From Gaetbulibacter sp. S0825 (GTDB taxonomy: Bacteria > Bacteroidota > Bacteroidia > Flavobacteriales > Flavobacteriaceae), in contig NZ_JAATJT010000001.1 of assembly GCF_011777505.1 (NCBI RefSeq), positions 1,054,001 to 1,118,000 of the forward strand: a DNA stretch of 64,000 nt. Reading direction: 5' to 3'. The translations under genes and the position numbers were made by a program. The stretch's first letter is position 1, and the number at the start of each line of letters is the position of its first letter. Below are positions 1 through 64,000 of this stretch, piece after piece. The notes below the pieces were generated by a model that saw only the letters and a list, made by a program, of their open reading frames with translations, was not told the origin of the DNA and did not search any database.

Positions 1-1
1 T

Positions 2-286
2 TTAATTACAGATGGTCGTTTCTCAGGAGGAACTCATGGATTTGTTGTTGGACATATCACTCCTGAAGCGCAAGAAGGAGGAACAATTGCTTTGGTAAAA
101 GATGGTGATATAATTACTATTGATGCCGAAACCAATAGTATTACTCTTGAAGTTTCAGAACAAGAACTTCAACAAAGAAAACAACAATGGAAAGCACCAA
201 AATTAAAAGTAGAACGAGGTGTATTATACAAATATGCAAGAACAGTTTCATCAGCAGCCAAAGGTTGTGTAACCGATGAATTTTAA
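2..286 (+). CDS. ilvD: Dihydroxy-acid dehydratase, 3' end only
   Basis: This is the C-terminal part (94 residues) of dihydroxy-acid dehydratase, the Fe-S enzyme that makes the 2-oxo acid precursors of valine, isoleucine and leucine. The reading frame is open from base 2, so the gene begins outside the window. The sequence [19 protein letters not shown] followed by [16 protein letters not shown] is the conserved IlvD/Edd family C-terminal signature. The Met at base 92 is internal and not a start. It is followed after 3 bases by ilvB, so it is the upstream gene of the ilv operon. Identification is firm; the 5' part and its regulation cannot be seen. Confidence 0.95.
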
Positions 287-289
287 ATT

Positions 290-2029
290 ATGATTATGGA
301 AACATTAACGGTAAAACAAAAGCAATACCTAGAGCAACCAAAAGAACGTATTTCTGGAAGCGAAGCTATTGTGAGATGCTTATTAGCTGAAGGAGTAGAT
401 GTACTATATGGTTATCCAGGAGGAGCCATTATGCCAGTTTACGATGAGCTTTATAAATATCAAGATAAAATTCATCATGTGTTAACACGTCATGAACAAG
501 GTGCAACACATTCGGCACAAGGTTATGCACGTATTTCTGGAAAAGTTGGAGTAGCCATGGCAACATCAGGTCCTGGAGCAACAAATTTAATTACAGGTAT
601 TGCTGATGCACAAATTGATTCTACACCAATTGTATGTATAACAGGTCAAGTACCATCGCATTTATTGGGAAGCGACGCATTTCAGGAAACTGATATTGTT
701 GGTATTTCAACGCCTGTAACAAAATGGAATCATCAAATCACTAAAGCTTCTGAAATTCCTGAAGTCATGGCTAAGGCATTTTACATTGCAAAAAGTGGAC
801 GACCAGGACCAGTTTTAATTGATATTACCAAAGATGCTCAGTTTGAAGAGTTTGATTTTCAATATAAAAAATGCGAAGGTATTAGAAGTTACAATCCTGT
901 TCCCAAAGTTGAAGATTCTAAATTAGCAGCAGCAGCAGATTTAATAAACAATGCCAAAAAACCAATGATTGTTTGGGGGCAAGGTGTGATTTTAGGAAAA
1001 GCGGAAGATGAATTAAAAGCAGTGATTGAAAAAGCAGGAATACCTTCTGCATGGACAATTATGGGAGTATCGGCAATTCCAACATCACATCCATTAAATA
1101 TTGGAATGGTTGGTATGCATGGGAACTATGCACCAAATGTTTTAACTAACGAATGTGATGTATTAATTGCCATAGGAATGCGATTCGATGATAGAGTAAC
1201 TGGAAAGTTAGATGAATATGCGAAACAAGCCAAGGTCATTCATTTTGAAATAGATCCAGCCGAAATAGATAAAAATGTAAAAACTGACGTGGCTGTTTTA
1301 GGCAATTCTAAAGAGAGCCTAACAAAGTTATTACCACTATTAAATGCTAACTCACATACCGAATGGCTTCAAAAATTCAAAGATTTATATACTATTGAAT
1401 TTAACAAAGTGATAAAAAATGATTTACACCCAACAAAGGAAGGTTTAACTATGGGAGAAGTATTGAATGAAATCAATACACAAAGTAAAGGAGAAGCTGC
1501 AATTGTGTCTGATGTTGGTCAGCACCAAATGATAGCTTGTCGTTATGCGGAATTCAATAAAAGTAAAAGCAATATTACTTCTGGAGGATTAGGAACTATG
1601 GGATTTGCCTTACCAGCTGCGATCGGAGCAAAAATGGCTGCTCCAGATAGAGAGGTTGTAGCTATTATTGGTGATGGTGGTTACCAAATGACTATTCAGG
1701 AATTGGGAACTATTTTTCAAACCAAAGTACCTGTGAAAATAGTGGTATTAAATAATGATTTCTTAGGAATGGTTCGACAGTGGCAACAACTGTTTTTTGA
1801 CAAACGCTATGCGTCGACTGAAATGACAAACCCTGATTTTGTAGCTATTGCTAAAGGATATTATGTAGATGCTAAACGTGTGACTAAGCGTGAAGAACTA
1901 GCGTCTGCAGTAGAAGAAATGATGCAGAGTAAAGATGCTTATTTCTTAGAAGTTTGTGTAGAAAAAGAAGATAATGTATTCCCAATGGTGCCATCAGGTG
2001 CTTCAGTTTCAGATATTAGATTAGAGTAA
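290..2029 (+). CDS. ilvB: Acetolactate synthase, catalytic (large) subunit
   Basis: Thiamine diphosphate enzyme that condenses pyruvate with pyruvate or 2-oxobutyrate, the first common step of branched-chain amino acid synthesis. At 579 residues it has normal family length. The N-terminal ThDP-binding half has GYPGGAIMPVYD and the catalytic Glu69 in RHEQGATHSAQGYAR. The central domain has the IGMRFDDRVTGK signature. The C-terminal half has the ThDP/Mg motif beginning GDGGYQM around residue 460, followed by LNNDFLGMVRQWQ. A second ATG six bases downstream is an equally possible start. The gene sits 3 bases after ilvD and 2 bases before ilvN, so it is surely cotranscribed with its regulatory subunit. 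Confidence 0.97.
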   Translation: MIMETLTVKQKQYLEQPKERISGSEAIVRCLLAEGVDVLYGYPGGAIMPVYDELYKYQDKIHHVLTRHEQGATHSAQGYARISGKVGVAMATSGPGATNLITGIADAQIDSTPIVCITGQVPSHLLGSDAFQETDIVGISTPVTKWNHQITKASEIPEVMAKAFYIAKSGRPGPVLIDITKDAQFEEFDFQYKKCEGIRSYNPVPKVEDSKLAAAADLINNAKKPMIVWGQGVILGKAEDELKAVIEKAGIPSAWTIMGVSAIPTSHPLNIGMVGMHGNYAPNVLTNECDVLIAIGMRFDDRVTGKLDEYAKQAKVIHFEIDPAEIDKNVKTDVAVLGNSKESLTKLLPLLNANSHTEWLQKFKDLYTIEFNKVIKNDLHPTKEGLTMGEVLNEINTQSKGEAAIVSDVGQHQMIACRYAEFNKSKSNITSGGLGTMGFALPAAIGAKMAAPDREVVAIIGDGGYQMTIQELGTIFQTKVPVKIVVLNNDFLGMVRQWQQLFFDKRYASTEMTNPDFVAIAKGYYVDAKRVTKREELASAVEEMMQSKDAYFLEVCVEKEDNVFPMVPSGASVSDIRLE

Positions 2030-2031
2030 TT

Positions 2032-2562
2032 ATGGATAAAAAAATAAAACAGTTTACGGTTTCGGTTTATACTGAAAATAACATAGGATTACTGAATAGA
2101 ATTTCAGCAATTTTTCAACGAAGACATATAAATATTGAAAGTATTAATTCATCTGCTTCTGAAATTGAAGGCGTGACTCGTTGGACCATTTTGGTGAACA
2201 TGACCGAAGACCAAATGAAAAAAATTATTGGTCAAATCGAAAAGCAAGTCGAAGTAATTAAAGCCTATTATCATACAGACGAAGAAACAATTTATCAAGA
2301 GTCGTGTATGTTTAAAATTAAGTCTGATTTACTGTTTGACGAACGTCAAATTCAGAATATTATTAAAGAAAGTAATGCTCGTATTGTTACTGTAAATAAA
2401 GAGTTTTTTGTACTTGAAAAATCAGGGCGAAGAAGCGAAATAGAATTATTACATAGAGAATTAAGTGCTTTCGGAATCATGCAATTTGTTCGTTCAGGGC
2501 GCATTGCAGTGACTAAAGATGAAATGAAAATAACAGAAATGCTAGCCGCATTCAATAATTAA
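2032..2562 (+). CDS. ilvN: Acetolactate synthase, regulatory (small) subunit
   Basis: Small subunit that stimulates IlvB and confers valine feedback control. The protein has 176 residues. Residues about 8-80 form an ACT domain (FTVSVYTENNIGLLNRISAIF, RRHINIESINSS), the valine-binding unit, and residues about 85-170 match the small-subunit C-terminal domain. It starts 2 bases after the ilvB stop, the usual large-small subunit pairing. Family members are called ilvN or ilvH, and the symbol choice is conventional. The next gene, ilvC, is separated by 66 bases that carry a hairpin repeat. Confidence 0.95.
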   Translation: MDKKIKQFTVSVYTENNIGLLNRISAIFQRRHINIESINSSASEIEGVTRWTILVNMTEDQMKKIIGQIEKQVEVIKAYYHTDEETIYQESCMFKIKSDLLFDERQIQNIIKESNARIVTVNKEFFVLEKSGRRSEIELLHRELSAFGIMQFVRSGRIAVTKDEMKITEMLAAFNN

Positions 2563-2577
2563 AAATTAAAGTTGAGC

Positions 2578-2607
2578 TGTCACTTCGAGCGCAGTCGAGA
2601 AGAAGTG
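2578..2607 (+). repeat. Short hairpin repeat between ilvN and ilvC (flavobacterial REP-like element)
   Basis: The core CTTCGAGCGCAGTCGAGAAG lies within a larger imperfect inverted repeat whose outer arms are CACTTC (2581-2586) and GAAGTG (2602-2607). From memory, near-identical GAGCGCAGTCGA elements recur between genes in many Flavobacteriaceae, and their spurious translation (CHFERSRE) is familiar. Here it would be read into an N-terminal extension of ilvC if the TTG at 2572 were taken as the start. Whether it affects mRNA stability or attenuation is not known from the sequence. Confidence 0.6.
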
Positions 2608-2628
2608 AAAACTAATAAAATTAAAAAA

Positions 2629-4125
2629 ATGACAAATTATTTTAACACATTATCGTTAAGTCAAAAATTAGAACAATTATCTAAATGCAGATTTATGGAA
2701 TCTTCAGAATTTGAGGATGGTGTTTCTGCATTAATTGGTAAGAGAATAGTAATCGTTGGATGTGGAGCCCAAGGTCTAAATCAAGGATTAAATATGAGAG
2801 ATTCAGGATTGAATATTTCTTATGCATTACGTGAACAAGCAATTGCAGAACAACGTCAATCTTACAAAAATGCCACAAGCAACGGATTTAATGTTGGTAC
2901 CTATGAAGAGTTAATTCCAACTGCAGATTTAGTATTGAATTTAACGCCAGATAAACAACACTCTAATGTTGTGGATACTGTGATGCCAATGATGAAAAAA
3001 GGTGCAACCTTATCGTATTCTCATGGATTTAATATCGTGGAAGAAGGCAAACAAATTCGTAAAGATTTAACGGTAATCATGGTAGCACCAAAGTGTCCAG
3101 GAACCGAAGTTCGTGAAGAATACTTACGTGGTTTTGGAGTGCCAACATTAACTGCTGTGCACCCTGAAAACGACCCAGAAGGAAAAGGTTGGGCTCAAGC
3201 TAAGGCATATGCTGCTGCAACTGGAGGGCATAAAGCAGGCGTGTTAGAATCGTCTTTTGTTGCTGAGGTAAAAAGTGATTTAATGGGTGAGCAAACCATT
3301 TTATGTGGTGTATTACAAACAGCGTCTATTTTGTCTTTTGATAAAATGGTTGAAGAAGGGATTGATGCAAATTATGCGGCAAAACTCATTCAATATGGTT
3401 GGGAAACAATTACAGAAGCATTAAAACATGGTGGAATTACCAATATGATGGACAGATTGTCTAATCCTGCAAAAATTAAAGCTTTTGAATTATCAGAAGA
3501 ATTAAAAACAATCATGAAGCCATTGTTTGAAAAGCATATGGACGACATCATGTCTGGACATTTTTCAAAAACCATGATGGAAGATTGGGCTAATGACGAT
3601 GTGAACTTGTTAAAGTGGAGAGCTGAAACAGGAGAAACAGCTTTTGAAAAAACAAGTGCAACTGCTGAACATATTTCAGAACAAGAATATTTTGACCATG
3701 GTGTATTAATGGTTGCATTTGTAAGAGCAGGAGTAGAGTTGGCTTTTGATACTATGGTTGCTTCAGGAATTATTGAAGAATCTGCTTATTATGAGTCATT
3801 ACACGAATTACCATTAATTGCAAATACTGTTGCAAGAAAGAAGTTATTCGAGATGAACAGAATTATTTCTGATACGGCTGAGTATGGATGCTATTTATTT
3901 GACCATGCTTGTAAACCACTATTGGTAGATTTTATGAAATCCGTTGACACTGATGTTATCGGTAAATCGTATGCGTCTTCCAATGCAGTTGATAATGCTG
4001 AATTGATTGCCGTAAATGATGCGATTAGAAATCATCCCATTGAAGCTACAGGAAAAGTACTTCGTACAGCAATGACAGATATGAAAGTGATTAAAACTGA
4101 AGCCCAAGAAGCTGTACTAGCTTAA
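2629..4125 (+). CDS. ilvC: Ketol-acid reductoisomerase (NADP+), class II long form
   Basis: Converts acetolactate or acetohydroxybutyrate to the dihydroxy acid by Mg-dependent isomerisation and NADPH reduction. The start is set at the ATG at 2629 because the protein then begins [17 protein letters not shown], matching the long enterobacterial-type IlvC (MANYFNTL...); the longer reading from TTG 2572 only translates the hairpin repeat. It has 498 residues, the length of class II enzymes. The Rossmann motif [17 protein letters not shown] lies near residues 42-58, and the repeated C-terminal knotted domain with [19 protein letters not shown] is present. It is the fourth gene of the ilv operon and ilvA follows after 8 bases. 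Confidence 0.97.
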
Positions 4126-4133
4126 ACTAATAT

Positions 4134-5396
4134 ATGCAAACGACAACAACATATTTTCCAAGTTTAAAAGACGTTGAAGCTGCCTCCGAAAAGTTAAAGG
4201 AGGTAGTTTCAGTAACACCTTTGTCTAAGAATGAACGTTACTCAAATCAATTTGATTGTAATGTGTTTTTTAAGCGCGAAGATTTACAGCAAGTTCGTTC
4301 CTATAAAATTAGAGGTGCATATAATAAAATGTCTTCGCTAACAGATATTGAAGCTGAAAATGGGATTGTATGTGCAAGTGCTGGAAATCATGCACAAGGT
4401 GTTGCATTATCATGTAAATTATTAAAAATACATGGCACAATTTATATGCCTGCACCAACACCAAATCAAAAAATTGAGCAAGTCAAAATGTTTGGTGGTG
4501 ACTTTATAAACGTGGTTTTGGTTGGAGATACATTTGATGATGCCTATGAAGCTTCAAAATTGGAATGCGAACGCCTAAATAAAACTTTTATTCATCCATT
4601 TAATGATAAAAAAGTTATTGAAGGGCAAGCAACAATTGGTTTAGAAATAATTGACCAAGCACAGCACCCAATTCATTATGTGTTTGTTCCAGTTGGAGGA
4701 GGAGGATTGGCCTCAGGTTTATCTACACTGTTCAAAGAGTTATCTCCAGACACAAAAATTATTGGTGTTGAACCAGAAGGAGCACCTTCAATGTCAGTGG
4801 CTATTCAAAAAGATAGAATTGTTGAGCTTAAAAATATTGAACGTTTTGTAGATGGTGCTGCTGTACGTCGTATAGGAGATAAAACCTTTGAAATTTGCAA
4901 ACAAAACTTAGATGTTGTCATCACAGTACCAGAAGGTAAAATATGCCAAACCATTTTGGAGTTGTACAACAAAGATGCTATCGTCGTTGAACCAGCAGGA
5001 GCTTTGAGTATTGCAGCTTTAGATTTATATAAAGATGAGCTAGTAGGAAAAAATGTAGTGTGTTTGGTAAGTGGTAGTAATAATGATATCACTAGAACAC
5101 CTGAAATAAAAGAACGCGCTTTATTACACGCTAATTTAAAACACTACTTTATAATTAAATTCCCACAACGCGCTGGTGCTTTACGTGAATTTGTTGTAGA
5201 GATTTTAGGCCCAAATGACGATATTACACATTTTGAGTACACCAAAAAAGTAAACCGTGAAAATGATGTGGCTGTAGTTGGTTTAGAATTAAAATCTCCG
5301 AGCGATTTACAACCATTAATCACTAAAATGAAACTTCACAATTTTTATGGAGATTACCTTAATAACAAGCCAGACTTGTTTCAGTTTTTGGTTTAG
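4134..5396 (+). CDS. ilvA: Threonine dehydratase (deaminase), biosynthetic
   Basis: PLP enzyme converting threonine to 2-oxobutyrate, the committed step toward isoleucine. The protein has 420 residues. The PLP lysine is Lys58 in RSYKIRGAYNKM, and the phosphate-binding glycine loop is VPVGGGGLASGLS near residue 188. A single C-terminal ACT-like regulatory domain (HYFIIKFPQRAGALREFV, about 335-420) is seen, as in the short B. subtilis-type enzyme rather than the two-domain E. coli form. That domain is the expected isoleucine/valine sensor. It is the last gene of the ilv operon and converges on leuB. The 99-base gap holds only a weak 4-bp hairpin, with no convincing terminator. Confidence 0.95.
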   Translation: MQTTTTYFPSLKDVEAASEKLKEVVSVTPLSKNERYSNQFDCNVFFKREDLQQVRSYKIRGAYNKMSSLTDIEAENGIVCASAGNHAQGVALSCKLLKIHGTIYMPAPTPNQKIEQVKMFGGDFINVVLVGDTFDDAYEASKLECERLNKTFIHPFNDKKVIEGQATIGLEIIDQAQHPIHYVFVPVGGGGLASGLSTLFKELSPDTKIIGVEPEGAPSMSVAIQKDRIVELKNIERFVDGAAVRRIGDKTFEICKQNLDVVITVPEGKICQTILELYNKDAIVVEPAGALSIAALDLYKDELVGKNVVCLVSGSNNDITRTPEIKERALLHANLKHYFIIKFPQRAGALREFVVEILGPNDDITHFEYTKKVNRENDVAVVGLELKSPSDLQPLITKMKLHNFYGDYLNNKPDLFQFLV

Positions 5397-5495
5397 AAGT
5401 GCCTTATTGTATTAATGAATAAATAAAAAACGTACTCCTAAGAGTTCGCTTTCAAAATCCATCAAATTTAATTTCAATTAACCATCAATTTACTA

Positions 5496-6614
5496 TCAAA
5501 TAATCGTTGATTGTCCTAAATGTATGTTCGTAAAATTAAGGTTTGTATCGTTAGGATGTAAAATATAATCTTCGATAAAATCACCTACTTTTTCTGTAGT
5601 CACGTTATCATATTTGGTGTTTAAATCTGGTATTGTAATATGTAATCTCAATGATTTTTCAACAGCAGTTTTTATAAGGTCAGCTTCAGTATGTAAATTA
5701 AAATGCTCTAACAACATAGCTGCAGACAAAATAGATGCAATTGGGTTAGCAATACCTTTTCCTGTTGCTTGAGGATACGAACCATGAATAGGTTCAAACA
5801 TCGCATATTTATCTCCTACAGACGCCGAAGCCAATAAACCTATTGAACCACCAATAACGCTAGCTTCGTCACTAATAATATCGCCAAACATGTTCTCTGT
5901 TAAAATCACATCAAATTGTTTTGGGTTCAATATCATTTGCATGGCTGCATTGTCTACAAATAAGAAATCCAATTCAACATCTTTGTAGTTTGCTGCCACA
6001 TCTGTGACCACTTTACGCCATAAACGAGAACTTTCCAATACATTCGCTTTATCAACTAAAGTCACTTTGTGTTTTCTAGCTTGTGCAGCTTTAAAAGCTA
6101 AATGAGCAATACGCTCAATCTCTTCACGAGAATATTCACATAAATCAGATGCAACATTGCCATCATCACTAAGGTGTTTTTTACCAAAATAAATACCTCC
6201 AGTGAGTTCACGATATATACTAATATCTGTGCCTTTAATGATATGTTTTTTCAAAGGTGATTTGTCAATAAGCGTATCATAGGCTTTTACAGGGCGAATG
6301 TTTGCATAAAGTCCTAATGACTTACGTAAACGCAATAAGCCTTGTTCTGGGCGTACTTTTGCCGAAGGATCGTTATCATATTTTGGGTCACCAATAGCTC
6401 CAAATAAAATAGCATCAGTAGTTTCACATACATCTAATGTTTTCTCAGGTAATGGATTCCCAGTTTGGTCAATGGCAATAGCACCAACTGGAGCGTAGGT
6501 AAATGTAAATGTATGGTCAAATTCCATAGCGATGGCTTTCAACGCTTTTATGGCCTGATTGGTGACTTCTGGTCCAATACCATCTCCTGGTAAAACTGCA
6601 ATATTAAGTTTCAT
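5496..6614 (-). CDS. leuB: 3-isopropylmalate dehydrogenase
   Basis: NAD-dependent oxidative decarboxylation of 3-isopropylmalate, third step of leucine synthesis. The protein has 372 residues, the usual length. It starts MKLNIAVLPGDGIGPEVTNQAI, the isocitrate/isopropylmalate dehydrogenase N-terminus. It carries RPEQGLLRLRKSLGLYANIRP (substrate-binding arginines), the catalytic Lys in TLVDKANVLESSRLWR, and the metal-binding aspartates in ENMFGDIISDEASVIGGSIG. It is the last gene of leuACDB, 9 bases after leuD. The isopropylmalate assignment is favoured over isocitrate or tartrate dehydrogenase by the operon. Confidence 0.96.
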   Translation of the reverse strand: MKLNIAVLPGDGIGPEVTNQAIKALKAIAMEFDHTFTFTYAPVGAIAIDQTGNPLPEKTLDVCETTDAILFGAIGDPKYDNDPSAKVRPEQGLLRLRKSLGLYANIRPVKAYDTLIDKSPLKKHIIKGTDISIYRELTGGIYFGKKHLSDDGNVASDLCEYSREEIERIAHLAFKAAQARKHKVTLVDKANVLESSRLWRKVVTDVAANYKDVELDFLFVDNAAMQMILNPKQFDVILTENMFGDIISDEASVIGGSIGLLASASVGDKYAMFEPIHGSYPQATGKGIANPIASILSAAMLLEHFNLHTEADLIKTAVEKSLRLHITIPDLNTKYDNVTTEKVGDFIEDYILHPNDTNLNFTNIHLGQSTII

Positions 6615-6623
6615 CGATTTCTT

Positions 6624-7214
6624 TTAATATGTTTTTTCAGCTTCAAAAGCTTCAATTTGTTCTTTTTTGCTCAATAAATAGTCAATATCATCATAACCAT
6701 TTATCATGCATGTTTTTTTATAAGGATCTATATCAAATGATTCTGATACCTCAGAATTTGAAATAGAAATTGTTTGATTCTCTAAGTTGACTTCAAGGTT
6801 TGTTTCAGGGTGTGCTTCCACAGTTTGCAAAAGTGATTTCAAAAAAACTTCAGACACCTGAACTGGAAGTAAACCATTATTTAAGGCATTGCCTTTAAAG
6901 ATGTCTGCAAAAAAACTCGATACAATAACTTTAAAACCATAACCAACTAAAGCCCAAGCTGCGTGCTCACGACTTGAACCACAGCCAAAATTATCTCCAG
7001 CAACTAAAATGCTTCCAGAATATGTTGGATTGTTTAAACTAAAATCCTCGTTGATATTTCCGTGTTTATCAAATCGCCAATCTCTAAAGACATTACCTCC
7101 AAATCCTTGCTTATCTGTGGCCTTTAAAAAGCGAGCAGGAATTATTTGATCTGTATCGACATTTTCAATGGCTAATGGAATAGCTCTAGACGTAAGTGTT
7201 GTAAATTTTTCCAT
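6624..7214 (-). CDS. leuD: 3-isopropylmalate dehydratase, small subunit
   Basis: Swivelling domain of isopropylmalate isomerase, which pairs with LeuC to convert 2- to 3-isopropylmalate. The protein has 196 residues. The family signature [17 protein letters not shown] is present, and the N-terminus ([21 protein letters not shown]) matches LeuD. It lies 1 base after leuC and 9 bases before leuB, all on the same strand. Nothing unusual was seen. Confidence 0.96.
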
Positions 7215-7215
7215 G

Positions 7216-8613
7216 TTAAGCTAGTTCTAAAGTTTCAATGTCTTTTGTAACGTCTACTATTTTCCCAGCAACTGCTGTTGCTGCTGCTACCAATGGACTT
7301 GCTAATATAGTTCGTGAACCTTGTCCTTGTCTCCCTTCAAAATTCCTATTGGATGTTGAAACGCAATATTCGCCTTGAGGGATTTTATCATCGTTCATCG
7401 CTAAACATGCAGAACAACCAGGTTGTCGTAATTCAAATCCAGCATTTTCAAATATATCTTTAAGACCTTCATTTATAATTTCAGCTTCTACTTGTTTGCT
7501 TCCAGGAACTAACCAAGCAGTTACATTATCTGCTTTTTGTTTTCCTTTAATAAAATTAGCAGCCACTCTAAAATCTTCTATTCTAGAATTGGTACAGCTA
7601 CCAATAAACACAAAATTTATTGGTTTATTAATTAGTGATTCACCAGCTTCAAAATTCATGTATTCCAATGATTTTTTAAAGGATGCATTATCATCAACTG
7701 GAATTGATTCAGAGATTTTAATACCCATTCCAGGATTGGTTCCATAAGTCACCATTGGTTCTATGTCTTCAGCATCAAAATAGTATTCTTTATCAAAAAC
7801 AGCATCATCATCAGTTGGTAATGTTTTCCAATAGGATACTTTTTTGTCAAATGTTTCACCTTTCGGTGCAAATTCTCGACCTTTTACATACTCAAAAGTA
7901 GTTTCATCTGGAGCAATCATACCACCACGTGCTCCCATTTCAATACTCATATTGCAAACAGTCATACGGCCTTCCATACTCATGTTTTCAAAGACATCGC
8001 CAGCATATTCGCAAAAGTATCCTGTGCCTGAATTAGTACCTAATTTTGAAATGATATATAAAATTACATCCTTAGGTAATACGCCATTTTTAAGCTTACC
8101 ATTAACAGTTACTCTTAGGCTTTTTGGTTTTGTAAGTAATAAGCATTGACTAGCAAAAACCTGAGCAACCTGACTGGTGCCAATACCAAAGGCAATAGTG
8201 CCAAACGCGCCATGTGTTGAGGTGTGACTATCACCACATACCATTGTCATTCCTGGTTGTGTGATGCCTAGTTCAGGAGCCATAACATGAACAATACCAT
8301 TATACTTGTGACCAAGTTCGTAAAGTGTAATATTGTTTTTAGCACAGTTTGCAGAAAGTTGTTCTAACTGTTTTCTAGACAATTCATCCTTAATTGGTAA
8401 ATCTTGATTTAAGGTTGGTGTGTTATGGTCTGCAGTAGCCACAATTTGATTTGGCCGATAAACTGGGATTCCGCGAGCTTCTAATTCATTAAACGCTTGT
8501 GGACTTGTTACTTCGTGTATTAAATGTTTATCTATATATAAAATTTGAGGTCCATTTTGGACTGAATCGACGACGTGTGTATCCCAAACTTTATCGAATA
8601 AGGTTTTTCCCAT
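7216..8613 (-). CDS. leuC: 3-isopropylmalate dehydratase, large subunit
   Basis: Aconitase-family [4Fe-4S] subunit of isopropylmalate isomerase. The protein has 465 residues. The three cluster cysteines are visible in [13 protein letters not shown] and in [13 protein letters not shown], with [14 protein letters not shown] upstream as the substrate loop. The start codon overlaps the last base of the leuA stop (TAATG), which implies translational coupling. The active enzyme should be LeuCD in the cytoplasm. Confidence 0.96.
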
Positions 8614-9788
8614 TAAGCTGAAATTATTTGTTGATAAACTTTACTGGTTTCAATAATTTGATGAATATCGTTATCGTTGATTTCTTTCTTTTTGTCTGCA
8701 AATGTTAAGAAATTTGCATATACTTCATCCAATTGTAACTTGGTTAATTCATAACCAACATTTTTCGCTCTGTAGGCTAAAGCTGCACGACCACTTCTTG
8801 CAGTCAATACAATTGCAGATTCTGTTACACCAACTTCTTTTGGGTCTATGATTTCGTACGTCTCACGATTTTTAATCACACCATCTTGATGTATTCCAGA
8901 ACTATGTGCAAATGCATTGGCACCTACAATGGCTTTATTTGGCTGCGTATAAATTCCCATACTATCTGATACTAATTGGCTAATGCCATATAGCATTTCA
9001 GTTTGGATATTGGTGTCCAAATTTAAGTATGGATGTTGCTTTAAAATCATTACAACTTCTTCTAATGCGGTGTTCCCTGCACGTTCTCCAATACCATTAA
9101 TGGTACATTCAATTTGACGAGCACCATTGATGACACCTTCAATAGAATTCGCTGTAGCTAAACCTAAATCGTTATGACAATGACAAGATAAAATGGCCTT
9201 TTCAATGCCTTTTACATTTTCTTTTAAGTACTTTATTTTTGCACCATACTCATGTGGTAAACAGTAACCAGTGGTGTCAGGAATATTCAACACTGTTGCG
9301 CCTGCTTTTATGGCTGCTTCACAAACGCGAGCTAAATAATCGTTATCTGTACGTCCTGCATCTTCAGCATAAAACTCGACATCTTCAACAAACGATTTTG
9401 CATAACTTACAGCTGCATAAGCACGCTCTATAATGTCTTCACGATTGGTCTTAAATTTGTGAATGATATGTGAATCAGAAGTACCTATTCCAGTATGTAT
9501 TCTTGGTTTTTTAGCATATTTCAAAGCTTCAGCTGCGACTTTAATATCATTTTCAACTGAACGAGTTAAACCACAAACTGTTGCGTTTTTTACAGTTTTT
9601 GAAATTTCTTCAACCGATTTGAAGTCACCTGGACTTGATACTGGAAAACCAGCTTCTATAATATCAACACCTAAAGAGTCTAGCTGTTCGGCAATGACTA
9701 CCTTTTGTTCAGTATTTAATTTGCAGCCAGGAACTTGTTCGCCATCTCTGAGGGTTGTATCAAAAATTTGTACTTGAGAATTCGACAT
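8613..9788 (-). CDS. leuA: 2-isopropylmalate synthase, short form without regulatory domain
   Basis: Condenses acetyl-CoA with 2-oxoisovalerate, the committed step to leucine. The ATG at 9788 is chosen because the protein then begins [20 protein letters not shown], the DRE-TIM metallolyase start; the TTG at 9842 adds 18 residues with no family match. Metal and catalytic motifs are DTTLRDGEQ near the N-terminus and [15 protein letters not shown] in the barrel. The protein has 391 residues and ends soon after the accessory helices, so the roughly 120-residue leucine-binding C-terminal domain of classical LeuA (E. coli about 520 residues) is missing. First gene of leuACDB. Homocitrate or citramalate synthase is possible on sequence alone, but the operon argues for LeuA. 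Confidence 0.92.
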
Positions 9789-9803
9789 TTCTTTTAATAT
9801 ATT

Positions 9804-9821
9804 TTCGTATTGTACTACGAA
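9804..9821. repeat. Perfect inverted repeat in the leuA leader
   Basis: TTCGTA (9804-9809) and TACGAA (9816-9821) form perfect 6-base arms around a 6-base spacer, 16-33 bases upstream of the leuA start. It could be an operator for a leucine regulator or a weak RNA hairpin in the 5' leader. No leucine-rich leader peptide and no terminator are present, so this is not a classical leu attenuator. Confidence 0.35.
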
Positions 9822-9937
9822 TTTATATTTTGGATTATTCAAAGTGCCATTTGGCTATCATTTAATTACGATGTCAAAGCATATAATGTAATATTTAATA
9901 TATTGAAAAACAGCAAATTAAATGATTAAATCACACT

Positions 9938-11488
9938 ATGACTAAAGATCAAAAAGATAATCTATTTGTATTGGTGAAGTCACTGTCTAAATCTGAAAAA
10001 AGACAGTTTAAGCTTTATGTTGGTCGTTTAGGTGTCAATGAAGACTCAAAATTTTTGTTGCTGTTTAATATATTGGACAAAATGCTTGTGTATGATGAGC
10101 AAATAATTCTTAAAAAGGGCATTGTTAAAAAGCAACAGCTTTCTAACTTAAAGGCACACCTTTATAAGCAGATTTTAATTAGCTTAAGACTTAATCCATT
10201 GCATCAAAATATTAGGGTTCAAATTCGCGAACAATTAGATTTTGCGACTATTTTATATCATAAAGGATTGTATAAGCAAAGTTTAAAAATTCTTGATAAA
10301 GCCAAAACATTGGCTCTTAATTATGAAGAGAAAAATATTGCCTATGAAATTTTAGAGCTTGAAAAAATTATTGAATCTCAATATATTACTCGTAGTATAA
10401 GTAATCGTGCTGATGAACTGACAATTCAAGCTAAGCAGTTAAATGCTCAAAATATTCTAGCCAGTAAATTGTCAAATTTATCATTGCAACTTTATGGATT
10501 ATTCCTTAAAACAGGTTATGTAAAAAACGATGAAGAGTATAATCGAGTAACAAAATATTTTAATGCTAGATTACCAAAATACGATATTAAGGAGCTTGGT
10601 TTTAGAGAAAAATTATGGTTATATCAGTCGTATTTGTGGTATAGTTTTTTAGTGCAAGATTTTTTATCTTGTTATAAATATTCGAGAAAATGGGTGGATT
10701 TGTTCTATGAACACCCTGATATGATGAAGCTTAATCCAGTTTTTTTTCTAAGAGGGAATCAATACCTGTTAGAGGCATTGTTTTTTATCAGGCATCACGA
10801 TAAATTCAAATTAGCACTTAATAAATTAGAAACAATTACTCAAGAAAAATGGTTTCCAAGGAATGATAATGTAGAAAGCTTAACGTTTTTATATGTTTAT
10901 TCAAATAAGTTCAATTTACATTTTATGGAAGGTGCTTTCAAGGAAGGTTTGCCTTTAGTGGATGAAGTTTTGGTGGGTATTAAGGAGCACAAAAGTAGAA
11001 TAGATGAGCATCACATAATGGTGTTTTATTACAAAATTGCAAGTTTATATTTTGGTATTGGTGAGAATAAAAAATGCATAGAATTTTTAGATAAAATCAT
11101 TTCCAATAAATCACTTTCCATGCGAGAAGATTTATTATGCTTTTCAAGAGTTTTAAATCTTGTTGCACATTATGAAGCTGGATTGGACTATAATTTAGAT
11201 GCACTTATTAGAAGCACCTATAAATTCCTTATAAGAATGGAAGATTTGTACGAAGTGCAAAAAGAAATGATTAAATTCTTAAGAAATTTAGGAGATATTT
11301 ATCCAAATCAACTGCGAAGAGAGTTTATTAATCTTCATAAAAAATTAAAAACTTATGAAGACCATCCATATGAAAGTCGCGCATTTTTATATCTAGATGT
11401 TATTTCGTGGCTAGAAAGTAAAATAGAAAATAAATCGGTTGATGTGATAATTAGAGAAAAATTTCAATTAAAAAATCTAAAAAAATAA
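9938..11488 (+). CDS. Conserved-looking protein of unknown function, helical-repeat type
   Basis: A 516-residue protein I do not recognise by name. It begins MTKDQKDNLFVLVKSLSKSEK, has no signal peptide or membrane segment, and is rich in Leu, Lys and aromatic residues. The amphipathic helical pattern (for example ALNYEEKNIAYEILELEKIIE, FSRVLNLVAHYEAGLDYN) resembles TPR-like alpha solenoids of Bacteroidetes cytoplasmic proteins. It is divergent from leuA, with 149 bases between the starts, and lies upstream of the methionine regulon, but nothing ties it to either pathway. Base composition and codon use match the neighbours. A scaffold or protein-interaction role is only inference. Confidence 0.85.
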   Translation: MTKDQKDNLFVLVKSLSKSEKRQFKLYVGRLGVNEDSKFLLLFNILDKMLVYDEQIILKKGIVKKQQLSNLKAHLYKQILISLRLNPLHQNIRVQIREQLDFATILYHKGLYKQSLKILDKAKTLALNYEEKNIAYEILELEKIIESQYITRSISNRADELTIQAKQLNAQNILASKLSNLSLQLYGLFLKTGYVKNDEEYNRVTKYFNARLPKYDIKELGFREKLWLYQSYLWYSFLVQDFLSCYKYSRKWVDLFYEHPDMMKLNPVFFLRGNQYLLEALFFIRHHDKFKLALNKLETITQEKWFPRNDNVESLTFLYVYSNKFNLHFMEGAFKEGLPLVDEVLVGIKEHKSRIDEHHIMVFYYKIASLYFGIGENKKCIEFLDKIISNKSLSMREDLLCFSRVLNLVAHYEAGLDYNLDALIRSTYKFLIRMEDLYEVQKEMIKFLRNLGDIYPNQLRREFINLHKKLKTYEDHPYESRAFLYLDVISWLESKIENKSVDVIIREKFQLKNLKK

Positions 11489-11504
11489 AATAAGCCGAAA
11501 AATA

Positions 11505-11537
11505 TTTGGTTATTAAGTATTTCTTTCTGAATATTTG
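11505..11537 (+). promoter_or_regulatory. Promoter of the methionine regulon
   Basis: A -33 element TTTG (11505-11508) is followed after 21 bases by AATATTTG (11530-11537), a 7/8 match to the Bacteroidetes -7 consensus TAnnTTTG. Transcription would start about 11543, some 25 bases before the SAM riboswitch. The spacing equals that of the queA promoter in this window. Confidence 0.55.
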
Positions 11538-11567
11538 CGCTCACAAAGTTCAAAAACTTACTGAAAT

Positions 11568-11685
11568 GTTATCAAGAAAGGTGGAGGGATTAGACCCTGC
11601 GAAGCCTTAGCAACCCTTTAGCAATAAAGAAGGTGCTAAATTCTACCTGAAAAACGATTCATTTATCGTGATTCGGATAGATAAC
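11568..11685 (+). promoter_or_regulatory. SAM-I (S-box) riboswitch
   Basis: The sequence matches the S-box core: AAGAAAGGTGGAGGGATTAG, then CCCTGCGAAGCCTTAGCAACC. It continues with the P3 hairpin TTAGCA...TGCTAA, a P4 arm CGAT...ATCG, and closes with GATAAC. P1 is GTTATC (11568-11573) with GATAAC (11680-11685). SAM-I aptamers bind S-adenosylmethionine and shut off methionine genes, which fits metY 123 bases downstream and the met genes beyond. The expression platform is less clear; a hairpin at 11741-11766 is the best candidate terminator. Confidence 0.95.
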
Positions 11686-11740
11686 TCAAACGTAATTACT
11701 CATCTGTAATCTCGTAATTTTCTTATAACATTTTTCTATT

Positions 11741-11766
11741 AAGTATGCTTCTAACGAAGCTTATTT
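11741..11766 (+). terminator. Probable riboswitch-controlled terminator hairpin before metY
   Basis: GCTTC TAAC GAAGC forms a 5-bp stem, extended outward after one T-T mismatch by AAGTA/TTATTT pairs including a G-U. It is followed by a T-rich but interrupted tail (GACTTTTGGTTT). Lying between the SAM aptamer and the metY start, it is the likely off-state structure. The 5' P1 strand GTTAT could also pair with ATAAC at 11725-11729, suggesting competing folds. The rest of the 320-base gap 11489-11808 shows only three GTAAT repeats (11691-11720). Confidence 0.45.
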
Positions 11767-11808
11767 GACTTTTGGTTTAATTATTTATTAACTCAAAAAA
11801 CTAGAAAA

Positions 11809-13107
11809 ATGAGTACTCAAAAATTTGCAACCAAAGCGTTGCACGCAGGACATGACGTTAGTCAAAATGCTGGAACAAGAGCAGTTCCAATTTATCAATC
11901 AACAGCTTATGTTTTTAATGATTCTGATCACGCAGCAAATTTATTTGCTTTAGCAGAACCAGGAAACATTTACACACGTATTAACAACCCAACAAACGAC
12001 ATTTTAGAGCAACGTTTGGCAGCTTTAGAAGGTGGAATTGCAGCAGTTGTAACTGCTTCGGGAACATCTGCAATTGCTACATCGTTGCTAACGCTTTTAA
12101 AAGCAGGTGACCATATTGTAGCTTCAAACAGTTTGTATGGTGGAACATACAATTTGTTAAGTGTCACTTTGCCAAGACATGGTATTACAACCACATTTGT
12201 AGACCCTTCTAATCCTGAAAACTTTAATAAAGCAGCTCAGGAGAGTACTAGAGCATTTTTTATTGAGTCTCTTGGAAACCCAAAATTAGATGTACTTGAT
12301 ATTGAGGCTATTTCTAAAGAGGCAAAAGCATATAAAGTGCCATTAATTGTTGATAATACAGTAGCAACACCTTATTTATTAAATCCTATTGAGTTTGGTG
12401 CAAACATCGTTATACATTCGTTGACTAAGTATATTAATGGAAACGGAACAGCGCTTGGAGGTGTTATTATAGATGCTGGGACCTTCGATTGGAGCAATGG
12501 TAAGTTTCCTGAATTTACAGAGCCATCAGCTGGATATCATGGTTTAGTCTATAGCGAAGCTTTAGAGGCTGCTGCTTTTATTGCTAAGGTTAGAATTGAA
12601 GGACTTCGTGATTATGGAGGTGCATTAAGTCCTTTTAATGCCTTTCAAATTATTCAAGGATTAGAAACTCTAGAGTTGCGTATAAAAAAGCATAGTAGTA
12701 ATGCTTTAAATCTTGCCAAATGGTTACAGGAACAACCAGAAGTTAATTGGGTAAACTATCCTGGTTTAGAAACTAGTAAGTATAAAGATTTAACAAGAAA
12801 GTATTTGCCAAATGGACAAAGTGGTATTGTAACCTTTGGAGTTCATGGTGGTTATGAGGCAGCTAAAACAATTGCAGATAAGACTGAACTATTTTCTTTA
12901 TTAGCAAACATTGGTGATACTAAATCTTTAATAATTCACCCAGCAAGTACAACACACCAGCAGTTAAATGACGAAGCTCAAGAAGCTACAGGTGTTACTA
13001 AAGACCTCATTAGGCTGTCAGTTGGAATTGAAAACATTGAAGATTTAAAGGCCGACTTAAAAGAAGCTTTTAAACTTATAAAAGAACCATCCAAAATTTT
13101 AGTTTAG
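11809..13107 (+). CDS. metY: O-acetylhomoserine sulfhydrylase (O-acetylhomoserine aminocarboxypropyltransferase)
   Basis: PLP enzyme of the Cys/Met metabolism family making homocysteine directly from O-acetylhomoserine and sulfide. The 432-residue length and the opening KFATKALHAGHDVSQNAGTR with PIYQSTAYVFNDSDHAANLF are typical of MetY rather than the shorter cystathionine synthases. The PLP lysine is Lys207 in IHSLTKYINGNGTALGG, and the substrate-site tyrosine pattern YTRINNPTNDILE is present. It is the first gene under the SAM riboswitch. A strong terminator lies just downstream, so later genes depend on read-through or an internal promoter. Its substrate would come from the MetX domain encoded next. 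Confidence 0.95.
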   Translation: MSTQKFATKALHAGHDVSQNAGTRAVPIYQSTAYVFNDSDHAANLFALAEPGNIYTRINNPTNDILEQRLAALEGGIAAVVTASGTSAIATSLLTLLKAGDHIVASNSLYGGTYNLLSVTLPRHGITTTFVDPSNPENFNKAAQESTRAFFIESLGNPKLDVLDIEAISKEAKAYKVPLIVDNTVATPYLLNPIEFGANIVIHSLTKYINGNGTALGGVIIDAGTFDWSNGKFPEFTEPSAGYHGLVYSEALEAAAFIAKVRIEGLRDYGGALSPFNAFQIIQGLETLELRIKKHSSNALNLAKWLQEQPEVNWVNYPGLETSKYKDLTRKYLPNGQSGIVTFGVHGGYEAAKTIADKTELFSLLANIGDTKSLIIHPASTTHQQLNDEAQEATGVTKDLIRLSVGIENIEDLKADLKEAFKLIKEPSKILV

Positions 13108-13114
13108 TTCTCTT

Positions 13115-13156
13115 GAACAGGTATGCTTATTTATTGAGTGTGCCTGTTCTTTTTTT
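13115..13156 (+). terminator. Intrinsic terminator between metY and metX-thrA
   Basis: GAACAGG (13115-13121) pairs perfectly with CCTGTTC (13143-13149) and is followed by an uninterrupted run of seven T (13150-13156). The loop is 21 bases. It should reduce transcription of the downstream met genes relative to metY. Confidence 0.8.
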
Positions 13157-13173
13157 AACATTAATCTAGACCA

Positions 13174-16100
13174 ATGAGTGCATTAAAAATTTTGGAAATA
13201 ACAAACTATATTACAAGTACAAGTTATAAAAGTGATATAAAACTTTCTTACGAGGTATTTGGGAAACCACTAGGGAGTGCGCCTGTAGTATTAGTAAATC
13301 ATGCTTTAACAGGTAATAGTAATGTTGCAGGTAAAAATGGTTGGTGGAAAGATTTAATTGGTGAAGAAAAAGCTATAGATACAAATACGTACTCTGTTTT
13401 ATCTTTCAACATACCAGGAAATGGTTACGACGGTTTTGTTATAGATAGTTATAAAGACTTTGTAGCTAGAGATATTGCAGATATTTTTTTAAAAGGGTTA
13501 AAGCTTTTAAAAGTAGATAAGCTTTTTGCAATTATAGGAGGTTCATTAGGAGGTGGAATTGCTTGGGAAATAGCAGTTCTTAATCCAAAAATAACTGAAC
13601 ATTTAATTCCAGTTGCAACCGATTGGAAATCTACAGATTGGCTAATTGCAAACTGTCAGATTCAAGAACAATTTTTATTAAACTCAACTAATCCGGTTCA
13701 TGATGCTAGGATGCACGCTATGTTATGCTACAGGACGCCAGAATCATTTAAAGAACGATTCCAACGTTCTAAAAATGAAACATTGGAAATTTTTAATGTA
13801 GAAAGTTGGTTGCTACATCATGGAAATAAATTGCAAGAGCGATTCCAACTCTCTGCTTACAAATTGATGAATCAATTGTTAAAAACCATAGATGTTACAA
13901 AAGGTAGAGAAGATAATTTTAAAGTATTGGACACTATCAAAGCTAAAATTCACATTATAGGTGTTGATTCTGATATGTTTTTTACTGCTGAAGAGAATAG
14001 AGACACACATAAACAGTTGGCTTTAACGCATCCTAATGTCACTTACAACGAAATTAATTCGGTACACGGACATGATGCCTTTTTAATTGAGTATAAACAG
14101 TTAGAAAAAATAATTAAAGGAATCTTTAAACCAGATTCAAAAGAAAAACGAATGAAAGTATTAAAGTTTGGAGGAAAATCTTTGGCAAATGGAAAAGGTT
14201 TAGAAAAGGTTGTATCCATAATTGAAAATAAAGTAAAACAAGGGGAGCATATAGCAGTAGTTGTATCTGCAAGAGGAAACGCAACCAATGAGCTTGAGGC
14301 AATTCTAAATAAGGCTGTTAAAAATCAAACCTATAAAGAACAGTTAGAAGCTTTTAAAGAATACCAATCTAGCATCGCCACTAACATAAACTTTTCGAAA
14401 GAATTTTCAATTTTAGATAAATTGTTAGAAGGTGTTACATTATTAAAAGATTATAGTAACAAAACAAGAGATGAGCTTTTAGCACAAGGAGAACTTTTAT
14501 CAATTAAATTATTGGAAACCTTATTAAAAGAGCGAGGTATTAACGCCAAGGCCACTGATGCAAGAACACTTATTAAAACCGATGAAAATTTTGGTGAAGC
14601 TCAGCCACTAATGAAACTGTCGAAAGAAAATGTTTTAAAACATTTTGAAAAATATAATGGAAACACCGTAAACATTGTTACTGGCTTTATAGCTTCTAAT
14701 ATAAAAAACGAAACAACTACCTTGGGTAGAAACGGTAGTAACTATACAGCATCATTATTAGCAAACTATTTAGATGCAGAAGAGTTACAAAACTATACGC
14801 ATGTAAATGGCATTTATACAGCAAACCCAGATTTAGTTTCTGATGCAAAGAAAATAGACGAGTTAACATTTAGTGAAGCAAACGAATTAGCCAATTTTGG
14901 GGCAACGATTTTGCATGCTAAAACTATAATTCCTTTAATAGAAAAGAATATTTCTCTTAGAATTTTAAACACGTTTAACCCAGATGATAAAGGGACATTA
15001 ATTACTTCCAGAACAAATTCTAAAGGGATTAAATCACTTTCTATTATCGATAATGTAGCTTTAATAAACTTAGAAGGTCGTGGTTTATTAGGGAAAGCTG
15101 GAGTTGATGCTAGAATTTTTAGAGCCTTGAGTTATCATAATATTAGTGTCAGTATCATTTCTCAAGGTTCTTCCGAAAGAGGTATAGGCTTGGTAATAGA
15201 TGCTAACAAAGCTTCAGAAGCAGTTATTGCTTTAGAAAGAGAGTTCGAAAACGACTTCTATTCAAAAGATGTAAATAAGATTGAAATTATAGACAATGTT
15301 TCTGTGATATCAATAATTGGTCAGGACTTAAGTACATTTCATAAACCATTTAATGCATTAATAAAAAACCAAGTTGTACCATTACTATTTAACAACACGG
15401 TTACTGGTAAGAATGTAAGTTTAGTAGTTAAGAATAACAAATTACATAAAGCTTTAAATGTTATTCATGGTGAAATCTTTGGTATTTCTAAAAAAATAAA
15501 TCTAGCCATTTTTGGTCATGGATTGGTAGGTGGTACATTAATTAATCAAATAATATCTTCAGCAAATGACATAGAAAAACGTAAAGGTGTTAAACTTAAT
15601 ATTTTTGCAATAGCTAACTCCAAAAGTGTGTTGCTCAATTCTAGAGGTGTAAATAGTAACTGGAAGCAAAACTTAGAATCACAAGAAAAAAATTACACAA
15701 TAGAAGATATAATTGCTTACGCTAATGAAAATCATTTAGAAAATTTAATAGCTGTCGACAATACATCTTGTATAGAATTCGTACAACAATACACTAAGTT
15801 AGTAGATCATGGATTCGACTTAGTGTCTTCCAATAAAATAGCAAATACTATTGAGTTAGGGTTTTATCATAAACTTAGAGAACACTTAGTAAAACATCAA
15901 AAACGTTATTTATACGAAACCAATGTTGGCGCAGGTTTACCACTTATCGATACCATTAAGCTATTACACTTGTCAGGTGAAAATATTACTCGAATAAGGG
16001 GTGTGTTTTCAGGGTCATTAAGTTATTTGTTTAACAATTTTTCTAATGAAGAAAGGCTATTTTCCGAAGTGCTTAAAGAGGCAGTAAACAAAGGCTTTAC

Positions 16101-16572
16101 CGAACCAGATCCAAGAGAAGATTTATGTGGAAACGATGTGGCCAGAAAACTATTGATTTTAGCTCGCGAATTAGACTTGCATAACGAAATTGAAGACGTG
16201 AAAATTCAAAACCTTATTCCGGAATCATTACGTACTGTTGATGCTTCAGAGTTTTTAAATTCTTTTGGAAAAATGGATAAAGAATATCAGATTTTAAAGG
16301 ACAACCAGTCACCCAATCACGTTCTACGGTATATTGGCGATTTGCATGGTAATCTAGCAGATGAAAATGGAGCTAAGTTAGATGTTAAATTAGTGTCTGT
16401 TCCTCAAAGTTCACCATTAGGAGCTCTAAAGGGTTCAGATTCAATATTCGAAATATATACAGAATCTTATGGAGAACAACCATTAGTAATTCAGGGAGCA
16501 GGAGCAGGAGCTCAAGTAACAGCTCGAGGTGTATTTGGAGATATTTTAAGATTAGTAGATAACAATAACTAA
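13174..16572 (+). CDS. Trifunctional fusion: homoserine O-acetyltransferase - aspartokinase - homoserine dehydrogenase
   Basis: One 1132-residue open frame covers three steps from aspartate to O-acetylhomoserine. Residues 1-326 are a MetX-type alpha/beta hydrolase (NHALTGNSNVAGKNGWW; nucleophile Ser124 in IGGSLGGG; Asp267 in DSDMFF; His300 in HGHDAFL). Residues 327 to about 620 are an aspartokinase (KFGGKS 331-336, LGRNGS 517-522), followed by ACT regulatory repeats. Residues about 775-1132 are homoserine dehydrogenase (FGHGLVGG from 780, TNVGAGLP, GFTEPDPREDL, catalytic Asp988 and Lys992). The junction is an 8-residue linker followed by an in-frame Met327, so separate internal initiation is conceivable. 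Two kinase positions are unusual: Lys335 for Thr in KFGGTS and His543 for Asp in TDV. It is equivalent to metX plus thrA/metL. Confidence 0.93.
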   Translation: MSALKILEITNYITSTSYKSDIKLSYEVFGKPLGSAPVVLVNHALTGNSNVAGKNGWWKDLIGEEKAIDTNTYSVLSFNIPGNGYDGFVIDSYKDFVARDIADIFLKGLKLLKVDKLFAIIGGSLGGGIAWEIAVLNPKITEHLIPVATDWKSTDWLIANCQIQEQFLLNSTNPVHDARMHAMLCYRTPESFKERFQRSKNETLEIFNVESWLLHHGNKLQERFQLSAYKLMNQLLKTIDVTKGREDNFKVLDTIKAKIHIIGVDSDMFFTAEENRDTHKQLALTHPNVTYNEINSVHGHDAFLIEYKQLEKIIKGIFKPDSKEKRMKVLKFGGKSLANGKGLEKVVSIIENKVKQGEHIAVVVSARGNATNELEAILNKAVKNQTYKEQLEAFKEYQSSIATNINFSKEFSILDKLLEGVTLLKDYSNKTRDELLAQGELLSIKLLETLLKERGINAKATDARTLIKTDENFGEAQPLMKLSKENVLKHFEKYNGNTVNIVTGFIASNIKNETTTLGRNGSNYTASLLANYLDAEELQNYTHVNGIYTANPDLVSDAKKIDELTFSEANELANFGATILHAKTIIPLIEKNISLRILNTFNPDDKGTLITSRTNSKGIKSLSIIDNVALINLEGRGLLGKAGVDARIFRALSYHNISVSIISQGSSERGIGLVIDANKASEAVIALEREFENDFYSKDVNKIEIIDNVSVISIIGQDLSTFHKPFNALIKNQVVPLLFNNTVTGKNVSLVVKNNKLHKALNVIHGEIFGISKKINLAIFGHGLVGGTLINQIISSANDIEKRKGVKLNIFAIANSKSVLLNSRGVNSNWKQNLESQEKNYTIEDIIAYANENHLENLIAVDNTSCIEFVQQYTKLVDHGFDLVSSNKIANTIELGFYHKLREHLVKHQKRYLYETNVGAGLPLIDTIKLLHLSGENITRIRGVFSGSLSYLFNNFSNEERLFSEVLKEAVNKGFTEPDPREDLCGNDVARKLLILARELDLHNEIEDVKIQNLIPESLRTVDASEFLNSFGKMDKEYQILKDNQSPNHVLRYIGDLHGNLADENGAKLDVKLVSVPQSSPLGALKGSDSIFEIYTESYGEQPLVIQGAGAGAQVTARGVFGDILRLVDNNN

Positions 16573-16582
16573 ATGAGTTAAC

Positions 16583-16607
16583 GTCATTCTGAACTTGTTT
16601 TAGAATC
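16583..16607 (+). repeat. Short hairpin repeat between the fusion gene and metZ (flavobacterial REP-like element)
   Basis: The repeat covers GTCATTCTGAACTTG followed by TTTTAGAATC. Arms ATTCTGAA (16586-16593) and TTTTAGAAT (to 16606) form an 8-bp stem with one G-U pair; I recall the usual form having TTTCAGAAT, which would make that pair G-C. From memory this motif is interspersed in many flavobacterial genomes. It differs from the repeat before ilvC. It sits in a 50-base intergenic gap inside the met operon. Confidence 0.55.
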
Positions 16608-16622
16608 ACATAAAATTATAAA

Positions 16623-17792
16623 ATGGACAATCATAAACTAGAAACAGAAGCAATAAGAACGCAATTAGAGCGTACGCAATTTTTAGAACACACAAGTCCA
16701 TTATACTTAACCTCCAGCTTTGTGTTTGTAGATGCCGAAGATATGCGATCGTCTTTTGCAGAAGAAAAGCAACGTAACATTTACAGTAGGTTTTCTAATC
16801 CTAATAATTCTGAGTTTGTAGAGAAAGTTTGTAAAATGGAGGGAGCCGAAGATGGATATGCTTTTGCTACAGGAATGTCAGCTGTGTACTCAACATTGGC
16901 AGCACTTTTGGAAAGTGGAGATCACATCGTATCTGCCCAATCTGTATTTGGTTCTACACATACATTGTTCACCAAATATTTTCCAAAATGGAATATTACT
17001 ACAAGCTATTTTAAAGTTGATGAGCTTGATACATTGGAAAGTCTTATAACTCCAAATACTAAAATACTATATGCTGAATCACCAACCAACCCAGCAGTAG
17101 ATATTTTAGATTTGGAGCTTTTAGGAAACATTGCTAAAAAGCACAACTTAGTTTTAGTAATTGATAATTGTTTTGCAACTCCTTATTTACAGCAACCTAT
17201 TAAATTTGGAACAGATGTAGTGATACATTCAGCTACTAAGTTAATGGATGGTCAAGGACGAGTATTAGGAGGAGTAGCAGTTGGGAAAGCTAGTTTAATT
17301 AGAGAAATTTATTTATTTTCTCGAAATACAGGACCAGCATTATCACCATTTAATGCATGGACATTGTCTAAAAGTTTAGAAACCTTAGCTGTACGTGTAG
17401 ATAGACATTGTGAAAACGCTTTAAAAGTTGCCGAATTTCTTGAAAATCACGATAAAGTGAATTGGGTTAAATATCCATTTCTAAAATCGCACCCACAGTA
17501 CGAAGTAGCAAAAAGGCAAATGAGTCAAGGAGGCAGTATTGTGGCGTTTGAAATAAAAGGAGGTATTGAATCTGGGCGTAACTTTTTAAATACGATTAAG
17601 ATGTGTTCACTATCTGCAAACTTAGGAGATACACGTACTATTGTGACGCATCCAGCTTCTACAACGCATAGTAAGCTGAGTGAAACAGACAGACTTGAAG
17701 TAAGTATTACTGACGGATTGGTTCGCATATCTGTTGGGTTAGAGAATGTAGAAGATATTATTAAAGATCTAAATCAGGCATTAAAAAAATGA
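16623..17792 (+). CDS. metZ: O-succinyl/O-acetylhomoserine sulfhydrylase (MetZ type)
   Basis: PLP enzyme of the trans-sulfuration family (389 residues). The PLP lysine is Lys206 in HSATKLMDGQGRVLGG; the MDGQGR segment is characteristic of MetZ sulfhydrylases. The N-terminal NIYSRFSNPNNSEFVEKV and the central VIDNCFATPYLQQP are standard family motifs. It could supply homocysteine alongside MetY; cystathionine gamma-synthase activity cannot be excluded by eye. Its TGA stop overlaps the ATG of the next gene by four bases. Since the upstream MetX domain is acetyl-type by context, the true substrate may be O-acetylhomoserine. Confidence 0.88.
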   Translation: MDNHKLETEAIRTQLERTQFLEHTSPLYLTSSFVFVDAEDMRSSFAEEKQRNIYSRFSNPNNSEFVEKVCKMEGAEDGYAFATGMSAVYSTLAALLESGDHIVSAQSVFGSTHTLFTKYFPKWNITTSYFKVDELDTLESLITPNTKILYAESPTNPAVDILDLELLGNIAKKHNLVLVIDNCFATPYLQQPIKFGTDVVIHSATKLMDGQGRVLGGVAVGKASLIREIYLFSRNTGPALSPFNAWTLSKSLETLAVRVDRHCENALKVAEFLENHDKVNWVKYPFLKSHPQYEVAKRQMSQGGSIVAFEIKGGIESGRNFLNTIKMCSLSANLGDTRTIVTHPASTTHSKLSETDRLEVSITDGLVRISVGLENVEDIIKDLNQALKK

Positions 17793-18790
17793 GTGATATA
17801 AAAAAAGAAATCCAAAAACGAATTTTAGTCCTCGATGGAGCCATGGGAACCATGCTTCAGGAGTATAATTTTACAGAACAAGATTTTCGTGGCGAACGTT
17901 TCAAAGACTATCCTTCGTCATTAAAAGGAAATAACGACTTGTTGTCCATTACGCAACCACAGGCGATTGCAGATGTTCATAGAAAGTATTTTGAAGCAGG
18001 AGCAGATATTGTTGAAACCAACACCTTCTCTGGAACTACCATCGCAATGGCAGATTACAACATGGAAGATTTGGTGTATGAACTCAATTTTGAATCTGCT
18101 AAAATAGCAAAGCAAGTAGCTGAGGAATTTACGAAGGCAAATCCAGACAAACCAAGATTTGTGGCTGGAAGTATTGGGCCAACAAACAAAACAGCGAGCT
18201 TATCTCCAGATGTTAATAAGCCAGAATATCGTGCCATAACATTTGATGAGTTACGAATTTCTTACAAGCAACAAGTCGAAGCCTTAATAGATGGAGGGGT
18301 AGATGTGGTGTTGGTGGAGACTATTTTTGATACACTTAACGCCAAAGCTGCATTATTTGCGATTGAAGAGGTTAAGGAAGAACGACAAATTGATATACCA
18401 ATAATGGTTTCTGGAACGATTACAGATGCTTCTGGAAGAACATTATCTGGGCAAACGGTTGAAGCATTTTTAACTTCAATATCTCATATTCCACTGTTAA
18501 GTGTTGGTTTTAATTGTGCATTAGGAGCCGAACAGTTGAAGCCATATTTACAGCGTTTATCTAACAAAACAGAATTTTTTACATCAGCACATCCAAATGC
18601 TGGATTACCAAATGCTTTTGGTGAATATGACCAAACTCCAAAGCAAATGCAGCAATTTATTGAAGACTATCTACAAGATGGACTAATAAATATTATAGGA
18701 GGTTGTTGTGGAACGAGTCCAGCACACATAAAAGCTATTGCCGAAGTAGCAAAAATTTACAAACCTCGAAAAATTGTATTAAATGTATGA
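17789..18790 (+). CDS. metH: Methionine synthase, homocysteine-binding part (split MetH, N-terminal)
   Basis: 333-residue homocysteine S-methyltransferase domain corresponding to the first module of cobalamin-dependent methionine synthase. It starts [31 protein letters not shown], as MetH does. The zinc-binding cysteines are seen in [15 protein letters not shown] and [14 protein letters not shown]. It ends right after this module, and the remaining MetH modules are encoded by the next gene, overlapping by four bases (ATGA). The two proteins should act as a complex; the overlap favours coupled translation and balanced amounts. Confidence 0.93.
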
Positions 18791-21465
18791 GTAGGGTAAT
18801 ATCAAAATACTTAACATTATCTGGTTTAGAACCTCTTGTAGTAACTCCCGAAAGTAACTTTATAAATGTTGGCGAACGTACTAACGTTACTGGCTCAAGA
18901 AAATTTCTTCGATTAATTAAAGAAGAAAAATATAGCGAAGCTTTAGAGGTAGCAAGGCATCAAGTTGATGGTGGTGCACAAATTCTGGATGTCAACATGG
19001 ACGAAGGTATGCTTGATGGTGTATATGCTATGACCACTTTTTTGAATTTGATAGCCTCGGAACCAGATATTGCTAGAATACCAATAATGATTGACAGTTC
19101 GAAATGGGAAATCATTGAAGCAGGATTAAAAGTAGTTCAAGGAAAATGTGTGGTAAATTCCATTAGTTTAAAAGAAGGTGAAGCCGAGTTTATTCGTCAA
19201 GCAAAATTAGTAAAACGTTATGGAGCAGCTGTCATTGTAATGGCTTTTGATGAAGTTGGACAAGCAGATTCTTATGAACGAAGGATAGAGGTTTGTGAAC
19301 GCTCTTATCACATTTTGGTTAATGTTGTCAAATTTTCGCCGCAAGACATCATTTTCGACCCTAATATTTTCCCAGTAGCAACAGGAATGGAAGAACATCG
19401 TAAAAATGCTTTAGATTTCTTTTATGCTACAAGATGGATTCGAGAAAACTTACCTTATGCAAATGTATCTGGAGGAGTGAGTAATGTGTCATTCTCTTTT
19501 AGAGGGAATAATACAGTTCGTGAAGCAATGCATTCCTCATTCTTATTTCATGCTATAAAAAATGGCATGAATTTAGGAATTGTCAATCCGACAATGTTGG
19601 AAGTTTATGATGAAATTGACAAAGAATTATTGCAATGTGTTGAAGATGTATTGTTTGACAGACGTGACGATGCGACCGAACGATTATTAGATTTTGCTGA
19701 AACTGTAAAAGGTCAGAAGAAAGAAACCGCAGAGCAAATTTTAGAGTGGAGAAATGATGCTTTACAAGACAGGATTACTCATGCATTAGTAAAAGGAATT
19801 GATGCTTTTATCATTGAAGATGTAGAAGAAGCACGTTTAGCTTCAGAGAAACCGATTGAAGTCATCGAAGGTCATTTAATGATTGGAATGAATGTCGTAG
19901 GAGATTTGTTCGGAAGCGGAAAAATGTTCTTACCTCAAGTAGTAAAATCAGCACGTGTCATGAAAAAAGCCGTAGCTTATTTGCAACCATTTATTGAGGC
20001 TGAAAAAGACGGCAAACAAGAATTTTCTGGTAAGATTTTAATGGCAACTGTAAAAGGCGACGTGCATGATATTGGCAAAAATATAGTGAGTGTCGTATTG
20101 GGATGTAATAACTATGAAATAGTCGATTTAGGCGTAATGGTGCCACCAGAAAAAATTATTGAAACAGCAATCAAAGAGAAAGTAGATATTATTGGTTTAA
20201 GCGGATTAATCACACCTTCGCTTGATGAGATGGCCTATGTTTCCAAAGAAATGGAAAAGAAAAACCTAAATATTCCATTAATTATTGGAGGTGCAACCAC
20301 TTCAAGAGCTCATACTTCTGTTAGAATTGCTCCGAATTATAGTGATACTGTAGTACATATTAATGATGCTTCGAGAGCTGTAACCGTTGTTGGAAATTTA
20401 CTTCAAAAGGATAATAAAATATATAAAGAACAGATTAGGGAAGAATATGATAAGTTCCGTGAGCAATTCTTAAAACGAGGAAGAAATAAAGAGTATTTAT
20501 CTATTGAAGAAGCGCGGAAAAATAAATTCAAAATCGATTGGAATTCAACTGAAATAGTGAAGCCAAACCAATTAGGAATTCAAATTCTTGAAGATTTCGA
20601 CATTACATTATTAGAAGATTATATTGATTGGTCGCCGTTTTTCCGTAGTTGGGATTTGCACGGTAAGTATCCTCAAATTTTAAAAGATGAGGTAGTTGGA
20701 AATCAAGCGTTAGAATTATTCAAAGATGCGCAAGAGTTGTTAAAACGAATCTTTGATGAAAAGCTACTTAAAGCTAAAGCTGTTTTTGGATTGTTTCCAG
20801 CCAACACAATTAATGATGATGATGTAGAATTATACGATAAATCTGGAAATGTTGAATCTACATTTCTAACCCTTCGTCAACAATCCAGAAAAGCAGAAGG
20901 AAAGCCAAACATAGCTTTATCAGATTTTATTGCGCCAAAAGATTCAGGGAAGCAAGACTATATAGGCGTATTTTGTGTGTCGACTGGTTTTGGAACTGAA
21001 AAACTTGCTAAAGAGTTTGAAGCAAATCATGACGATTATAATGCCATAATGATAAAAGCATTGGCTGATCGTTTAGCAGAAGCTTTCGCAGAATCTTTAC
21101 ATAAAGAAGTAAGAACGAATTATTGGAGTTATGCTCAAGATGAGGAGCTTACTAATGAAGAGTTAATTAAAGAAACCTATAAAGGCATTCGTCCTGCTCC
21201 AGGATATCCAGCTTGTCCAGACCATTTAGAAAAACAGACGATTTGGAAACTGTTAAATGTAAAAGAAAACATTGGTGTAGAACTTACAGATAGTTTGGCC
21301 ATGTGGCCTGCGGCAAGTGTAAGTGGGTATTATTTTGGAAATCCTGAAGCGAGATATTTTGGCTTAGGAAAAATAACCGAAGACCAAGTAAAGGATTATG
21401 CAAGACGTAGAGGTATTTCTACAGAAGAAGCAAAGAAATGGTTGAATCCTAACATAGCAGATTAA
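18787..21465 (+). CDS. metH: Methionine synthase, folate-, B12- and activation-domain part (split MetH, C-terminal)
   Basis: 892-residue protein carrying the last three modules of B12-dependent methionine synthase. The ATG at 18787 is preferred over an upstream TTG at 18703 because it overlaps the previous stop and gives [17 protein letters not shown] leading into the pterin-binding domain ([20 protein letters not shown]). The cobalamin domain has [18 protein letters not shown], whose His is the lower axial B12 ligand, and [13 protein letters not shown]. The C-terminal activation domain has [16 protein letters not shown], which binds SAM. Methyl transfer needs the homocysteine module from the preceding gene. 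metF follows 3 bases later and supplies methyltetrahydrofolate. Confidence 0.94.
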
Positions 21466-21468
21466 AAC

Positions 21469-22425
21469 ATGAAAGTAACAGAACATTTAAAAAAAGCAAA
21501 CGGAAACACACAGTTTTCATTCGAGATATTGCCGCCTTTAAAAGGGCAGCACATTCAATCTATATTCAATAATATTGACCCTTTAATGGAATTTAATCCA
21601 CCATTTATTGATGTCACATACCATCGAGAAGAGTATGTTTATAAAGAGTTAGAAAATGGTTTGTTAAAAAAGCAAGTGGTCAAAAAACGTCCTGGAACGG
21701 TTGGTATTTGCGCTGCAATTCAGAATAAATATTCAGTAGATGCGATTCCACATATTTTGTGTGGAGGTTTTACCAAAGAGGACACAGAGAACTTTTTAAT
21801 CGACTTAGATTTTTTAGGTATTGATAATGTCATGGCTTTACGCGGAGATGCAGTGAAAACAGAAACGTATTTTAAAGCAGAAAAAGAAGGGCATAATTAT
21901 GCTAGCGAACTAGTCACTCAAATTCAAGAATTAAATCGAGGTAATTATTTAGATGAAGAATTACTTAATTCTTCAGCGACAAATTTCTGTGTCGGTGTGG
22001 CAGCTTACCCTGAAAAGCACATGGAAGCGCCAAGTTTAGATAGTGATATTCATTTCTTGAAAAAAAAGATAAGAAATGGTGCTGAGTATATTGTTACACA
22101 AATGTTTTTCGATAATCAAAAGTATTTCGACTTTGTTGAAAAATGTAGAAAAGAAAATATTACAGTCCCAATTATTCCGGGATTAAAACCTATCTCAACC
22201 AAGAAGCAACTTAATTTAATTCCACATAGGTTTCATGTAGATTTACCAGAAGAACTTATTATTGAAGTAGTTAAATGTAAAGACAATGCACAAGTAAAGC
22301 AAATAGGGATTGAATGGTGTATCGAACAATCTAAAGAACTTAAAAAAGCTGGAATTCCAGTATTACATTATTATTCTATGGGGAAAAGTGACAACATAAA
22401 AAGCATTGCTTCGCAAGTGTTTTAA
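21469..22425 (+). CDS. metF: 5,10-methylenetetrahydrofolate reductase
   Basis: FAD enzyme producing 5-methyltetrahydrofolate for methionine synthase. The protein has 318 residues, slightly longer than E. coli MetF. Family motifs are FSFEILPP near the N-terminus, PFIDVTYHREEYV, IDNVMALRGDAVK, and QMFFDNQKYFDFV with IIPGLKPI in the barrel. It begins 3 bases after the split metH and is the last gene of the methionine group. It is presumably under the same SAM-dependent control, subject to the terminator after metY. Confidence 0.95.
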   Translation: MKVTEHLKKANGNTQFSFEILPPLKGQHIQSIFNNIDPLMEFNPPFIDVTYHREEYVYKELENGLLKKQVVKKRPGTVGICAAIQNKYSVDAIPHILCGGFTKEDTENFLIDLDFLGIDNVMALRGDAVKTETYFKAEKEGHNYASELVTQIQELNRGNYLDEELLNSSATNFCVGVAAYPEKHMEAPSLDSDIHFLKKKIRNGAEYIVTQMFFDNQKYFDFVEKCRKENITVPIIPGLKPISTKKQLNLIPHRFHVDLPEELIIEVVKCKDNAQVKQIGIEWCIEQSKELKKAGIPVLHYYSMGKSDNIKSIASQVF

Positions 22426-22458
22426 GGTTACTTTAATTGCCTATATTTACTGACAATT

Positions 22459-23559
22459 ATGAGAGCAAAACTGTTTCTACTTTTTGTTGGTTTTTCAATT
22501 TTTAGCTTTTCTCAAGAGAAAAATACATCTACTTTTTCCAGTATTGATGTTAACTATTTTAAAGGCAATATTGCACTTCATAATGATGGTATTTTACATC
22601 TAATTACAGGACATCCAGAAGGTGTCATCATCAGTTGGAATAAAAAAACATTTGGGTTCAATACTTGGGAACAACGCTATAATTACCCAGATTATGGTGT
22701 GTCGTTTAGTTATCAAAATTTAAAAAATGAGGTGCTCGGTAATAATTATGCGCTTTATGGTCATTATAATTTCTATTTTCTAAATCGGAATTTAATGGTT
22801 CGAATCGGTCAAGGGTTGTCCTACACAACCAATCCTTATGATAAAGAAACAAATCACAAAAACATAGCCTTTGGAACTAAGTTAATGAGTAGTACCTATG
22901 CTATGATTAACTATAAAAGAGAGCGTATTTTTGATAATTTCGGATTTCAAGCTGGTTTGTCACTCATTCATTATTCCAATGCCAATGTTAAAGCACCCAA
23001 TACAAGCATTAACTCCTTAACTCTAAGCGCAGGAGTAACTTATAATTTTGATGACGAAGACCCAGAATATCAATACGATTTGAGTGACGATATAAAGTTT
23101 AAGCAACCAATAAAATACAATGTTGTTTTTAGGAGTGGCGTCAATGAAAGTGATGTGCTTGGAAGCGGTCAGTTTCCTTTTTATATTGTCTCTGCTTATG
23201 CAGATAAACGTTTGAACAGAAAAAGTGCCATCCAATTTGGAGTAGATGCTTTTTTCTCTAGGTTTTTAAAGGAGTTAATTTATTATGAATCTATTGCTTT
23301 TTCAGACAGAAATATTGACCCAGATACAGATTATAAGCGCTTAGGAGTGTTTGTTGGGCATGAGTTGTTTATTAATAAGCTATCCATTGAAGCACAGCTT
23401 GGATATTACGCCTATTATCCTCACGATTTTGAAGGTAGAGTGTATCAACGTATAGGTGCTAAACGCTATTTTGGAGATAAGTGGTTTGTTGCAGTTACCT
23501 TAAAATCGCATGCTGCAAAGGCTGAAGCTGTTGAACTAGGAATTGGAATAAGATTTTAG
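22459..23559 (+). CDS. Outer-membrane acyloxyacyl hydrolase, PagL-like lipid A deacylase
   Basis: 366-residue exported protein with a signal peptide (MRAKLFLLFVGFSIFSFSQ). The remainder is beta-strand-rich, ends in a strand with terminal Phe (AVELGIGIRF), and resembles the PagL lipid A 3-O-deacylase family. The catalytic-like His171-Tyr-Ser173-Asn stretch with a following NTSINSLTLSAG matches the PagL H-x-S-N pattern. Family members remove a lipid A acyl chain at the outer membrane. At 366 residues it is far longer than Pseudomonas PagL (about 150-170), with a second half of likely extra strands. A near -7 motif TATATTTA (22442-22449) lies just upstream, so it may have its own promoter. Confidence 0.7.
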   Translation: MRAKLFLLFVGFSIFSFSQEKNTSTFSSIDVNYFKGNIALHNDGILHLITGHPEGVIISWNKKTFGFNTWEQRYNYPDYGVSFSYQNLKNEVLGNNYALYGHYNFYFLNRNLMVRIGQGLSYTTNPYDKETNHKNIAFGTKLMSSTYAMINYKRERIFDNFGFQAGLSLIHYSNANVKAPNTSINSLTLSAGVTYNFDDEDPEYQYDLSDDIKFKQPIKYNVVFRSGVNESDVLGSGQFPFYIVSAYADKRLNRKSAIQFGVDAFFSRFLKELIYYESIAFSDRNIDPDTDYKRLGVFVGHELFINKLSIEAQLGYYAYYPHDFEGRVYQRIGAKRYFGDKWFVAVTLKSHAAKAEAVELGIGIRF

Positions 23560-24306
23560 ATGAAACAATTAATTTACATATTGATATGTTTATTACTGGT
23601 TGCTTGCAACAGTGAAGACGCTCTTGATTGTTTTCAAACAGAAGGAGCTATGGTACAAAAAGAAATCACAGTAAATTCTTTTGAAAACATCTTGGTGAAT
23701 CGTGATATTGAATTAATTATAAAAGAAGGTTTAGAGTACGAAGTAATTGTAGAAACAGGAAAAAACCTTTTAAATGATGTTGAAGCAATAGTGGTTGGGA
23801 ATGAGTTGCAACTAACAGATAATAACGGTTGTAATTACGTAAGGGGCTATGGCATCACCAAAGTATATGTCATTGCTCCAAATATTAAAGAAATTAGAAA
23901 CTCTTCGCAATACGAAATATCATCAAACGGGATATTAACCTATCCCGACTTAACACTCATTTCTGAAGATTTTAATGCTCCTGGAAGTTTTACTGTTGGC
24001 GATTTTAGATTGCAAGTAAACAATAACAAATTGAGTGTGATATCTAATAATATCTCCTCATTTTATATTTCTGGAAATGTCAATAATTTGTTTGTAGGTT
24101 TTTATGCAGGCGCTGGACGTTTTGAAGGCGAGAACTTAGTAGCTCAAGATGTGGATGTATTTCATAGAAGCAGCAACGACATGATTGTAAATCCGCAAGT
24201 ATCTCTTACAGGAACATTAAATGGTACAGGGAATTTAATTTCGGTAAATCAACCTCCAATGGTTGATGTTGAGGAACTTTATATTGGTGAGCTTATTTTT
24301 AATTAG
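23560..24306 (+). CDS. Head-GIN domain (DUF2807) lipoprotein
   Basis: 248-residue predicted lipoprotein. The signal peptide MKQLIYILICLLLVACNSED ends in the lipobox LVAC. The mature part resembles the putative auto-transporter adhesin, head GIN domain (DUF2807): a beta-helix-like series with FENILVNRDIELIIKEGLEYEV and repeated short strands. The function of this family is not established. Its ATG follows the stop of the PagL-like gene directly, so the two are cotranscribed. Its 3' end overlaps the convergent HTH gene by 8 bases. Confidence 0.75.
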   Translation: MKQLIYILICLLLVACNSEDALDCFQTEGAMVQKEITVNSFENILVNRDIELIIKEGLEYEVIVETGKNLLNDVEAIVVGNELQLTDNNGCNYVRGYGITKVYVIAPNIKEIRNSSQYEISSNGILTYPDLTLISEDFNAPGSFTVGDFRLQVNNNKLSVISNNISSFYISGNVNNLFVGFYAGAGRFEGENLVAQDVDVFHRSSNDMIVNPQVSLTGTLNGTGNLISVNQPPMVDVEELYIGELIFN

Positions 24307-24871
24307 AAGTCTTAATTAAATGGTTTCCATAGTAAAGGATACTTAAGGCGATTAATAGGCAAGGAAACAAACCTGAAAATAACCCAACTTGTAAACCGGT
24401 TAAAAACCCTCTCATAAAAAACGCTGCAAGAATATAAAATATAAATCCACTACCAAATTTCAATAGGCGCTCAATATTATTCATTTTTTGAGTCTTGTAA
24501 ACAATAAAAAACGGAATTAAAAAGCTTAAAAGAAAAGCACAAATCTTACTGTTTAAGTTTGCTCCTGTATCTAAAGTTGAATAACCAAAAATCCCTATTA
24601 GAGCAATATTTAAAAGAACAAGAAAAACCCCATTAATTATTAAACTAGCGATTGAAGTTTGTTTGCTAGAGCTATTTTGAAGTTTAAACGTGATAGCATC
24701 TAGCTCTAAAGCATTACAAATAAGGTTTAATGTTTGACCACGAGGAGTGTTCTCGTCGTTTTCAATACGTTGTATCGTTCTAAGATTAACTTTACTTAGT
24801 TCAGATAATTCTTCTTGGGTTAATTGCTTTGTTTTTCGAGCTTCTTTAATTTTTTCTCCTAATGATTTCAT
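24299..24871 (-). CDS. XRE-family HTH protein with membrane-spanning C-terminus
   Basis: 190-residue protein. Residues 1-60 are an XRE/HTH_3 DNA-binding domain (KIKEARKTKQLTQEELSELS, VNLRTIQRIENDENTPRGQT). Residues about 70-185 hold four hydrophobic segments (for example SLIINGVFLVLLNIALIGIF, LFSGLFPCLLIALSILYYG). This makes it a membrane-anchored regulator, a layout seen in Bacteroidetes HTH proteins with small integral domains. The target is unknown. An imperfect palindrome lies 70-90 bases upstream of its start. The 3' end overlaps the convergent DUF2807 gene. Confidence 0.75.
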   Translation of the reverse strand: MKSLGEKIKEARKTKQLTQEELSELSKVNLRTIQRIENDENTPRGQTLNLICNALELDAITFKLQNSSSKQTSIASLIINGVFLVLLNIALIGIFGYSTLDTGANLNSKICAFLLSFLIPFFIVYKTQKMNNIERLLKFGSGFIFYILAAFFMRGFLTGLQVGLFSGLFPCLLIALSILYYGNHLIKTSN

Positions 24872-24930
24872 TTAAGTAAATGTTTCTTTAAAATTAAAAA
24901 ATTAAATAGTTTTTGATAACGGTATTTAAA

Positions 24931-24961
24931 CGACATTTTTACGGCAAAGTGCATTTGTCGT
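24931..24961. repeat. Nested inverted repeats upstream of the HTH gene
   Basis: ACGGCAAA (24941-24948) and TTTGTCGT (24954-24961) are inverted with one mismatch around a 5-base spacer. CGACA (24931-24935) is also inverted against TGTCG (24956-24960). The site lies between the gldA stop and the HTH gene start on the minus strand. It could be an autoregulatory operator of the HTH protein or an mRNA hairpin at the gldA 3' end; no T-run follows, so it is not a clear terminator. Confidence 0.35.
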
Positions 24962-24967
24962 ATAGTT

Positions 24968-25861
24968 TTAACTCGTCAACTCCCTAAACAAACTCTCCAA
25001 ACTGGCACTTTTTTGGTTTAATTGTAGAATTTTTAAATCGTTATCATGTGCAAAATCAAATACGTAAGAGCGCATATCTTCAGTAGAATCAAAGGTTATT
25101 TCATACATAAAGTCATAGAGGTTTTCAATTTTAACAACTTTAGGCATACTCTTTAAAAAAGCTTCTTCAACTCTATAATCAAAAGCTACGACTATCACTT
25201 GTTGTGAGCCTTCTCTAAGTTCTTTTAAGGTTTTATCAGCAACAATTTCGCCTTTATTAATAATAATCACACGGTCGCACATAGCTTCAACCTCTTGCAT
25301 AATATGCGTCGATAAAAACACGGTTTTTTCTTTACCAATGGTTTTAATGAGGTTTCTAATATCTACCAATTGGTTTGGGTCTAATCCTGTGGTTGGCTCA
25401 TCTAGTATCAATACATCAGGATTGTGCAATAAGGCATTTGCTAATCCAACACGTTGACGATACCCTTTAGAAAGCTGTTCAATGGTTTTATGTGCTTCAG
25501 GTGTTAAGCCAGTAAGCTCTATTACTTCCGCAATTCGCTCTTTTGAGACATTGTATATTTTTGCATTAAACGCTAAATATTCTTTTACATACATGTCTAA
25601 ATACAACGGATTGTGCTCAGGTAAGTAACCAACACTTTGTTGTACTTTTTTGGTTTCGGTAGTGACATCAAAATCGTTGACATTTGCTGTCCCTTTGGTA
25701 GCATCAATGTAGGTGGTAAGTATTTTCATCATGGTCGATTTTCCAGCACCATTAGGCCCTAAAAACCCAACGACTTCAGGTTTTTTGACTTCAAAACTTA
25801 CATTATTAAGTGCTTTTTGGGTTCCATAAACCTTTGTGAGTTGCTCTACTTTTATTGACAT
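24968..25861 (-). CDS. gldA: Gliding motility ABC transporter ATPase GldA
   Basis: 297-residue ABC ATPase. Walker A is GPNGAGKST near residues 35-43, the signature is LSKGYRQRVGLANAL, Walker B is VLILDEPTTGLDP, and the switch His is in FLSTHIMQEVEAMCD. Length and the sequences IKVEQLTKVYGTQKALN and SVGYLPEHNPLYLDMYVKEYL match GldA, the ATPase partner of GldF/GldG in flavobacterial gliding. The membrane partners are not in this window, which is usual for gldA. It is divergent from the aromatic operon. A generic ABC-2 export ATPase is the alternative. Confidence 0.85.
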   Translation of the reverse strand: MSIKVEQLTKVYGTQKALNNVSFEVKKPEVVGFLGPNGAGKSTMMKILTTYIDATKGTANVNDFDVTTETKKVQQSVGYLPEHNPLYLDMYVKEYLAFNAKIYNVSKERIAEVIELTGLTPEAHKTIEQLSKGYRQRVGLANALLHNPDVLILDEPTTGLDPNQLVDIRNLIKTIGKEKTVFLSTHIMQEVEAMCDRVIIINKGEIVADKTLKELREGSQQVIVVAFDYRVEEAFLKSMPKVVKIENLYDFMYEITFDSTEDMRSYVFDFAHDNDLKILQLNQKSASLESLFRELTS

Positions 25862-25877
25862 GCAAAAAAAATTTAAT

Positions 25878-25885
25878 CAAAAATA
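25878..25885 (-). promoter_or_regulatory. Probable gldA promoter -7 element
   Basis: On the minus strand the bases read TATTTTTG, a perfect TAnnTTTG match, ending 17 bases before the gldA ATG. No clean TTTG was found at -33; that region coincides with the inverted repeat at 25904-25924. Confidence 0.45.
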
Positions 25886-25903
25886 AACATTAAATAAACT
25901 TTA

Positions 25904-25924
25904 TTTTAGGTAAAACACCTAAAA
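25904..25924. repeat. Perfect inverted repeat in the gldA-pheA divergent region
   Basis: TTTTAGGT (25904-25911) and ACCTAAAA (25917-25924) are perfect 8-base arms around a 5-base spacer. It overlaps where the -33 box of the gldA promoter would be and ends 15 bases before the -33 of the pheA promoter, so it is well placed as an operator. No known regulator consensus was recognised. Confidence 0.4.
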
Positions 25925-25937
25925 AAATGCTTTAGTA

Positions 25938-25968
25938 TTTTGATTTTTTAAAATAATAGTTACTTTAG
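25938..25968 (+). promoter_or_regulatory. Promoter of the aromatic (pheA) operon
   Basis: TTTTG (25938-25942) is followed after 18 bases by TACTTTAG (25961-25968), a 7/8 match to TAnnTTTG. Transcription would begin about 25975, 13 bases before the leader peptide ATG. Confidence 0.5.
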
Positions 25969-25987
25969 CCCAATCAATTAGGATATA

Positions 25988-26062
25988 ATGACATCAAACT
26001 TTGCATATTATAACTGGTTTTATTTCTTTTTTAGCAAAAGAAACGAGACGTTATATGTGTAA
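25988..26062 (+). CDS. Aromatic leader peptide of the pheA operon
   Basis: A 24-codon ORF whose residues 5-15 read FAYYNWFYFFF: five Phe, three Tyr and one Trp in eleven codons, with another Tyr near the end. This is far beyond chance and is the hallmark of a ribosome-mediated attenuation leader peptide like enterobacterial pheL. It ends 26 bases before a terminator that abuts the pheA start. Its last codons overlap the antiterminator strand CGAGAC. It has no function as a protein that can be inferred; its translation would be the sensor of charged tRNA-Phe, and possibly tRNA-Tyr. Confidence 0.88.
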   Translation: MTSNFAYYNWFYFFFSKRNETLYV

Positions 26063-26114
26063 TTTATAGATATAAATTTAAATGTAAGTCTCGATGAAAA
26101 TCGGGACTTTTTTT
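26004..26114 (+). promoter_or_regulatory. Transcription attenuator of the aromatic operon (alternative hairpins)
   Basis: Four segments can be paired by eye. Segment 1 is CATATTATAAC (26004-26014), inside the aromatic codons. Segment 2 is CGAGAC plus GTTATATG (26044-26057). Segment 3 is GTCTCGAT (26088-26095). Segment 4 is ATCGGGAC (26100-26107). 1:2 pairs ATAAC with GTTAT and CAT with ATG. 2:3 pairs CGAGAC with GTCTCG, extended by TTA:TAA (antiterminator). 3:4 is the terminator. A ribosome stalled on Phe/Tyr codons would mask segment 1 and allow 2:3. A ribosome at the stop codon (26060-26062) would mask segment 2 and allow 3:4. Confidence 0.85.
26088..26114 (+). terminator. Attenuator terminator immediately before pheA
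   Basis: GTCTCGAT (26088-26095) and ATCGGGAC (26100-26107) form an 8-bp stem with one U-G pair and a GAAA tetraloop, followed by seven T (26108-26114). It ends four bases before the pheA ATG at 26119, so pheA is expressed only by read-through. Confidence 0.9.
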
Positions 26115-26118
26115 ATAT

Positions 26119-26946
26119 ATGATTAAATCAGTAGCCATACAAGGAGTAAAAGGATCGAACCATTATATTGTGTCACAACAATATTTTAATAATGGCGTGT
26201 CGGTTATGGAATGCTTAACTTTTGATGAGGTTGTAAACAATCTAATTACTAAAAAGTGTGATGCAGCTATTATGGCAATAGAAAACTCGATTGCAGGCTC
26301 TATTATTCCAAATTATGCCTTAATTGATGGTCAAAATTTGCATATAGTAGGAGAGCAATATTTAGATATTCAACATAATTTAATGGCACTTTCTGGACAG
26401 TCTATTAAAGATATTAAGGAAGTATATTCGCATCCAATGGCTTTACTACAGTGTAAAGAATTTTTTAAGAAACATCCTCATATAAAATTGGTTGAAGATA
26501 AAGATACAGCCGAAGTTGCACAGCGTATTCAGAAGGGTCAATTAAAAAATATTGGAGCTATCGCCACCGAAATGGCAGCCGATATTTTTGAAGTTGAAAT
26601 TCTAGCTAAGAGCATTCAAACCATAAAGCACAACGAAACGCGATTTGTTATTGTAAAACGCACAAATTCTGAAATACCAGAAAATCAAATAAATAAAGCA
26701 TCTTTGAAGTTTGAGTTAGACCATAAACGAGGTAGTTTAGCAACTATTTTAAATGTAATGAGTGATTGTAAACTGAATTTAACTAAGATACAGTCATTAC
26801 CTAAAATAGAAACACCTTGGAAGTATGCATTTTTTGTGGATGTTACTTTTGATGAATATGAAGATTACACAAAAGCGAAATCAATTATGAATATTATGGC
26901 ACAAGATTTTAAAGTGCTTGGAGAATATACAAATGCAAAGTTATGA
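26119..26946 (+). CDS. pheA: Prephenate dehydratase
   Basis: Converts prephenate to phenylpyruvate for phenylalanine synthesis. The protein has 275 residues and no chorismate mutase domain, which is on the DAHP synthase downstream. The N-terminal VAIQGVKGSNHYIVSQQYF corresponds to the family's GxxGTYSE start. AIMAIENSIAGSI and IGAIATEMAADIFEVEILAKSIQ with NETRFVIV (the TRF motif) are the catalytic signatures. Residues about 195-270 are an ACT domain (LKFELDHKRGSLATILNVMSD) for feedback by phenylalanine. It is the first gene after the aromatic attenuator and overlaps the next gene by four bases (ATGA). Confidence 0.95.
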   Translation: MIKSVAIQGVKGSNHYIVSQQYFNNGVSVMECLTFDEVVNNLITKKCDAAIMAIENSIAGSIIPNYALIDGQNLHIVGEQYLDIQHNLMALSGQSIKDIKEVYSHPMALLQCKEFFKKHPHIKLVEDKDTAEVAQRIQKGQLKNIGAIATEMAADIFEVEILAKSIQTIKHNETRFVIVKRTNSEIPENQINKASLKFELDHKRGSLATILNVMSDCKLNLTKIQSLPKIETPWKYAFFVDVTFDEYEDYTKAKSIMNIMAQDFKVLGEYTNAKL

Positions 26947-28088
26947 TTGAAGGAGCCAAGAGATTGCATACAGTTGAAGAATACTATTTCTCCAAAAAAT
27001 TGCGAGAAGTAAACATGCTAAAAGCAGCAGGGAAACCAATTATTAATTTAGGAATTGGAAGTCCAGATTTGCAACCACCTCAAAAAGTGATAACAGCTAT
27101 TACTGAAGGTTTGCAAGATGCAAATGCTCATAAATACCAGAGTTATCAAGGATTACCTGAGCTTCGAGAAGCTATGGCTGGGTTTTACCGAGAGCAGTTT
27201 CAGGTGCATTTAAGTCCAATGACAGAGATTTTACCTTTAATGGGAAGTAAGGAAGGTATCATGCTTATTTCAATGGCTTACCTAAATGAAGGCGATGAGG
27301 TGTTAATTCCTAATCCTGGATATCCAACCTATCAATCTGTTACTAAATTATTAGGCGCTAAACCTGTCTTTTATGAGTTAGATGAGGCCAATAATTGGAT
27401 GCCTAATATTATGGCTTTAGAAAAGCAGGATTTAAGTAAAGTTAAACTAATGTGGATAAGTTATCCGCATATGCCAACAGGTGCACAAGCTAATTATAAG
27501 GTATTTGAAAAATTAATAGATTTTGCAAAAAGAAATAATATACTACTTGTAAATGATAACCCATACAGCTTCATTTTAACAGATGCTCCTAGAAGTATCT
27601 TAAAAGTTAACGGTGCAAAAGAGGTTTGCATTGAGTTAAATTCGCTTAGTAAAACATTTAATATGGCTGGATGGCGCGTAGGAATGGTGTTAGGGGATGG
27701 TAAGCATATCAATAACATATTAAAAGTGAAAAGTAATATGGATTCTGGTATGTTTTACGGAATCCAAAAAGGAGCTATTGAAGCATTACGTTGCTCAAAA
27801 TTATGGTATTTAAGTTTAAATAGTGTGTATGAACAACGTCGAGCATTGGTATGGAAATTGGCTGAGGCTTTAAACTGTACTTATGATAAGAATGCTTCGG
27901 GATTATTTGTTTGGGCAAAGTTGCCGCCTTACGCTAAGGCAGAAGAATTTATAGATGTGTTATTAAAAAACAATCACTTATTTGTAGCTCCAGGAACCAT
28001 TTTTGGAAGTCAGGGAGAAGGTTACATTCGATTTTCTTTATGCGCATCAACTGAAGATATACAAGAAGCAATAACTAGAGTATTATGA
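26943..28088 (+). CDS. Class I/II PLP aminotransferase, probably aromatic amino acid aminotransferase
   Basis: 381-residue fold-type I aminotransferase. Motifs are INLGIGSPDLQPPQ, the cofactor-loop MGSKEGIM, NPGYPTYQSV, and the PLP lysine Lys237 in LNSLSKTFNMAGWRVGM. The C-terminus has GSQGEGYIRFSLC with the substrate-carboxylate Arg. Placed between pheA and tyrA with four-base overlaps on both sides, it most likely transaminates phenylpyruvate and 4-hydroxyphenylpyruvate. Related family members are often labelled aspartate or LL-diaminopimelate aminotransferase. The aromatic role is inferred from the operon. Confidence 0.88.
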   Translation: MIEGAKRLHTVEEYYFSKKLREVNMLKAAGKPIINLGIGSPDLQPPQKVITAITEGLQDANAHKYQSYQGLPELREAMAGFYREQFQVHLSPMTEILPLMGSKEGIMLISMAYLNEGDEVLIPNPGYPTYQSVTKLLGAKPVFYELDEANNWMPNIMALEKQDLSKVKLMWISYPHMPTGAQANYKVFEKLIDFAKRNNILLVNDNPYSFILTDAPRSILKVNGAKEVCIELNSLSKTFNMAGWRVGMVLGDGKHINNILKVKSNMDSGMFYGIQKGAIEALRCSKLWYLSLNSVYEQRRALVWKLAEALNCTYDKNASGLFVWAKLPPYAKAEEFIDVLLKNNHLFVAPGTIFGSQGEGYIRFSLCASTEDIQEAITRVL

Positions 28089-28936
28089 AAAACATATATA
28101 TCATAGGAGTTGGATTAATAGGCGGAAGTTTAGCATTAGATATTAAAAAACTAGATGCAACAACTACTATTTATGGAATCGATAAGAGTGATGAGCATTT
28201 AGATATTGCTTTAGAGAATGGTATTATAGACCGCAAAGCAACTATTGAAGATATTAAAAATGCAGATTTAGTAATTGTGGCCATTCCTGTAGATGTAACA
28301 GTTAGAGAATTGCCAAAGTTGTTAGACATGGTTTCTGATAACACTTTAATTGTGGATGTTGGTTCAACTAAAGAAGATATTTGTTCAGCAGTAGAAAATC
28401 ATCCTAAGCGTAGAAATTTCTTGGCAATGCATCCAATAGCTGGAACAGAATTTTCTGGCCCAAATGCTGCTCTATTAGGCTTGTATAATGGTAAGACTAA
28501 TATTATTTGTGAAGTAGAGGAAACTGCTTTTAAGCTTCAAGAAAAAGCACTAAAACTGTTTTCAGGTATTGGTATGCGAATACGCTATATGAAACCAAAA
28601 GCACATGATAAGCATATAGCTTATATGTCCCATTTATCGCATATTAGTTCATTTATGCTGGGAAAAACAGTTATTGACAAAGAAAAAAATGAACGCGATA
28701 TTTTCGATATGGCAGGTAGTGGATTTGAATCAACAGTAAGACTAGCAAAAAGTTCACCAGAAATGTGGACACCAATTTTCGAACAAAATAAAACTAATGT
28801 TATTGAAACATTAGAAGAATACATCAATAATCTAACGCAATTTAAAGAATTAATGCAGCGTGATGATTTTGAAGCTATTTACAACGAAATGAAAAATACG
28901 AATTACATAAAACAAATTCTTAACGGAATTGCTTAA
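28085..28936 (+). CDS. tyrA: Prephenate dehydrogenase
   Basis: NAD-dependent oxidative decarboxylation of prephenate to 4-hydroxyphenylpyruvate for tyrosine. The protein has 283 residues. The N-terminal Rossmann motif is IIGVGLIGGSLALDIK, with LVIVAIPVDV and DVGSTKEDICSAVE following. AMHPIAGTEFSGPNAA contains the catalytic His, and the C-terminal HDKHIAYMSHLSHISSFML is the dimerisation helix. No ACT domain is present. It overlaps the aminotransferase gene by four bases and precedes the DAHP synthase by 9 bases. Confidence 0.95.
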   Translation: MKNIYIIGVGLIGGSLALDIKKLDATTTIYGIDKSDEHLDIALENGIIDRKATIEDIKNADLVIVAIPVDVTVRELPKLLDMVSDNTLIVDVGSTKEDICSAVENHPKRRNFLAMHPIAGTEFSGPNAALLGLYNGKTNIICEVEETAFKLQEKALKLFSGIGMRIRYMKPKAHDKHIAYMSHLSHISSFMLGKTVIDKEKNERDIFDMAGSGFESTVRLAKSSPEMWTPIFEQNKTNVIETLEEYINNLTQFKELMQRDDFEAIYNEMKNTNYIKQILNGIA

Positions 28937-28945
28937 AAACAAGTT

Positions 28946-30031
28946 ATGGAAAACAAAAAAGAACTTAGAACATGGTTAGATAATTTTGGATTAGACCACC
29001 CATTAGTAATAGCTGGACCATGTAGCGCAGAAACTGAAGAACAAGTACTAACTATTGCGCACCAATTAAAAGATAGCGATGCTACAGTATTACGTGCAGG
29101 AATTTGGAAACCTAGAACACGACCAGGGAATTTTGAGGGTGTTGGTGCTTTAGGGTTAAAATGGTTGCAAAAAGCAAAGGAAGAAACAGGATTGCTTACT
29201 GCTACTGAGGTTGCAAATGCAAATCATGTAGATTTAGCATTGCAACACGATATTGATGTTTTATGGATTGGTGCACGTTCTACCGTAAGCCCATTTATCG
29301 TTCAAGAAATTGCTGAAGCACTTAAAGGTACCGATAAGCCAGTATTAATTAAGAATCCAGTAAATCCTGATTTAGCACTTTGGCTTGGAGCAGTGGAACG
29401 GTTTTATACTGCTGATGTTAAGAACCTTGGAGTTATTCACAGAGGATTTTCTACTTACGAAAAAACAAGATATCGTAATAATCCAGAGTGGCAATTACCA
29501 ATCGATTTACAAAATAGATTCCCAGATTTACCATTAATATTAGACCCGTCTCACATTGCAGGTAAACGCGATATTATTTTCGATTTATGCCAGACAGGAT
29601 TAGATTTGAATTTTGATGGATTAATGGTGGAAACTCACCATAACCCTGATAAAGCATGGAGTGATGCTGCACAGCAAATTACACCAGGAGAATTAATACA
29701 GTATATGGACGATCTTAAAATTAGAAAAGAAACATCTGCTGAAGCCGAATTTAATAACAAGATAAACACTTTGCGTACTCAAATAGATGTGATTGATCAT
29801 CAATTAATTGAAGTGCTTGGGAAGCGAATGAAAGTGTCTGATGGAATAGGAGAACTTAAAAAAGCAAATAACGTTGCGGTATTGCAGTCTAAACGTTGGA
29901 ACGAGATTTTAGGAAAAATGATTTTAGAAGGTGAACAACATAAATTAAGCGAAGAGTTTGTGTTAAGAATGTTTAAAGCCATCCACCAAGAATCTATTAA
30001 CCATCAAGAAAAGATATTCAAGCAATCTTAA
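28946..30031 (+). CDS. Bifunctional DAHP synthase / chorismate mutase
   Basis: 361-residue fusion. Residues about 1-260 are a type I-beta (KDO8P synthase-like) 3-deoxy-7-phosphoheptulonate synthase: VIAGPCSAETEEQV, LRAGIWKPRTRPGNFEGVG, ARSTVSPF, KNPVNPDLALWLGA, HRGFSTYEK, LDPSHIAGKRD, VETHHNPDKAWSDA. Residues about 270-355 are an AroQ-type chorismate mutase helix bundle (INTLRTQIDVIDHQLIEVLG, IGELKKANNVAVLQSKRWNEI). It catalyses both the first shikimate-pathway step and the branch to prephenate; the mutase domain probably doubles as the prephenate/chorismate feedback sensor, as in related fusions. It is the last gene of the operon, followed by a strong terminator. Confidence 0.95.
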   Translation: MENKKELRTWLDNFGLDHPLVIAGPCSAETEEQVLTIAHQLKDSDATVLRAGIWKPRTRPGNFEGVGALGLKWLQKAKEETGLLTATEVANANHVDLALQHDIDVLWIGARSTVSPFIVQEIAEALKGTDKPVLIKNPVNPDLALWLGAVERFYTADVKNLGVIHRGFSTYEKTRYRNNPEWQLPIDLQNRFPDLPLILDPSHIAGKRDIIFDLCQTGLDLNFDGLMVETHHNPDKAWSDAAQQITPGELIQYMDDLKIRKETSAEAEFNNKINTLRTQIDVIDHQLIEVLGKRMKVSDGIGELKKANNVAVLQSKRWNEILGKMILEGEQHKLSEEFVLRMFKAIHQESINHQEKIFKQS

Positions 30032-30047
30032 ATATAAATAATGAGAT

Positions 30048-30073
30048 AAAAAACTGCTTTCGAGCAGTTTTTT
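30048..30073 (+). terminator. Intrinsic terminator of the aromatic operon
   Basis: AAAAAACTGCT (30048-30058) pairs perfectly over 11 bp with AGCAGTTTTTT (30063-30073) around a TTCG tetraloop, with further T-rich sequence to 30080. It marks the operon end 17 bases after the stop codon. Confidence 0.92.
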
Positions 30074-30177
30074 GTTTTTTAAACACTTTCACTCACTCAA
30101 AAGAAGACTTCACTCATTTGTCTTTTTTTTAACTTTCTCTTTGATTTAGTTTTGATGTCTAATCAAACTTTAACAAG

Positions 30178-30843
30178 ATGAAAAATATAATACTCTTAAT
30201 AGTTGTAATTCAACTTCCAATAAATATTAAAGCCCAAATTAACTTTACGGGAACTATTAAAGATAATTATGCAGTTCTAGCGGATGCAAGTATATTTAAC
30301 GAAAGAACTCATGTAGGAACAATTTCAGATACTAAAGGTAATTTTAGTATAGAAGCGAAAAAGAATGATACACTTTCAATTTCTTATGTTGGGTATAAAA
30401 GAATTAGTTTAATCTTATCTAATTTTAAACATCAAGATATAACATTAGAAGTTGATAATGCTTTAGAAGCTATTTTAGTTGTAGCACAACCTATGAATAC
30501 CACAACTCATACGATCAAATGTAATTTAGTGAAATGTGAAGTTTTTTGCTGGGTTAAAGGTGTTAAAATAGAACACCTAAATGGTCAAGTAGAAGAAAAC
30601 TTGAACGTTCTTTATCCAAATCCATCTAAGACAGGTGATTTTAAACTTGAAATAGATATACCATTTACTCATTTTGAAGTAGAAGTATATACAATTACTG
30701 GTCAACTTGTTTTAAGTAGGAGGGTAAGTTATTTTAGTAAGCGAATAGACATCGATTTATCAAGTCATCCTAAAGGAATCTACATTATTAATTACTTAAT
30801 TGATGGAAAAAGACAAACCCCAAAGAAAGCGATAATTGGATAA
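30178..30843 (+). CDS. Secreted protein with carboxypeptidase-like regulatory domain and T9SS sorting tail
   Basis: 221-residue exported protein. The signal peptide is MKNIILLIVVIQLPINIKAQ. Residues about 22-98 are a CarboxypepD_reg-like beta-sandwich (FTGTIKDNYAVLADASIFNE, GTISDTKGNFSIEAKKNDTL, ISYVGYKR). Residues about 142-221 are a type IX secretion C-terminal sorting domain (NVLYPNPSKTGDFKLEI, VYTITGQLVLSRRV, SSHPKGIYIINYLIDG with a final K-containing strand). Three Cys lie in the linker. It should be carried across the outer membrane by the gliding-linked T9SS. No partner or substrate is evident. Transcribed alone, it converges on an unknown gene with a shared terminator. Confidence 0.8.
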   Translation: MKNIILLIVVIQLPINIKAQINFTGTIKDNYAVLADASIFNERTHVGTISDTKGNFSIEAKKNDTLSISYVGYKRISLILSNFKHQDITLEVDNALEAILVVAQPMNTTTHTIKCNLVKCEVFCWVKGVKIEHLNGQVEENLNVLYPNPSKTGDFKLEIDIPFTHFEVEVYTITGQLVLSRRVSYFSKRIDIDLSSHPKGIYIINYLIDGKRQTPKKAIIG

Positions 30844-30851
30844 GTTTAAAT

Positions 30852-30880
30852 AAAAAAGGGCGCCAACGGCGCCATTTTTA
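30852..30880. terminator. Bidirectional terminator
   Basis: GGCGCC (30859-30864) and GGCGCC (30868-30873) form a perfect GC stem around AAC, flanked by A-run upstream and T-run downstream (TAAAAAA ... ATTTTTA). It can work in both directions and lies between convergent genes ending at 30843 and 30900. Confidence 0.88.
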
Positions 30881-30899
30881 TGTTTATATAAATCGAAAA

Positions 30900-31706
30900 T
30901 TATTGAACGGAAAAATCAAAAACAGATTGATTAGATCGTCCTTGAGGTACTTGTCCTTGATATAGAAAAGCATATTCTCCAGCTTCTAAATTATCTATAG
31001 TCACTTTAAATTTATTTGACTCTATTTCTTCAATATTAAAAGGTATTGCATATTTTGGGTCAATACCAGATTGACTAGATACCCAACTCTTCTTTCCAAT
31101 AATTACTTCTCTAGTATTTTTACGCTCTTTTACAGTTAATTTCACTAATACAAACTCATTTGGAGAGCTAGCAGTTCTAAACCACCAGTTTAAAATACCA
31201 GCAGAATTTCCTTGCGTAGTCTGTAAATTATCCACTTCGGTAACCGATGGGTCAAAAACAAAAGTAAACTCAAGAGGTCTTGGTAAAACATTGTTTGATC
31301 TAATTTTAGGAAGTACAGCTCTTTTTTTGGAGTTTATAAATCCAGAAACTAATTTTTGTGCAGCAGAGTTTGAATTTGAACCAGAAAAAACCGATGGAGG
31401 CAAATGTTTTTGTTCGCCATTAACAGCATAATAGATACCTGTACGAGACTTAGTGTTATGCTTAGATTTTTTCATAATCAAGCTAATAATGTCTGAAGAA
31501 ACGTTGGCTTTTTTTAGTTTGCTGAGTTCGGCAATAGAAGTTTCAAATTTTACATCCGAAGTGTTTATTTTGTCAATAATGATATCATCGCTAAACCCCA
31601 ATTCTACCATTTGAATAACCGTTTCGTTAGTAATAGTTTCTTGAGCAAACGTATATGCTGATAGGGTAAAACATATTAAAAATAAAGAGTATTTGATTTT
31701 TTTCAT
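30900..31706 (-). CDS. Exported protein of unknown function
   Basis: 268 residues with a clear signal peptide (MKKIKYSLFLICFTLSAYTFAQ). I do not recognise the family. Residues about 25-80 are helical (ETVIQMVELGFSDDIIIDKI, SELKKA-like segments) and resemble the short helical repeat found before many Bacteroidetes periplasmic proteins. The rest is beta-rich and polar (FTFVFDPSVTEVDNLQT, FKVTIDNLEAGEYAFLYQGQ). No catalytic motif or lipobox was seen. It is followed upstream, on the same strand, by another small exported unknown. Confidence 0.8.
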   Translation of the reverse strand: MKKIKYSLFLICFTLSAYTFAQETITNETVIQMVELGFSDDIIIDKINTSDVKFETSIAELSKLKKANVSSDIISLIMKKSKHNTKSRTGIYYAVNGEQKHLPPSVFSGSNSNSAAQKLVSGFINSKKRAVLPKIRSNNVLPRPLEFTFVFDPSVTEVDNLQTTQGNSAGILNWWFRTASSPNEFVLVKLTVKERKNTREVIIGKKSWVSSQSGIDPKYAIPFNIEEIESNKFKVTIDNLEAGEYAFLYQGQVPQGRSNQSVFDFSVQ

Positions 31707-31801
31707 TTAATTCTAAGTTAATGGATTAATAGTGTTAAATATAATAAATTTAAAATCAATGCATTAAGTGTTCACATTTCAAATTTTAAAAGCTGCATTA
31801 A

Positions 31802-32254
31802 CTATTCTTTATCTCTTTTAAAAATATATCTGGTAATAAAAATACCGTTACCATCACCTTTTCCTGAGTCGCTTTCAACAGCACTTGTTACAAAAGCCAA
31901 TTCCCAGCCTTCGCTAATCATTGTATTGATTTTAGAAGATATTACAGCGTCGTTTGCAGCAATATTTTGAAAACGAATGCCTCCTAAATTAAAAAAGTTC
32001 AGCAATTTAGTCTCTTCAAAATCTTTAACACGTATCTCATTTCTTTTAGATTTGTTTCTAGTGTTGTCTTCTTCGGTTTGTTCCGATGTAAATTCTTTGT
32101 AATCTCTATTTTCATCTGTCGAAATAATTCTAGACCTACCTAAACCACCAGGAACTATAGACTCTACACTTGTAATTACTTTATATTCTACTTGTGCATT
32201 AATTTCGATGCAAACAAAAAATAAAAGGGCTATTAATACTGAAATTTTTCTCAT
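31802..32254 (-). CDS. Small exported protein of unknown function
   Basis: 150 residues with signal peptide MRKISVLIALLFFVCIEINAQ. The mature part has EYKVITSVESIVPGGLGRSR, a charged middle region, and a C-terminal stretch MISEGWELAFVTSAVE followed by a Tyr/Phe-rich strand (FITRYIFKRDKE). The EYKV ... GWEL pattern is reminiscent of DUF4177-type small proteins, but I would not assign the family with certainty. It is divergent from rsgA, with 85 bases between starts, and lies 95 bases upstream of the other unknown on the same strand. Confidence 0.75.
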   Translation of the reverse strand: MRKISVLIALLFFVCIEINAQVEYKVITSVESIVPGGLGRSRIISTDENRDYKEFTSEQTEEDNTRNKSKRNEIRVKDFEETKLLNFFNLGGIRFQNIAANDAVISSKINTMISEGWELAFVTSAVESDSGKGDGNGIFITRYIFKRDKE

Positions 32255-32339
32255 GTTTTTGAGTTTTTTAATTTATGTTTCTAAGATAAGACTTTCTTTA
32301 TATAAAATTGTTACTTTGTAATTCAGTTTAATATAATTA

Positions 32340-33290
32340 ATGACAGGACTCGTTTATAAATCTACAGGCAGTTGGTACACCGTTAAAGCACTTAATGGTA
32401 AGTTTCACGAATGTCGAATTAAAGGGAAATTTAGATTAAAAGGGATTAAAAGTACTAATCCAATTGCCGTTGGCGATTATGTAGAATTCGAATTGGAAAC
32501 AAAGAATAACGAAGAAACAGGAATCATTAATCGTATTCAAGACCGAAAAAATTATATTGTTAGGAAGTCAGTAAACTTATCCAAACAAACTCATATAATT
32601 GCTAGTAATATTGACCAAGTTTTTCTTTTAGTTACAATCAATAACCCACCGACTTTCACGAGTTTTATTGATAGATTTTTAATAACGGCTGAGGCATACT
32701 CAATTAAAACAGTATTATTGTTTAATAAAATTGATACCTATGATGAAGATACGCTGCTAGAAGTGAAATTATTAGCAGCATTATATAGGAAAATTGGGTA
32801 TGAATGTATTGGTATTTCGGCTAAAACAGGCAAAAATATAGATAAGGTCAAGACACTAATGAAAGATAAAGTAAGTATGTTTACGGGTCATTCAGGAGTT
32901 GGAAAATCTACTTTAATTAATACTATAGAGCCTGGGTTGGATTTAAAAACTAAGGAAATATCCGAACAACATCGACAAGGACAGCATACTACAACATTTG
33001 CCGAAATGTTTGATTTAAGCTTTGGCGCTAAAATTATAGACACTCCAGGAATAAAAGGATTTGGTGTGGTTGATATGGATAAAGAAGAAGTTGGTGACTA
33101 TTTCCCTGAGTTTTTTCAACTTAAACAACACTGTAAATTTAATAACTGTTTGCATTTAAAAGAGCCTAAATGCGCAGTAAAAAAAGCTTTAGAAAATGGC
33201 GATATTGCTTTTTCAAGATATAGAAGTTATTTACAGATTCTAGAAGGAGAAGATGAGCATTTTAGAACCGATAATTTTGATAACGAGTAA
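32340..33290 (+). CDS. rsgA: Ribosome small-subunit-dependent GTPase RsgA
   Basis: 316-residue late 30S assembly GTPase. It has an N-terminal OB fold (residues about 1-65), then a circularly permuted GTPase with G4 LLFNKID, G5 ISAKTG, G1 GHSGVGKSTL and G3 IDTPGIKGF in that order, and a C-terminal zinc motif (CKFNNCLHLKEPKCAVKKAL). This permuted order is diagnostic. Its stop adjoins the start of dtd. An imperfect -7 element, TTACTTTG (32311-32318), lies 22 bases upstream of the start. Confidence 0.96.
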   Translation: MTGLVYKSTGSWYTVKALNGKFHECRIKGKFRLKGIKSTNPIAVGDYVEFELETKNNEETGIINRIQDRKNYIVRKSVNLSKQTHIIASNIDQVFLLVTINNPPTFTSFIDRFLITAEAYSIKTVLLFNKIDTYDEDTLLEVKLLAALYRKIGYECIGISAKTGKNIDKVKTLMKDKVSMFTGHSGVGKSTLINTIEPGLDLKTKEISEQHRQGQHTTTFAEMFDLSFGAKIIDTPGIKGFGVVDMDKEEVGDYFPEFFQLKQHCKFNNCLHLKEPKCAVKKALENGDIAFSRYRSYLQILEGEDEHFRTDNFDNE

Positions 33291-33743
33291 ATGAAAGTAG
33301 TCATACAACGTGTTACCAAAGCAAGTGTCACCATTGATGGAATAAAAATCGCCTCTATAAATGATGGTTTATTAGTGTTGCTGGGAATTATAAATGAAGA
33401 TACTCAAGAGGATGTTTCCTGGTTAAGTAATAAAATAGCCAATCTTCGCATTTTTGGAGATGACGGAGGTGTTATGAATAAGTCAGTTATTGATGTAAAA
33501 GGAGATGCTATTGTAGTAAGTCAATTTACACTCCATGCAAATACAAAAAAAGGCAACAGACCAAGTTACATTAAAGCGGCAAAGCCAGATGTGGCTATTC
33601 CGTTATATGAGCAATTCGTCTCTCAGTTAGAAGCCGATTTAGGCAGAAAAGTACAAACTGGCGAGTTTGGAGCCGATATGAAAGTAGAATTACTCAACGA
33701 TGGTCCAGTAACCATAATTATAGACACCAAACAAAAAGGCTAA
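33291..33743 (+). CDS. dtd: D-aminoacyl-tRNA deacylase
   Basis: 150-residue DTD enzyme that hydrolyses D-amino acids mischarged on tRNA. It opens MKVVIQRVTKASVTIDG, with the active-site motifs SQFTLHANTKKGNRPS and the cross-subunit Gly-Pro motif in NDGPVTIIIDT. Its length is normal. It begins directly after the rsgA stop, and its own stop overlaps the next ATG by one base (TAATG), so these genes form a housekeeping operon. Confidence 0.96.
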   Translation: MKVVIQRVTKASVTIDGIKIASINDGLLVLLGIINEDTQEDVSWLSNKIANLRIFGDDGGVMNKSVIDVKGDAIVVSQFTLHANTKKGNRPSYIKAAKPDVAIPLYEQFVSQLEADLGRKVQTGEFGADMKVELLNDGPVTIIIDTKQKG

Positions 33744-34282
33744 TGGCATCCGTTTTTGGTCATAGCATTATTGGTGTAACCTTAGTTAAATTATTTGCAT
33801 CAAAACAAACTAGATTATTATTGCTCTTGGCAATACTATCTACAATACTTCCAGATTTAGATGTAATTGCCTTTAATTTTGACATTCCTTATTCACACCC
33901 TTTTGGACATCGTGGTTTTACACATTCAATTTTATTTGCTGTTGTTTGGTCGTTATTACTCATGTGGTTTTTTGGGAAAAAAGATAAAATTGTTTGGTTT
34001 ATAGTTATTTTTTTATCAACTATCTCTCATGGGGTTTTAGATGCAATGACTTCTGGAGGGAAAGGAATAGGTTTCTTTATTCCATTTAATAACGATCGGT
34101 TTTTCTTTCCATTTAGAGAGATTAAAGTGTCGCCAATTGGTATAGAAAAGTTCTTTTCGGAATGGGGTATGCAAGTGATTATTAGTGAATTAAAGTATAT
34201 TTTCATTCCTTGTTTTATTATGCTTTTAGTGAGTTTTTTCTTTAAAAGACAAAAAAAATTCTATTTTAGCAAATATGATTAA
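33743..34282 (+). CDS. YdjM-like (DUF457) membrane-bound metal-dependent hydrolase
   Basis: 179 residues with about four hydrophobic segments. Conserved polar residues sit at the membrane edges: MASVFGHSIIG, LPDLDVIAF, HRGFTHSILFA, TISHGVLDAMTSGG. These His/Asp motifs define the YdjM/DUF457 inner-membrane family, thought to be metal-dependent hydrolases, with substrates mostly unknown. It is translationally coupled to dtd by a one-base overlap. The next gene begins after 58 bases. Confidence 0.85.
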   Translation: MASVFGHSIIGVTLVKLFASKQTRLLLLLAILSTILPDLDVIAFNFDIPYSHPFGHRGFTHSILFAVVWSLLLMWFFGKKDKIVWFIVIFLSTISHGVLDAMTSGGKGIGFFIPFNNDRFFFPFREIKVSPIGIEKFFSEWGMQVIISELKYIFIPCFIMLLVSFFFKRQKKFYFSKYD

Positions 34283-34340
34283 TGTCATATAATAAGTCCC
34301 CTAAGACTGCGTAATTAGACATTTGATAAATCTACTTTAT

Positions 34341-36248
34341 ATGAACTACAAAAATATAGTAGGCATAATTCTATTGCTTACTACCTTAAATGTTATGTCA
34401 CAGAGCGGAACTTACGCTGTGTTCGAAATTCCTGAAGAACTTAAAAAGAATGCTAATGCTGTTGTTAGACTTAGCAATTTAGATATAGTAATAGAGAGAA
34501 AAAACAAGATGACTCTTACCTACACAAGAGTGGTTACAGTATTAAACGAAAGAGGGAATAAATTTGTTGAAGCTTACGCAGGATATGATAATCAACTTAA
34601 AATTCGAAAAATTGAAGCTCATGTTTACGATGAGTATGGAGAAGAAATTAAAAAAATTAAGAAAAGAGATTTTATTGACCAAAGTGCTGTAGATGGTGGT
34701 ACTTTGTATTCAGATTCAAGAGTGTTGTATATGCCTTATATGCCCACGACATACCCTTACACAGTTTTTTTTACTTACGAAATGGAAACCCAAAACACAG
34801 CTTTCATACCTTCATGGAGACCAATTACGGGGTATTATGTAAGCACAGAAAAGGATAGTTACACTCTTAAAGATTTAGCCAATTTAGGAATTAGATATAA
34901 AACGAAGAACTTTGAAGAGTATGATATTGAAGTAAAAAATAACGATAAATCATTAGCGTTTAATTTATCTAATATTCAAGCAAAAAAACCTGAGCAATTA
35001 AGTCCAGTATTGTCAAAAATGACACCTCATGGAATGATTGCTGTAAATCAATTTCATTATTACGGAGCTGATGGCTATGCAAGTAATTGGAAAGAGTTTG
35101 GTGACTGGGTATTTAATGCCTTATTAAAAGGAAGAAATACCGTAAGCAATGCAACACAAGATAAGATTACACAATTGGTCAAGGGAATTGATAATCCGTT
35201 AGAAAGAGCTCAAAAAGTGTATGAATACGTTCAGAATAACACAAGATATATTAGTGTGCAGGTTGGTATTGGCGGCGTACAACCAATTCCTGCAAGTGAA
35301 GTAGATAGACTCAAATATGGAGACTGTAAGGGGTTAACAAACTATACGCAAGCTTTATTGACTGTTGCTAATGTGCCTTCCTATTATTCGGTAGTGCAAG
35401 CTGGCGATGAGATTGTAGATTTTGACCCAGAGTTTGCCACTTTAGAACAAGGAAACCATATTATTTTGGCCATCCCAAATGGAGATGAGTTAACATGGAT
35501 TGATTGCACAACACAAGTGCACCCATTTGGGTTTATAGGTGATTTTACAGATAATAGAAATGTACTATTAGTTAAAGAAGGCGGAAGTGAAATAGTAAAA
35601 ACTACTTTTTATCCTGACAACCAAAACACACAAAACACTAATGCTAAAATTAAATTAGAGTCTAACGGAAACTTTTCTTCGGATGTAGAAATTAATACTC
35701 AAGGAATTCAGTATGATTCAAGATTTCGTATTGAAAGTCTTTCAAATAAAGATTTAATGAGTTACTACAAAAATCTTTGGGGTAGCATTAACGATTTAAA
35801 TGTTAGCAGTTACAAATTTAGTAATGATAAAGATTTAGTCAAGTTTACCGAAGAACTACAAGTAAATGCAAAAGGGTATGCGACCATAAATAATGAGAGT
35901 ATCATTTTTTCTCCTAATGTGTTTAATAAAAATACGTTTGTTCCAGATAGGTACAGAAATAGGCAATTCAACATGGAAATTCAACGAGGATATTTAGATG
36001 TTGATGAATTTGAAATTGAAATTCCTGAAAATTATGTGGTTGAAGGATTGCCAGAACATGTAACCATCAACAATAAATTTGGAGAATATGCCATTGAGTT
36101 TTCTGTTAATGAGAGCAATATAGTTTATAAGAGAAAGCTTCTTATTAAGAAAGGAGAATATAGCAAAGAAGATTACAACCTATATAGAGACTTTAGAAGA
36201 AAAGTATCTAAACTAGACAAATCTATTATTGTATTAAAATCAAAATAA
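34341..36248 (+). CDS. DUF3857 protein with intact transglutaminase-like domain
   Basis: 635 residues. The ATG at 34341 is chosen because it gives a clean signal peptide (MNYKNIVGIILLLTTLNVMSQ); the TTG at 34323 adds six residues. The N-terminal DUF3857 domain (LSNLDIVIERKNKMTLTYTR, DEYGEEIKKIKKRDF) precedes a transglutaminase-like domain with a complete Cys-His-Asp set: Cys in LKYGDCKGLTNYTQ, His in GNHIILAIP, Asp in LTWIDCTTQ. A C-terminal beta domain follows. It is probably periplasmic. The physiological substrate of these Bacteroidetes proteins is not established. Its neighbour is a paralogue lacking the active site. Confidence 0.85.
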   Translation: MNYKNIVGIILLLTTLNVMSQSGTYAVFEIPEELKKNANAVVRLSNLDIVIERKNKMTLTYTRVVTVLNERGNKFVEAYAGYDNQLKIRKIEAHVYDEYGEEIKKIKKRDFIDQSAVDGGTLYSDSRVLYMPYMPTTYPYTVFFTYEMETQNTAFIPSWRPITGYYVSTEKDSYTLKDLANLGIRYKTKNFEEYDIEVKNNDKSLAFNLSNIQAKKPEQLSPVLSKMTPHGMIAVNQFHYYGADGYASNWKEFGDWVFNALLKGRNTVSNATQDKITQLVKGIDNPLERAQKVYEYVQNNTRYISVQVGIGGVQPIPASEVDRLKYGDCKGLTNYTQALLTVANVPSYYSVVQAGDEIVDFDPEFATLEQGNHIILAIPNGDELTWIDCTTQVHPFGFIGDFTDNRNVLLVKEGGSEIVKTTFYPDNQNTQNTNAKIKLESNGNFSSDVEINTQGIQYDSRFRIESLSNKDLMSYYKNLWGSINDLNVSSYKFSNDKDLVKFTEELQVNAKGYATINNESIIFSPNVFNKNTFVPDRYRNRQFNMEIQRGYLDVDEFEIEIPENYVVEGLPEHVTINNKFGEYAIEFSVNESNIVYKRKLLIKKGEYSKEDYNLYRDFRRKVSKLDKSIIVLKSK

Positions 36249-36254
36249 TTAGTC

Positions 36255-38204
36255 ATGATTAAAAAAATTAGCCTAATAATACTGTTAATCTCTGTAAGCT
36301 TTTTATCAGCACAAGAGATGGAGTTTGGAGAAGTAACTAAAGAAGAACTTTTAGAAACAAAATGTCCAATTGATAGTTCAGCGAATGCCATGGTCATTTA
36401 TAAATATAGAAACACATATTTTGATGTTAATATTAGTGGAGGAGGACAGACAGTTACTGAAATTTATCAAAAAATTAAAATCTATAACAAAGAAGGGTTT
36501 GAAAATGCAACAAGACAAATACGTTTATTTGAAAGCAAAAGTGCAAGAGAAGTATTAAGCAAACTTAAAGCGGTAACTTATAATCTTGAAGGCGACAAAA
36601 TTGTTGAAACAAAACTAGAAAAAAATCAAATTTTCGAAAATGAACAAAGCTACAATATCACAGAGACTAAATTTACGATGCCTAAAGTAAAGGAAGGGTC
36701 TGTAATAGAATTTAAATATAGAGTAACCTCACCTTTTTATTGGGCTATTGATGAGTTTCGTTTCCAAAGCCATATTCCAATAAAAAAGATTGAAGCACGA
36801 ATTAAAACTCCTGAAAGCTTTGTGTTTAAACCAACGTTTAAAGGTTATATTAGTTTTTACCCAAAAAGAGAATCTTACATAGGTTCTGGCCTTGGAGGTG
36901 AAAGTATGGTTGTAGATGTTTATAATTTAGATAATGTCCCAGCTTTAAAAGAAGAGTTATATGTAGATAATATAGATAATTATACAGCTGGAGTAAATTA
37001 CGAATTAGCTTCAGTTGAGGTGTCGCTTGGTGTTACTCGCGATTTTGCAAAAACTTGGGGCGATGTTGCTAAATCCATTGGAAGCTCAGATGATTATAAA
37101 AAAGAATTAGATAAAACAAGAACATTTGATAAAATATTAGACCCCATTTTAGCCGATGCAAGCAGTAAAGAGGAAAAGATGAAGCTCATTTTTAAGTATG
37201 TTAAGGATAATATTAAATGGAATGGTAGAGATGGCATATACTTTCAAAAGGGAATTAAAAAAAGCTTAAAAGAAAAAGAAGGAAATGCTGGCGATATAAA
37301 TTTAGCATTAGTGGCAATGTTAAGGTATGCAGATATTGATGCTAACCCTTTAGTAATTAGTACAAAGGATAATCAGATACCATACTTTCCAACTTTAGAA
37401 AAACTAAACTATGTAGTTGCCTATGCAGAGATAAACGAAAAACAGTATTTCCTAGATGCAACACAAGAGTTTAGCGATATTAACTTATTGCCATTGAGGG
37501 ATTATAATTGGGATGGAATCTTTATAGATAACCCTAATAAAATATGGAAAAAGGTAAGCCTTCTTAGCCCTAAACAAGCAATAACACAATATCAAATAGA
37601 TGCTAAATTAGCCGAAGATGGTGTAGTGGAAGGAGACTTTAAATCACGCTTATCTGGTCATCAAGCATACCTATTTAGAGAAGAAATAAAAGACCAAGAT
37701 ATGGATGCTTTTATAACAAGCAGAGAGGATGATTTTAATGATATAGAAATCTCTAATTACGAAACTAAAAACACAGATGCCTATGAGGGTAATGTTAATG
37801 AGTCTTTTAGCTTTTATCAAGAAAACGGAGCAGAAGTTTTAAGTGATAAAATTTATTTTCAACCATTGATGTTTATGAGAATGAACGAAAATCCGTTTAA
37901 GCTAGACAAAAGAGAATATCCAATCGATTTTGGATTTCCATTTAAAGATATGTACATTGTAAATGTTGATATTCCCGAAGGTTATGAGTTAGAATCAGAC
38001 TTAACACCACTTATGCTTCGATCTCCAGATGGAAACATAGAGTTTAAATATACTGTTTCTGTAATGAATAATAAATTAAGATTATCGGCAGTTTTTGATA
38101 TTAAAGAAGCCAAACATGCTGCTGAAACTTATTTAATACTTAAAGAGATTTTCAAACAAGCAATTTCTAAACAAGCAGAACAAATAGTACTTAAAAAAAT
38201 ATAA
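36255..38204 (+). CDS. DUF3857 protein with degenerate transglutaminase-like domain
   Basis: 649 residues with signal peptide MIKKISLIILLISVSFLSAQ. The domain order matches the upstream paralogue: DUF3857 (YFDVNISGGGQTVTEIYQKI, KLKAVTYNLEGDKIVETKLE), transglutaminase-like core, beta C-terminus. The catalytic Cys is replaced by Ala (EGNAGDINLAL where the neighbour has YGDCKGLTNY) and the His by Tyr (LNYVVAYAEI), while the Asp in QYFLDAT remains. It is therefore probably not a protease or transferase and may act as a partner of the first protein. It lies 6 bases after the paralogue and 2 bases before the mazG-like gene. Confidence 0.85.
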   Translation: MIKKISLIILLISVSFLSAQEMEFGEVTKEELLETKCPIDSSANAMVIYKYRNTYFDVNISGGGQTVTEIYQKIKIYNKEGFENATRQIRLFESKSAREVLSKLKAVTYNLEGDKIVETKLEKNQIFENEQSYNITETKFTMPKVKEGSVIEFKYRVTSPFYWAIDEFRFQSHIPIKKIEARIKTPESFVFKPTFKGYISFYPKRESYIGSGLGGESMVVDVYNLDNVPALKEELYVDNIDNYTAGVNYELASVEVSLGVTRDFAKTWGDVAKSIGSSDDYKKELDKTRTFDKILDPILADASSKEEKMKLIFKYVKDNIKWNGRDGIYFQKGIKKSLKEKEGNAGDINLALVAMLRYADIDANPLVISTKDNQIPYFPTLEKLNYVVAYAEINEKQYFLDATQEFSDINLLPLRDYNWDGIFIDNPNKIWKKVSLLSPKQAITQYQIDAKLAEDGVVEGDFKSRLSGHQAYLFREEIKDQDMDAFITSREDDFNDIEISNYETKNTDAYEGNVNESFSFYQENGAEVLSDKIYFQPLMFMRMNENPFKLDKREYPIDFGFPFKDMYIVNVDIPEGYELESDLTPLMLRSPDGNIEFKYTVSVMNNKLRLSAVFDIKEAKHAAETYLILKEIFKQAISKQAEQIVLKKI

Positions 38205-38206
38205 TC

Positions 38207-38533
38207 ATGAACATCCAAAACGCACAAAAAGAAGTAGATAATTGGATTAAAAACCATGGTGTTCGCTATTTTAATGAGCTAACCAATATGGCACAATTAA
38301 CCGAGGAGGTTGGTGAAGTAGCACGTATTATTGCTAGGCGTTATGGTGAACAAAGCGAAAAAGAAAGCGACAAAAACAAAGATTTAGGTGAGGAGTTAGC
38401 CGATGTCATGTTTGTAGTACTGTGTTTAGCGAATCAAACTGGTGTTAATCTTCAAGAAGCGTTTAATAAAAAATTAGATTTAAAAGCGAAAAGAGACCAT
38501 GATAGGCATCATAATAACGAAAAGTTAAAGTAA
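38207..38533 (+). CDS. MazG-like nucleotide pyrophosphohydrolase
   Basis: 108-residue single-domain member of the all-alpha NTP pyrophosphatase superfamily. The Mg-binding acidic motifs are visible as LTEEVGEVARIIARRYGEQ and DLGEELADVMFVVLCLANQ. Such proteins hydrolyse non-canonical or surplus (d)NTPs. It lies 2 bases downstream of the DUF3857 gene and 30 bases before aroA, so it is in the same transcription unit as the former. Confidence 0.88.
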   Translation: MNIQNAQKEVDNWIKNHGVRYFNELTNMAQLTEEVGEVARIIARRYGEQSEKESDKNKDLGEELADVMFVVLCLANQTGVNLQEAFNKKLDLKAKRDHDRHHNNEKLK

Positions 38534-38538
38534 CTTTG
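38531..38538 (+). promoter_or_regulatory. Probable aroA promoter -7 element
   Basis: TAACTTTG is a perfect match to TAnnTTTG, 25 bases before the aroA ATG and spanning the end of the mazG-like gene. No clear TTTG lies at the expected -33 distance. Confidence 0.4.
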
Positions 38539-38563
38539 CTAAACTCTTAAATGAGTTGTTGTT

Positions 38564-39787
38564 ATGAATATTACCCTTCAAAAATCTAAAATTGCTAAAG
38601 CATCCATTGTTAAAATTACTGGTTCTAAAAGTGAGTCTAATCGGTTGTTGTTGTTGCAAGCATTATATCCAAATATTGAGATATCGAATGTGTCAAATTC
38701 CGACGATTCTAAACTCATGCAAAAAGCATTAAGCAAAGACTCTAGCATTATAGACATTCATCATGCAGGAACTGCAATGCGATTCTTAACAGCCTATTTT
38801 TCATTACAAGAAGGTAGAGACATTACACTAACAGGTTCGTCCAGAATGCAAGAGCGACCTATAAAAATTCTTGTTGATGCACTTAGGGATTTAGGAGCGG
38901 ATATATCATATTTAAAAAACGAAGGCTATCCACCACTTAAAATTAAAGGGCACACATTAAAAAAACATCAAGTCACTTTGGCTGCAAATGTTAGTAGTCA
39001 ATATATATCTGCTTTATTGCTTATAGCACCTCGATTAAAAAAAGGACTAGAGCTTACTTTAAAAGGCAAAATTACGTCTGTACCTTATATAAAAATGACA
39101 CTCAATTTATTAGAGCAAATTGGCGTAATCACAAGTTTTGAAGACAATAAGATAATAGTTAAGCAAAATAATGAAGTTGCTGCTAAAAAAATAGTTGTTG
39201 AATCCGATTGGTCATCAGCATCGTATTTTTACAGTATTGTTGCTTTATGCAATGTTGGAACTAAAATAGAATTAGCTTCATACAAGCCAAACAGTTTACA
39301 AGGCGATTCTGTACTAAGTACTATTTATAAGGATTTTGGCGTGGAAACTGTTTTTAACAACACATCTATTACCTTAACTAAAGTAGATAGTAAGTTAAAT
39401 CATGTGTCTTATAATCTTGCAAATGCGCCAGACATTGCGCAAACCATTGCAGTAACTTGCTTAGGTTTAGGAGTAGGCTGTCATTTAACAGGATTACATA
39501 CACTAAAAATAAAGGAAACAGATAGGCTAGTAGCTCTAAAAACCGAAATCGAAAAATTTGGAACACAAGTAGAAATTTCTAATGATAGTTTAACTGTTTC
39601 AAAAATCAATCCTTTGGTAAGCAAAGTAGATGTCGAAACCTATCACGACCATAGAATGGCAATGGCTTTTGCGCCACTAGCTATTAAAACAACATTTAAT
39701 ATTCTTGAAGGCAATGTAGTCACGAAATCCTATCCAGACTTTTGGAATGATTTAAAAAATATTGGGTTTAACTTCACCGAATTTTAA
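38564..39787 (+). CDS. aroA: 3-phosphoshikimate 1-carboxyvinyltransferase (EPSP synthase)
   Basis: Sixth step of the shikimate pathway, adding phosphoenolpyruvate to shikimate-3-phosphate. The protein has 407 residues. Conserved parts are ITGSKSESNRLLLLQALYP (in place of the usual PGSKS), HAGTAMRFLTAYFS, GSSRMQERPIKILVDALRDLGADI, SSQYISALLLIAP, ESDWSSASYFYS, NAPDIAQTIAVTC, KIKETDRLVALKTEIEKFG and YHDHRMAMAFAPLA. The PGSKS Pro and the DHR motif are respectively replaced by Thr and kept. It is not linked to the pheA operon and may have its own promoter at 38531. Confidence 0.94.
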   Translation: MNITLQKSKIAKASIVKITGSKSESNRLLLLQALYPNIEISNVSNSDDSKLMQKALSKDSSIIDIHHAGTAMRFLTAYFSLQEGRDITLTGSSRMQERPIKILVDALRDLGADISYLKNEGYPPLKIKGHTLKKHQVTLAANVSSQYISALLLIAPRLKKGLELTLKGKITSVPYIKMTLNLLEQIGVITSFEDNKIIVKQNNEVAAKKIVVESDWSSASYFYSIVALCNVGTKIELASYKPNSLQGDSVLSTIYKDFGVETVFNNTSITLTKVDSKLNHVSYNLANAPDIAQTIAVTCLGLGVGCHLTGLHTLKIKETDRLVALKTEIEKFGTQVEISNDSLTVSKINPLVSKVDVETYHDHRMAMAFAPLAIKTTFNILEGNVVTKSYPDFWNDLKNIGFNFTEF

Positions 39788-39804
39788 AATAAAGGCTCAA
39801 ATAC

Positions 39805-39836
39805 TTGACAACCCCTATTTTGAGATTGTATATTTG
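39805..39836 (+). promoter_or_regulatory. Promoter of queA
   Basis: TTG (39805-39807), a 21-base spacer, then TATATTTG (39829-39836), a perfect TAnnTTTG. The start of transcription would be about 39842, some 20 bases before the queA ATG. It is the best-formed Bacteroidetes promoter in the window. Confidence 0.7.
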
Positions 39837-39861
39837 CACCTCTCAAAAAAATAAATAATAC

Positions 39862-40911
39862 ATGAAATTATCACATTTCCATTTTGATCTTCCAGAAGAA
39901 TTATTAGCCGAATACCCTTCAGAACATCGTGACGAAGCAAGATTAATGGTGCTTAATCGTAAAGATCAAACTATAGAGCATAAACTTTTTAAAGATCTTA
40001 TCGATTATTTTGAAGAAGATGACGTTATGGTATTGAACAATACCAAAGTGTTTCCTGCAAGATTATTTGGTAATAAAGAAAAAACGGGAGCTAGAATAGA
40101 GGTGTTTTTATTAAGGGAATTAAATCCTGAACAACGCTTATGGGATGTATTGGTAGATCCAGCCAGAAAAATACGTATTGGTAATAAACTGTATTTTGGT
40201 GAGGATGAAACTTTGGTAGCTGAAGTTATAGATAACACAACATCAAGAGGTAGAACATTACGTTTCTTATATGATGGATCTTATAGTGAATTTAGAAGAA
40301 AACTAACAGCGCTTGGGCAAACACCATTACCAAAGTACATCAAAAGAGATGTTGAGCCAGAAGATGAAGAACGTTACCAAACTATTTTTGCTAAAAACGA
40401 AGGCGCTGTAGCGGCTCCAACTGCTGGGTTACACTTCTCGAAGCACTTGTTAAAACGTTTAGAAATTAAAGGTATAAATTTCGCCGAAGTAACTTTACAT
40501 GTTGGTTTAGGAACCTTCAATCCAGTAGAGGTTGAAGATTTATCTAAGCACAAAATGGATAGTGAAGAAATCATAATTAATAAAATTGCTAGCGATACAA
40601 TTAATTCTGCATTAAAAGAAAAAAGACGTATCTGCGCCATTGGTACCACAGCAATGAGAACTATTGAAAGTTCGGTGTCATCTAGTGGTACATTAAATGA
40701 GTATGAAGGGTGGACTAATAAATTTATTTTCCCTCCTTACGAATTTAGTATTGCTAATAGTATGGTAACCAATTTCCATACACCTAAGTCCACTTTATTA
40801 ATGATGGTTTCTGCGTTTGCAGGACACGATTTTATAAAGCGTGCTTATCAAGAAGCTATAAAAGAAGGCTATAAATTTTATAGTTATGGCGACGCCATGT
40901 TAATCATATAA
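39862..40911 (+). CDS. queA: S-adenosylmethionine:tRNA ribosyltransferase-isomerase
   Basis: Makes epoxyqueuosine in the anticodon of GUN-reading tRNAs, using the ribose of SAM. The protein has 349 residues. Family signatures are [26 protein letters not shown] at the start, [29 protein letters not shown] in the centre and [20 protein letters not shown] with [19 protein letters not shown] near the end. It has its own promoter and a terminator 10 bases after the stop, so it appears monocistronic. Confidence 0.96.
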
Positions 40912-40921
40912 ATTTAAAATG

Positions 40922-40945
40922 AGCCTCGTTTTTCGAGGCTTTTTT
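40922..40945 (+). terminator. Intrinsic terminator after queA, abutting rlmN
   Basis: AGCCTCG (40922-40928) pairs with CGAGGCT (40934-40940) around TTTTT, followed by a T-run to 40945. The rlmN start codon is only five bases further on, so little room is left for a separate rlmN leader. Confidence 0.88.
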
Positions 40946-40950
40946 CTACA

Positions 40951-41991
40951 ATGACACAAACTAAGAAAGACATACGTGCATTAACAAAAGACGAGCTCAG
41001 ATCCTTCTTTGTAGATCAAGGGGACAAGGCATTTAGAGGTAATCAAGTGTACGAATGGCTTTGGCAAAAATCGGCTCATAGTTTTGATGATATGACGAGT
41101 ATCTCAAAACAAACCAGACAAATGCTTGATGATAATTTTGTCATCAATCATATTAAAGTCGATAGTATGCAACGAAGTAGTGATGGTACTATTAAAAATG
41201 CTGTGCGATTGCATGATGGCTTAATTGTAGAATCTGTATTAATCCCAACAAAAACTAGAACAACAGCCTGTGTGTCTAGTCAAGTTGGCTGTAGTTTAGA
41301 TTGCAAATTTTGTGCGACTGCACGTTTAAAACGTATGCGAAATTTAAATCCAGACGAAATTTACGATCAAGTAGTAGCTATCGATAAAGAAAGTAAATTA
41401 TATCACAACAGGCCACTATCAAATATTGTATTTATGGGGATGGGAGAGCCTCTCATGAATTATAATAATGTACTTAAAGCGATAGATAAAATAACGTCAC
41501 CTGAAGGTTTAGGGATGTCTCCAAAGCGTATTGTGGTGTCCACCTCAGGAGTTCCAAAGATGATTAAAAAAATGGCAGATGATGAGGTGAAGTTTAAATT
41601 AGCTGTGTCTTTGCATTCTGCAAGGGATTCAGTACGTACCTCTATTATGCCGTTTAATGCCACATTTCCATTGGCCGATTTACGAGAAGCATTAGAATAT
41701 TGGTATACAAAAACTAAGAACCCAATTACCTACGAATATGTTGTTTGGCAAGGAATTAATGATAAAAAGGAAGATGTAGATGCTTTGATTAAGTTCTGCA
41801 AATTTGCACCGAGTAAAGTAAACCTTATTGAATATAACCCTATTGATGATGGCGATTTTAAACAAGCAGATAACGAAGCCATCAATATGTATGTATCGAT
41901 GTTAGAAAGAAATAGAATTACCGTAACTGTAAGACGTTCACGAGGTAAAGATATTGATGCCGCTTGTGGTCAATTAGCAAATAAATCTTGA
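40951..41991 (+). CDS. rlmN: Dual-specificity 23S rRNA (A2503) / tRNA (A37) C2-methyltransferase RlmN
   Basis: Radical SAM methylase. The protein has 346 residues. The iron-sulfur motif is CxxxCxxC in VGCSLDCKFCATARLKR, followed by VFMGMGEPLMNYNNVLKAI (SAM-binding). The methylated Cys of the mechanism lies near the C-terminus in RRSRGKDIDAACGQLA. The N-terminal FRGNQVYEWLWQKSAHSFDDMTS matches family members. It begins 5 bases after the queA terminator T-run. ispB follows after 34 bases with a possible promoter of its own. Confidence 0.96.
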   Translation: MTQTKKDIRALTKDELRSFFVDQGDKAFRGNQVYEWLWQKSAHSFDDMTSISKQTRQMLDDNFVINHIKVDSMQRSSDGTIKNAVRLHDGLIVESVLIPTKTRTTACVSSQVGCSLDCKFCATARLKRMRNLNPDEIYDQVVAIDKESKLYHNRPLSNIVFMGMGEPLMNYNNVLKAIDKITSPEGLGMSPKRIVVSTSGVPKMIKKMADDEVKFKLAVSLHSARDSVRTSIMPFNATFPLADLREALEYWYTKTKNPITYEYVVWQGINDKKEDVDALIKFCKFAPSKVNLIEYNPIDDGDFKQADNEAINMYVSMLERNRITVTVRRSRGKDIDAACGQLANKS

Positions 41992-41992
41992 T

Positions 41993-42000
41993 TATATTTG
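41993..42000 (+). promoter_or_regulatory. Probable promoter -7 element of the polyprenyl synthase gene
   Basis: TATATTTG is a perfect TAnnTTTG, 25 bases before the ATG at 42026. The nearest TTG (41964-41966) is 26 bases upstream, longer than usual. Confidence 0.4.
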
Positions 42001-42025
42001 ACTAAATCTTAGCATAACTAGGTTA

Positions 42026-43003
42026 ATGAAAATAGTAGAGCAGATAAAACAACCAATAGATTATGAAATGGAACTGTTTGAGCAAAAGTTCCGATTGTCT
42101 ATGTCAAGTAAAGTTGCGCTACTTAATAGAATCACACATTATATAGTTAATAGAAAAGGGAAGCAAATGCGACCTATGTTTGTGTTTCTAGTTTCTAAAA
42201 TGGTTAGTAATGGCGAAGTAAGCGAACGCACTTATAGAGGTGCCTCGGTTATTGAATTGATTCATACGGCTACCTTAGTACATGACGATGTCGTAGATGA
42301 TAGTAATAGACGACGAGGATTCTTTTCTGTTAATGCGCTCTGGAAAAATAAAATAGCCGTTTTAATTGGCGATTATCTGTTGTCAAAAGGATTATTGCTA
42401 TCCATAGATAATAACGATTTTGATTTGCTTAAAATTATTTCGGTAGCTGTTCGTGAAATGAGCGAAGGCGAATTATTACAAATTGAAAAAGCAAGAAAAC
42501 TTGATATTACCGAAGATGTGTATTACGAAATTATTCGCCAAAAAACAGCAACACTTATTGCTGCTTGTTGTAGCTTAGGTGCAGCATCAGTAAAACCAAA
42601 TTCTCCTGAAGTGGATACCATGCACAAGTTTGGAGAACTTATAGGAATGGCATTTCAAATAAAAGACGATTTGTTTGATTATGGCAATACTAAAATAGGC
42701 AAGCCAACAGGAATTGATATCAAGGAGCAAAAAATGACCTTACCATTAATTCATGTACTGAATAATTGTTCTAAAAAAGACCGCGATTGGCTTATTAACT
42801 CCATTAAAAATCATAATAAGGATACCAAGCGTGTTAAAGAAGTCATTGCTTTTGTAAAAGCTAATGGAGGTTTAGACTATGCGGTAACTAAGATGAAACA
42901 ATTTCAAGAAGAAGCCTTACAGTTATTGCAAAACTATCCAGACTCACCTTATAAAAATTCGTTAGAACTTATGGTGAATTATGTGATAGATAGGAAGAAA
43001 TAG
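42026..43003 (+). CDS. Polyprenyl diphosphate synthase (trans-type, menaquinone side chain)
   Basis: 325-residue trans-isoprenyl diphosphate synthase. First aspartate-rich motif LVHDDVVDDSNRRRG and second motif FQIKDDLFDYGNTKIGKPTGIDIKEQK are both intact; GKQMRPMFVFLVSKM precedes them. Flavobacteria use menaquinone with a hexaprenyl chain, so the likely product is the quinone side chain; the chain length cannot be read from sequence by eye. It is close to ispB/hepT-type enzymes. It converges on an unknown lipoprotein gene with one base between the stops. Confidence 0.9.
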   Translation: MKIVEQIKQPIDYEMELFEQKFRLSMSSKVALLNRITHYIVNRKGKQMRPMFVFLVSKMVSNGEVSERTYRGASVIELIHTATLVHDDVVDDSNRRRGFFSVNALWKNKIAVLIGDYLLSKGLLLSIDNNDFDLLKIISVAVREMSEGELLQIEKARKLDITEDVYYEIIRQKTATLIAACCSLGAASVKPNSPEVDTMHKFGELIGMAFQIKDDLFDYGNTKIGKPTGIDIKEQKMTLPLIHVLNNCSKKDRDWLINSIKNHNKDTKRVKEVIAFVKANGGLDYAVTKMKQFQEEALQLLQNYPDSPYKNSLELMVNYVIDRKK

Positions 43004-43004
43004 T

Positions 43005-43616
43005 CTACTTTAATATTTGTGCAGCTTCCCAAACAAATTCTTTAGGAAACTCACCAAAGTAGCTTATATAATCACCTTTACCGGAAATAACCACAAAACT
43101 TTTACAAGGATAATGGTGTTTAAAAAACAGTTGTTCAATAAATTGGTTGGGGTCCTGTTTCCAATCTAGCAAACCATAATAATCTTCTATATCTTTTGAA
43201 TCTTTATAAACATATAGAGGTTTAATTTGAGCTACCTGCTCTAAGCCATCTTCAAGTTGTTCGTGCCAATTTTTAATCCATTCTTTATTTGTTGTACCAC
43301 TATTATTGCAATCGTCTTCTCCTGGATAAAAGATAATAGCAATAGGTTTACTTGTGTCTAATTTGGTGTTTAAACCAACTTCTAGTGTTTCAATAAACTT
43401 TGACACATTCTTAAGTGTACCTCGTTTTTCTCTAGTTGTTAGCTTGAGTGTAGTAGAATCTATTGTAATGGGTAAATACTTTCGAGTTTGCCTCTTTTTA
43501 TTAAACGCTTTCTTGCTTATTTCTATAGTATTTTCATCAAAATAGCTGTAGTCTTTTGTAGATGAACAAGAGAAGATAAATATGCTAAGAAGCAAGAATT
43601 TAAGTAGGATTCTCAT
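43005..43616 (-). CDS. Lipoprotein of unknown function
   Basis: 203 residues when started at the ATG at 43616, giving the lipoprotein signal MRILLKFLLLSIFIFSCSSTKD with lipobox IFSC; an upstream ATG at 43655 would add 13 residues and bury the signal. The mature part is hydrophilic, with FYPGEDDCNNSGTTNKEWIK, a WHEQLEDGLEQV helix and a C-terminal strand-rich region (SFVVISGKGDYISYFGEFP). The pattern hints at a thioredoxin- or DUF-like periplasmic fold, but I do not recognise the family. Monocistronic, divergent from the sigma factor gene. Confidence 0.75.
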   Translation of the reverse strand: MRILLKFLLLSIFIFSCSSTKDYSYFDENTIEISKKAFNKKRQTRKYLPITIDSTTLKLTTREKRGTLKNVSKFIETLEVGLNTKLDTSKPIAIIFYPGEDDCNNSGTTNKEWIKNWHEQLEDGLEQVAQIKPLYVYKDSKDIEDYYGLLDWKQDPNQFIEQLFFKHHYPCKSFVVISGKGDYISYFGEFPKEFVWEAAQILK

Positions 43617-43823
43617 TTTTAAAATGAAAGGTTCGTTTAATGCGATGATATGCAACGTTTCAATGTTTTATATCAGTCGTTAAACGAAGTTAGTAGTTTT
43701 TTCTCACAAAATCAATGTTTTACGACAATCAATACTTTGTCTAAATTGCAGTCTCAAAAAATATTTTTTAATCGCATACAACCATTTGCATCATTATTGC
43801 GTCTATATAAATAGAAGATTAAA

Positions 43824-44402
43824 ATGAATCCATTGAAAGTCATTCAACTTTATAAAAATGAAGCTCAGCTTATAAAAAAAGCGAGTCGAAATAATAGAGA
43901 AGCGCAACATGTGTTGTACGAATGGCATGCACCAAAAATGTTAAGCGTATGTCGTTATTACATAAGCGATTTACAACACGCTGAAGAGGTGATGCTTAAT
44001 GGATTTTTTAAAGTATTTACAAAGCTGAAAAGCTTTAACAGTAATGGAAGTTTTGAAGGATGGATACGACGTATTATGGTTAACGAGGCCATTTCGTTTT
44101 TACGCTCAAAAAAGCAATTAGAGTTTAGTGCAGACGACACGGTGTTTCCAGAAACAGCAACAAATAATATTAAAACAGAGATTGATGTTGCCGAGATTCA
44201 GCAACTCATAGATAATCTTCCTGAAGGTTACCGAATGGTATTTGTAATGTATGCCATTGAAGGATATAAACATAGCGAAATAGCAACGATGCTTGGTATT
44301 AACGAAGGCACTTCTAAATCGCAATTATTTAAAGCAAGACAGCTTTTACAACAACAATTAGCAAAACTTAATAACCTTACCCATGGCACCAATGAAATAT
44401 GA
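43824..44402 (+). CDS. ECF-type RNA polymerase sigma factor
   Basis: 192-residue sigma-70 family protein with only regions 2 and 4. Region 2 is seen in MLSVCRYYISDLQHAEEVML and FKVFTKLKSF through GSFEGWIRRIMVNEAISFLR; region 4 is NLPEGYRMVFVMYAIEGYKH followed by SEIATMLGINEGTSKSQLFKARQLL (HTH). Its 3' end overlaps the next gene by 20 bases, typical of a sigma/anti-sigma pair. The 168-base upstream gap holds no clear housekeeping promoter, which fits autoregulation. The target genes are unknown; the downstream membrane genes are the first candidates. Confidence 0.92.
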   Translation: MNPLKVIQLYKNEAQLIKKASRNNREAQHVLYEWHAPKMLSVCRYYISDLQHAEEVMLNGFFKVFTKLKSFNSNGSFEGWIRRIMVNEAISFLRSKKQLEFSADDTVFPETATNNIKTEIDVAEIQQLIDNLPEGYRMVFVMYAIEGYKHSEIATMLGINEGTSKSQLFKARQLLQQQLAKLNNLTHGTNEI

Positions 44403-45168
44403 AGATCAGCTAAAAGATAAATTGGAGCAACGTACCATACAACCTAGCTCTGTTGCGTGGCAAAAGTTAAATGATAAACTTGATGCCAACAAATCTAAAA
44501 AGAATAACAAAGGCTTTTGGTATTTAGGTATTGCAGCGAGTATCGTTGGTATCTTATTAATAACAAATGTATTTGATAATAGTAATACAAATATTGTTGA
44601 GCCAACTATAGTTGATACAGATAAAACAAGCTCAGAATCAATTAATAATAAGGTGCAAGAGGACATTCCTACTAAAGAAAAAGAAATATTTTCTAATGAA
44701 ACTAAAGTTTTAGCTTCTGAAAATGATAAGACAGAAACTCCTAAAAAACAAACAACAAATAAATCTCAGTTAAAACAAAAAATAATTAAAGAGCAGCTTA
44801 AGTTAATTCCAAGTAAAACCGAAGAACCAATTGTTGCCAGTAATATTAAAGAAGAAAACAAAGAAACAGTCCCTAAAAAACTAAGCTTTGAAGAGCAAAA
44901 AGCACATGAAGTAGTAGCTCAAATTCAAAACATGCAAAAAACTAAGGAAGTGACAGATGCCGAAATAGACGCTTTACTAAGTGCGGCGCAACGAGAAATT
45001 ACTTTTAAAAGGTTATATAACGAAGGCACTAAAACAATAGACGCTAATGCCTTATTGCTGAGTGTGGAAGAAGACATAGAAGAGCAGTCGTTTAGAACAC
45101 GAGTTTTCGAAATGTTAAAAGCAGGATATAACGAAGTAAAAACAGTTGTAGCCGACAGAAATAATTAA
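44383..45168 (+). CDS. Single-span membrane protein, probable anti-sigma factor
   Basis: 261 residues. A cytoplasmic N-terminus of about 45 residues (MAPMKYEDQLKDKLEQRTIQ, SSVAWQKLNDKLDANK) precedes one membrane segment (FWYLGIAASIVGILLITNVF) and a long Lys/Glu/Thr-rich periplasmic part with coiled-coil-like stretches. No standard anti-sigma domain is obvious, but overlap with the ECF sigma gene and this topology make an anti-sigma role the best guess. The ATG at 44383 is preferred to the one at 44392 because, from memory, homologues start with MAP. The next gene is 37 bases downstream. Confidence 0.75.
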   Translation: MAPMKYEDQLKDKLEQRTIQPSSVAWQKLNDKLDANKSKKNNKGFWYLGIAASIVGILLITNVFDNSNTNIVEPTIVDTDKTSSESINNKVQEDIPTKEKEIFSNETKVLASENDKTETPKKQTTNKSQLKQKIIKEQLKLIPSKTEEPIVASNIKEENKETVPKKLSFEEQKAHEVVAQIQNMQKTKEVTDAEIDALLSAAQREITFKRLYNEGTKTIDANALLLSVEEDIEEQSFRTRVFEMLKAGYNEVKTVVADRNN

Positions 45169-45205
45169 AAAATCATCAAATCAAATCAATAAAAAACGAA
45201 CAGTT

Positions 45206-46282
45206 ATGCAAACAATTACAAAGTACTTATTAATTTCAATTTTATGCTTTAGTGTGCAATTAATGAACGCTCAAGAGCGAGCAACTAAAGAAGAGAGCAT
45301 CGAAATGCTCATTAAACTTAAACAAACAATTGAAGAAGAAGAGCGAGAAGCTTTAAAATCTAAAGTTGAAGCGATTAATCAACGCTTAAGCAAAGGAGAT
45401 ATTACACAAGCTGAAGCCGAACGCCTAAAAAAAGAAGCTGCTCAAAAGCACGCTTTAAACATCGAAAACAGAATAGCCATTATTGACAACAAAATTGAAC
45501 TATTAAAAAGAAATGGTTATGTATCTAAAGAACCTTCTGACGATGATGACAGTTATACATTTAGAATTGGAAGCGGAGAAGGTGAAGGTGACAGTTTTAT
45601 CTATTTTGGAAAAAAGCGTTATGATAAGCCAAGAAAATACGACAGGCGGACATCAAGCGATATGGTTTTAGCCTTTGGTTTAAACAATGCTTTAATTGAA
45701 GGCGAAAATTTTGATGATACACCATACAAAATTGGAGGTTCTCGTTTTTTTGAAATAGGTTGGGCTTGGAAAACGCGAATATTTGAAAACTCTAACTTTT
45801 TAAGAATAAAGTATGGTTACTCATTTCAAATAAACGGTTTGAAACCAAAAGACAATATGTACTTTACTCAAAATGGAGATGAAACCATGCTAGAAGAATT
45901 TCCTTCTGAGTTAAAGAAATCAAAGCTATCTATTACCAACTTAGTGTTTCCTGTGCATTTTGAATTTGGTCCATCTAGACGTATAGATAGAGAAGATTAT
46001 TTTAGATATACCACGCGTAACCAATTTAAAATAGGTATTGGAGGTTATGCAGGTTTTAATATTGGTACGAGACAAAAGCTTAAATATTCGGTTGATGGAG
46101 AAAAAGTAAAAGACAAAATGAAAAAAAGCTTTAATGCTACAAGCCTTGTATATGGTTTAAGTGGTTACATTGCCTTTGATGATACAGCGTTGTATATAAA
46201 ATACGATTTATCACCAATATTTAATGATCAAGCCGTAAAACAGAATAATATTTCACTAGGTGTGAGATTCGATATGGATTAA
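45206..46282 (+). CDS. Outer-membrane beta-barrel-like protein with N-terminal coiled coil
   Basis: 358 residues with signal peptide MQTITKYLLISILCFSVQLMNAQ. Residues about 25-105 are strongly charged and helical (KLKQTIEEEEREALKSKVEA, LSKGDITQAEAERLKKEA), predicted coiled coil. Residues about 115-358 alternate hydrophobic and polar residues with aromatic girdles and end with a strand (QNNISLGVRFDMD), the pattern of a Bacteroidetes outer-membrane beta-barrel of the PorT type. As the third gene after the sigma and probable anti-sigma genes it may be a regulated envelope component. The exact function is unknown. Confidence 0.75.
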   Translation: MQTITKYLLISILCFSVQLMNAQERATKEESIEMLIKLKQTIEEEEREALKSKVEAINQRLSKGDITQAEAERLKKEAAQKHALNIENRIAIIDNKIELLKRNGYVSKEPSDDDDSYTFRIGSGEGEGDSFIYFGKKRYDKPRKYDRRTSSDMVLAFGLNNALIEGENFDDTPYKIGGSRFFEIGWAWKTRIFENSNFLRIKYGYSFQINGLKPKDNMYFTQNGDETMLEEFPSELKKSKLSITNLVFPVHFEFGPSRRIDREDYFRYTTRNQFKIGIGGYAGFNIGTRQKLKYSVDGEKVKDKMKKSFNATSLVYGLSGYIAFDDTALYIKYDLSPIFNDQAVKQNNISLGVRFDMD

Positions 46283-46308
46283 TAATCACTACTTACTTGT
46301 TTTTATAA

Positions 46309-46344
46309 AAAAGGTAGGTAAGAATTTATTCTTACCTACCTTTT
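46309..46344. terminator. Strong bidirectional terminator
   Basis: AAAAGGTAGGTAAGAA (46309-46324) pairs perfectly over 16 bp with TTCTTACCTACCTTTT (46329-46344) around TTTA. With A- and T-runs at the ends it terminates both the sigma-factor operon and the convergent ATP-grasp-like gene. Confidence 0.9.
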
Positions 46345-46363
46345 AAATAATTATTACTATGGG

Positions 46364-47446
46364 TTAAACAGTAACAGGACTATTAGTTACAGCTTTTAAT
46401 TTGTGCTTTTCCTCAATACGTCTTATAGCTTCAGTAGCAATATGATCTTGAATTCCCATGTCTAAATGACTAGTAAACCCAACACAGGAGCAATTAAACT
46501 CTCCTAAAACATATTTGTCGTTGCCATTTTCATCATAATCTAGCATAAAATCAGCTGTCCAGATAAGAGGTATGTCTATACCACCTATTTTTTCTGATAT
46601 AATAGGTAGCGAGTCATTAAACATTTTCATTAATTCTGGCCAATCTCTAGGTCTGTCGTATGTGTAATGAGCACCTGAGAATAGTGTAGCCGAAAATGCA
46701 TTTTCAGCTTCAGCAGGTTTTTTGTGTACCACAAACATTGGTTCGTTTCCAACCATTAAAATACGAATTTCCCCTTCTTTAATTCTTGGCATAAAACGCA
46801 TATCTACTATCATTCCATTCTCACCAACAATATACTGCTCACAAAAATCCATAAATTCTTTAAGTGTATGGTACTCCACATGATTGTCTAATGCTTCAGT
46901 GCATTTTAATTTAGTGTCTAAAGGCAGACTATCTCCATGTTTGTGTTCTCTATCATCAATAACCTCTACACGCCATATACCGCTTCCAGTAGAGCCTCTG
47001 TTTTGCTTTAATACACGAACACCATAAGAAATACTTTTTGGAAACGTATCTCTAAAACTTTGGATGTCATAATATGCATAAGTATCTCTTGGAACTAAAT
47101 TGGTTGTAGATAATTTTACTAAGGCATCTTTAGCTCCAAATTGAGTCATTACATCTGGATGCGGCATGCCAACTAGTCCAACATCCGAAAGTCTTCTTAG
47201 AGTCTCAAAATATACTTTCTCCCCATTTGGTAAATTCCCAGGATTTATTCGACTTATATAACCATCAAACTTATTGCTTACATAATCAAATATGAGGTCA
47301 TTCCATTCATCTCTATAATATACAACTTCACTATCCCAATCTTTTTCTTTAATAGCGTTTAAAATGGGTCTTGTGTCCCTTCTGTGACCATTCATACATT
47401 TGTCTGATCCTCCTTCAGCTTCAAAAATTACAATACGTTTATACAT
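46364..47446 (-). CDS. Cj0069 family protein, ATP-grasp-like
   Basis: 360 residues, cytoplasmic, without signal peptide. The sequence matches the poorly characterised Cj0069 family: VIFEAEGGSDKCMNGHRRDTR at the start, VRVLKQNRGSTGSGIWRVEV (a nucleotide-binding Lys/Gly loop as in ATP-grasp enzymes), GEIRILMVGNEPMFVVHKKP and a C-terminal metal-like site LIWTADFMLDYDENGNDKYVLGEFNCSC. The fold suggests a carboxylate-amine or -thiol ligase, but no substrate is known to me. Transcribed alone, divergent from dnaG. Confidence 0.8.
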   Translation of the reverse strand: MYKRIVIFEAEGGSDKCMNGHRRDTRPILNAIKEKDWDSEVVYYRDEWNDLIFDYVSNKFDGYISRINPGNLPNGEKVYFETLRRLSDVGLVGMPHPDVMTQFGAKDALVKLSTTNLVPRDTYAYYDIQSFRDTFPKSISYGVRVLKQNRGSTGSGIWRVEVIDDREHKHGDSLPLDTKLKCTEALDNHVEYHTLKEFMDFCEQYIVGENGMIVDMRFMPRIKEGEIRILMVGNEPMFVVHKKPAEAENAFSATLFSGAHYTYDRPRDWPELMKMFNDSLPIISEKIGGIDIPLIWTADFMLDYDENGNDKYVLGEFNCSCVGFTSHLDMGIQDHIATEAIRRIEEKHKLKAVTNSPVTV

Positions 47447-47585
47447 ATTCTTATAAGTTTTAATGTTTGTGTTTCAAAAATATTAGCCAAAAAATATCTA
47501 AAAAAGAACAAAAGTCATTGTTTGAATTTTTACGGTAATTTTTCTCAATATTTAACTAAATTTACACTCTTGTTTAATATTTAGA

Positions 47586-49541
47586 ATGATATCAAAATCC
47601 ACCATAGATAAAGTATTTGAAACTGCTCGTGTAGAGGAGGTTATTGGCGATTTTGTGAATTTGAAAAAATCTGGAAGTAACTTCAAAGGATTAAGCCCTT
47701 TTAGTGAAGAACGTTCACCAAGTTTTATGGTATCTCCCGTGAAGCAAATATGGAAAGATTTTTCAAGTGGAAAAGGTGGAACTGTAGTATCTTTTTTAAT
47801 GGAGCATGAACACTTCACGTATCCAGAAGCGATAAAATACTTAGCCAAAAAGTATAATATTGAAATAGAAGAAACCGAACAAACCAACGAACAGAAGGAA
47901 GAAGCTAGCGAACGAGAAAGTATGTATCTGGTAAGCGAATTTGCGAACACGTATTTTCAAAATATCATGCACAAGACTGATGTTGGTAAGTCTATTGGTC
48001 TAAGCTATTTTAAAGAGCGAGGGTTTACAGATGAAATTATTAAAAAGTTTCAGCTTGGTTATGCATTAGATGAGTGGCAGGCTTTTACAGACGAGGCCAT
48101 AAAGAAAGGATATCAGCTTGAGTATTTAGAAAAAACAGGGCTTACCATTGTTAAAGGTGAAAAACAATTTGACCGTTTTAAAGGCCGTGTTTTGTTTCCA
48201 ATACATAGTATGTCTGGTCGTGTATTGGGTTTTGGTGGCCGTATTTTAGGCACAAATAAAAAAGCAGCTAAATACTTAAACTCTCCAGAAAGTGATATCT
48301 ACCACAAGAGTAAAGTCTTGTATGGTATTTTTTATGCCAAACAAAGCATTGCTAAAGAAGATAATTGCTATTTGGTTGAAGGTTATACAGATGTGATTCA
48401 GTTTTATCAAAAAGGGATTACTAATGTAGTATCATCATCTGGAACAGCTTTAACGTCTGAGCAAATACGATTAATTAATCGTCTTACAAAAAACATTACT
48501 GTGCTTTTTGATGGTGATGCAGCAGGAATTAGAGCCTCTTTAAGAGGCATAGATTTGATTCTGGAACAAGGCATGAATGTAAAGGTGTGTACTTTTCCAG
48601 ATGGCGAAGATCCAGACAGTTTTGCAAAACAAAACACACAAGAAGAATTAGCAGATTATTTAAAAAATAATGCTAAAGATTTTATAGCTTATAAGGCATC
48701 TTTGCTCATGGAAGATGCAAAGAACGATCCTGTTAAAAAGGCTGCTCTAATTAGAGATATGGTAACGAGTATTTCTAAAATCCCAGACCGTATTCAAAAA
48801 GAAATCTACGTACAAGAATGTGCTAGAATAATGGATATTAGTGAAGAAGTACTTTTTAGCACCTTAGCTCAGATTGGTAAAAAAGAACTTCAAGAAGCCA
48901 ATAAATCTATTAAAAAAGAACAAAAAGCGTTTGAGGTCGTAAAGCCACGAATAGCCGCCAAAAAAGTAGATATTCAATACGAATTAGAAAGTAAAATAAT
49001 TGAGGCTTTATTGCTTTATGGGAACAGGACTGAAGCGTTTGAAGATTTGGTTTTAAAAGAAAATGACGAAGGTGATCTGGAATTAAAACCTGTAGTGCAC
49101 GAAGCCAAAGTTTTTGAGAAAATATACTTAGACTTACAAGAAGATGAAATGGAATTTTCTAACGATAATTTTAGAGAATTGTACTATGTGTTGATTGATA
49201 CTTTAAACCAAGAATCTGAATTTGCCTTAGAGAGTTTTGTAAATAAAGTTGAACCACATATTGCCAACGAAATCACTCATATTTTAATGAATGATGAGCG
49301 ATATAATTTGCATGATTGGGAAAGTAAAAATATTTACCCTAAGTCTAAAACTCACAGTATAGCACAATTAGTTAGTGAAACGATTTTAAGTTTACGTTGC
49401 TACTTAATAGATCAAAAAGTAAGTGACTTTAAACAGGAAACCATAGAGAATCCTTCAAATTCTAAATCGGTTTTAGAAGATGTTATGAATTACTCTAACC
49501 TAAAGATGTTACTTTCTAGAAAGCTTAATCGTGTACTGTAA
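47586..49541 (+). CDS. dnaG: DNA primase lacking zinc-binding ligands
   Basis: 651-residue primase, normal length. The N-terminal region aligns with the CHC2 zinc ribbon, but all four ligands are gone: GLSPFSEERSPSF has Ser37 and Ser40 for Cys and His, and KQIWKDFSSGKGG has Asp58 and Ser61 for the two Cys. The catalytic core is intact: RFKGRVLFPIHSMSGRVLGFGG, TOPRIM Glu in CYLVEGYTDVIQFYQ and VLFDGDAAGIRASLRG with the metal-binding DxD. The C-terminal about 200 residues would bind DnaB helicase. It should still synthesise primers, with altered template recognition. Its stop directly adjoins the convergent response regulator gene. Confidence 0.93.
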   Translation: MISKSTIDKVFETARVEEVIGDFVNLKKSGSNFKGLSPFSEERSPSFMVSPVKQIWKDFSSGKGGTVVSFLMEHEHFTYPEAIKYLAKKYNIEIEETEQTNEQKEEASERESMYLVSEFANTYFQNIMHKTDVGKSIGLSYFKERGFTDEIIKKFQLGYALDEWQAFTDEAIKKGYQLEYLEKTGLTIVKGEKQFDRFKGRVLFPIHSMSGRVLGFGGRILGTNKKAAKYLNSPESDIYHKSKVLYGIFYAKQSIAKEDNCYLVEGYTDVIQFYQKGITNVVSSSGTALTSEQIRLINRLTKNITVLFDGDAAGIRASLRGIDLILEQGMNVKVCTFPDGEDPDSFAKQNTQEELADYLKNNAKDFIAYKASLLMEDAKNDPVKKAALIRDMVTSISKIPDRIQKEIYVQECARIMDISEEVLFSTLAQIGKKELQEANKSIKKEQKAFEVVKPRIAAKKVDIQYELESKIIEALLLYGNRTEAFEDLVLKENDEGDLELKPVVHEAKVFEKIYLDLQEDEMEFSNDNFRELYYVLIDTLNQESEFALESFVNKVEPHIANEITHILMNDERYNLHDWESKNIYPKSKTHSIAQLVSETILSLRCYLIDQKVSDFKQETIENPSNSKSVLEDVMNYSNLKMLLSRKLNRVL

Positions 49542-50171
49542 TTAACCAATATCTAGATGTCTAGCTTGATTAACAAGGTCTACTAAATTAGTAACATTTA
49601 GCTTTTTCATTAATCGTGCTTTGTAAGTACTTACGGTTTTTTCATTAATATCCAACTCTTTAGCAATTTCTTTATTTCGTCTTCCAGAAGAGAGAAGTTT
49701 TAAAACTTCAACTTCACGTGTAGATAACTTTTTGTAAAGCTTACTTGGTTTATTGCCACGTTCGTCAAAAGCTAAACGTTGTGCTAAATTGTTACTAATG
49801 TAAATACCACCATTGTATACTTTTAAAATAGCATCTTTAATGGTTTGTGTGCTTACGGTTTTAGTTAAATATCCAGAAGCACCAGCTTTTATGGTACTAA
49901 CTGCATAAATTTCTTCAGGATGAATACTAAACATAATAACTTTTACGTCACTGTATTCCTTTTTTAGAGTTCTTAGGGCAGTAATTCCATTAAGTTCTGG
50001 TAAATCAATTTCAGAAAGAACAACGTCTACATTGTGATTTCCAACAAAATCAAATAATTCTTTTCCAGTAGTAACACTACCTACTACCTGAATGTCAGGA
50101 GATTTCTCGAAAAGCATTTTTAAACCAGTTCTAATGATAGGATGATGATCTGCAACCAATACCTTAATCAT
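49542..50171 (-). CDS. LuxR/NarL-type response regulator with Glu at the phosphoacceptor site
   Basis: 209 residues. Residues 1-120 are a receiver domain (VLVADHHPIIRTGLKMLFEK). The position normally held by the phospho-accepting Asp is Glu54 (VDVVLSEIDLPELNG), and the second acidic pocket Asp is His9. The Ser (FSIHPEE) and Lys (YLTKTVS) switch residues remain. Residues about 145-209 are a LuxR HTH (LSTREVEVLKLLSSGRRNKE, IAKELDINEKTVSTYKARLM). Probably a phosphorylation-independent or permanently active regulator; no histidine kinase is nearby. Starts with MIK. Confidence 0.88.
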   Translation of the reverse strand: MIKVLVADHHPIIRTGLKMLFEKSPDIQVVGSVTTGKELFDFVGNHNVDVVLSEIDLPELNGITALRTLKKEYSDVKVIMFSIHPEEIYAVSTIKAGASGYLTKTVSTQTIKDAILKVYNGGIYISNNLAQRLAFDERGNKPSKLYKKLSTREVEVLKLLSSGRRNKEIAKELDINEKTVSTYKARLMKKLNVTNLVDLVNQARHLDIG

Positions 50172-50264
50172 GATTAGTGTTTTTAAAAATTAGTAATTAG
50201 GGAAACATAAACTCAAATTAAGATTAAGTTTAATTTAAAAATGGAGAGATACTAAATTTACAAA

Positions 50265-50282
50265 AAAAAGTGTTAACTTTTT
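50265..50282 (-). terminator. Weak hairpin downstream of nadE
   Basis: On the minus strand AAAAAGT, a TAAC loop and ACTTTTT pair over 7 AT-rich bp with extra T afterwards. It lies 25 bases past the nadE stop and upstream of the response regulator gene. It is a possible weak terminator, without GC support. Confidence 0.35.
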
Positions 50283-50306
50283 GTTTTTTAATAATAATTT
50301 TTTGTG

Positions 50307-51098
50307 CTATACCTTAAATTCTTTAGGAATTTCACAAATTGGAATTGGAATCATTTTGTGTTTATTGGCTGTGTTATAGCGTTTAAAGATTTGAAAAACT
50401 TCTTTTTCGCGACCTGAAAAATCTTCGGCAGTTTTACCTTCTCCATCCATTGTCATAGCCCATTCTAATTCATCATAATTAGCACCAATCTGGTCTTCGT
50501 CACTTCTTGCATCACCAAATAGACCATCACTTGGAGCAGCATTCATAATAGACTTTGGTACTTTTAAATACTCGCCAATTTTATAAACTTCTGATTTCAC
50601 TAAATCAGCAATCGGACTTAAGTCTACACCACCATCGCCATATTTGGTATAAAAACCAACACCAAAATCTTCAACTTTATTTCCAGTTCCAGCAACTAAT
50701 AAACCTAGCAATCCTGCATGATAATAAAGGGTTGTCATTCGTAAACGAGCTCTAGTGTTTGCCAAAGCCATATCTACAGTAGCTTGCTTCCCTTCTAGAG
50801 ATACTTCTGTTTTAAACTCTTCAAAAACTGGCGTTAAATCAACTTCAATATCCGATACATTTGAGTATCGTTCTTTGAGTTGCGTAATGTGTTCTTGTCC
50901 TCTACTTACGTGACTCTCAGCTTGATGTATAGGCATTTCAATGCATAAAACTTTTAGGCCTGTTTCAGCACAAAGAGTAGAAGTGACCGCTGAATCGATA
51001 CCTCCGGAAATACCAATAACAAATCCGTTTACTCTGGCATTTTCAGCATAATCTTTTAGCCATTGCGCAATATATTGGGTTACTTTTTCGGTATTCAT
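50307..51098 (-). CDS. nadE: NH3-dependent NAD+ synthetase
   Basis: 263 residues, the ammonia-using short form without glutaminase domain. The ATP-pyrophosphatase P-loop is ISGGIDSAVTSTL (about 29-41). LANTRARLRMTTLYYHAG and GTGNKVEDFGVGFYTKYGDGGVDLSPIADL are the deamido-NAD and ATP sites. It catalyses the last step of NAD synthesis. In the flavobacterial order it lies divergent from gldB, with 106 bases between the starts. Confidence 0.95.
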   Translation of the reverse strand: MNTEKVTQYIAQWLKDYAENARVNGFVIGISGGIDSAVTSTLCAETGLKVLCIEMPIHQAESHVSRGQEHITQLKERYSNVSDIEVDLTPVFEEFKTEVSLEGKQATVDMALANTRARLRMTTLYYHAGLLGLLVAGTGNKVEDFGVGFYTKYGDGGVDLSPIADLVKSEVYKIGEYLKVPKSIMNAAPSDGLFGDARSDEDQIGANYDELEWAMTMDGEGKTAEDFSGREKEVFQIFKRYNTANKHKMIPIPICEIPKEFKV

Positions 51099-51126
51099 TT
51101 GGTAAGGTTTTTTGTGTAAAGAATAG

Positions 51127-51134
51127 TACCTTTG
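51127..51134 (+). promoter_or_regulatory. Probable gldBC promoter -7 element
   Basis: TACCTTTG is a perfect TAnnTTTG match, 70 bases before the gldB start. TTTG candidates at 51098-51101 and 51111-51114 sit at less usual spacings (25 and 12 bases). Confidence 0.4.
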
Positions 51135-51204
51135 CTCAACAAAAATAAACCAATAGAATAATTAATAAAAATTAAAGGCGTTTAAGTTTATTATCCTTAG
51201 TCTT

Positions 51205-52164
51205 ATGAAGAAATTCCACATTATTTTGCTTGTTGCAATTATTTTTGTCTCGTGTGATAACGAGTCCAAAATAGAAAAAGAAATTGCTACAGTAGATGTT
51301 GACCTCACTATTGAAAGATTTGATAGGTTATTTGCTAATGCAGATGAAGCATCGTTACCAGAGTTAAAGCAAGCGTATCCATTTATGTTTTCTAGGCGCT
51401 ATAACGATTCGGTTTGGATTAACAGAATTCAGGACACTTTACAACAACAACTAAACATTGAAGTAGATAAAGTGTATGGTGATTTTAAAGATGTTGAAGA
51501 TGAGATGTACCGTTTTTATCAACACATGACATATTATTTTAAAGAGTTTAGAACGCCAAGAGTTATTACTGTTACCAATGATGTTGATTATAGAAATAAA
51601 GTGATTGTTACAGATTCTATAGCACTTGTTGCATTAGACACCTATTTAGGCGCAAGTCATGATTTTTATTACGATATATACGATTACATTAAGTTAAACA
51701 TGGACAAAGACCAAATAGTTCCAGATTTAGCTTTTGGTTATGCTGAAAAGTATATTTACCAACCAAAACGAAAATCACTTCTGGATGAAATGATATATTT
51801 TGGAAAAACACTCTATTTTAAAGATGTAATGTTACCAGACACACCTGACGAAATAAAAATAGGCTATACTAAAAACCAATTAGATTGGGCAACGCTTAAC
51901 GAAGAAAACATTTGGCAGCATTTTGTAGAAAACGAAATGCTATTTAGTACAGATAGTAAATTGCCTGCAAGATTTATTAATCCAGCACCATTTTCAAAGT
52001 TTAATTTAGAATTGGATGGTGAATCTCCAGGTCGATTAGGACAGTACATAGGTTGGCAAATAGTAAGAGCTTATGCAGAAAAAAGCGATGCATCACTTAA
52101 AGAGATATTAAATGCTACTGCTGAAGACATTTTTAATAACGCAAAATACAAACCACGTAAATAA
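51205..52164 (+). CDS. gldB: Gliding motility lipoprotein GldB
   Basis: 319 residues with lipoprotein signal MKKFHIILLVAIIFVSCDNE (lipobox FVSC). The body matches GldB: VDLTIERFDRLFANADEASL, LKQAYPFMFSRRYNDSVWI, ALDTYLGASHDFYYD, LPARFINPAPFSKFNLELDG, PGRLGQYIGWQIVRAY. GldB is needed for gliding and type IX secretion in flavobacteria; the molecular role is unresolved. The last base of its stop is the first base of the gldC start (TAATG), so the two are translationally coupled. Confidence 0.93.
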   Translation: MKKFHIILLVAIIFVSCDNESKIEKEIATVDVDLTIERFDRLFANADEASLPELKQAYPFMFSRRYNDSVWINRIQDTLQQQLNIEVDKVYGDFKDVEDEMYRFYQHMTYYFKEFRTPRVITVTNDVDYRNKVIVTDSIALVALDTYLGASHDFYYDIYDYIKLNMDKDQIVPDLAFGYAEKYIYQPKRKSLLDEMIYFGKTLYFKDVMLPDTPDEIKIGYTKNQLDWATLNEENIWQHFVENEMLFSTDSKLPARFINPAPFSKFNLELDGESPGRLGQYIGWQIVRAYAEKSDASLKEILNATAEDIFNNAKYKPRK

Positions 52165-52499
52165 TGGCAAATACACATACATCTAAAATAGAGTTAAACG
52201 TAGAATTGGATGATAACAGAATTCCTGAAAAACTCTCTTGGACTGCACAAGATGGAGGTATTACCAATGAAGAAGCAAAAGCTGTGATGCTGTCGGTTTG
52301 GGACAGTAAAAATCAAGAATCGTTACGAATAGATCTTTGGACTAAAGATATGCCTGTTGATGAAATGAAATTGTTTTTTCATCAAACCTTAGTGAGTATG
52401 AGTGATACTTTTAATCGTGCAACACAAGACGAAAAAATGACAGCGACTATGAAGGATTTTTGCGATTATTTTGCTGAGAAGTTAGAGTTGAAGAAGTAA
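52164..52499 (+). CDS. gldC: Gliding motility protein GldC
   Basis: 111-residue soluble protein without signal peptide, matching GldC (IELNVELDDNRIPEKLSWTA, DGGITNEEAKAVMLSVWD, ESLRIDLWTKDMPVDEMKLF). It follows gldB with a one-base overlap, the classical flavobacterial gldBC pair; GldC is thought to assist GldB. It converges on a DUF6090 gene with 27 bases between the stops and no clear terminator. Confidence 0.93.
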   Translation: MANTHTSKIELNVELDDNRIPEKLSWTAQDGGITNEEAKAVMLSVWDSKNQESLRIDLWTKDMPVDEMKLFFHQTLVSMSDTFNRATQDEKMTATMKDFCDYFAEKLELKK

Positions 52500-52526
52500 T
52501 TAATGATATGCTTTGACCTGCTTTCG

Positions 52527-53288
52527 TTATTTGGAACTTCGATAATCGTCTATTGCTTTTATGACTTCATTACCTTTTTTTGTTAAGTTATCATAATGCT
52601 TTCTTGCAGTTTGTGTTACTAATTCATATCGAAATAAAATATATAATAGCTCATCATTTTCCATGATTTTAAGAAAATCAAAATGTGGATTATTATATTC
52701 AGTCGTAGTTGTATATCTGTTTTTGCGAAATGTTTTCCAAACAGTTCTAAAATATCCATTTCCAGCAGTTATCATTTCCATATTTTCAACCGCAGAGTTT
52801 TCTTTTATTTCAAATACGTTTAGAGTGTTAGAAATCTGTAAATATGACTTGATAAGATCTCTAATGCTTTCCATTTGTTCTAGTTCAAAGGCAGAGGACG
52901 CTATAACTTTATCAATGCCGTTTCTATTGATTTCAAAATTTCTTTCTGATAAAACAGGGTAGAGTAAAGCAATAAACTCATTTTCGTTAATCTTGATTTG
53001 ATTTTCATAGTTATCAATTAAAAAACCAGCTCCTTCTGATACCTCTAACCTTCTTTCAATAAGATTTGATAGCTGAAGTTTATTACTTTCCAAATCCTCA
53101 ATTAAGTTTTGAAAATTATTTACCATCTTGTTTTGAGCTTGCTGCTTTTCATTCCAATTGTTAATTGACAATGCAATCAATATTCCAATAACAACAAGAA
53201 TAATTTCACCAATAGCATATTTTAGATATTTACCTATTTTGTTTTGTTCCATTAGGTTGTAGCGTATTTTTCTAAAGAATTTTATCAT
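52527..53288 (-). CDS. DUF6090 family membrane protein
   Basis: 253 residues. It starts MIKFFRKIRYNLMEQNKIG, followed by one membrane segment (YAIGEIILVVIGILIALSI) and NNWNEKQ, the recognisable DUF6090 N-terminus common in Flavobacteriaceae and usually present in several copies. The remaining 200 residues are helical and polar. The function is unknown. The first 27 coding bases are nearly identical (26/27) to the start of the amidohydrolase gene 1.6 kb upstream on the same strand. Confidence 0.85.
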   Translation of the reverse strand: MIKFFRKIRYNLMEQNKIGKYLKYAIGEIILVVIGILIALSINNWNEKQQAQNKMVNNFQNLIEDLESNKLQLSNLIERRLEVSEGAGFLIDNYENQIKINENEFIALLYPVLSERNFEINRNGIDKVIASSAFELEQMESIRDLIKSYLQISNTLNVFEIKENSAVENMEMITAGNGYFRTVWKTFRKNRYTTTTEYNNPHFDFLKIMENDELLYILFRYELVTQTARKHYDNLTKKGNEVIKAIDDYRSSK

Positions 53289-53327
53289 GCTTATTGGTTA
53301 GTTGTTATTAATTTAAAATATTAATAA

Positions 53328-54920
53328 TTAATCTGGTAGCAAAACCTTACCACTCAACTCAGTTGCCAAATTCTCATTGTCCCTAACTAATTTTCCATTA
53401 ACTAACACCTTATCAAATCCTTTTGAAAGTTGATGCGGATTTACATAATTTGCAGGTGCTTTGACGTTTTCTGGATTAAAAATAATAATATCAGCTTTAT
53501 AGCCTTTTTTTAATAGACCTCTATTTTTTAGGTGTAGAATTTCAGCAGCGTAACCTGTCATTTTTTGGACAGCCTCTTTTAATGTTAATAGGCTATCTTG
53601 AACCACATAGGTTTCAATAATTTTAGCAAAAGTTCCATGACCACGAGGGTGATGTCCTGTTTTACTTCCATCAGAACAAATACCAACAAGGTCATCTTGT
53701 AATAATGTTTCTTGCAACTCTTTATCCATTACAAAATAAGCGCCAGAAGAGCCTTGAGGCCCAACATCTTCTATTAAAAACTTCTCAAAAGGTTTGTTTT
53801 TTTCTTTTGCAGCTTCAGCCAAAGTTTTTCCTGTATAAGGAGCAGAACCCAATAATGTAGCCTCTGGGCCGTTACGTAAATTCACTTTGTTTTTTATGAA
53901 AGTTTCCAATTCTTCGCGTCTGTCCCGTTTGGCAATTGCAAATTGTTTAGGAGTTTTAGACCAATCTGGAAACACAATGGAGATTCCTGTATAGCTTGCC
54001 ATATATGGATATAAATCGGCAGTAAGTTTGACACCTGAATTTCTAATTTCTTTAATAGTGTCTAAAATTTGATGAGCGCGTTCTTTTCCTTTTCCATAAA
54101 CCGATTTTAAATGTGCAATATGCACACGAGCATGTTTGCCTTGAGCAGCTAACGCTTTAATAGATTTAATGACTGCCTCATCATCTTCATTGCGCATGTG
54201 GCTCATAATCATTTTGTCTTGTTCGCCAACAACTTCAGCTAAAGCCAATAATTCACTCTCTTCAGCATATAATCCTGGAGCATATTCCAATCCAGTTGAG
54301 AGACCGTAAGTGTATTGTAGTTGTTCTCGTAATAGACTTTTTAAACTGTCTAATTCAGCAGCATTAATTTTGTTTTTAGTGCCAATTCCAGTAAGACCTC
54401 GTAAAGTACCATGACCAACAAATTCAATAATATTGACACCCAAGTTTTGTTTGTTAACCTCGTCTAAATAGGCTTTTAAATCTGTTACTCTTGTACTAGA
54501 ACCATCTTGTCCTAACACAATAGTGGTTACACCCATTGCTAAAAAATTTTCAAAATCAGGTGTTTTTAAGGGATTTCCATGAGCGTGTAAATCGATAAAT
54601 CCTGGGCTTACAAATTTGCCTTTTGCATCGATGGTATTACCAATTTTTAAATCAGGATTTGTAAGATTTCCTATGTATGAAATGGTGTCGCTATTAATGT
54701 AGATATTCGCCTTATAAGCTTCTTTCCCAGTTCCGTCTAAGATATTTCCATTGATAATCGCTACATCTACAGAGGTAATATTTGGTTGGGTTTCTTTTGT
54801 ATCTTCTTTAGATTTATTTTCTTCACAAGAATAAAGAAGTAAGAAAAAAGCAATAAACACTAAAAGTAGGCCATTGTTTTTTAAAACAGTGTGGCGTATT
54901 TTTCTAAAGAACTTTATCAT
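53328..54920 (-). CDS. N-acyl-D-amino-acid deacylase-like amidohydrolase, lipoprotein
   Basis: 530 residues. An unusual N-terminus, MIKFFRKIRHTVLKNNG, precedes a hydrophobic stretch and lipobox (FIAFFLLLYSCEEN), so it is probably a lipoprotein. The amidohydrolase barrel has SPGFIDLHAHG (HxH metal site), GHGTLRGLTG, TGLEYAPGLYAEESELLALA, MIMSHMRNEDD, HIAHLKSVYG and GICSDGSKTGHHPRGHGTFA (metal Asp), ending with the composite domain GYKADIIIFNPENV. This pattern matches D-aminoacylases. A substrate from D-amino-acid-containing peptidoglycan or peptides is plausible. The N-terminal residues look borrowed from a DUF6090 gene. Confidence 0.87.
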   Translation of the reverse strand: MIKFFRKIRHTVLKNNGLLLVFIAFFLLLYSCEENKSKEDTKETQPNITSVDVAIINGNILDGTGKEAYKANIYINSDTISYIGNLTNPDLKIGNTIDAKGKFVSPGFIDLHAHGNPLKTPDFENFLAMGVTTIVLGQDGSSTRVTDLKAYLDEVNKQNLGVNIIEFVGHGTLRGLTGIGTKNKINAAELDSLKSLLREQLQYTYGLSTGLEYAPGLYAEESELLALAEVVGEQDKMIMSHMRNEDDEAVIKSIKALAAQGKHARVHIAHLKSVYGKGKERAHQILDTIKEIRNSGVKLTADLYPYMASYTGISIVFPDWSKTPKQFAIAKRDRREELETFIKNKVNLRNGPEATLLGSAPYTGKTLAEAAKEKNKPFEKFLIEDVGPQGSSGAYFVMDKELQETLLQDDLVGICSDGSKTGHHPRGHGTFAKIIETYVVQDSLLTLKEAVQKMTGYAAEILHLKNRGLLKKGYKADIIIFNPENVKAPANYVNPHQLSKGFDKVLVNGKLVRDNENLATELSGKVLLPD

Positions 54921-54992
54921 TTGCTAATCTTTGATAACTTATAAGTTTGTTTTCTTTTCATCTTATTTTACTTTGTTACATAAAGACATGTT

Positions 54993-56321
54993 TTAGAAAT
55001 CACGATAAGGTGCATCTAAAAATGTATTGGCTTCTTCTTCAGCAAACTTTGCGTTTTTACTGTCCCAGTGTAAGGTTCTATTTGGGAAACGTTGTGCAAT
55101 GACGCCAAGTAATATGGTTTCGGTTAGGCGAGAGGCATAGGAGAAAGGTGCTGTACATTCATCTTTACCTAAACAGGCATCTACAAACTGGTGATAGTGT
55201 TTAGGAGCTTCAGTTCCATAATCACGAATAGGTTCTTCTAAATTAAATTTTGAGACATCCATGTCTTCAAATTTCCCATCTATAATAAGTTTAGGCATCA
55301 ATTGAAAATGTGGTAGGTATAAGTTCCCTTTTTCTCCAATAAACATAGCACCTTGATCGTGTAACTTTTCGTTATTTGGTAACATTAAATCCTCGTGCTG
55401 AGTAGGTGCACCTTCACCATCGTACCAGATCCATTTAAAATTTTCAGTGGTATACTTAGTTCCAGGAAATTCGTAGGTGACAACATTTTTTTCTGGAAAC
55501 CCAAATCCTGTTGGTTGTCGGCATTCTGTTTTAATGGTATTAGGAACATCCAAATCCAATGCATTGTATGGTGTGTCAAATATATGAACGCCCATATCAC
55601 CTAAAGTACCACAACCATAATCTAATACTTTTCGCCAATTCATAGGATGGTAATGTCCTTCTTTATATTGCCGTTCTGGAGATGTACCTAGCCAAAGATT
55701 CCAATCTAAATGATTGGGAACAGGATCAGAACCTTCTGGAGCTGCACCATCAAATCCCCAGTTTTTAGGAGACCAAGCGTGGACTGTACTTACTTTACCA
55801 ATAATACCAGACTGGATTAATAAGGTTGCTAGCTTATAATCGTAAAAGGAATGTACTTGAATTCCCATTTGTGTTATTAGATTTCTGTCTTTTGCCATTT
55901 TTTGCATGGCTCGAGCTTCTGTAACATGATGAGTTAAAGGTTTCTGACAGTATACAGCTTTATTCATTTCCATAGCCATAAGTGAAGCAGGAGCGTGTGT
56001 ATGATCTGGGGTAGATATTACAACCGCATCAATTTCATTTTCGAGTTCTTTTAACATCACACGATAATCCTTATATACTTTTGCATTAGGAAACATTTTA
56101 TGCGCAACGTCAAGATAATTAGAATCGACATCGCAAAGAGCTGTGACATCTACTGATGGATGTGAAGACATCGCTTTTAAATCTTCCATTCCCATTCCAC
56201 CGACACCTATGTGAGCAGATCTGATGCGTCCTGAAACCATATTTTTACAAGAATTAAGGATTGGCATAATAGCTATTGATGATGCTATAGCAGTCGTTTT
56301 TATAAAATTTCTTCTTTTCAT
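54993..56321 (-). CDS. Exported Gfo/Idh/MocA family oxidoreductase
   Basis: 442 residues. The N-terminus MKRRNFIKTTAIASSIAIMP carries a twin-arginine motif and is followed by a lipobox-like LNSC. The Rossmann domain begins IRSAHIGVGGMGMEDL, with VVISTPDHTHAPASLMAMEM and the catalytic Lys of VYCQKPLTHHVTEAR. The C-terminal domain has LDYGCGTLGDMGVHIFDTPY, the family's active-site region. Tat-exported members of this family oxidise or epimerise sugars with tightly bound NAD(P). It lies 15 bases after a DUF1080 gene, with which it probably forms a glycoside-processing pair. Confidence 0.88.
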   Translation of the reverse strand: MKRRNFIKTTAIASSIAIMPILNSCKNMVSGRIRSAHIGVGGMGMEDLKAMSSHPSVDVTALCDVDSNYLDVAHKMFPNAKVYKDYRVMLKELENEIDAVVISTPDHTHAPASLMAMEMNKAVYCQKPLTHHVTEARAMQKMAKDRNLITQMGIQVHSFYDYKLATLLIQSGIIGKVSTVHAWSPKNWGFDGAAPEGSDPVPNHLDWNLWLGTSPERQYKEGHYHPMNWRKVLDYGCGTLGDMGVHIFDTPYNALDLDVPNTIKTECRQPTGFGFPEKNVVTYEFPGTKYTTENFKWIWYDGEGAPTQHEDLMLPNNEKLHDQGAMFIGEKGNLYLPHFQLMPKLIIDGKFEDMDVSKFNLEEPIRDYGTEAPKHYHQFVDACLGKDECTAPFSYASRLTETILLGVIAQRFPNRTLHWDSKNAKFAEEEANTFLDAPYRDF

Positions 56322-56336
56322 TATATAGCCCAGATA

Positions 56337-57053
56337 TTATAATTTTTTAATTTTTATGTTTTTAAACCATAATGGACTGTCATGATCTTGAAGGCCAATA
56401 AATCCAGATTTAGAAGTTCCGTAATTTGGGTAGTCTTTCCATTTTCCTTTTAATCTTCTGGCGTTCCAATCGTCTGACCAAGGTACAAATGATAATACTT
56501 TTTTTCCATTGAGCCAATGTTCTACTAATTCTTCAGTAAAAATAATTCTGGTGGTATTCCATTCACCAGCAGGTTTGGTGATTTTTACATTATTATCTGG
56601 AACATACATAGCATAATCAGCAGCCGTTTTTTGCCATTCTTGTAAAGTAGCTTTGTTGATTGCTTCCCAACCCAAGTCATCAAGTAGTTGATATTCAGGA
56701 GAAATTTCTGGAGGACTGTTATAACCTTCCTTTAAATGGTAAAAGACACCACTATTACCACCAGCAGGTAGTTTCCATTCTAGGTAGAGTTCAAAATTAT
56801 CAAATTCTTCCTTTTCATAGATTATGTCTTTACCTCCTTGTTTTTCAGATTCTAATTTCTTTTCGGTATCAAAGGTTAAAGCACCATCTTTAATAACCCA
56901 TTGTTCTGGAAGTGATTCGCCATTATAGGCTCGCCACCCTTCTGTTGTTGTACCATCGAAAAGATATATCCATTCGTCAGTTTCCGAAGTTGATTGGTTT
57001 TTGCAAGATGAAATCAATACGAATATTGAGAGTAATAATAAAAAGCGTTTCAT
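56337..57053 (-). CDS. DUF1080 lipoprotein (3-keto-glycoside hydrolase-like)
   Basis: 238 residues with lipoprotein signal MKRFLLLLSIFVLISSCKNQ. The body is the DUF1080 jelly roll: WIYLFDGTTTEGWRAYNGES, YLEWKLPAGGNSGVFYHLKE, EYQLLDDLGWEA, PAGEWNTTRIIFTEELVEHW with LNGKKV, and GFIGLQDHDSPLWFKNIKIK. Members of this family cleave 3-keto-disaccharides or bind glycans. The neighbouring Gfo/Idh/MocA oxidoreductase fits such a 3-keto route. Probably cotranscribed with it. Confidence 0.87.
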   Translation of the reverse strand: MKRFLLLLSIFVLISSCKNQSTSETDEWIYLFDGTTTEGWRAYNGESLPEQWVIKDGALTFDTEKKLESEKQGGKDIIYEKEEFDNFELYLEWKLPAGGNSGVFYHLKEGYNSPPEISPEYQLLDDLGWEAINKATLQEWQKTAADYAMYVPDNNVKITKPAGEWNTTRIIFTEELVEHWLNGKKVLSFVPWSDDWNARRLKGKWKDYPNYGTSKSGFIGLQDHDSPLWFKNIKIKKL

Positions 57054-57098
57054 TTTGGGTTGGTTGAGTTGCTACTAAGTTAATAAAAAAGAAAGTTT

Positions 57099-58040
57099 TT
57101 AATCTTCCTGATAAGCTTTCCATTTTTCAGCAAAGGTTTCATTAATGAGCCAAGAAGCATTTTCTGTATTATTCGGATAGTCATCAAAATTGTATATCTC
57201 TTTAGTTGTATTGTTTCCTAGCCATCCTGAATTTTCTGGAATAGAGACGAGTGCATTTGTGTCTTCAGTCAACCTTTTATCTAAAGCTGCTGATAAAAAA
57301 GCTCTTGTTAATCGCCAAGAAGTAAATAATCCTCCAAAATGATCCATATCTGGTTCTATTGCTAAACCAAAAAGACCTCCTTCATCACGTTTTGAAAGTA
57401 CTACATTTGTCATTCGTTGGTTTCTTGAAGGTTCGTCGTTTTCGCCTAATAACATCAACCCTGGAATATGATTATTTGTACTAGATGTTGTGCCAATACC
57501 ACCACCTCGAATGTTTACAAAGGCAATGACCCGTTCTGGTTTAAAATGTGAAAAGTTGTAGCTATAAACGCCTCCAGCGGAATATCCTTGCAGCAATAAA
57601 GGCAGTTTGCCTACGTCTGGTAAGTTATTTTTAAAAGATATGGTATCAAGTGCTTTAATTAATGCGTTGCCGCTACCTTGTTCTGGGTCAACATAGTTAC
57701 CCCCTCGAAGTGTAACTCCCATGAGAGCTAATTTTTCATTTTCTGCATAAGTTTTCCATTCGTCTAGAGTTATGTCGCCAAAAGAGCTGCCATTGCTAAA
57801 ACTTAATATGACTAATACAGCTTTTATATCATGATTGTTTTCTGGAAGCCATAATCTAAATTTGGCTTCGTCAAAGTCAAGAGATGTTTTTGAAAATACA
57901 CTAAATGTCCAATCGTCAAGAAACTCACCCACTGGTTGAGATATAACAGGAGTGTCTGAAGGTTTTCTGTCGAGCGCATCAAAGCTACAAGCTGTTATTG
58001 ATAGAACAACAATACATATTATTGGAAAATGTTTTTTCAT
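57099..58040 (-). CDS. Alpha/beta hydrolase lipoprotein
   Basis: 313 residues with lipoprotein signal MKKHFPIICIVVLSITACSF (lipobox ITAC). The hydrolase fold is seen in the strand AVLVILSFSNGSSFGDITLD and the nucleophile elbow LLQGYSAGGVYSYNFSH (Ser in GYSAGG); a later IPGLMLLGENDEPSRNQRM carries the usual acid region and DMDHFGGLF the likely His. It resembles secreted esterases. The substrate is unknown; it lies 45 bases upstream of the DUF1080 gene on the same strand and may belong to the same operon. Confidence 0.8.
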   Translation of the reverse strand: MKKHFPIICIVVLSITACSFDALDRKPSDTPVISQPVGEFLDDWTFSVFSKTSLDFDEAKFRLWLPENNHDIKAVLVILSFSNGSSFGDITLDEWKTYAENEKLALMGVTLRGGNYVDPEQGSGNALIKALDTISFKNNLPDVGKLPLLLQGYSAGGVYSYNFSHFKPERVIAFVNIRGGGIGTTSSTNNHIPGLMLLGENDEPSRNQRMTNVVLSKRDEGGLFGLAIEPDMDHFGGLFTSWRLTRAFLSAALDKRLTEDTNALVSIPENSGWLGNNTTKEIYNFDDYPNNTENASWLINETFAEKWKAYQED

Positions 58041-58155
58041 GACGTTTTTTTAAACTCGAAAGACATAGCTTTAAATATACGACTAATTGGCTAGTAAATA
58101 ACTAGTTTTTTTAGGCTAGAAATTTTTAAGTATCTTTAAACAAACACCAACCACG

Positions 58156-59418
58156 ATGAAAAAAAGAGACTTTATTAAAACGTTATCCTTGGCTGCATTG
58201 GCGACACCTTTATATGGAAGTGTATTGCATTCTTCTTTGGAGGAAGTAGTGTCAACAACAGCAACTAACCTTGCTTCAAACGAAGATTTTTGGCTAAAAG
58301 TAAGAAGTGATTATAAACTAAAGTCAGACTATATAAACCTTGAGAGTGGTTATTATAATATCATTCCAACGCCAACACTCGAGGCACTTCATAAGCATAT
58401 AAACATGGTCAATTATGAAGGGTCTTATTATATGCGTACCAAAAGAGTTAATGATAAAAAACGAATGGCAGCAAAATTAGCAGCTATTATTAAAAGTCCT
58501 ACTAAGAATGTAGTTATCACTAGAAATACGACAGAGTCTTTAGATTTAGTGATTAAAGGAATGAATTGGAAATCTGGAGATGAAGCTGTTTTTGCCATTC
58601 AAGATTATGGTGCTATGAGAATGATGTTTGAACAGGTAGCAAATCGTTTTGGAGTTGTAAATAAAATTGTTTCTGTTCCCAACCATCCAAAATCTGACGA
58701 AGAAATTGTAGAGCTTTACGCTAATGCGATTACTCCAAAAACTAGATTATTGATGGTATGTCATATGATTAATATTTCTGGACACATTTTGCCTATTAAA
58801 AAGATTTGCCAAATGGCACACAGCAAAGGTGTAAAAGTAATGGTTGATGGAGCACATTGTGTTGGTCATTTCGAGTTTGATATTAAAGAATTGGAATGTG
58901 ATTATTATGGTTCTAGTTTGCATAAATGGCTAGCTGTTCCGTTAGGAACAGGATTATTATATGTTGCTGACGAACATATAGATACTACATGGCCAATTTT
59001 TGCCTCGCATACAAAAGAGTCTGGAAATATTGCAAAGTTAAATCATACAGGAACGAATCCTGTGTATCATGATCTATCAATAGAAGATGCTATTGACTAT
59101 TACAATATGTTAGGTGGTGCTAGAAAGGAAGCTAGATTAAGATATCTTCAAGAATATTGGACAAAACAAGTGAGAGATTTACCAAAGATTATTCTTAATA
59201 CTCCAAAAGAATCTCATAGAGCCTGTGGAATTGCCAATGTGGGAATTGAAGGCATCATTCCAACGGATTTAGCTAAAAGATTAATGGATGAATATAAAAT
59301 TTTTACCGTAGGAATAAATGGAAAGGTAGTTCGAGGCTGTAGAATAACTCCTAATGTGTTCACAACAATTGAAGAGTTAGATGTTTTTGTAGCAGCATTA
59401 AAAGAAATGGCTGCCTAA
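58156..59418 (+). CDS. Exported class V aminotransferase family protein
   Basis: 420 residues. The N-terminus MKKRDFIKTLSLAALATPLY looks like a Tat-type signal (KRDFIK), consistent with export of a folded cofactor enzyme. The fold-type I core has INLESGYYNIIPTPTLEALH, VITRNTTESLDLVIKGMNW, VMVDGAHCVGHFEFDIKELE and the PLP lysine Lys257 in YGSSLHKWLAVPLGTGLLYV. Related proteins are annotated as isopenicillin-epimerase-like or cysteine desulfurase-like; the reaction is unknown. A near -7 motif TATCTTTA lies at 58131-58138. It is divergent from the hydrolase gene. Confidence 0.85.
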   Translation: MKKRDFIKTLSLAALATPLYGSVLHSSLEEVVSTTATNLASNEDFWLKVRSDYKLKSDYINLESGYYNIIPTPTLEALHKHINMVNYEGSYYMRTKRVNDKKRMAAKLAAIIKSPTKNVVITRNTTESLDLVIKGMNWKSGDEAVFAIQDYGAMRMMFEQVANRFGVVNKIVSVPNHPKSDEEIVELYANAITPKTRLLMVCHMINISGHILPIKKICQMAHSKGVKVMVDGAHCVGHFEFDIKELECDYYGSSLHKWLAVPLGTGLLYVADEHIDTTWPIFASHTKESGNIAKLNHTGTNPVYHDLSIEDAIDYYNMLGGARKEARLRYLQEYWTKQVRDLPKIILNTPKESHRACGIANVGIEGIIPTDLAKRLMDEYKIFTVGINGKVVRGCRITPNVFTTIEELDVFVAALKEMAA

Positions 59419-60699
59419 TTACCATTCGTTAATTCGGTTTGAGTCTAACTTCACAAATACAAATAGCAGTAAGGTAAAGCCCCAAAGTCCTGAGCCTCCA
59501 TAACTAAAGAAAGGCAATGGGATACCAATGGTTGGAATTAATCCCATAACCATTCCAATGTTAATCATAAAATGAAGAAATAATATTGAGGCAACACTAT
59601 AGCCATAGATGCGACTAAATTGTGATTTTTGTAACTCAGCAAGATGTAAAATTCTAATAAGAAGTAATACAAACAAGATTACTACAAAACTACTTCCTAA
59701 AAAACCCCATTCTTCACCAACAGTACTAAAAATATAATCTGTGTGCTGTTCTGGTACAAATTTACCAATGGTACGTGTGCCTTCCATAAATCCTTTTCCA
59801 GTAACTCCACCAGAGCTTATCGCTTTTTCAGATTCATTTAAATTATATAAAATGGTACGTTTCATCTGTTCTAATTTCACTGGGTCTTTTTCTAAGCGTA
59901 GCCAAAGACTAATTCTATCTTGTTGGTGAGGCTGTAGAATATTGCTGTAGAAAAAGTAAACGCCAAAACTAAAAACAATACAAGCTAGCGTAATAAATAT
60001 GGGTTGAAGGATACTCCCTTTTTTCTTCTTTAGAAAAAAGTGATGTACAAAAATTAAAACAGTAACTATAATTGAAGTTATTAATACCGAAAATTTTAAT
60101 GCTGAGACTGATAGTAAAATAATACTTAAGAGTAATAGTAAATATATTTGTGGAATTCCTTCACGATAAAACACAAAAAAGAAAGCTGCATAAACAATAG
60201 TACTTCCAGCATCATTTTGAAGCAAAATTAAAAATGCAGGCACAAAAATGATTAAAGCAGTTTTAAGCTGGTCCTTAAGAGTTTTGATATTGGTTTGTAG
60301 GTCACTTATGTATTTGGCAACAGCCAAAGCAGTTGCAAATTTGGCAAACTCACTTGGTTGTAATGTAAACCCACCTATACCATACCATGAAGTGGCACCA
60401 TTAACTGTTTTCCCAAAAAGAAACAAACCAATTAAAGATAGCATTGAAACAAGGTATATAACACTTGCAAAACGTTCATAAAACTTAGCTTCAATAGATA
60501 AAACTAAAATGATAAGGACAAAAGTGAATAGAATAAAAACCGACTGCTTCCCATAGGGCTGACTCATATCAAAATAGGAAGTTATTTCACCAGAAGACGA
60601 TGCAGAAACAATATTAAGCCAACCAAAACCAACCAATAGTAAGAATAGTACTATGGTTATCCAATCGAATTTAAAATTTCGAGTCCTGTTTAAACTCAT
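59419..60699 (-). CDS. rodA: Rod shape-determining SEDS glycosyltransferase RodA
   Basis: 426-residue polytopic membrane protein of the SEDS family, the lipid II polymerase of the elongasome. It has about ten hydrophobic segments and the conserved GGFTLQPSEFAKFATALAVA, LILLQNDAGSTIVYAAFFFV, SGGVTGKGFMEGTRTIGKFV and VPEQHTDYIFSTVGEEWGFL, ending IPLPFFSYGGSGLWGFTLLL. All catalytic Glu/Asp sites are kept. It overlaps mrdA by four bases and is the last gene of the mre operon; its stop adjoins the convergent aminotransferase gene. Confidence 0.95.
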   Translation of the reverse strand: MSLNRTRNFKFDWITIVLFLLLVGFGWLNIVSASSSGEITSYFDMSQPYGKQSVFILFTFVLIILVLSIEAKFYERFASVIYLVSMLSLIGLFLFGKTVNGATSWYGIGGFTLQPSEFAKFATALAVAKYISDLQTNIKTLKDQLKTALIIFVPAFLILLQNDAGSTIVYAAFFFVFYREGIPQIYLLLLLSIILLSVSALKFSVLITSIIVTVLIFVHHFFLKKKKGSILQPIFITLACIVFSFGVYFFYSNILQPHQQDRISLWLRLEKDPVKLEQMKRTILYNLNESEKAISSGGVTGKGFMEGTRTIGKFVPEQHTDYIFSTVGEEWGFLGSSFVVILFVLLLIRILHLAELQKSQFSRIYGYSVASILFLHFMINIGMVMGLIPTIGIPLPFFSYGGSGLWGFTLLLFVFVKLDSNRINEW

Positions 60700-62639
60700 T
60701 GTAAATCTGTTTGAGTTTGCTCGTTTTCGATTTTCTTTAAACGTTCATATTGTTCAACGGTCATTAATCCTGAATTGGCATTTATTCTAAATGGTTTCCC
60801 AGAAGTAGGTTTTTCATATTCATGTTCTAACGTGTAATCCATGACCCATTTTTCTAAATCGGTTCGTGTAATGTCGCCTTTAATGTATTTTTCAATCATC
60901 AAACTGGCAATTCTTCCAGCAAAACGAGCTCCAAAGTAACCGTTTTCAACTAACACAGCAATGGCAATTTTTGGGTTTTCCTTTGGTGCAAACGCTACAA
61001 ATATGGAATGGTCTGTTAATTGTGTTTTAACGCCATCAATAACTGTAAAATTTTCAGCTGTACCAGTTTTACCACAAATTTCAATATCTGGAACTTGTAA
61101 AAAATATGCAGTTCCTCCAGGTTTGTTGTAAACATCAAATAGCCCTTGGATTACTGGCTCAAAATGCTGCTTATCAATTGAGGTATGATGTTCTTTAGTG
61201 TAAGTACTGTCAATAGGTTGTCCTTCAATGGACTTGATAATATGCGGTGTATAATAGTGCCCTCTATTGGCAATGGCAGCCATCATGTTAGCTAATTGTA
61301 TTGGAGTTACTAGTACTTCTCCTTGACCAATGGAGTTAGAAATATTGGTGGTTGCACGCCATCTAAAATCTGGGTACATTTTATCATAATAAGTACCATC
61401 TGGGATATTTCCTTTTTTTCCAATTGATAGATCATATCCTAGATAATCACCCAATCCAAAACTTTTAATATGACTGCTCCAAACATCCATAGCATGGGAG
61501 GCGTCATCATATTTATCGATGGTTCTTCTATATAATGTTGCAAAATAAGAGTTACAAGATTCTGAAATGCCATCAAATATATTTCTAGTTCCTGTACCAC
61601 AATGACAACCCATTGGTCGCCTACCACCATAATTATAAGCACCAGAACACCTCACCGAAAAATTTTCATCTACAACGCCTTCTTGCAACGCAGCCAGTGC
61701 AACAAGTGCCTTAAATGGTGATCCAGGTTCGTGCATTCGTAACAAACCTTTGTCAATTAAAGGTAAATGGATAGAGTCATTACGTAGCTTTATGTAATTG
61801 TCGGAGCGTTCTCGACCAACCATTAAATTTGGATTGTATGAAGGTGCAGATACCAAGCTTAAAATTTCACCACTACTAGGTTCTATAGCAACAATACCAC
61901 CAACTTTGTTTTGCATGAGCATTTCTCCATAGGCCTGCAATTTGGCATCAATTGACACTATAATATCTTTTCCAGGTGTAGGAATTGTGTCTTGTTTGCC
62001 ATCATCAAAAGGACCTATGTCTCTATTAAATCGGTTTTTTTGAATAAACTTAACGCCTTTAACACCTCTTAATTCGTTCTCATAAGATTTTTCTATACCT
62101 TGTTTTCCAATAAGATCACCCATTTGGTAAAAACCATCAGCTTCAATTTCACCTTGGTTGGCTTCGGCAATAAACCCTAATACATTAGCACCAATAGTGG
62201 TTTGGTAATCTCTTAACGAACGTTTTTGAATATAAAACCCTTTGTATTTCCACATTTTCTCTTGAAGAACAGCATAATCTTTTTTAGATAACTGTGGCAC
62301 AAAAGGCGATGGTAATCGAGGAGAATAATTATTTGCTCTACTAAATTTCTTTTTAAAATCGTCTTTACTAATTTTTAATAAAGAACAAAACTCCAAGGTG
62401 TCTAAAGGTTCAACTTCTCTTGGAATTATCATCACATCGTACGATGGTTGGTTGGCAACCAATAACTCGCCATTTCGGTCGTACACATACCCTCGTTTTG
62501 GGTAATAGAATACTTTTCTTATGGCATTGTCTTCATAAATATTATACGCTTTCCCTGTATATACTTGAAGATAGAAGAGTCTTGCAATAAAAGTGATTCC
62601 CACTAAAACAATTATAGAAAAGAGTAATAGTTTTCTCAT
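60696..62639 (-). CDS. mrdA: Penicillin-binding protein 2, transpeptidase
   Basis: 647-residue class B PBP paired with RodA. One membrane anchor at residues 1-24 (LLLFSIIVLVGITFIARLFY), then the dimerisation domain with RGYVYDRNGELLVANQPSYD. The transpeptidase domain contains the nucleophile motif with Ser307 and Lys310 (HEPGSPFKALVAL), SCNSYF (SxN) and CGKTGTAENF (KTG). The linker contains GRRPMGCHCGTGTRN, a CHC-type insertion near the active site. It overlaps rodA and mreD by four bases each. Confidence 0.95.
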   Translation of the reverse strand: MRKLLLFSIIVLVGITFIARLFYLQVYTGKAYNIYEDNAIRKVFYYPKRGYVYDRNGELLVANQPSYDVMIIPREVEPLDTLEFCSLLKISKDDFKKKFSRANNYSPRLPSPFVPQLSKKDYAVLQEKMWKYKGFYIQKRSLRDYQTTIGANVLGFIAEANQGEIEADGFYQMGDLIGKQGIEKSYENELRGVKGVKFIQKNRFNRDIGPFDDGKQDTIPTPGKDIIVSIDAKLQAYGEMLMQNKVGGIVAIEPSSGEILSLVSAPSYNPNLMVGRERSDNYIKLRNDSIHLPLIDKGLLRMHEPGSPFKALVALAALQEGVVDENFSVRCSGAYNYGGRRPMGCHCGTGTRNIFDGISESCNSYFATLYRRTIDKYDDASHAMDVWSSHIKSFGLGDYLGYDLSIGKKGNIPDGTYYDKMYPDFRWRATTNISNSIGQGEVLVTPIQLANMMAAIANRGHYYTPHIIKSIEGQPIDSTYTKEHHTSIDKQHFEPVIQGLFDVYNKPGGTAYFLQVPDIEICGKTGTAENFTVIDGVKTQLTDHSIFVAFAPKENPKIAIAVLVENGYFGARFAGRIASLMIEKYIKGDITRTDLEKWVMDYTLEHEYEKPTSGKPFRINANSGLMTVEQYERLKKIENEQTQTDLQ

Positions 62640-63142
62640 TTAGTTTTTCTACTGAATAAAACGGTTATTAAAATAATAAGTATTAAAGTAAAGATACTAG
62701 AGAATAACGTCTTTTTTAAGATTAAAATTATTTTTGAGAAGTTAAAAATTTCTAAACTAAATAAAAGGAAGTGATGTACGAGAATAATGATTAAAAAATA
62801 GGTTAATCGCTGTCCAATATCTGTATTACTAAATTTTATGGTTTGATGCTCGTAAATAGCGCCAAAAGAAAATTTTAAAACAACAGGTCTTATGTAGGCT
62901 ATCGTTACACTTGCAGCTGCATGAACACCTCCTGAATCTGTAAATAAATCAACAGTTAATCCTAGTAAAAAAGCTAAAAAGATAAATAACATTCTATTGT
63001 TTTTTATAGGGAATAGAATGATAAATAAAATATATAAGTATGGATTTATATAACCCAAAAAGTTAATATGATTAAGCACTAAAACCTGTGCCAAAACCAA
63101 TACTATAAAGCGAACGATATTTGTGGTTGTGGCGTTATTCAT
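62636..63142 (-). CDS. mreD: Rod shape-determining protein MreD
   Basis: 168 residues, five to six hydrophobic segments, matching the poorly conserved MreD family (LVLNHINFLGYINPYLYILF, LAFLLGLTVDLFTDSGGVHA). It links MreC to the PBP2/RodA complex in the inner membrane. It overlaps mrdA by four and mreC by eight bases. Identification relies partly on operon order. Confidence 0.92.
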   Translation of the reverse strand: MNNATTTNIVRFIVLVLAQVLVLNHINFLGYINPYLYILFIILFPIKNNRMLFIFLAFLLGLTVDLFTDSGGVHAAASVTIAYIRPVVLKFSFGAIYEHQTIKFSNTDIGQRLTYFLIIILVHHFLLFSLEIFNFSKIILILKKTLFSSIFTLILIILITVLFSRKTK

Positions 63143-63956
63143 CTAAATTGTTTAGATTAGAAATTTCTGCAGCATCTAAATTTTCTATGATATATACATG
63201 ACCTATGTTAGTCATGTCATTAAAAAGTGCAACATCAATTTCAAAGTAATTTTCGGTTTCATCTGTTTTAACATATGCGACCGTTCCAATTGGGATTCCT
63301 TTAGGAAAAATAGTTGAAAGCCCTCCAGTAATAATGGTATCTCCAACCACAACAGGTGCTTGTTTCGGTAAATCGATAAGTTGTACCATATATGGTGAAT
63401 TTCCATTCCAAGTTAAAATACCAAAATGATTGGTTTTTTTTAGTTGTGCGTTAACACCAATATTTGAGTTTAAAATTGACCGAACTCTACCATAATTAGG
63501 AGATACTTTGTCTATGATACCAACGATTCCTTTTGAAGTAATCACTCCAAATTCTTCTTTAATACTATCTTTTTGACCTTTGTTGATGGTCAAGTAGTTA
63601 TTTGTTAGAGAGTAACTGTTTTTATAAACTTGAGCAGGCGTGTATTTATAATTGGCATTATAGTTTAAAGAGTCTATGAAGGCTTCCTTTAATTTACCTG
63701 TTTGAGCGTTAAATAGAACAGATTTAAGCCTATTGTTTTCTTCAAGCAATATTTGATTTTCTTTTTTTAAACCAAAGTAACCCCCAATATTATTTGCCGA
63801 TTCGTAAACACCTCCTGTTAAAAAATTAGCTGAGTTAATGAATTTGCTTCTGTGATAAGAATGTGATTGGAACGTAAAAATTAGAGATATACAAAACAGC
63901 AACAAAAACAAAAGAAAGGTTTTGTTTCTTATTATAAAATTTATAATCTGTTGCAT
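63135..63956 (-). CDS. mreC: Rod shape-determining protein MreC
   Basis: 273 residues: one N-terminal membrane segment (FLLFLLLFCISLIFTFQSHS), a coiled coil (NIGGYFGLKKENQILLEENN), and the periplasmic beta domain (TINKGQKDSIKEEFGVITSK, GIVGIIDKVSPNYGRVRSIL, VVVGDTIITGGLSTIFPKGI). It organises the elongasome by binding PBP2. It starts 44 bases from the window edge; mreB is expected just upstream. Confidence 0.94.
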   Translation of the reverse strand: MQQIINFIIRNKTFLLFLLLFCISLIFTFQSHSYHRSKFINSANFLTGGVYESANNIGGYFGLKKENQILLEENNRLKSVLFNAQTGKLKEAFIDSLNYNANYKYTPAQVYKNSYSLTNNYLTINKGQKDSIKEEFGVITSKGIVGIIDKVSPNYGRVRSILNSNIGVNAQLKKTNHFGILTWNGNSPYMVQLIDLPKQAPVVVGDTIITGGLSTIFPKGIPIGTVAYVKTDETENYFEIDVALFNDMTNIGHVYIIENLDAAEISNLNNLDE

Positions 63957-63966
63957 GAGTTATGCT

Positions 63967-64000
63967 CTATTTAATCAATACGCTTTTAAACTTTGGAAGG
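63967..64000 (-). CDS. mreB: Possible 3' end of mreB
   Basis: On the minus strand the last 34 bases hold an open frame of ten codons (LPKFKSVLIK) ending in TAG at 63967-63969, ten bases before the mreC start. MreB almost always precedes mreC, so this is probably its C-terminus. Another frame (FQSLKAY, stop about 63977) is nearly as possible. The fragment is too short to prove. Confidence 0.35.
   Translation of the reverse strand, partial: LPKFKSVLIK

Follow-up and report, generated by a model that had tools for sequence, protein, structure and literature searches.

A protein of 1132 amino acids, in which a MetX part, an aspartokinase-like core, an ACT region and a homoserine dehydrogenase (HSD) follow one another, is encoded by one uninterrupted frame at 13174..16572 (+) of the window, the 64,000-nucleotide stretch of Gaetbulibacter sp. 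S0825 DNA analysed here. The existence of the fusion itself is virtually certain. The favoured reading, with slightly better than an even chance, is an HSD–acetyltransferase devoted to methionine, with a middle part that has been repurposed and probably no longer phosphorylates. AK-HSD fusions are a classical architecture; an N-terminal MetX is no part of the textbook forms. No description of a MetX-AK-HSD fusion was found in the open-licence PMC literature. A search there that included the term 'pseudokinase' gave no title on such an aspartokinase among the matches listed.

Domains of the fusion protein

The frame and the domain order given by Pfam and NCBIfam bore out the original prediction of a single polypeptide joining MetX, aspartokinase and HSD. 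Pfam placed Abhydrolase_1 at residues 37-149, AA_kinase at 327-599, ACT_9 at 631-691, NAD_binding_3 at 781-915 and Homoserine_dh at 923-1125. NCBIfam PRK09436 (AK/HSD I) matched residues 327-1129 with 764.8 bits, above its cut-off of 726, and the aspartate kinase model TIGR00657 was also passed (324.6 > 208.7 bits). An AlphaFold2 model of the 1132-aa protein had a mean pLDDT of 79.4. This is a model of one chain, and its comparison by Foldseek is at the level of the fold.

The MetX (homoserine O-acetyltransferase-like) part covers residues 1-324 (13174..14145, +). MetX_acetyl of NCBIfam matched residues 20-317 (E 8.3e-54). The Ser124/Asp267/His300 triad, predicted to be intact, was present and was invariant in 124/124 fused and 73/73 separate MetX domains. 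Known MetX (TIGR01392) shares this triad and the surrounding residues, and 2vat, a related acetyltransferase, is a structural match of the model; the fusion differs in its score of 183 bits against a 500-bit cut-off and in the other enzymes attached to it. The cut-off is uninformative here, since it was passed by 0/23 genomes searched and by 0/9 control genomes with a match. SLGG stands in the fusion in place of the usual SMGG. In the window's genome the MetX part of the fusion is the only TIGR01392 match.

The aspartokinase-like catalytic core follows at residues 327-612 (14152..15009, +), assigned from Pfam AA_kinase and from Foldseek, in which the best matches of the modelled core were the aspartokinases 3c1n and 3c1m. 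The ACT-domain region (ACT_9) spans residues 613-770 (15010..15483, +). Its Q664 was retained in fused (122/122), split (46/46), ACT-HSD (15/15) and ordinary ThrA-type proteins (44/44). Residues 771-1132 (15484..16569, +) form the HSD part, assigned by Pfam. Lys888, Glu977, Asp983, Asp988 and Lys992 were invariant in 122/122 fused proteins; these correspond to the catalytic residues of yeast HSD.

A Met does stand at the junction, at residue 327, and the original prediction had suggested that it could start a separate AK-HSD product. Met was found at this position in just 67/124 fused proteins, and an internal start is therefore not conserved. The distance from the GHDAF motif of MetX to KFGG was 27 residues in 105/123 proteins measured. 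Two products, made from this internal start or by proteolysis, are thus highly improbable, even though Met327 sits at the junction and relatives encode separate MetX and AK-HSD proteins.

Operon and distribution

The gene lies in a methionine operon headed by a SAM-I (S-box) riboswitch at 11566..11687 (+), which scored 72.3 bits with Rfam RF00162 (gathering threshold 44.4). Between the two is a metY-type O-acetylhomoserine aminocarboxypropyltransferase gene (11809..13107, +; 432 aa; NCBIfam TIGR01326, 642 > 495 bits). Downstream is a metZ-like homoserine-ester sulfhydrylase gene (16623..17792, +; 389 aa), with 503.8 bits to PRK08133, slightly below the cut-off of 522. It is followed by metH in two parts. 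The first (17789..18790, +; 333 aa) aligns by residues 9-328 to 2-319 of metH TIGR02082. The second (18787..21465, +) carries the pterin, B12 and activation domains, by Pfam on 18793-21462; its start is inferred from an ATG at 18787 which shares nucleotides with the stop codon of the first. A metF-like methylenetetrahydrofolate reductase gene (21469..22425, +; 318 aa) was named from its sequence and its operon place, which homologues share in several relatives. The acyl-donor context is mixed, the MetY neighbour being of the O-acetylhomoserine type and the metZ-like gene matching O-succinylhomoserine sulfhydrylases best, below the cut-off. RF00162 was found in 22/33 sources scanned (window 1/1; other sets 6/11, 10/10 and 5/11); in some of the sources without a match the upstream DNA is short. 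The conserved architecture, the riboswitch, the met operon and the genome's only MetX-family match support the fusion and its place in methionine synthesis.

The fused ORF was present in 79/149 genomes drawn from the same family, the window's genome included, and 124 distinct fused sequences were collected. The same domain order, which the original prediction had proposed looking for in other flavobacteria, is therefore widespread, and an assembly artefact or a chance joining was ruled out. Some Flavobacterium, Capnocytophaga, Myroides and other relatives do have a stop and separate start. This had been named beforehand as a sign of assembly error, but fused and split rows interchange repeatedly on the HSD tree (107 chosen rows, long branches, quick method, SH-aLRT only), so the split relatives point to recurrent fusion and fission and to no error here.

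The kinase core is absent from some relatives. In the order draw, 19/19 genomes of a sister family matched as ACT-HSD and MetX only, with the match starting at residue 612-621 and MetX adjoining, among the matches listed. ORFs read in 10 of these genomes and in five named Chryseobacterium loci encoded ACT-HSD without the core. HSD only was found in at least nine genomes of the family draw, with MetX adjoining in six; counts of genomes lacking the core are lower bounds. Rows without the core nest among those bearing it, requiring by the quick method three changes for HSD-only (two forced by starred branches) and one for ACT-HSD. The core thus appears to have been dropped by relatives at least three times on the tree.

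Active site of the kinase core

The core was compared in E. coli LysC numbering between 170 clade sequences and 62 ordinary aspartokinases (44 ThrA-type, 15 LysC-type and 3 from E. coli). The fragments L174 and L303 were excluded, each set of identical domains entered the count a single time, and the clade protein of genome G158 (family f11) was left out. The 170 sequences share ancestry and their counts are not independent events. The 62 ordinary proteins had 26 invariant columns, of which 23 stayed more than 90% the same in the clade and three switched: D202 to Asn (170/170), D222 to His (163/170) and I219 to Asn (163/170). A further 18 columns were 90-99% fixed in the 62, and nine of these, W220 among them, fell below 90% in the clade.

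In the fusion protein the two aspartates of AK/HSD I are accordingly absent, D202 being N523 (14740..14742, +) and D222 being H543 (14800..14802, +); both codons were checked, and both positions are Asp in 62/62 ordinary aspartokinases. R232 is replaced by D553 (14830..14832, +), at a position basic in 57/62 ordinary proteins and 0/163 of the His-222 members. K257 is replaced by T578 (14905..14907, +), where 52/62 ordinary proteins and 2/163 His-222 members are basic. A basic residue was gained at LysC position 12, as K335 (14176..14178, +; codon checked), with Lys/Arg in 157/163 His-222 members and 0/62 ordinary proteins. K335 could replace the lost K257. D202 and K257 correspond in position and role to Asp162 and Lys217 of N-acetylglutamate kinase (NAGK). 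Two aligned UMP kinases also have Asp at 202, with Arg at 222, which shows that the superfamily as a whole does not require D222; NAGK-like rows of that alignment stood one column off and were left out. PMC3195717 lists D222, R232 and K257 among key catalytic-site residues and names T221 for ATP. T221 was kept in 170/170 clade members and position 227 was Tyr/Phe in 170/170, so nucleotide may still bind.

The aspartate side was kept. K8, F9-G11, S39, A40, T45, E119 and G183 were unchanged in 170/170 clade members and R198 in 166/170. The aspartate contacts of E. coli LysC reported in PMC5481828 (A40, T45, E119, F184, R198 and S201) were kept in 166-170/170, and the fusion protein has the equivalents of A40, T45, E119, R198 and S201. 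The rate of the core relative to HSD was 1.18 in the clade against 1.08 in ordinary ThrA. By this measure the core is constrained, only slightly faster than in ordinary ThrA, and a decaying kinase domain was not supported. An inert leftover, serving as mere spacer or dimer scaffold, is very unlikely: relatives without the core do keep the neighbouring parts, but the relative rate is near that of ordinary ThrA, and the fixed Asn, His and Lys/Arg and the intact aspartate pocket, preserved among sequences as little as about 50% identical, speak for a functional ligand site.

An active aspartokinase with a rebuilt site is a serious alternative, rated somewhat short of even. The protein would then be trifunctional, with Asn202, His222 and a lysine shifted, in effect, from 257 to 12, and would be a flavobacterial counterpart of E. 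coli MetL with MetX added. The gain of a basic residue at 12, the retention of T221 and Tyr/Phe227 and the strong conservation of the core are in its favour. Basic residues also move among aspartokinases, 9/62 ordinary ones having Ala12/Lys221/Ser257 and E. coli MetL having Pro at 257. Against it are the Asp at 202 in all ordinary members and both UMP kinases, the repeated loss of the core and the finding that in no genome of the family draw is it the only aspartokinase.

All 79 fused and 7 split genomes had at least two TIGR00657 matches and so at least one further aspartokinase match, in a tally counted by hand with active sites read for part of the extra matches. The other 63 genomes of the draw included 16 with exactly one match and one with none, among the matches listed. 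In the window's genome an ordinary ThrA is encoded within thrA-thrB-thrC, and there is a LysC that retains the two aspartates. The presence of other aspartokinases is weaker evidence, because a riboswitch-repressed kinase cannot be the sole one even if active.

Genome G158 (one contig, 99% complete) supports the trifunctional alternative. It has only two AA-kinase matches, one UMP-kinase-like by motif and one an N202/N222 clade member, together with Asd and DapA. Judging from the gene content, the latter protein very probably functions as an aspartokinase, so Asn at 202 is not fatal by itself and the view of a flatly dead kinase across the whole clade is weakened. This protein has N222, W220 and K232, however, and differs in these from the His-222 group. 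In genomes G155 and G168, whose AK-HSD proteins carry N202/N222, no other aspartokinase was found and there was no DapA match; Asd was present. Assembly gaps may account for the lack of a second aspartokinase. As their sister genomes G176 and G446 have ordinary LysC, these two are uncertain as sole-kinase cases.

Proposed role and related systems

In the favoured reading, of a methionine-dedicated HSD–acetyltransferase, the riboswitch would control the fusion enzyme. The C-terminal HSD would convert aspartate semialdehyde to homoserine, the N-terminal MetX homoserine to O-acetylhomoserine, and the operon's MetY O-acetylhomoserine to homocysteine; any channelling would likewise be putative. The middle would derive from aspartokinase and ACT domains. 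Its aspartate pocket is intact, while on the ATP side position 222 is His, 232 and 257 are no longer basic, and T221 and Tyr/Phe227 are retained. With Asn in place of the catalytic Asp and these partial changes on the ATP side, formation of aspartyl phosphate would probably be too slow to be useful. The module may still bind ligands, and would be retained for ligand binding, assembly and allosteric control of both flanking enzymes. More tentatively, it may be an aspartate sensor, with the pocket kept and the Asp fixed as Asn, tuning the fused HSD and acetyltransferase to the pathway's starting substrate. Of the three tethered steps in the original prediction, those of MetX and HSD have invariant catalytic residues; the tethering of all three is doubtful, because it assumes a working aspartokinase. 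The prediction gave the MetX triad but did not mention the kinase site, where N523, H543 and the loss of basic character at 232 and 257 make activity questionable.

Among known systems, the bifunctional AK/HSD I and II (ThrA and MetL; NF006959, NF007003) are close: residues 327-1129 align end to end with AK/HSD I, and the HSD residues are intact; the fusion differs from them by its N-terminal MetX and by Asn/His at the D202/D222 equivalents. E. coli MetL adjoins metB and metF, and the fusion likewise lies among methionine genes. Ordinary ThrA-type proteins of the same family were about 36-39% identical to the fusion, among the matches listed. The best structural match, the threonine-sensitive aspartokinase of Methanocaldococcus jannaschii (3c1m, 3c1n; E 8.6e-36, target TM 0.85), has the ordinary GRGGSD and WTDV motifs, whereas the fusion has GRNGSN and YTHV. 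The MetX / ACT-HSD loci of Chryseobacterium and the MetX / HSD loci of other flavobacteria are related operons with HSD 61-70% identical, but lack the kinase core, or core and ACT, and their parts are not fused.

NF006959 would name the protein a bifunctional aspartokinase/HSD. Neither the MetX part nor the change in the kinase site is visible under that name, and pathway reconstructions of these bacteria may therefore count a non-working aspartokinase. If the aspartate sensor is real, many flavobacteria would carry a pseudo-aspartokinase that the current annotation model names as active. An inactive domain would be a pseudokinase within a metabolic enzyme, and the core-less relatives make its regulatory role testable. 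If the domain is active, an aspartokinase would work without an Asp that is invariant in all ordinary members checked. Either outcome would be informative on how amino-acid kinases work.

Fused protein and methionine operon

The original prediction of MetX, aspartokinase (AK) and homoserine dehydrogenase (HSD) joined in a single frame was borne out. The frame (13174-16572, forward strand) has 1132 codons. Pfam, NCBIfam and PDB sequence matches and an AlphaFold2 model divided the protein into a MetX-like part (residues 1-324), an aspartokinase-like core (327-612), an ACT region (613-770) and an HSD part (771-1132). Across the kinase region of the model, block pLDDT was mostly 80-95. Aspartokinases were the top PDB matches of the model, with HSD and acetyltransferase lower in the list. 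The only TIGR01392 (MetX) match of the genome was in the fused gene. The protein is a new form of AK-HSD and MetX enzymes. No paper on a MetX-AK-HSD fusion was found in a search of the open-licence PMC literature.

A SAM-I riboswitch heads the methionine operon, which runs metY, the fused gene in second place, metZ-like, a two-piece metH and metF-like. The genome additionally encodes an ordinary thrA-thrB-thrC cluster and a LysC. The MetH methionine synthase (17789-21465) is encoded by two genes with a 4-base overlap, a homocysteine-binding part of 333 aa and a remainder of 892 aa starting from an ATG at 18787. Both pieces were found again in many relatives. A 516-aa protein (9938-11488) had no Pfam match; homologues 70-76% identical to it adjoined leuA and met genes in five of the examined relatives. 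In nine loci (L033-L036, L039, L042, L043, L045 and L237) a SAM-II riboswitch was located approximately 0.1-3.3 kb from the SAM-I switch, on the opposite strand in eight. Locus L048 (genome G043) shared the leuC-leuA-orf-metY-MetX order with the window; no kinase, HSD or later met gene matches followed MetX within the locus.

Distribution of fused and split forms

The same domain order was sought in other flavobacteria and proved to be a real and widespread architecture. The family draw comprised 149 genomes, the window's own included. The full fusion was present in 79, adjacent separate MetX and AK-HSD genes in 7, and a related HSD lacking the kinase part altogether in at least 9, with MetX beside HSD in 6. 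There were 44 fused ORFs in the 80 best named loci, and relatives with the fusion included Lacinutrix, Algibacter, Tenacibaculum, Maribacter and Robiginitalea. Split loci were found in Capnocytophaga and Myroides. Flavobacterium had both states (fused in L256 and L266, split in L251, L277 and others). Across the HSD tree as a whole, fused and split forms swapped repeatedly. Among the matches listed for the class-wide draw (197 genomes), none outside the order spanned MetX plus the rest. The gammaproteobacterium Marinicella pacifica encoded a full-length fusion with a SAM-I riboswitch (L290:4965-8399), suggesting transfer. In this copy the aspartate-binding Arg198 is replaced by Leu.

Ten Flavobacterium-type met loci (L177, L178, L251, L277-L279, L281, L282, L295 and L310) carried a further short HSD paralogue, such as the second HSD gene at L251:2624-3748. 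These were 42-46% identical to the window's HSD. The catalytic Glu E977 was replaced by R, K or T and G947 by D in all ten; both residues were kept in ten other HSD-only proteins. The short paralogue is possibly a pseudoenzyme.

Residues of the kinase site

The kinase site is the unexpected part of the fusion and was absent from the original prediction. Related cores (the clade; 170 distinct, 124 fused and 46 split) were aligned with 62 ordinary aspartokinases, using E. coli LysC numbering. Three of the 26 columns invariant in the ordinary proteins switched: D202 (Asn in 170/170), D222 (His 163, Asp 3, Asn 3, Ile 1) and I219 (Asn 163, Ser 7). Position 220 was Trp in 61/62 ordinary proteins and Tyr or Phe in 164/170 clade cores. 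Basic residues at positions 232 and 257 were found in 57/62 and 52/62 ordinary proteins compared to 0/163 and 2/163 of the His-222 group. Conversely, position 12 was basic in 0/62 ordinary proteins and Lys or Arg in 157/163 of that group. The aspartate-side residues S39, A40, T45 and E119 were kept in all 170 clade cores, F184 in 167, R198 in 166 and S201 in 168. T221 was kept and position 227 was Tyr or Phe throughout. MetX and HSD residues were fixed as expected in the same fused proteins whose kinase site is altered.

In E. coli LysC, E119, R198, A40, T45, F184 and S201 are described as contacting aspartate (PMC5481828). Key catalytic-site residues listed in PMC3195717 include R198, S201, T221, D222, Y227, R232, K257 and V258; that paper assigns R198 and S201 to aspartate and links T221 and R232 with ATP. 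Set against these contacts, the clade has retained the aspartate half of the site and has partly rebuilt the other half in a fixed manner. Divergent members in families f12 and f13 kept D222 and lacked the new lysine, so D202N may have come first, followed by D222 to Asn or His.

Activity and loss of the kinase core

Judged from sequence, the kinase core of the fusion is, by a narrow balance, probably non-phosphorylating. The alternative, a trifunctional enzyme with a still active aspartokinase part, is less probable but substantial, and three observations keep the preference narrow. Genome G158 encodes a clade member as a separate 459-aa aspartokinase (L173:4848-6227) adjoining aroA, with Asn202, Asn222, Trp220 and Lys232. 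It is the only aspartokinase match of that genome. That genome encodes Asd and DapA, and its one remaining AA-kinase match is UMP-kinase-like, so this protein very probably supplies aspartyl phosphate. Asn202 would then allow function, at least where His222 is absent. The kinase core evolves at a relative rate close to that of ordinary ThrA, so something is still under selection. A moved lysine could in principle restore activity; 9 LysC-type proteins among the 62 ordinary ones likewise have a lysine that has moved.

In the family draw, at least one further aspartokinase match was present in each genome with the fused or split form. The core has also been lost. In the sister family f4 it was missing in 19/19 genomes drawn, by match range, with ORFs read in 10. 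In this family, five named loci of Chryseobacterium included, an open-frame ACT-HSD of approximately 515-550 aa was the second gene and came directly after MetX. HSD alone was left in at least nine genomes of the family draw; one such protein (G052) grouped with the closest relatives of the window on a supported branch of the HSD tree. Two loci had the window's order minus the kinase, leuA-orf-metY-MetX-HSD-metZ-metH-metF (L041) and leuC-leuA-orf-metY-MetX-HSD-metZ-metH (L047). Three more divergent AK-less loci (L040, L044 and L046) had an extra sulfhydrylase-like gene instead of a MetX match. Operons related to that of the window thus function with no kinase core.
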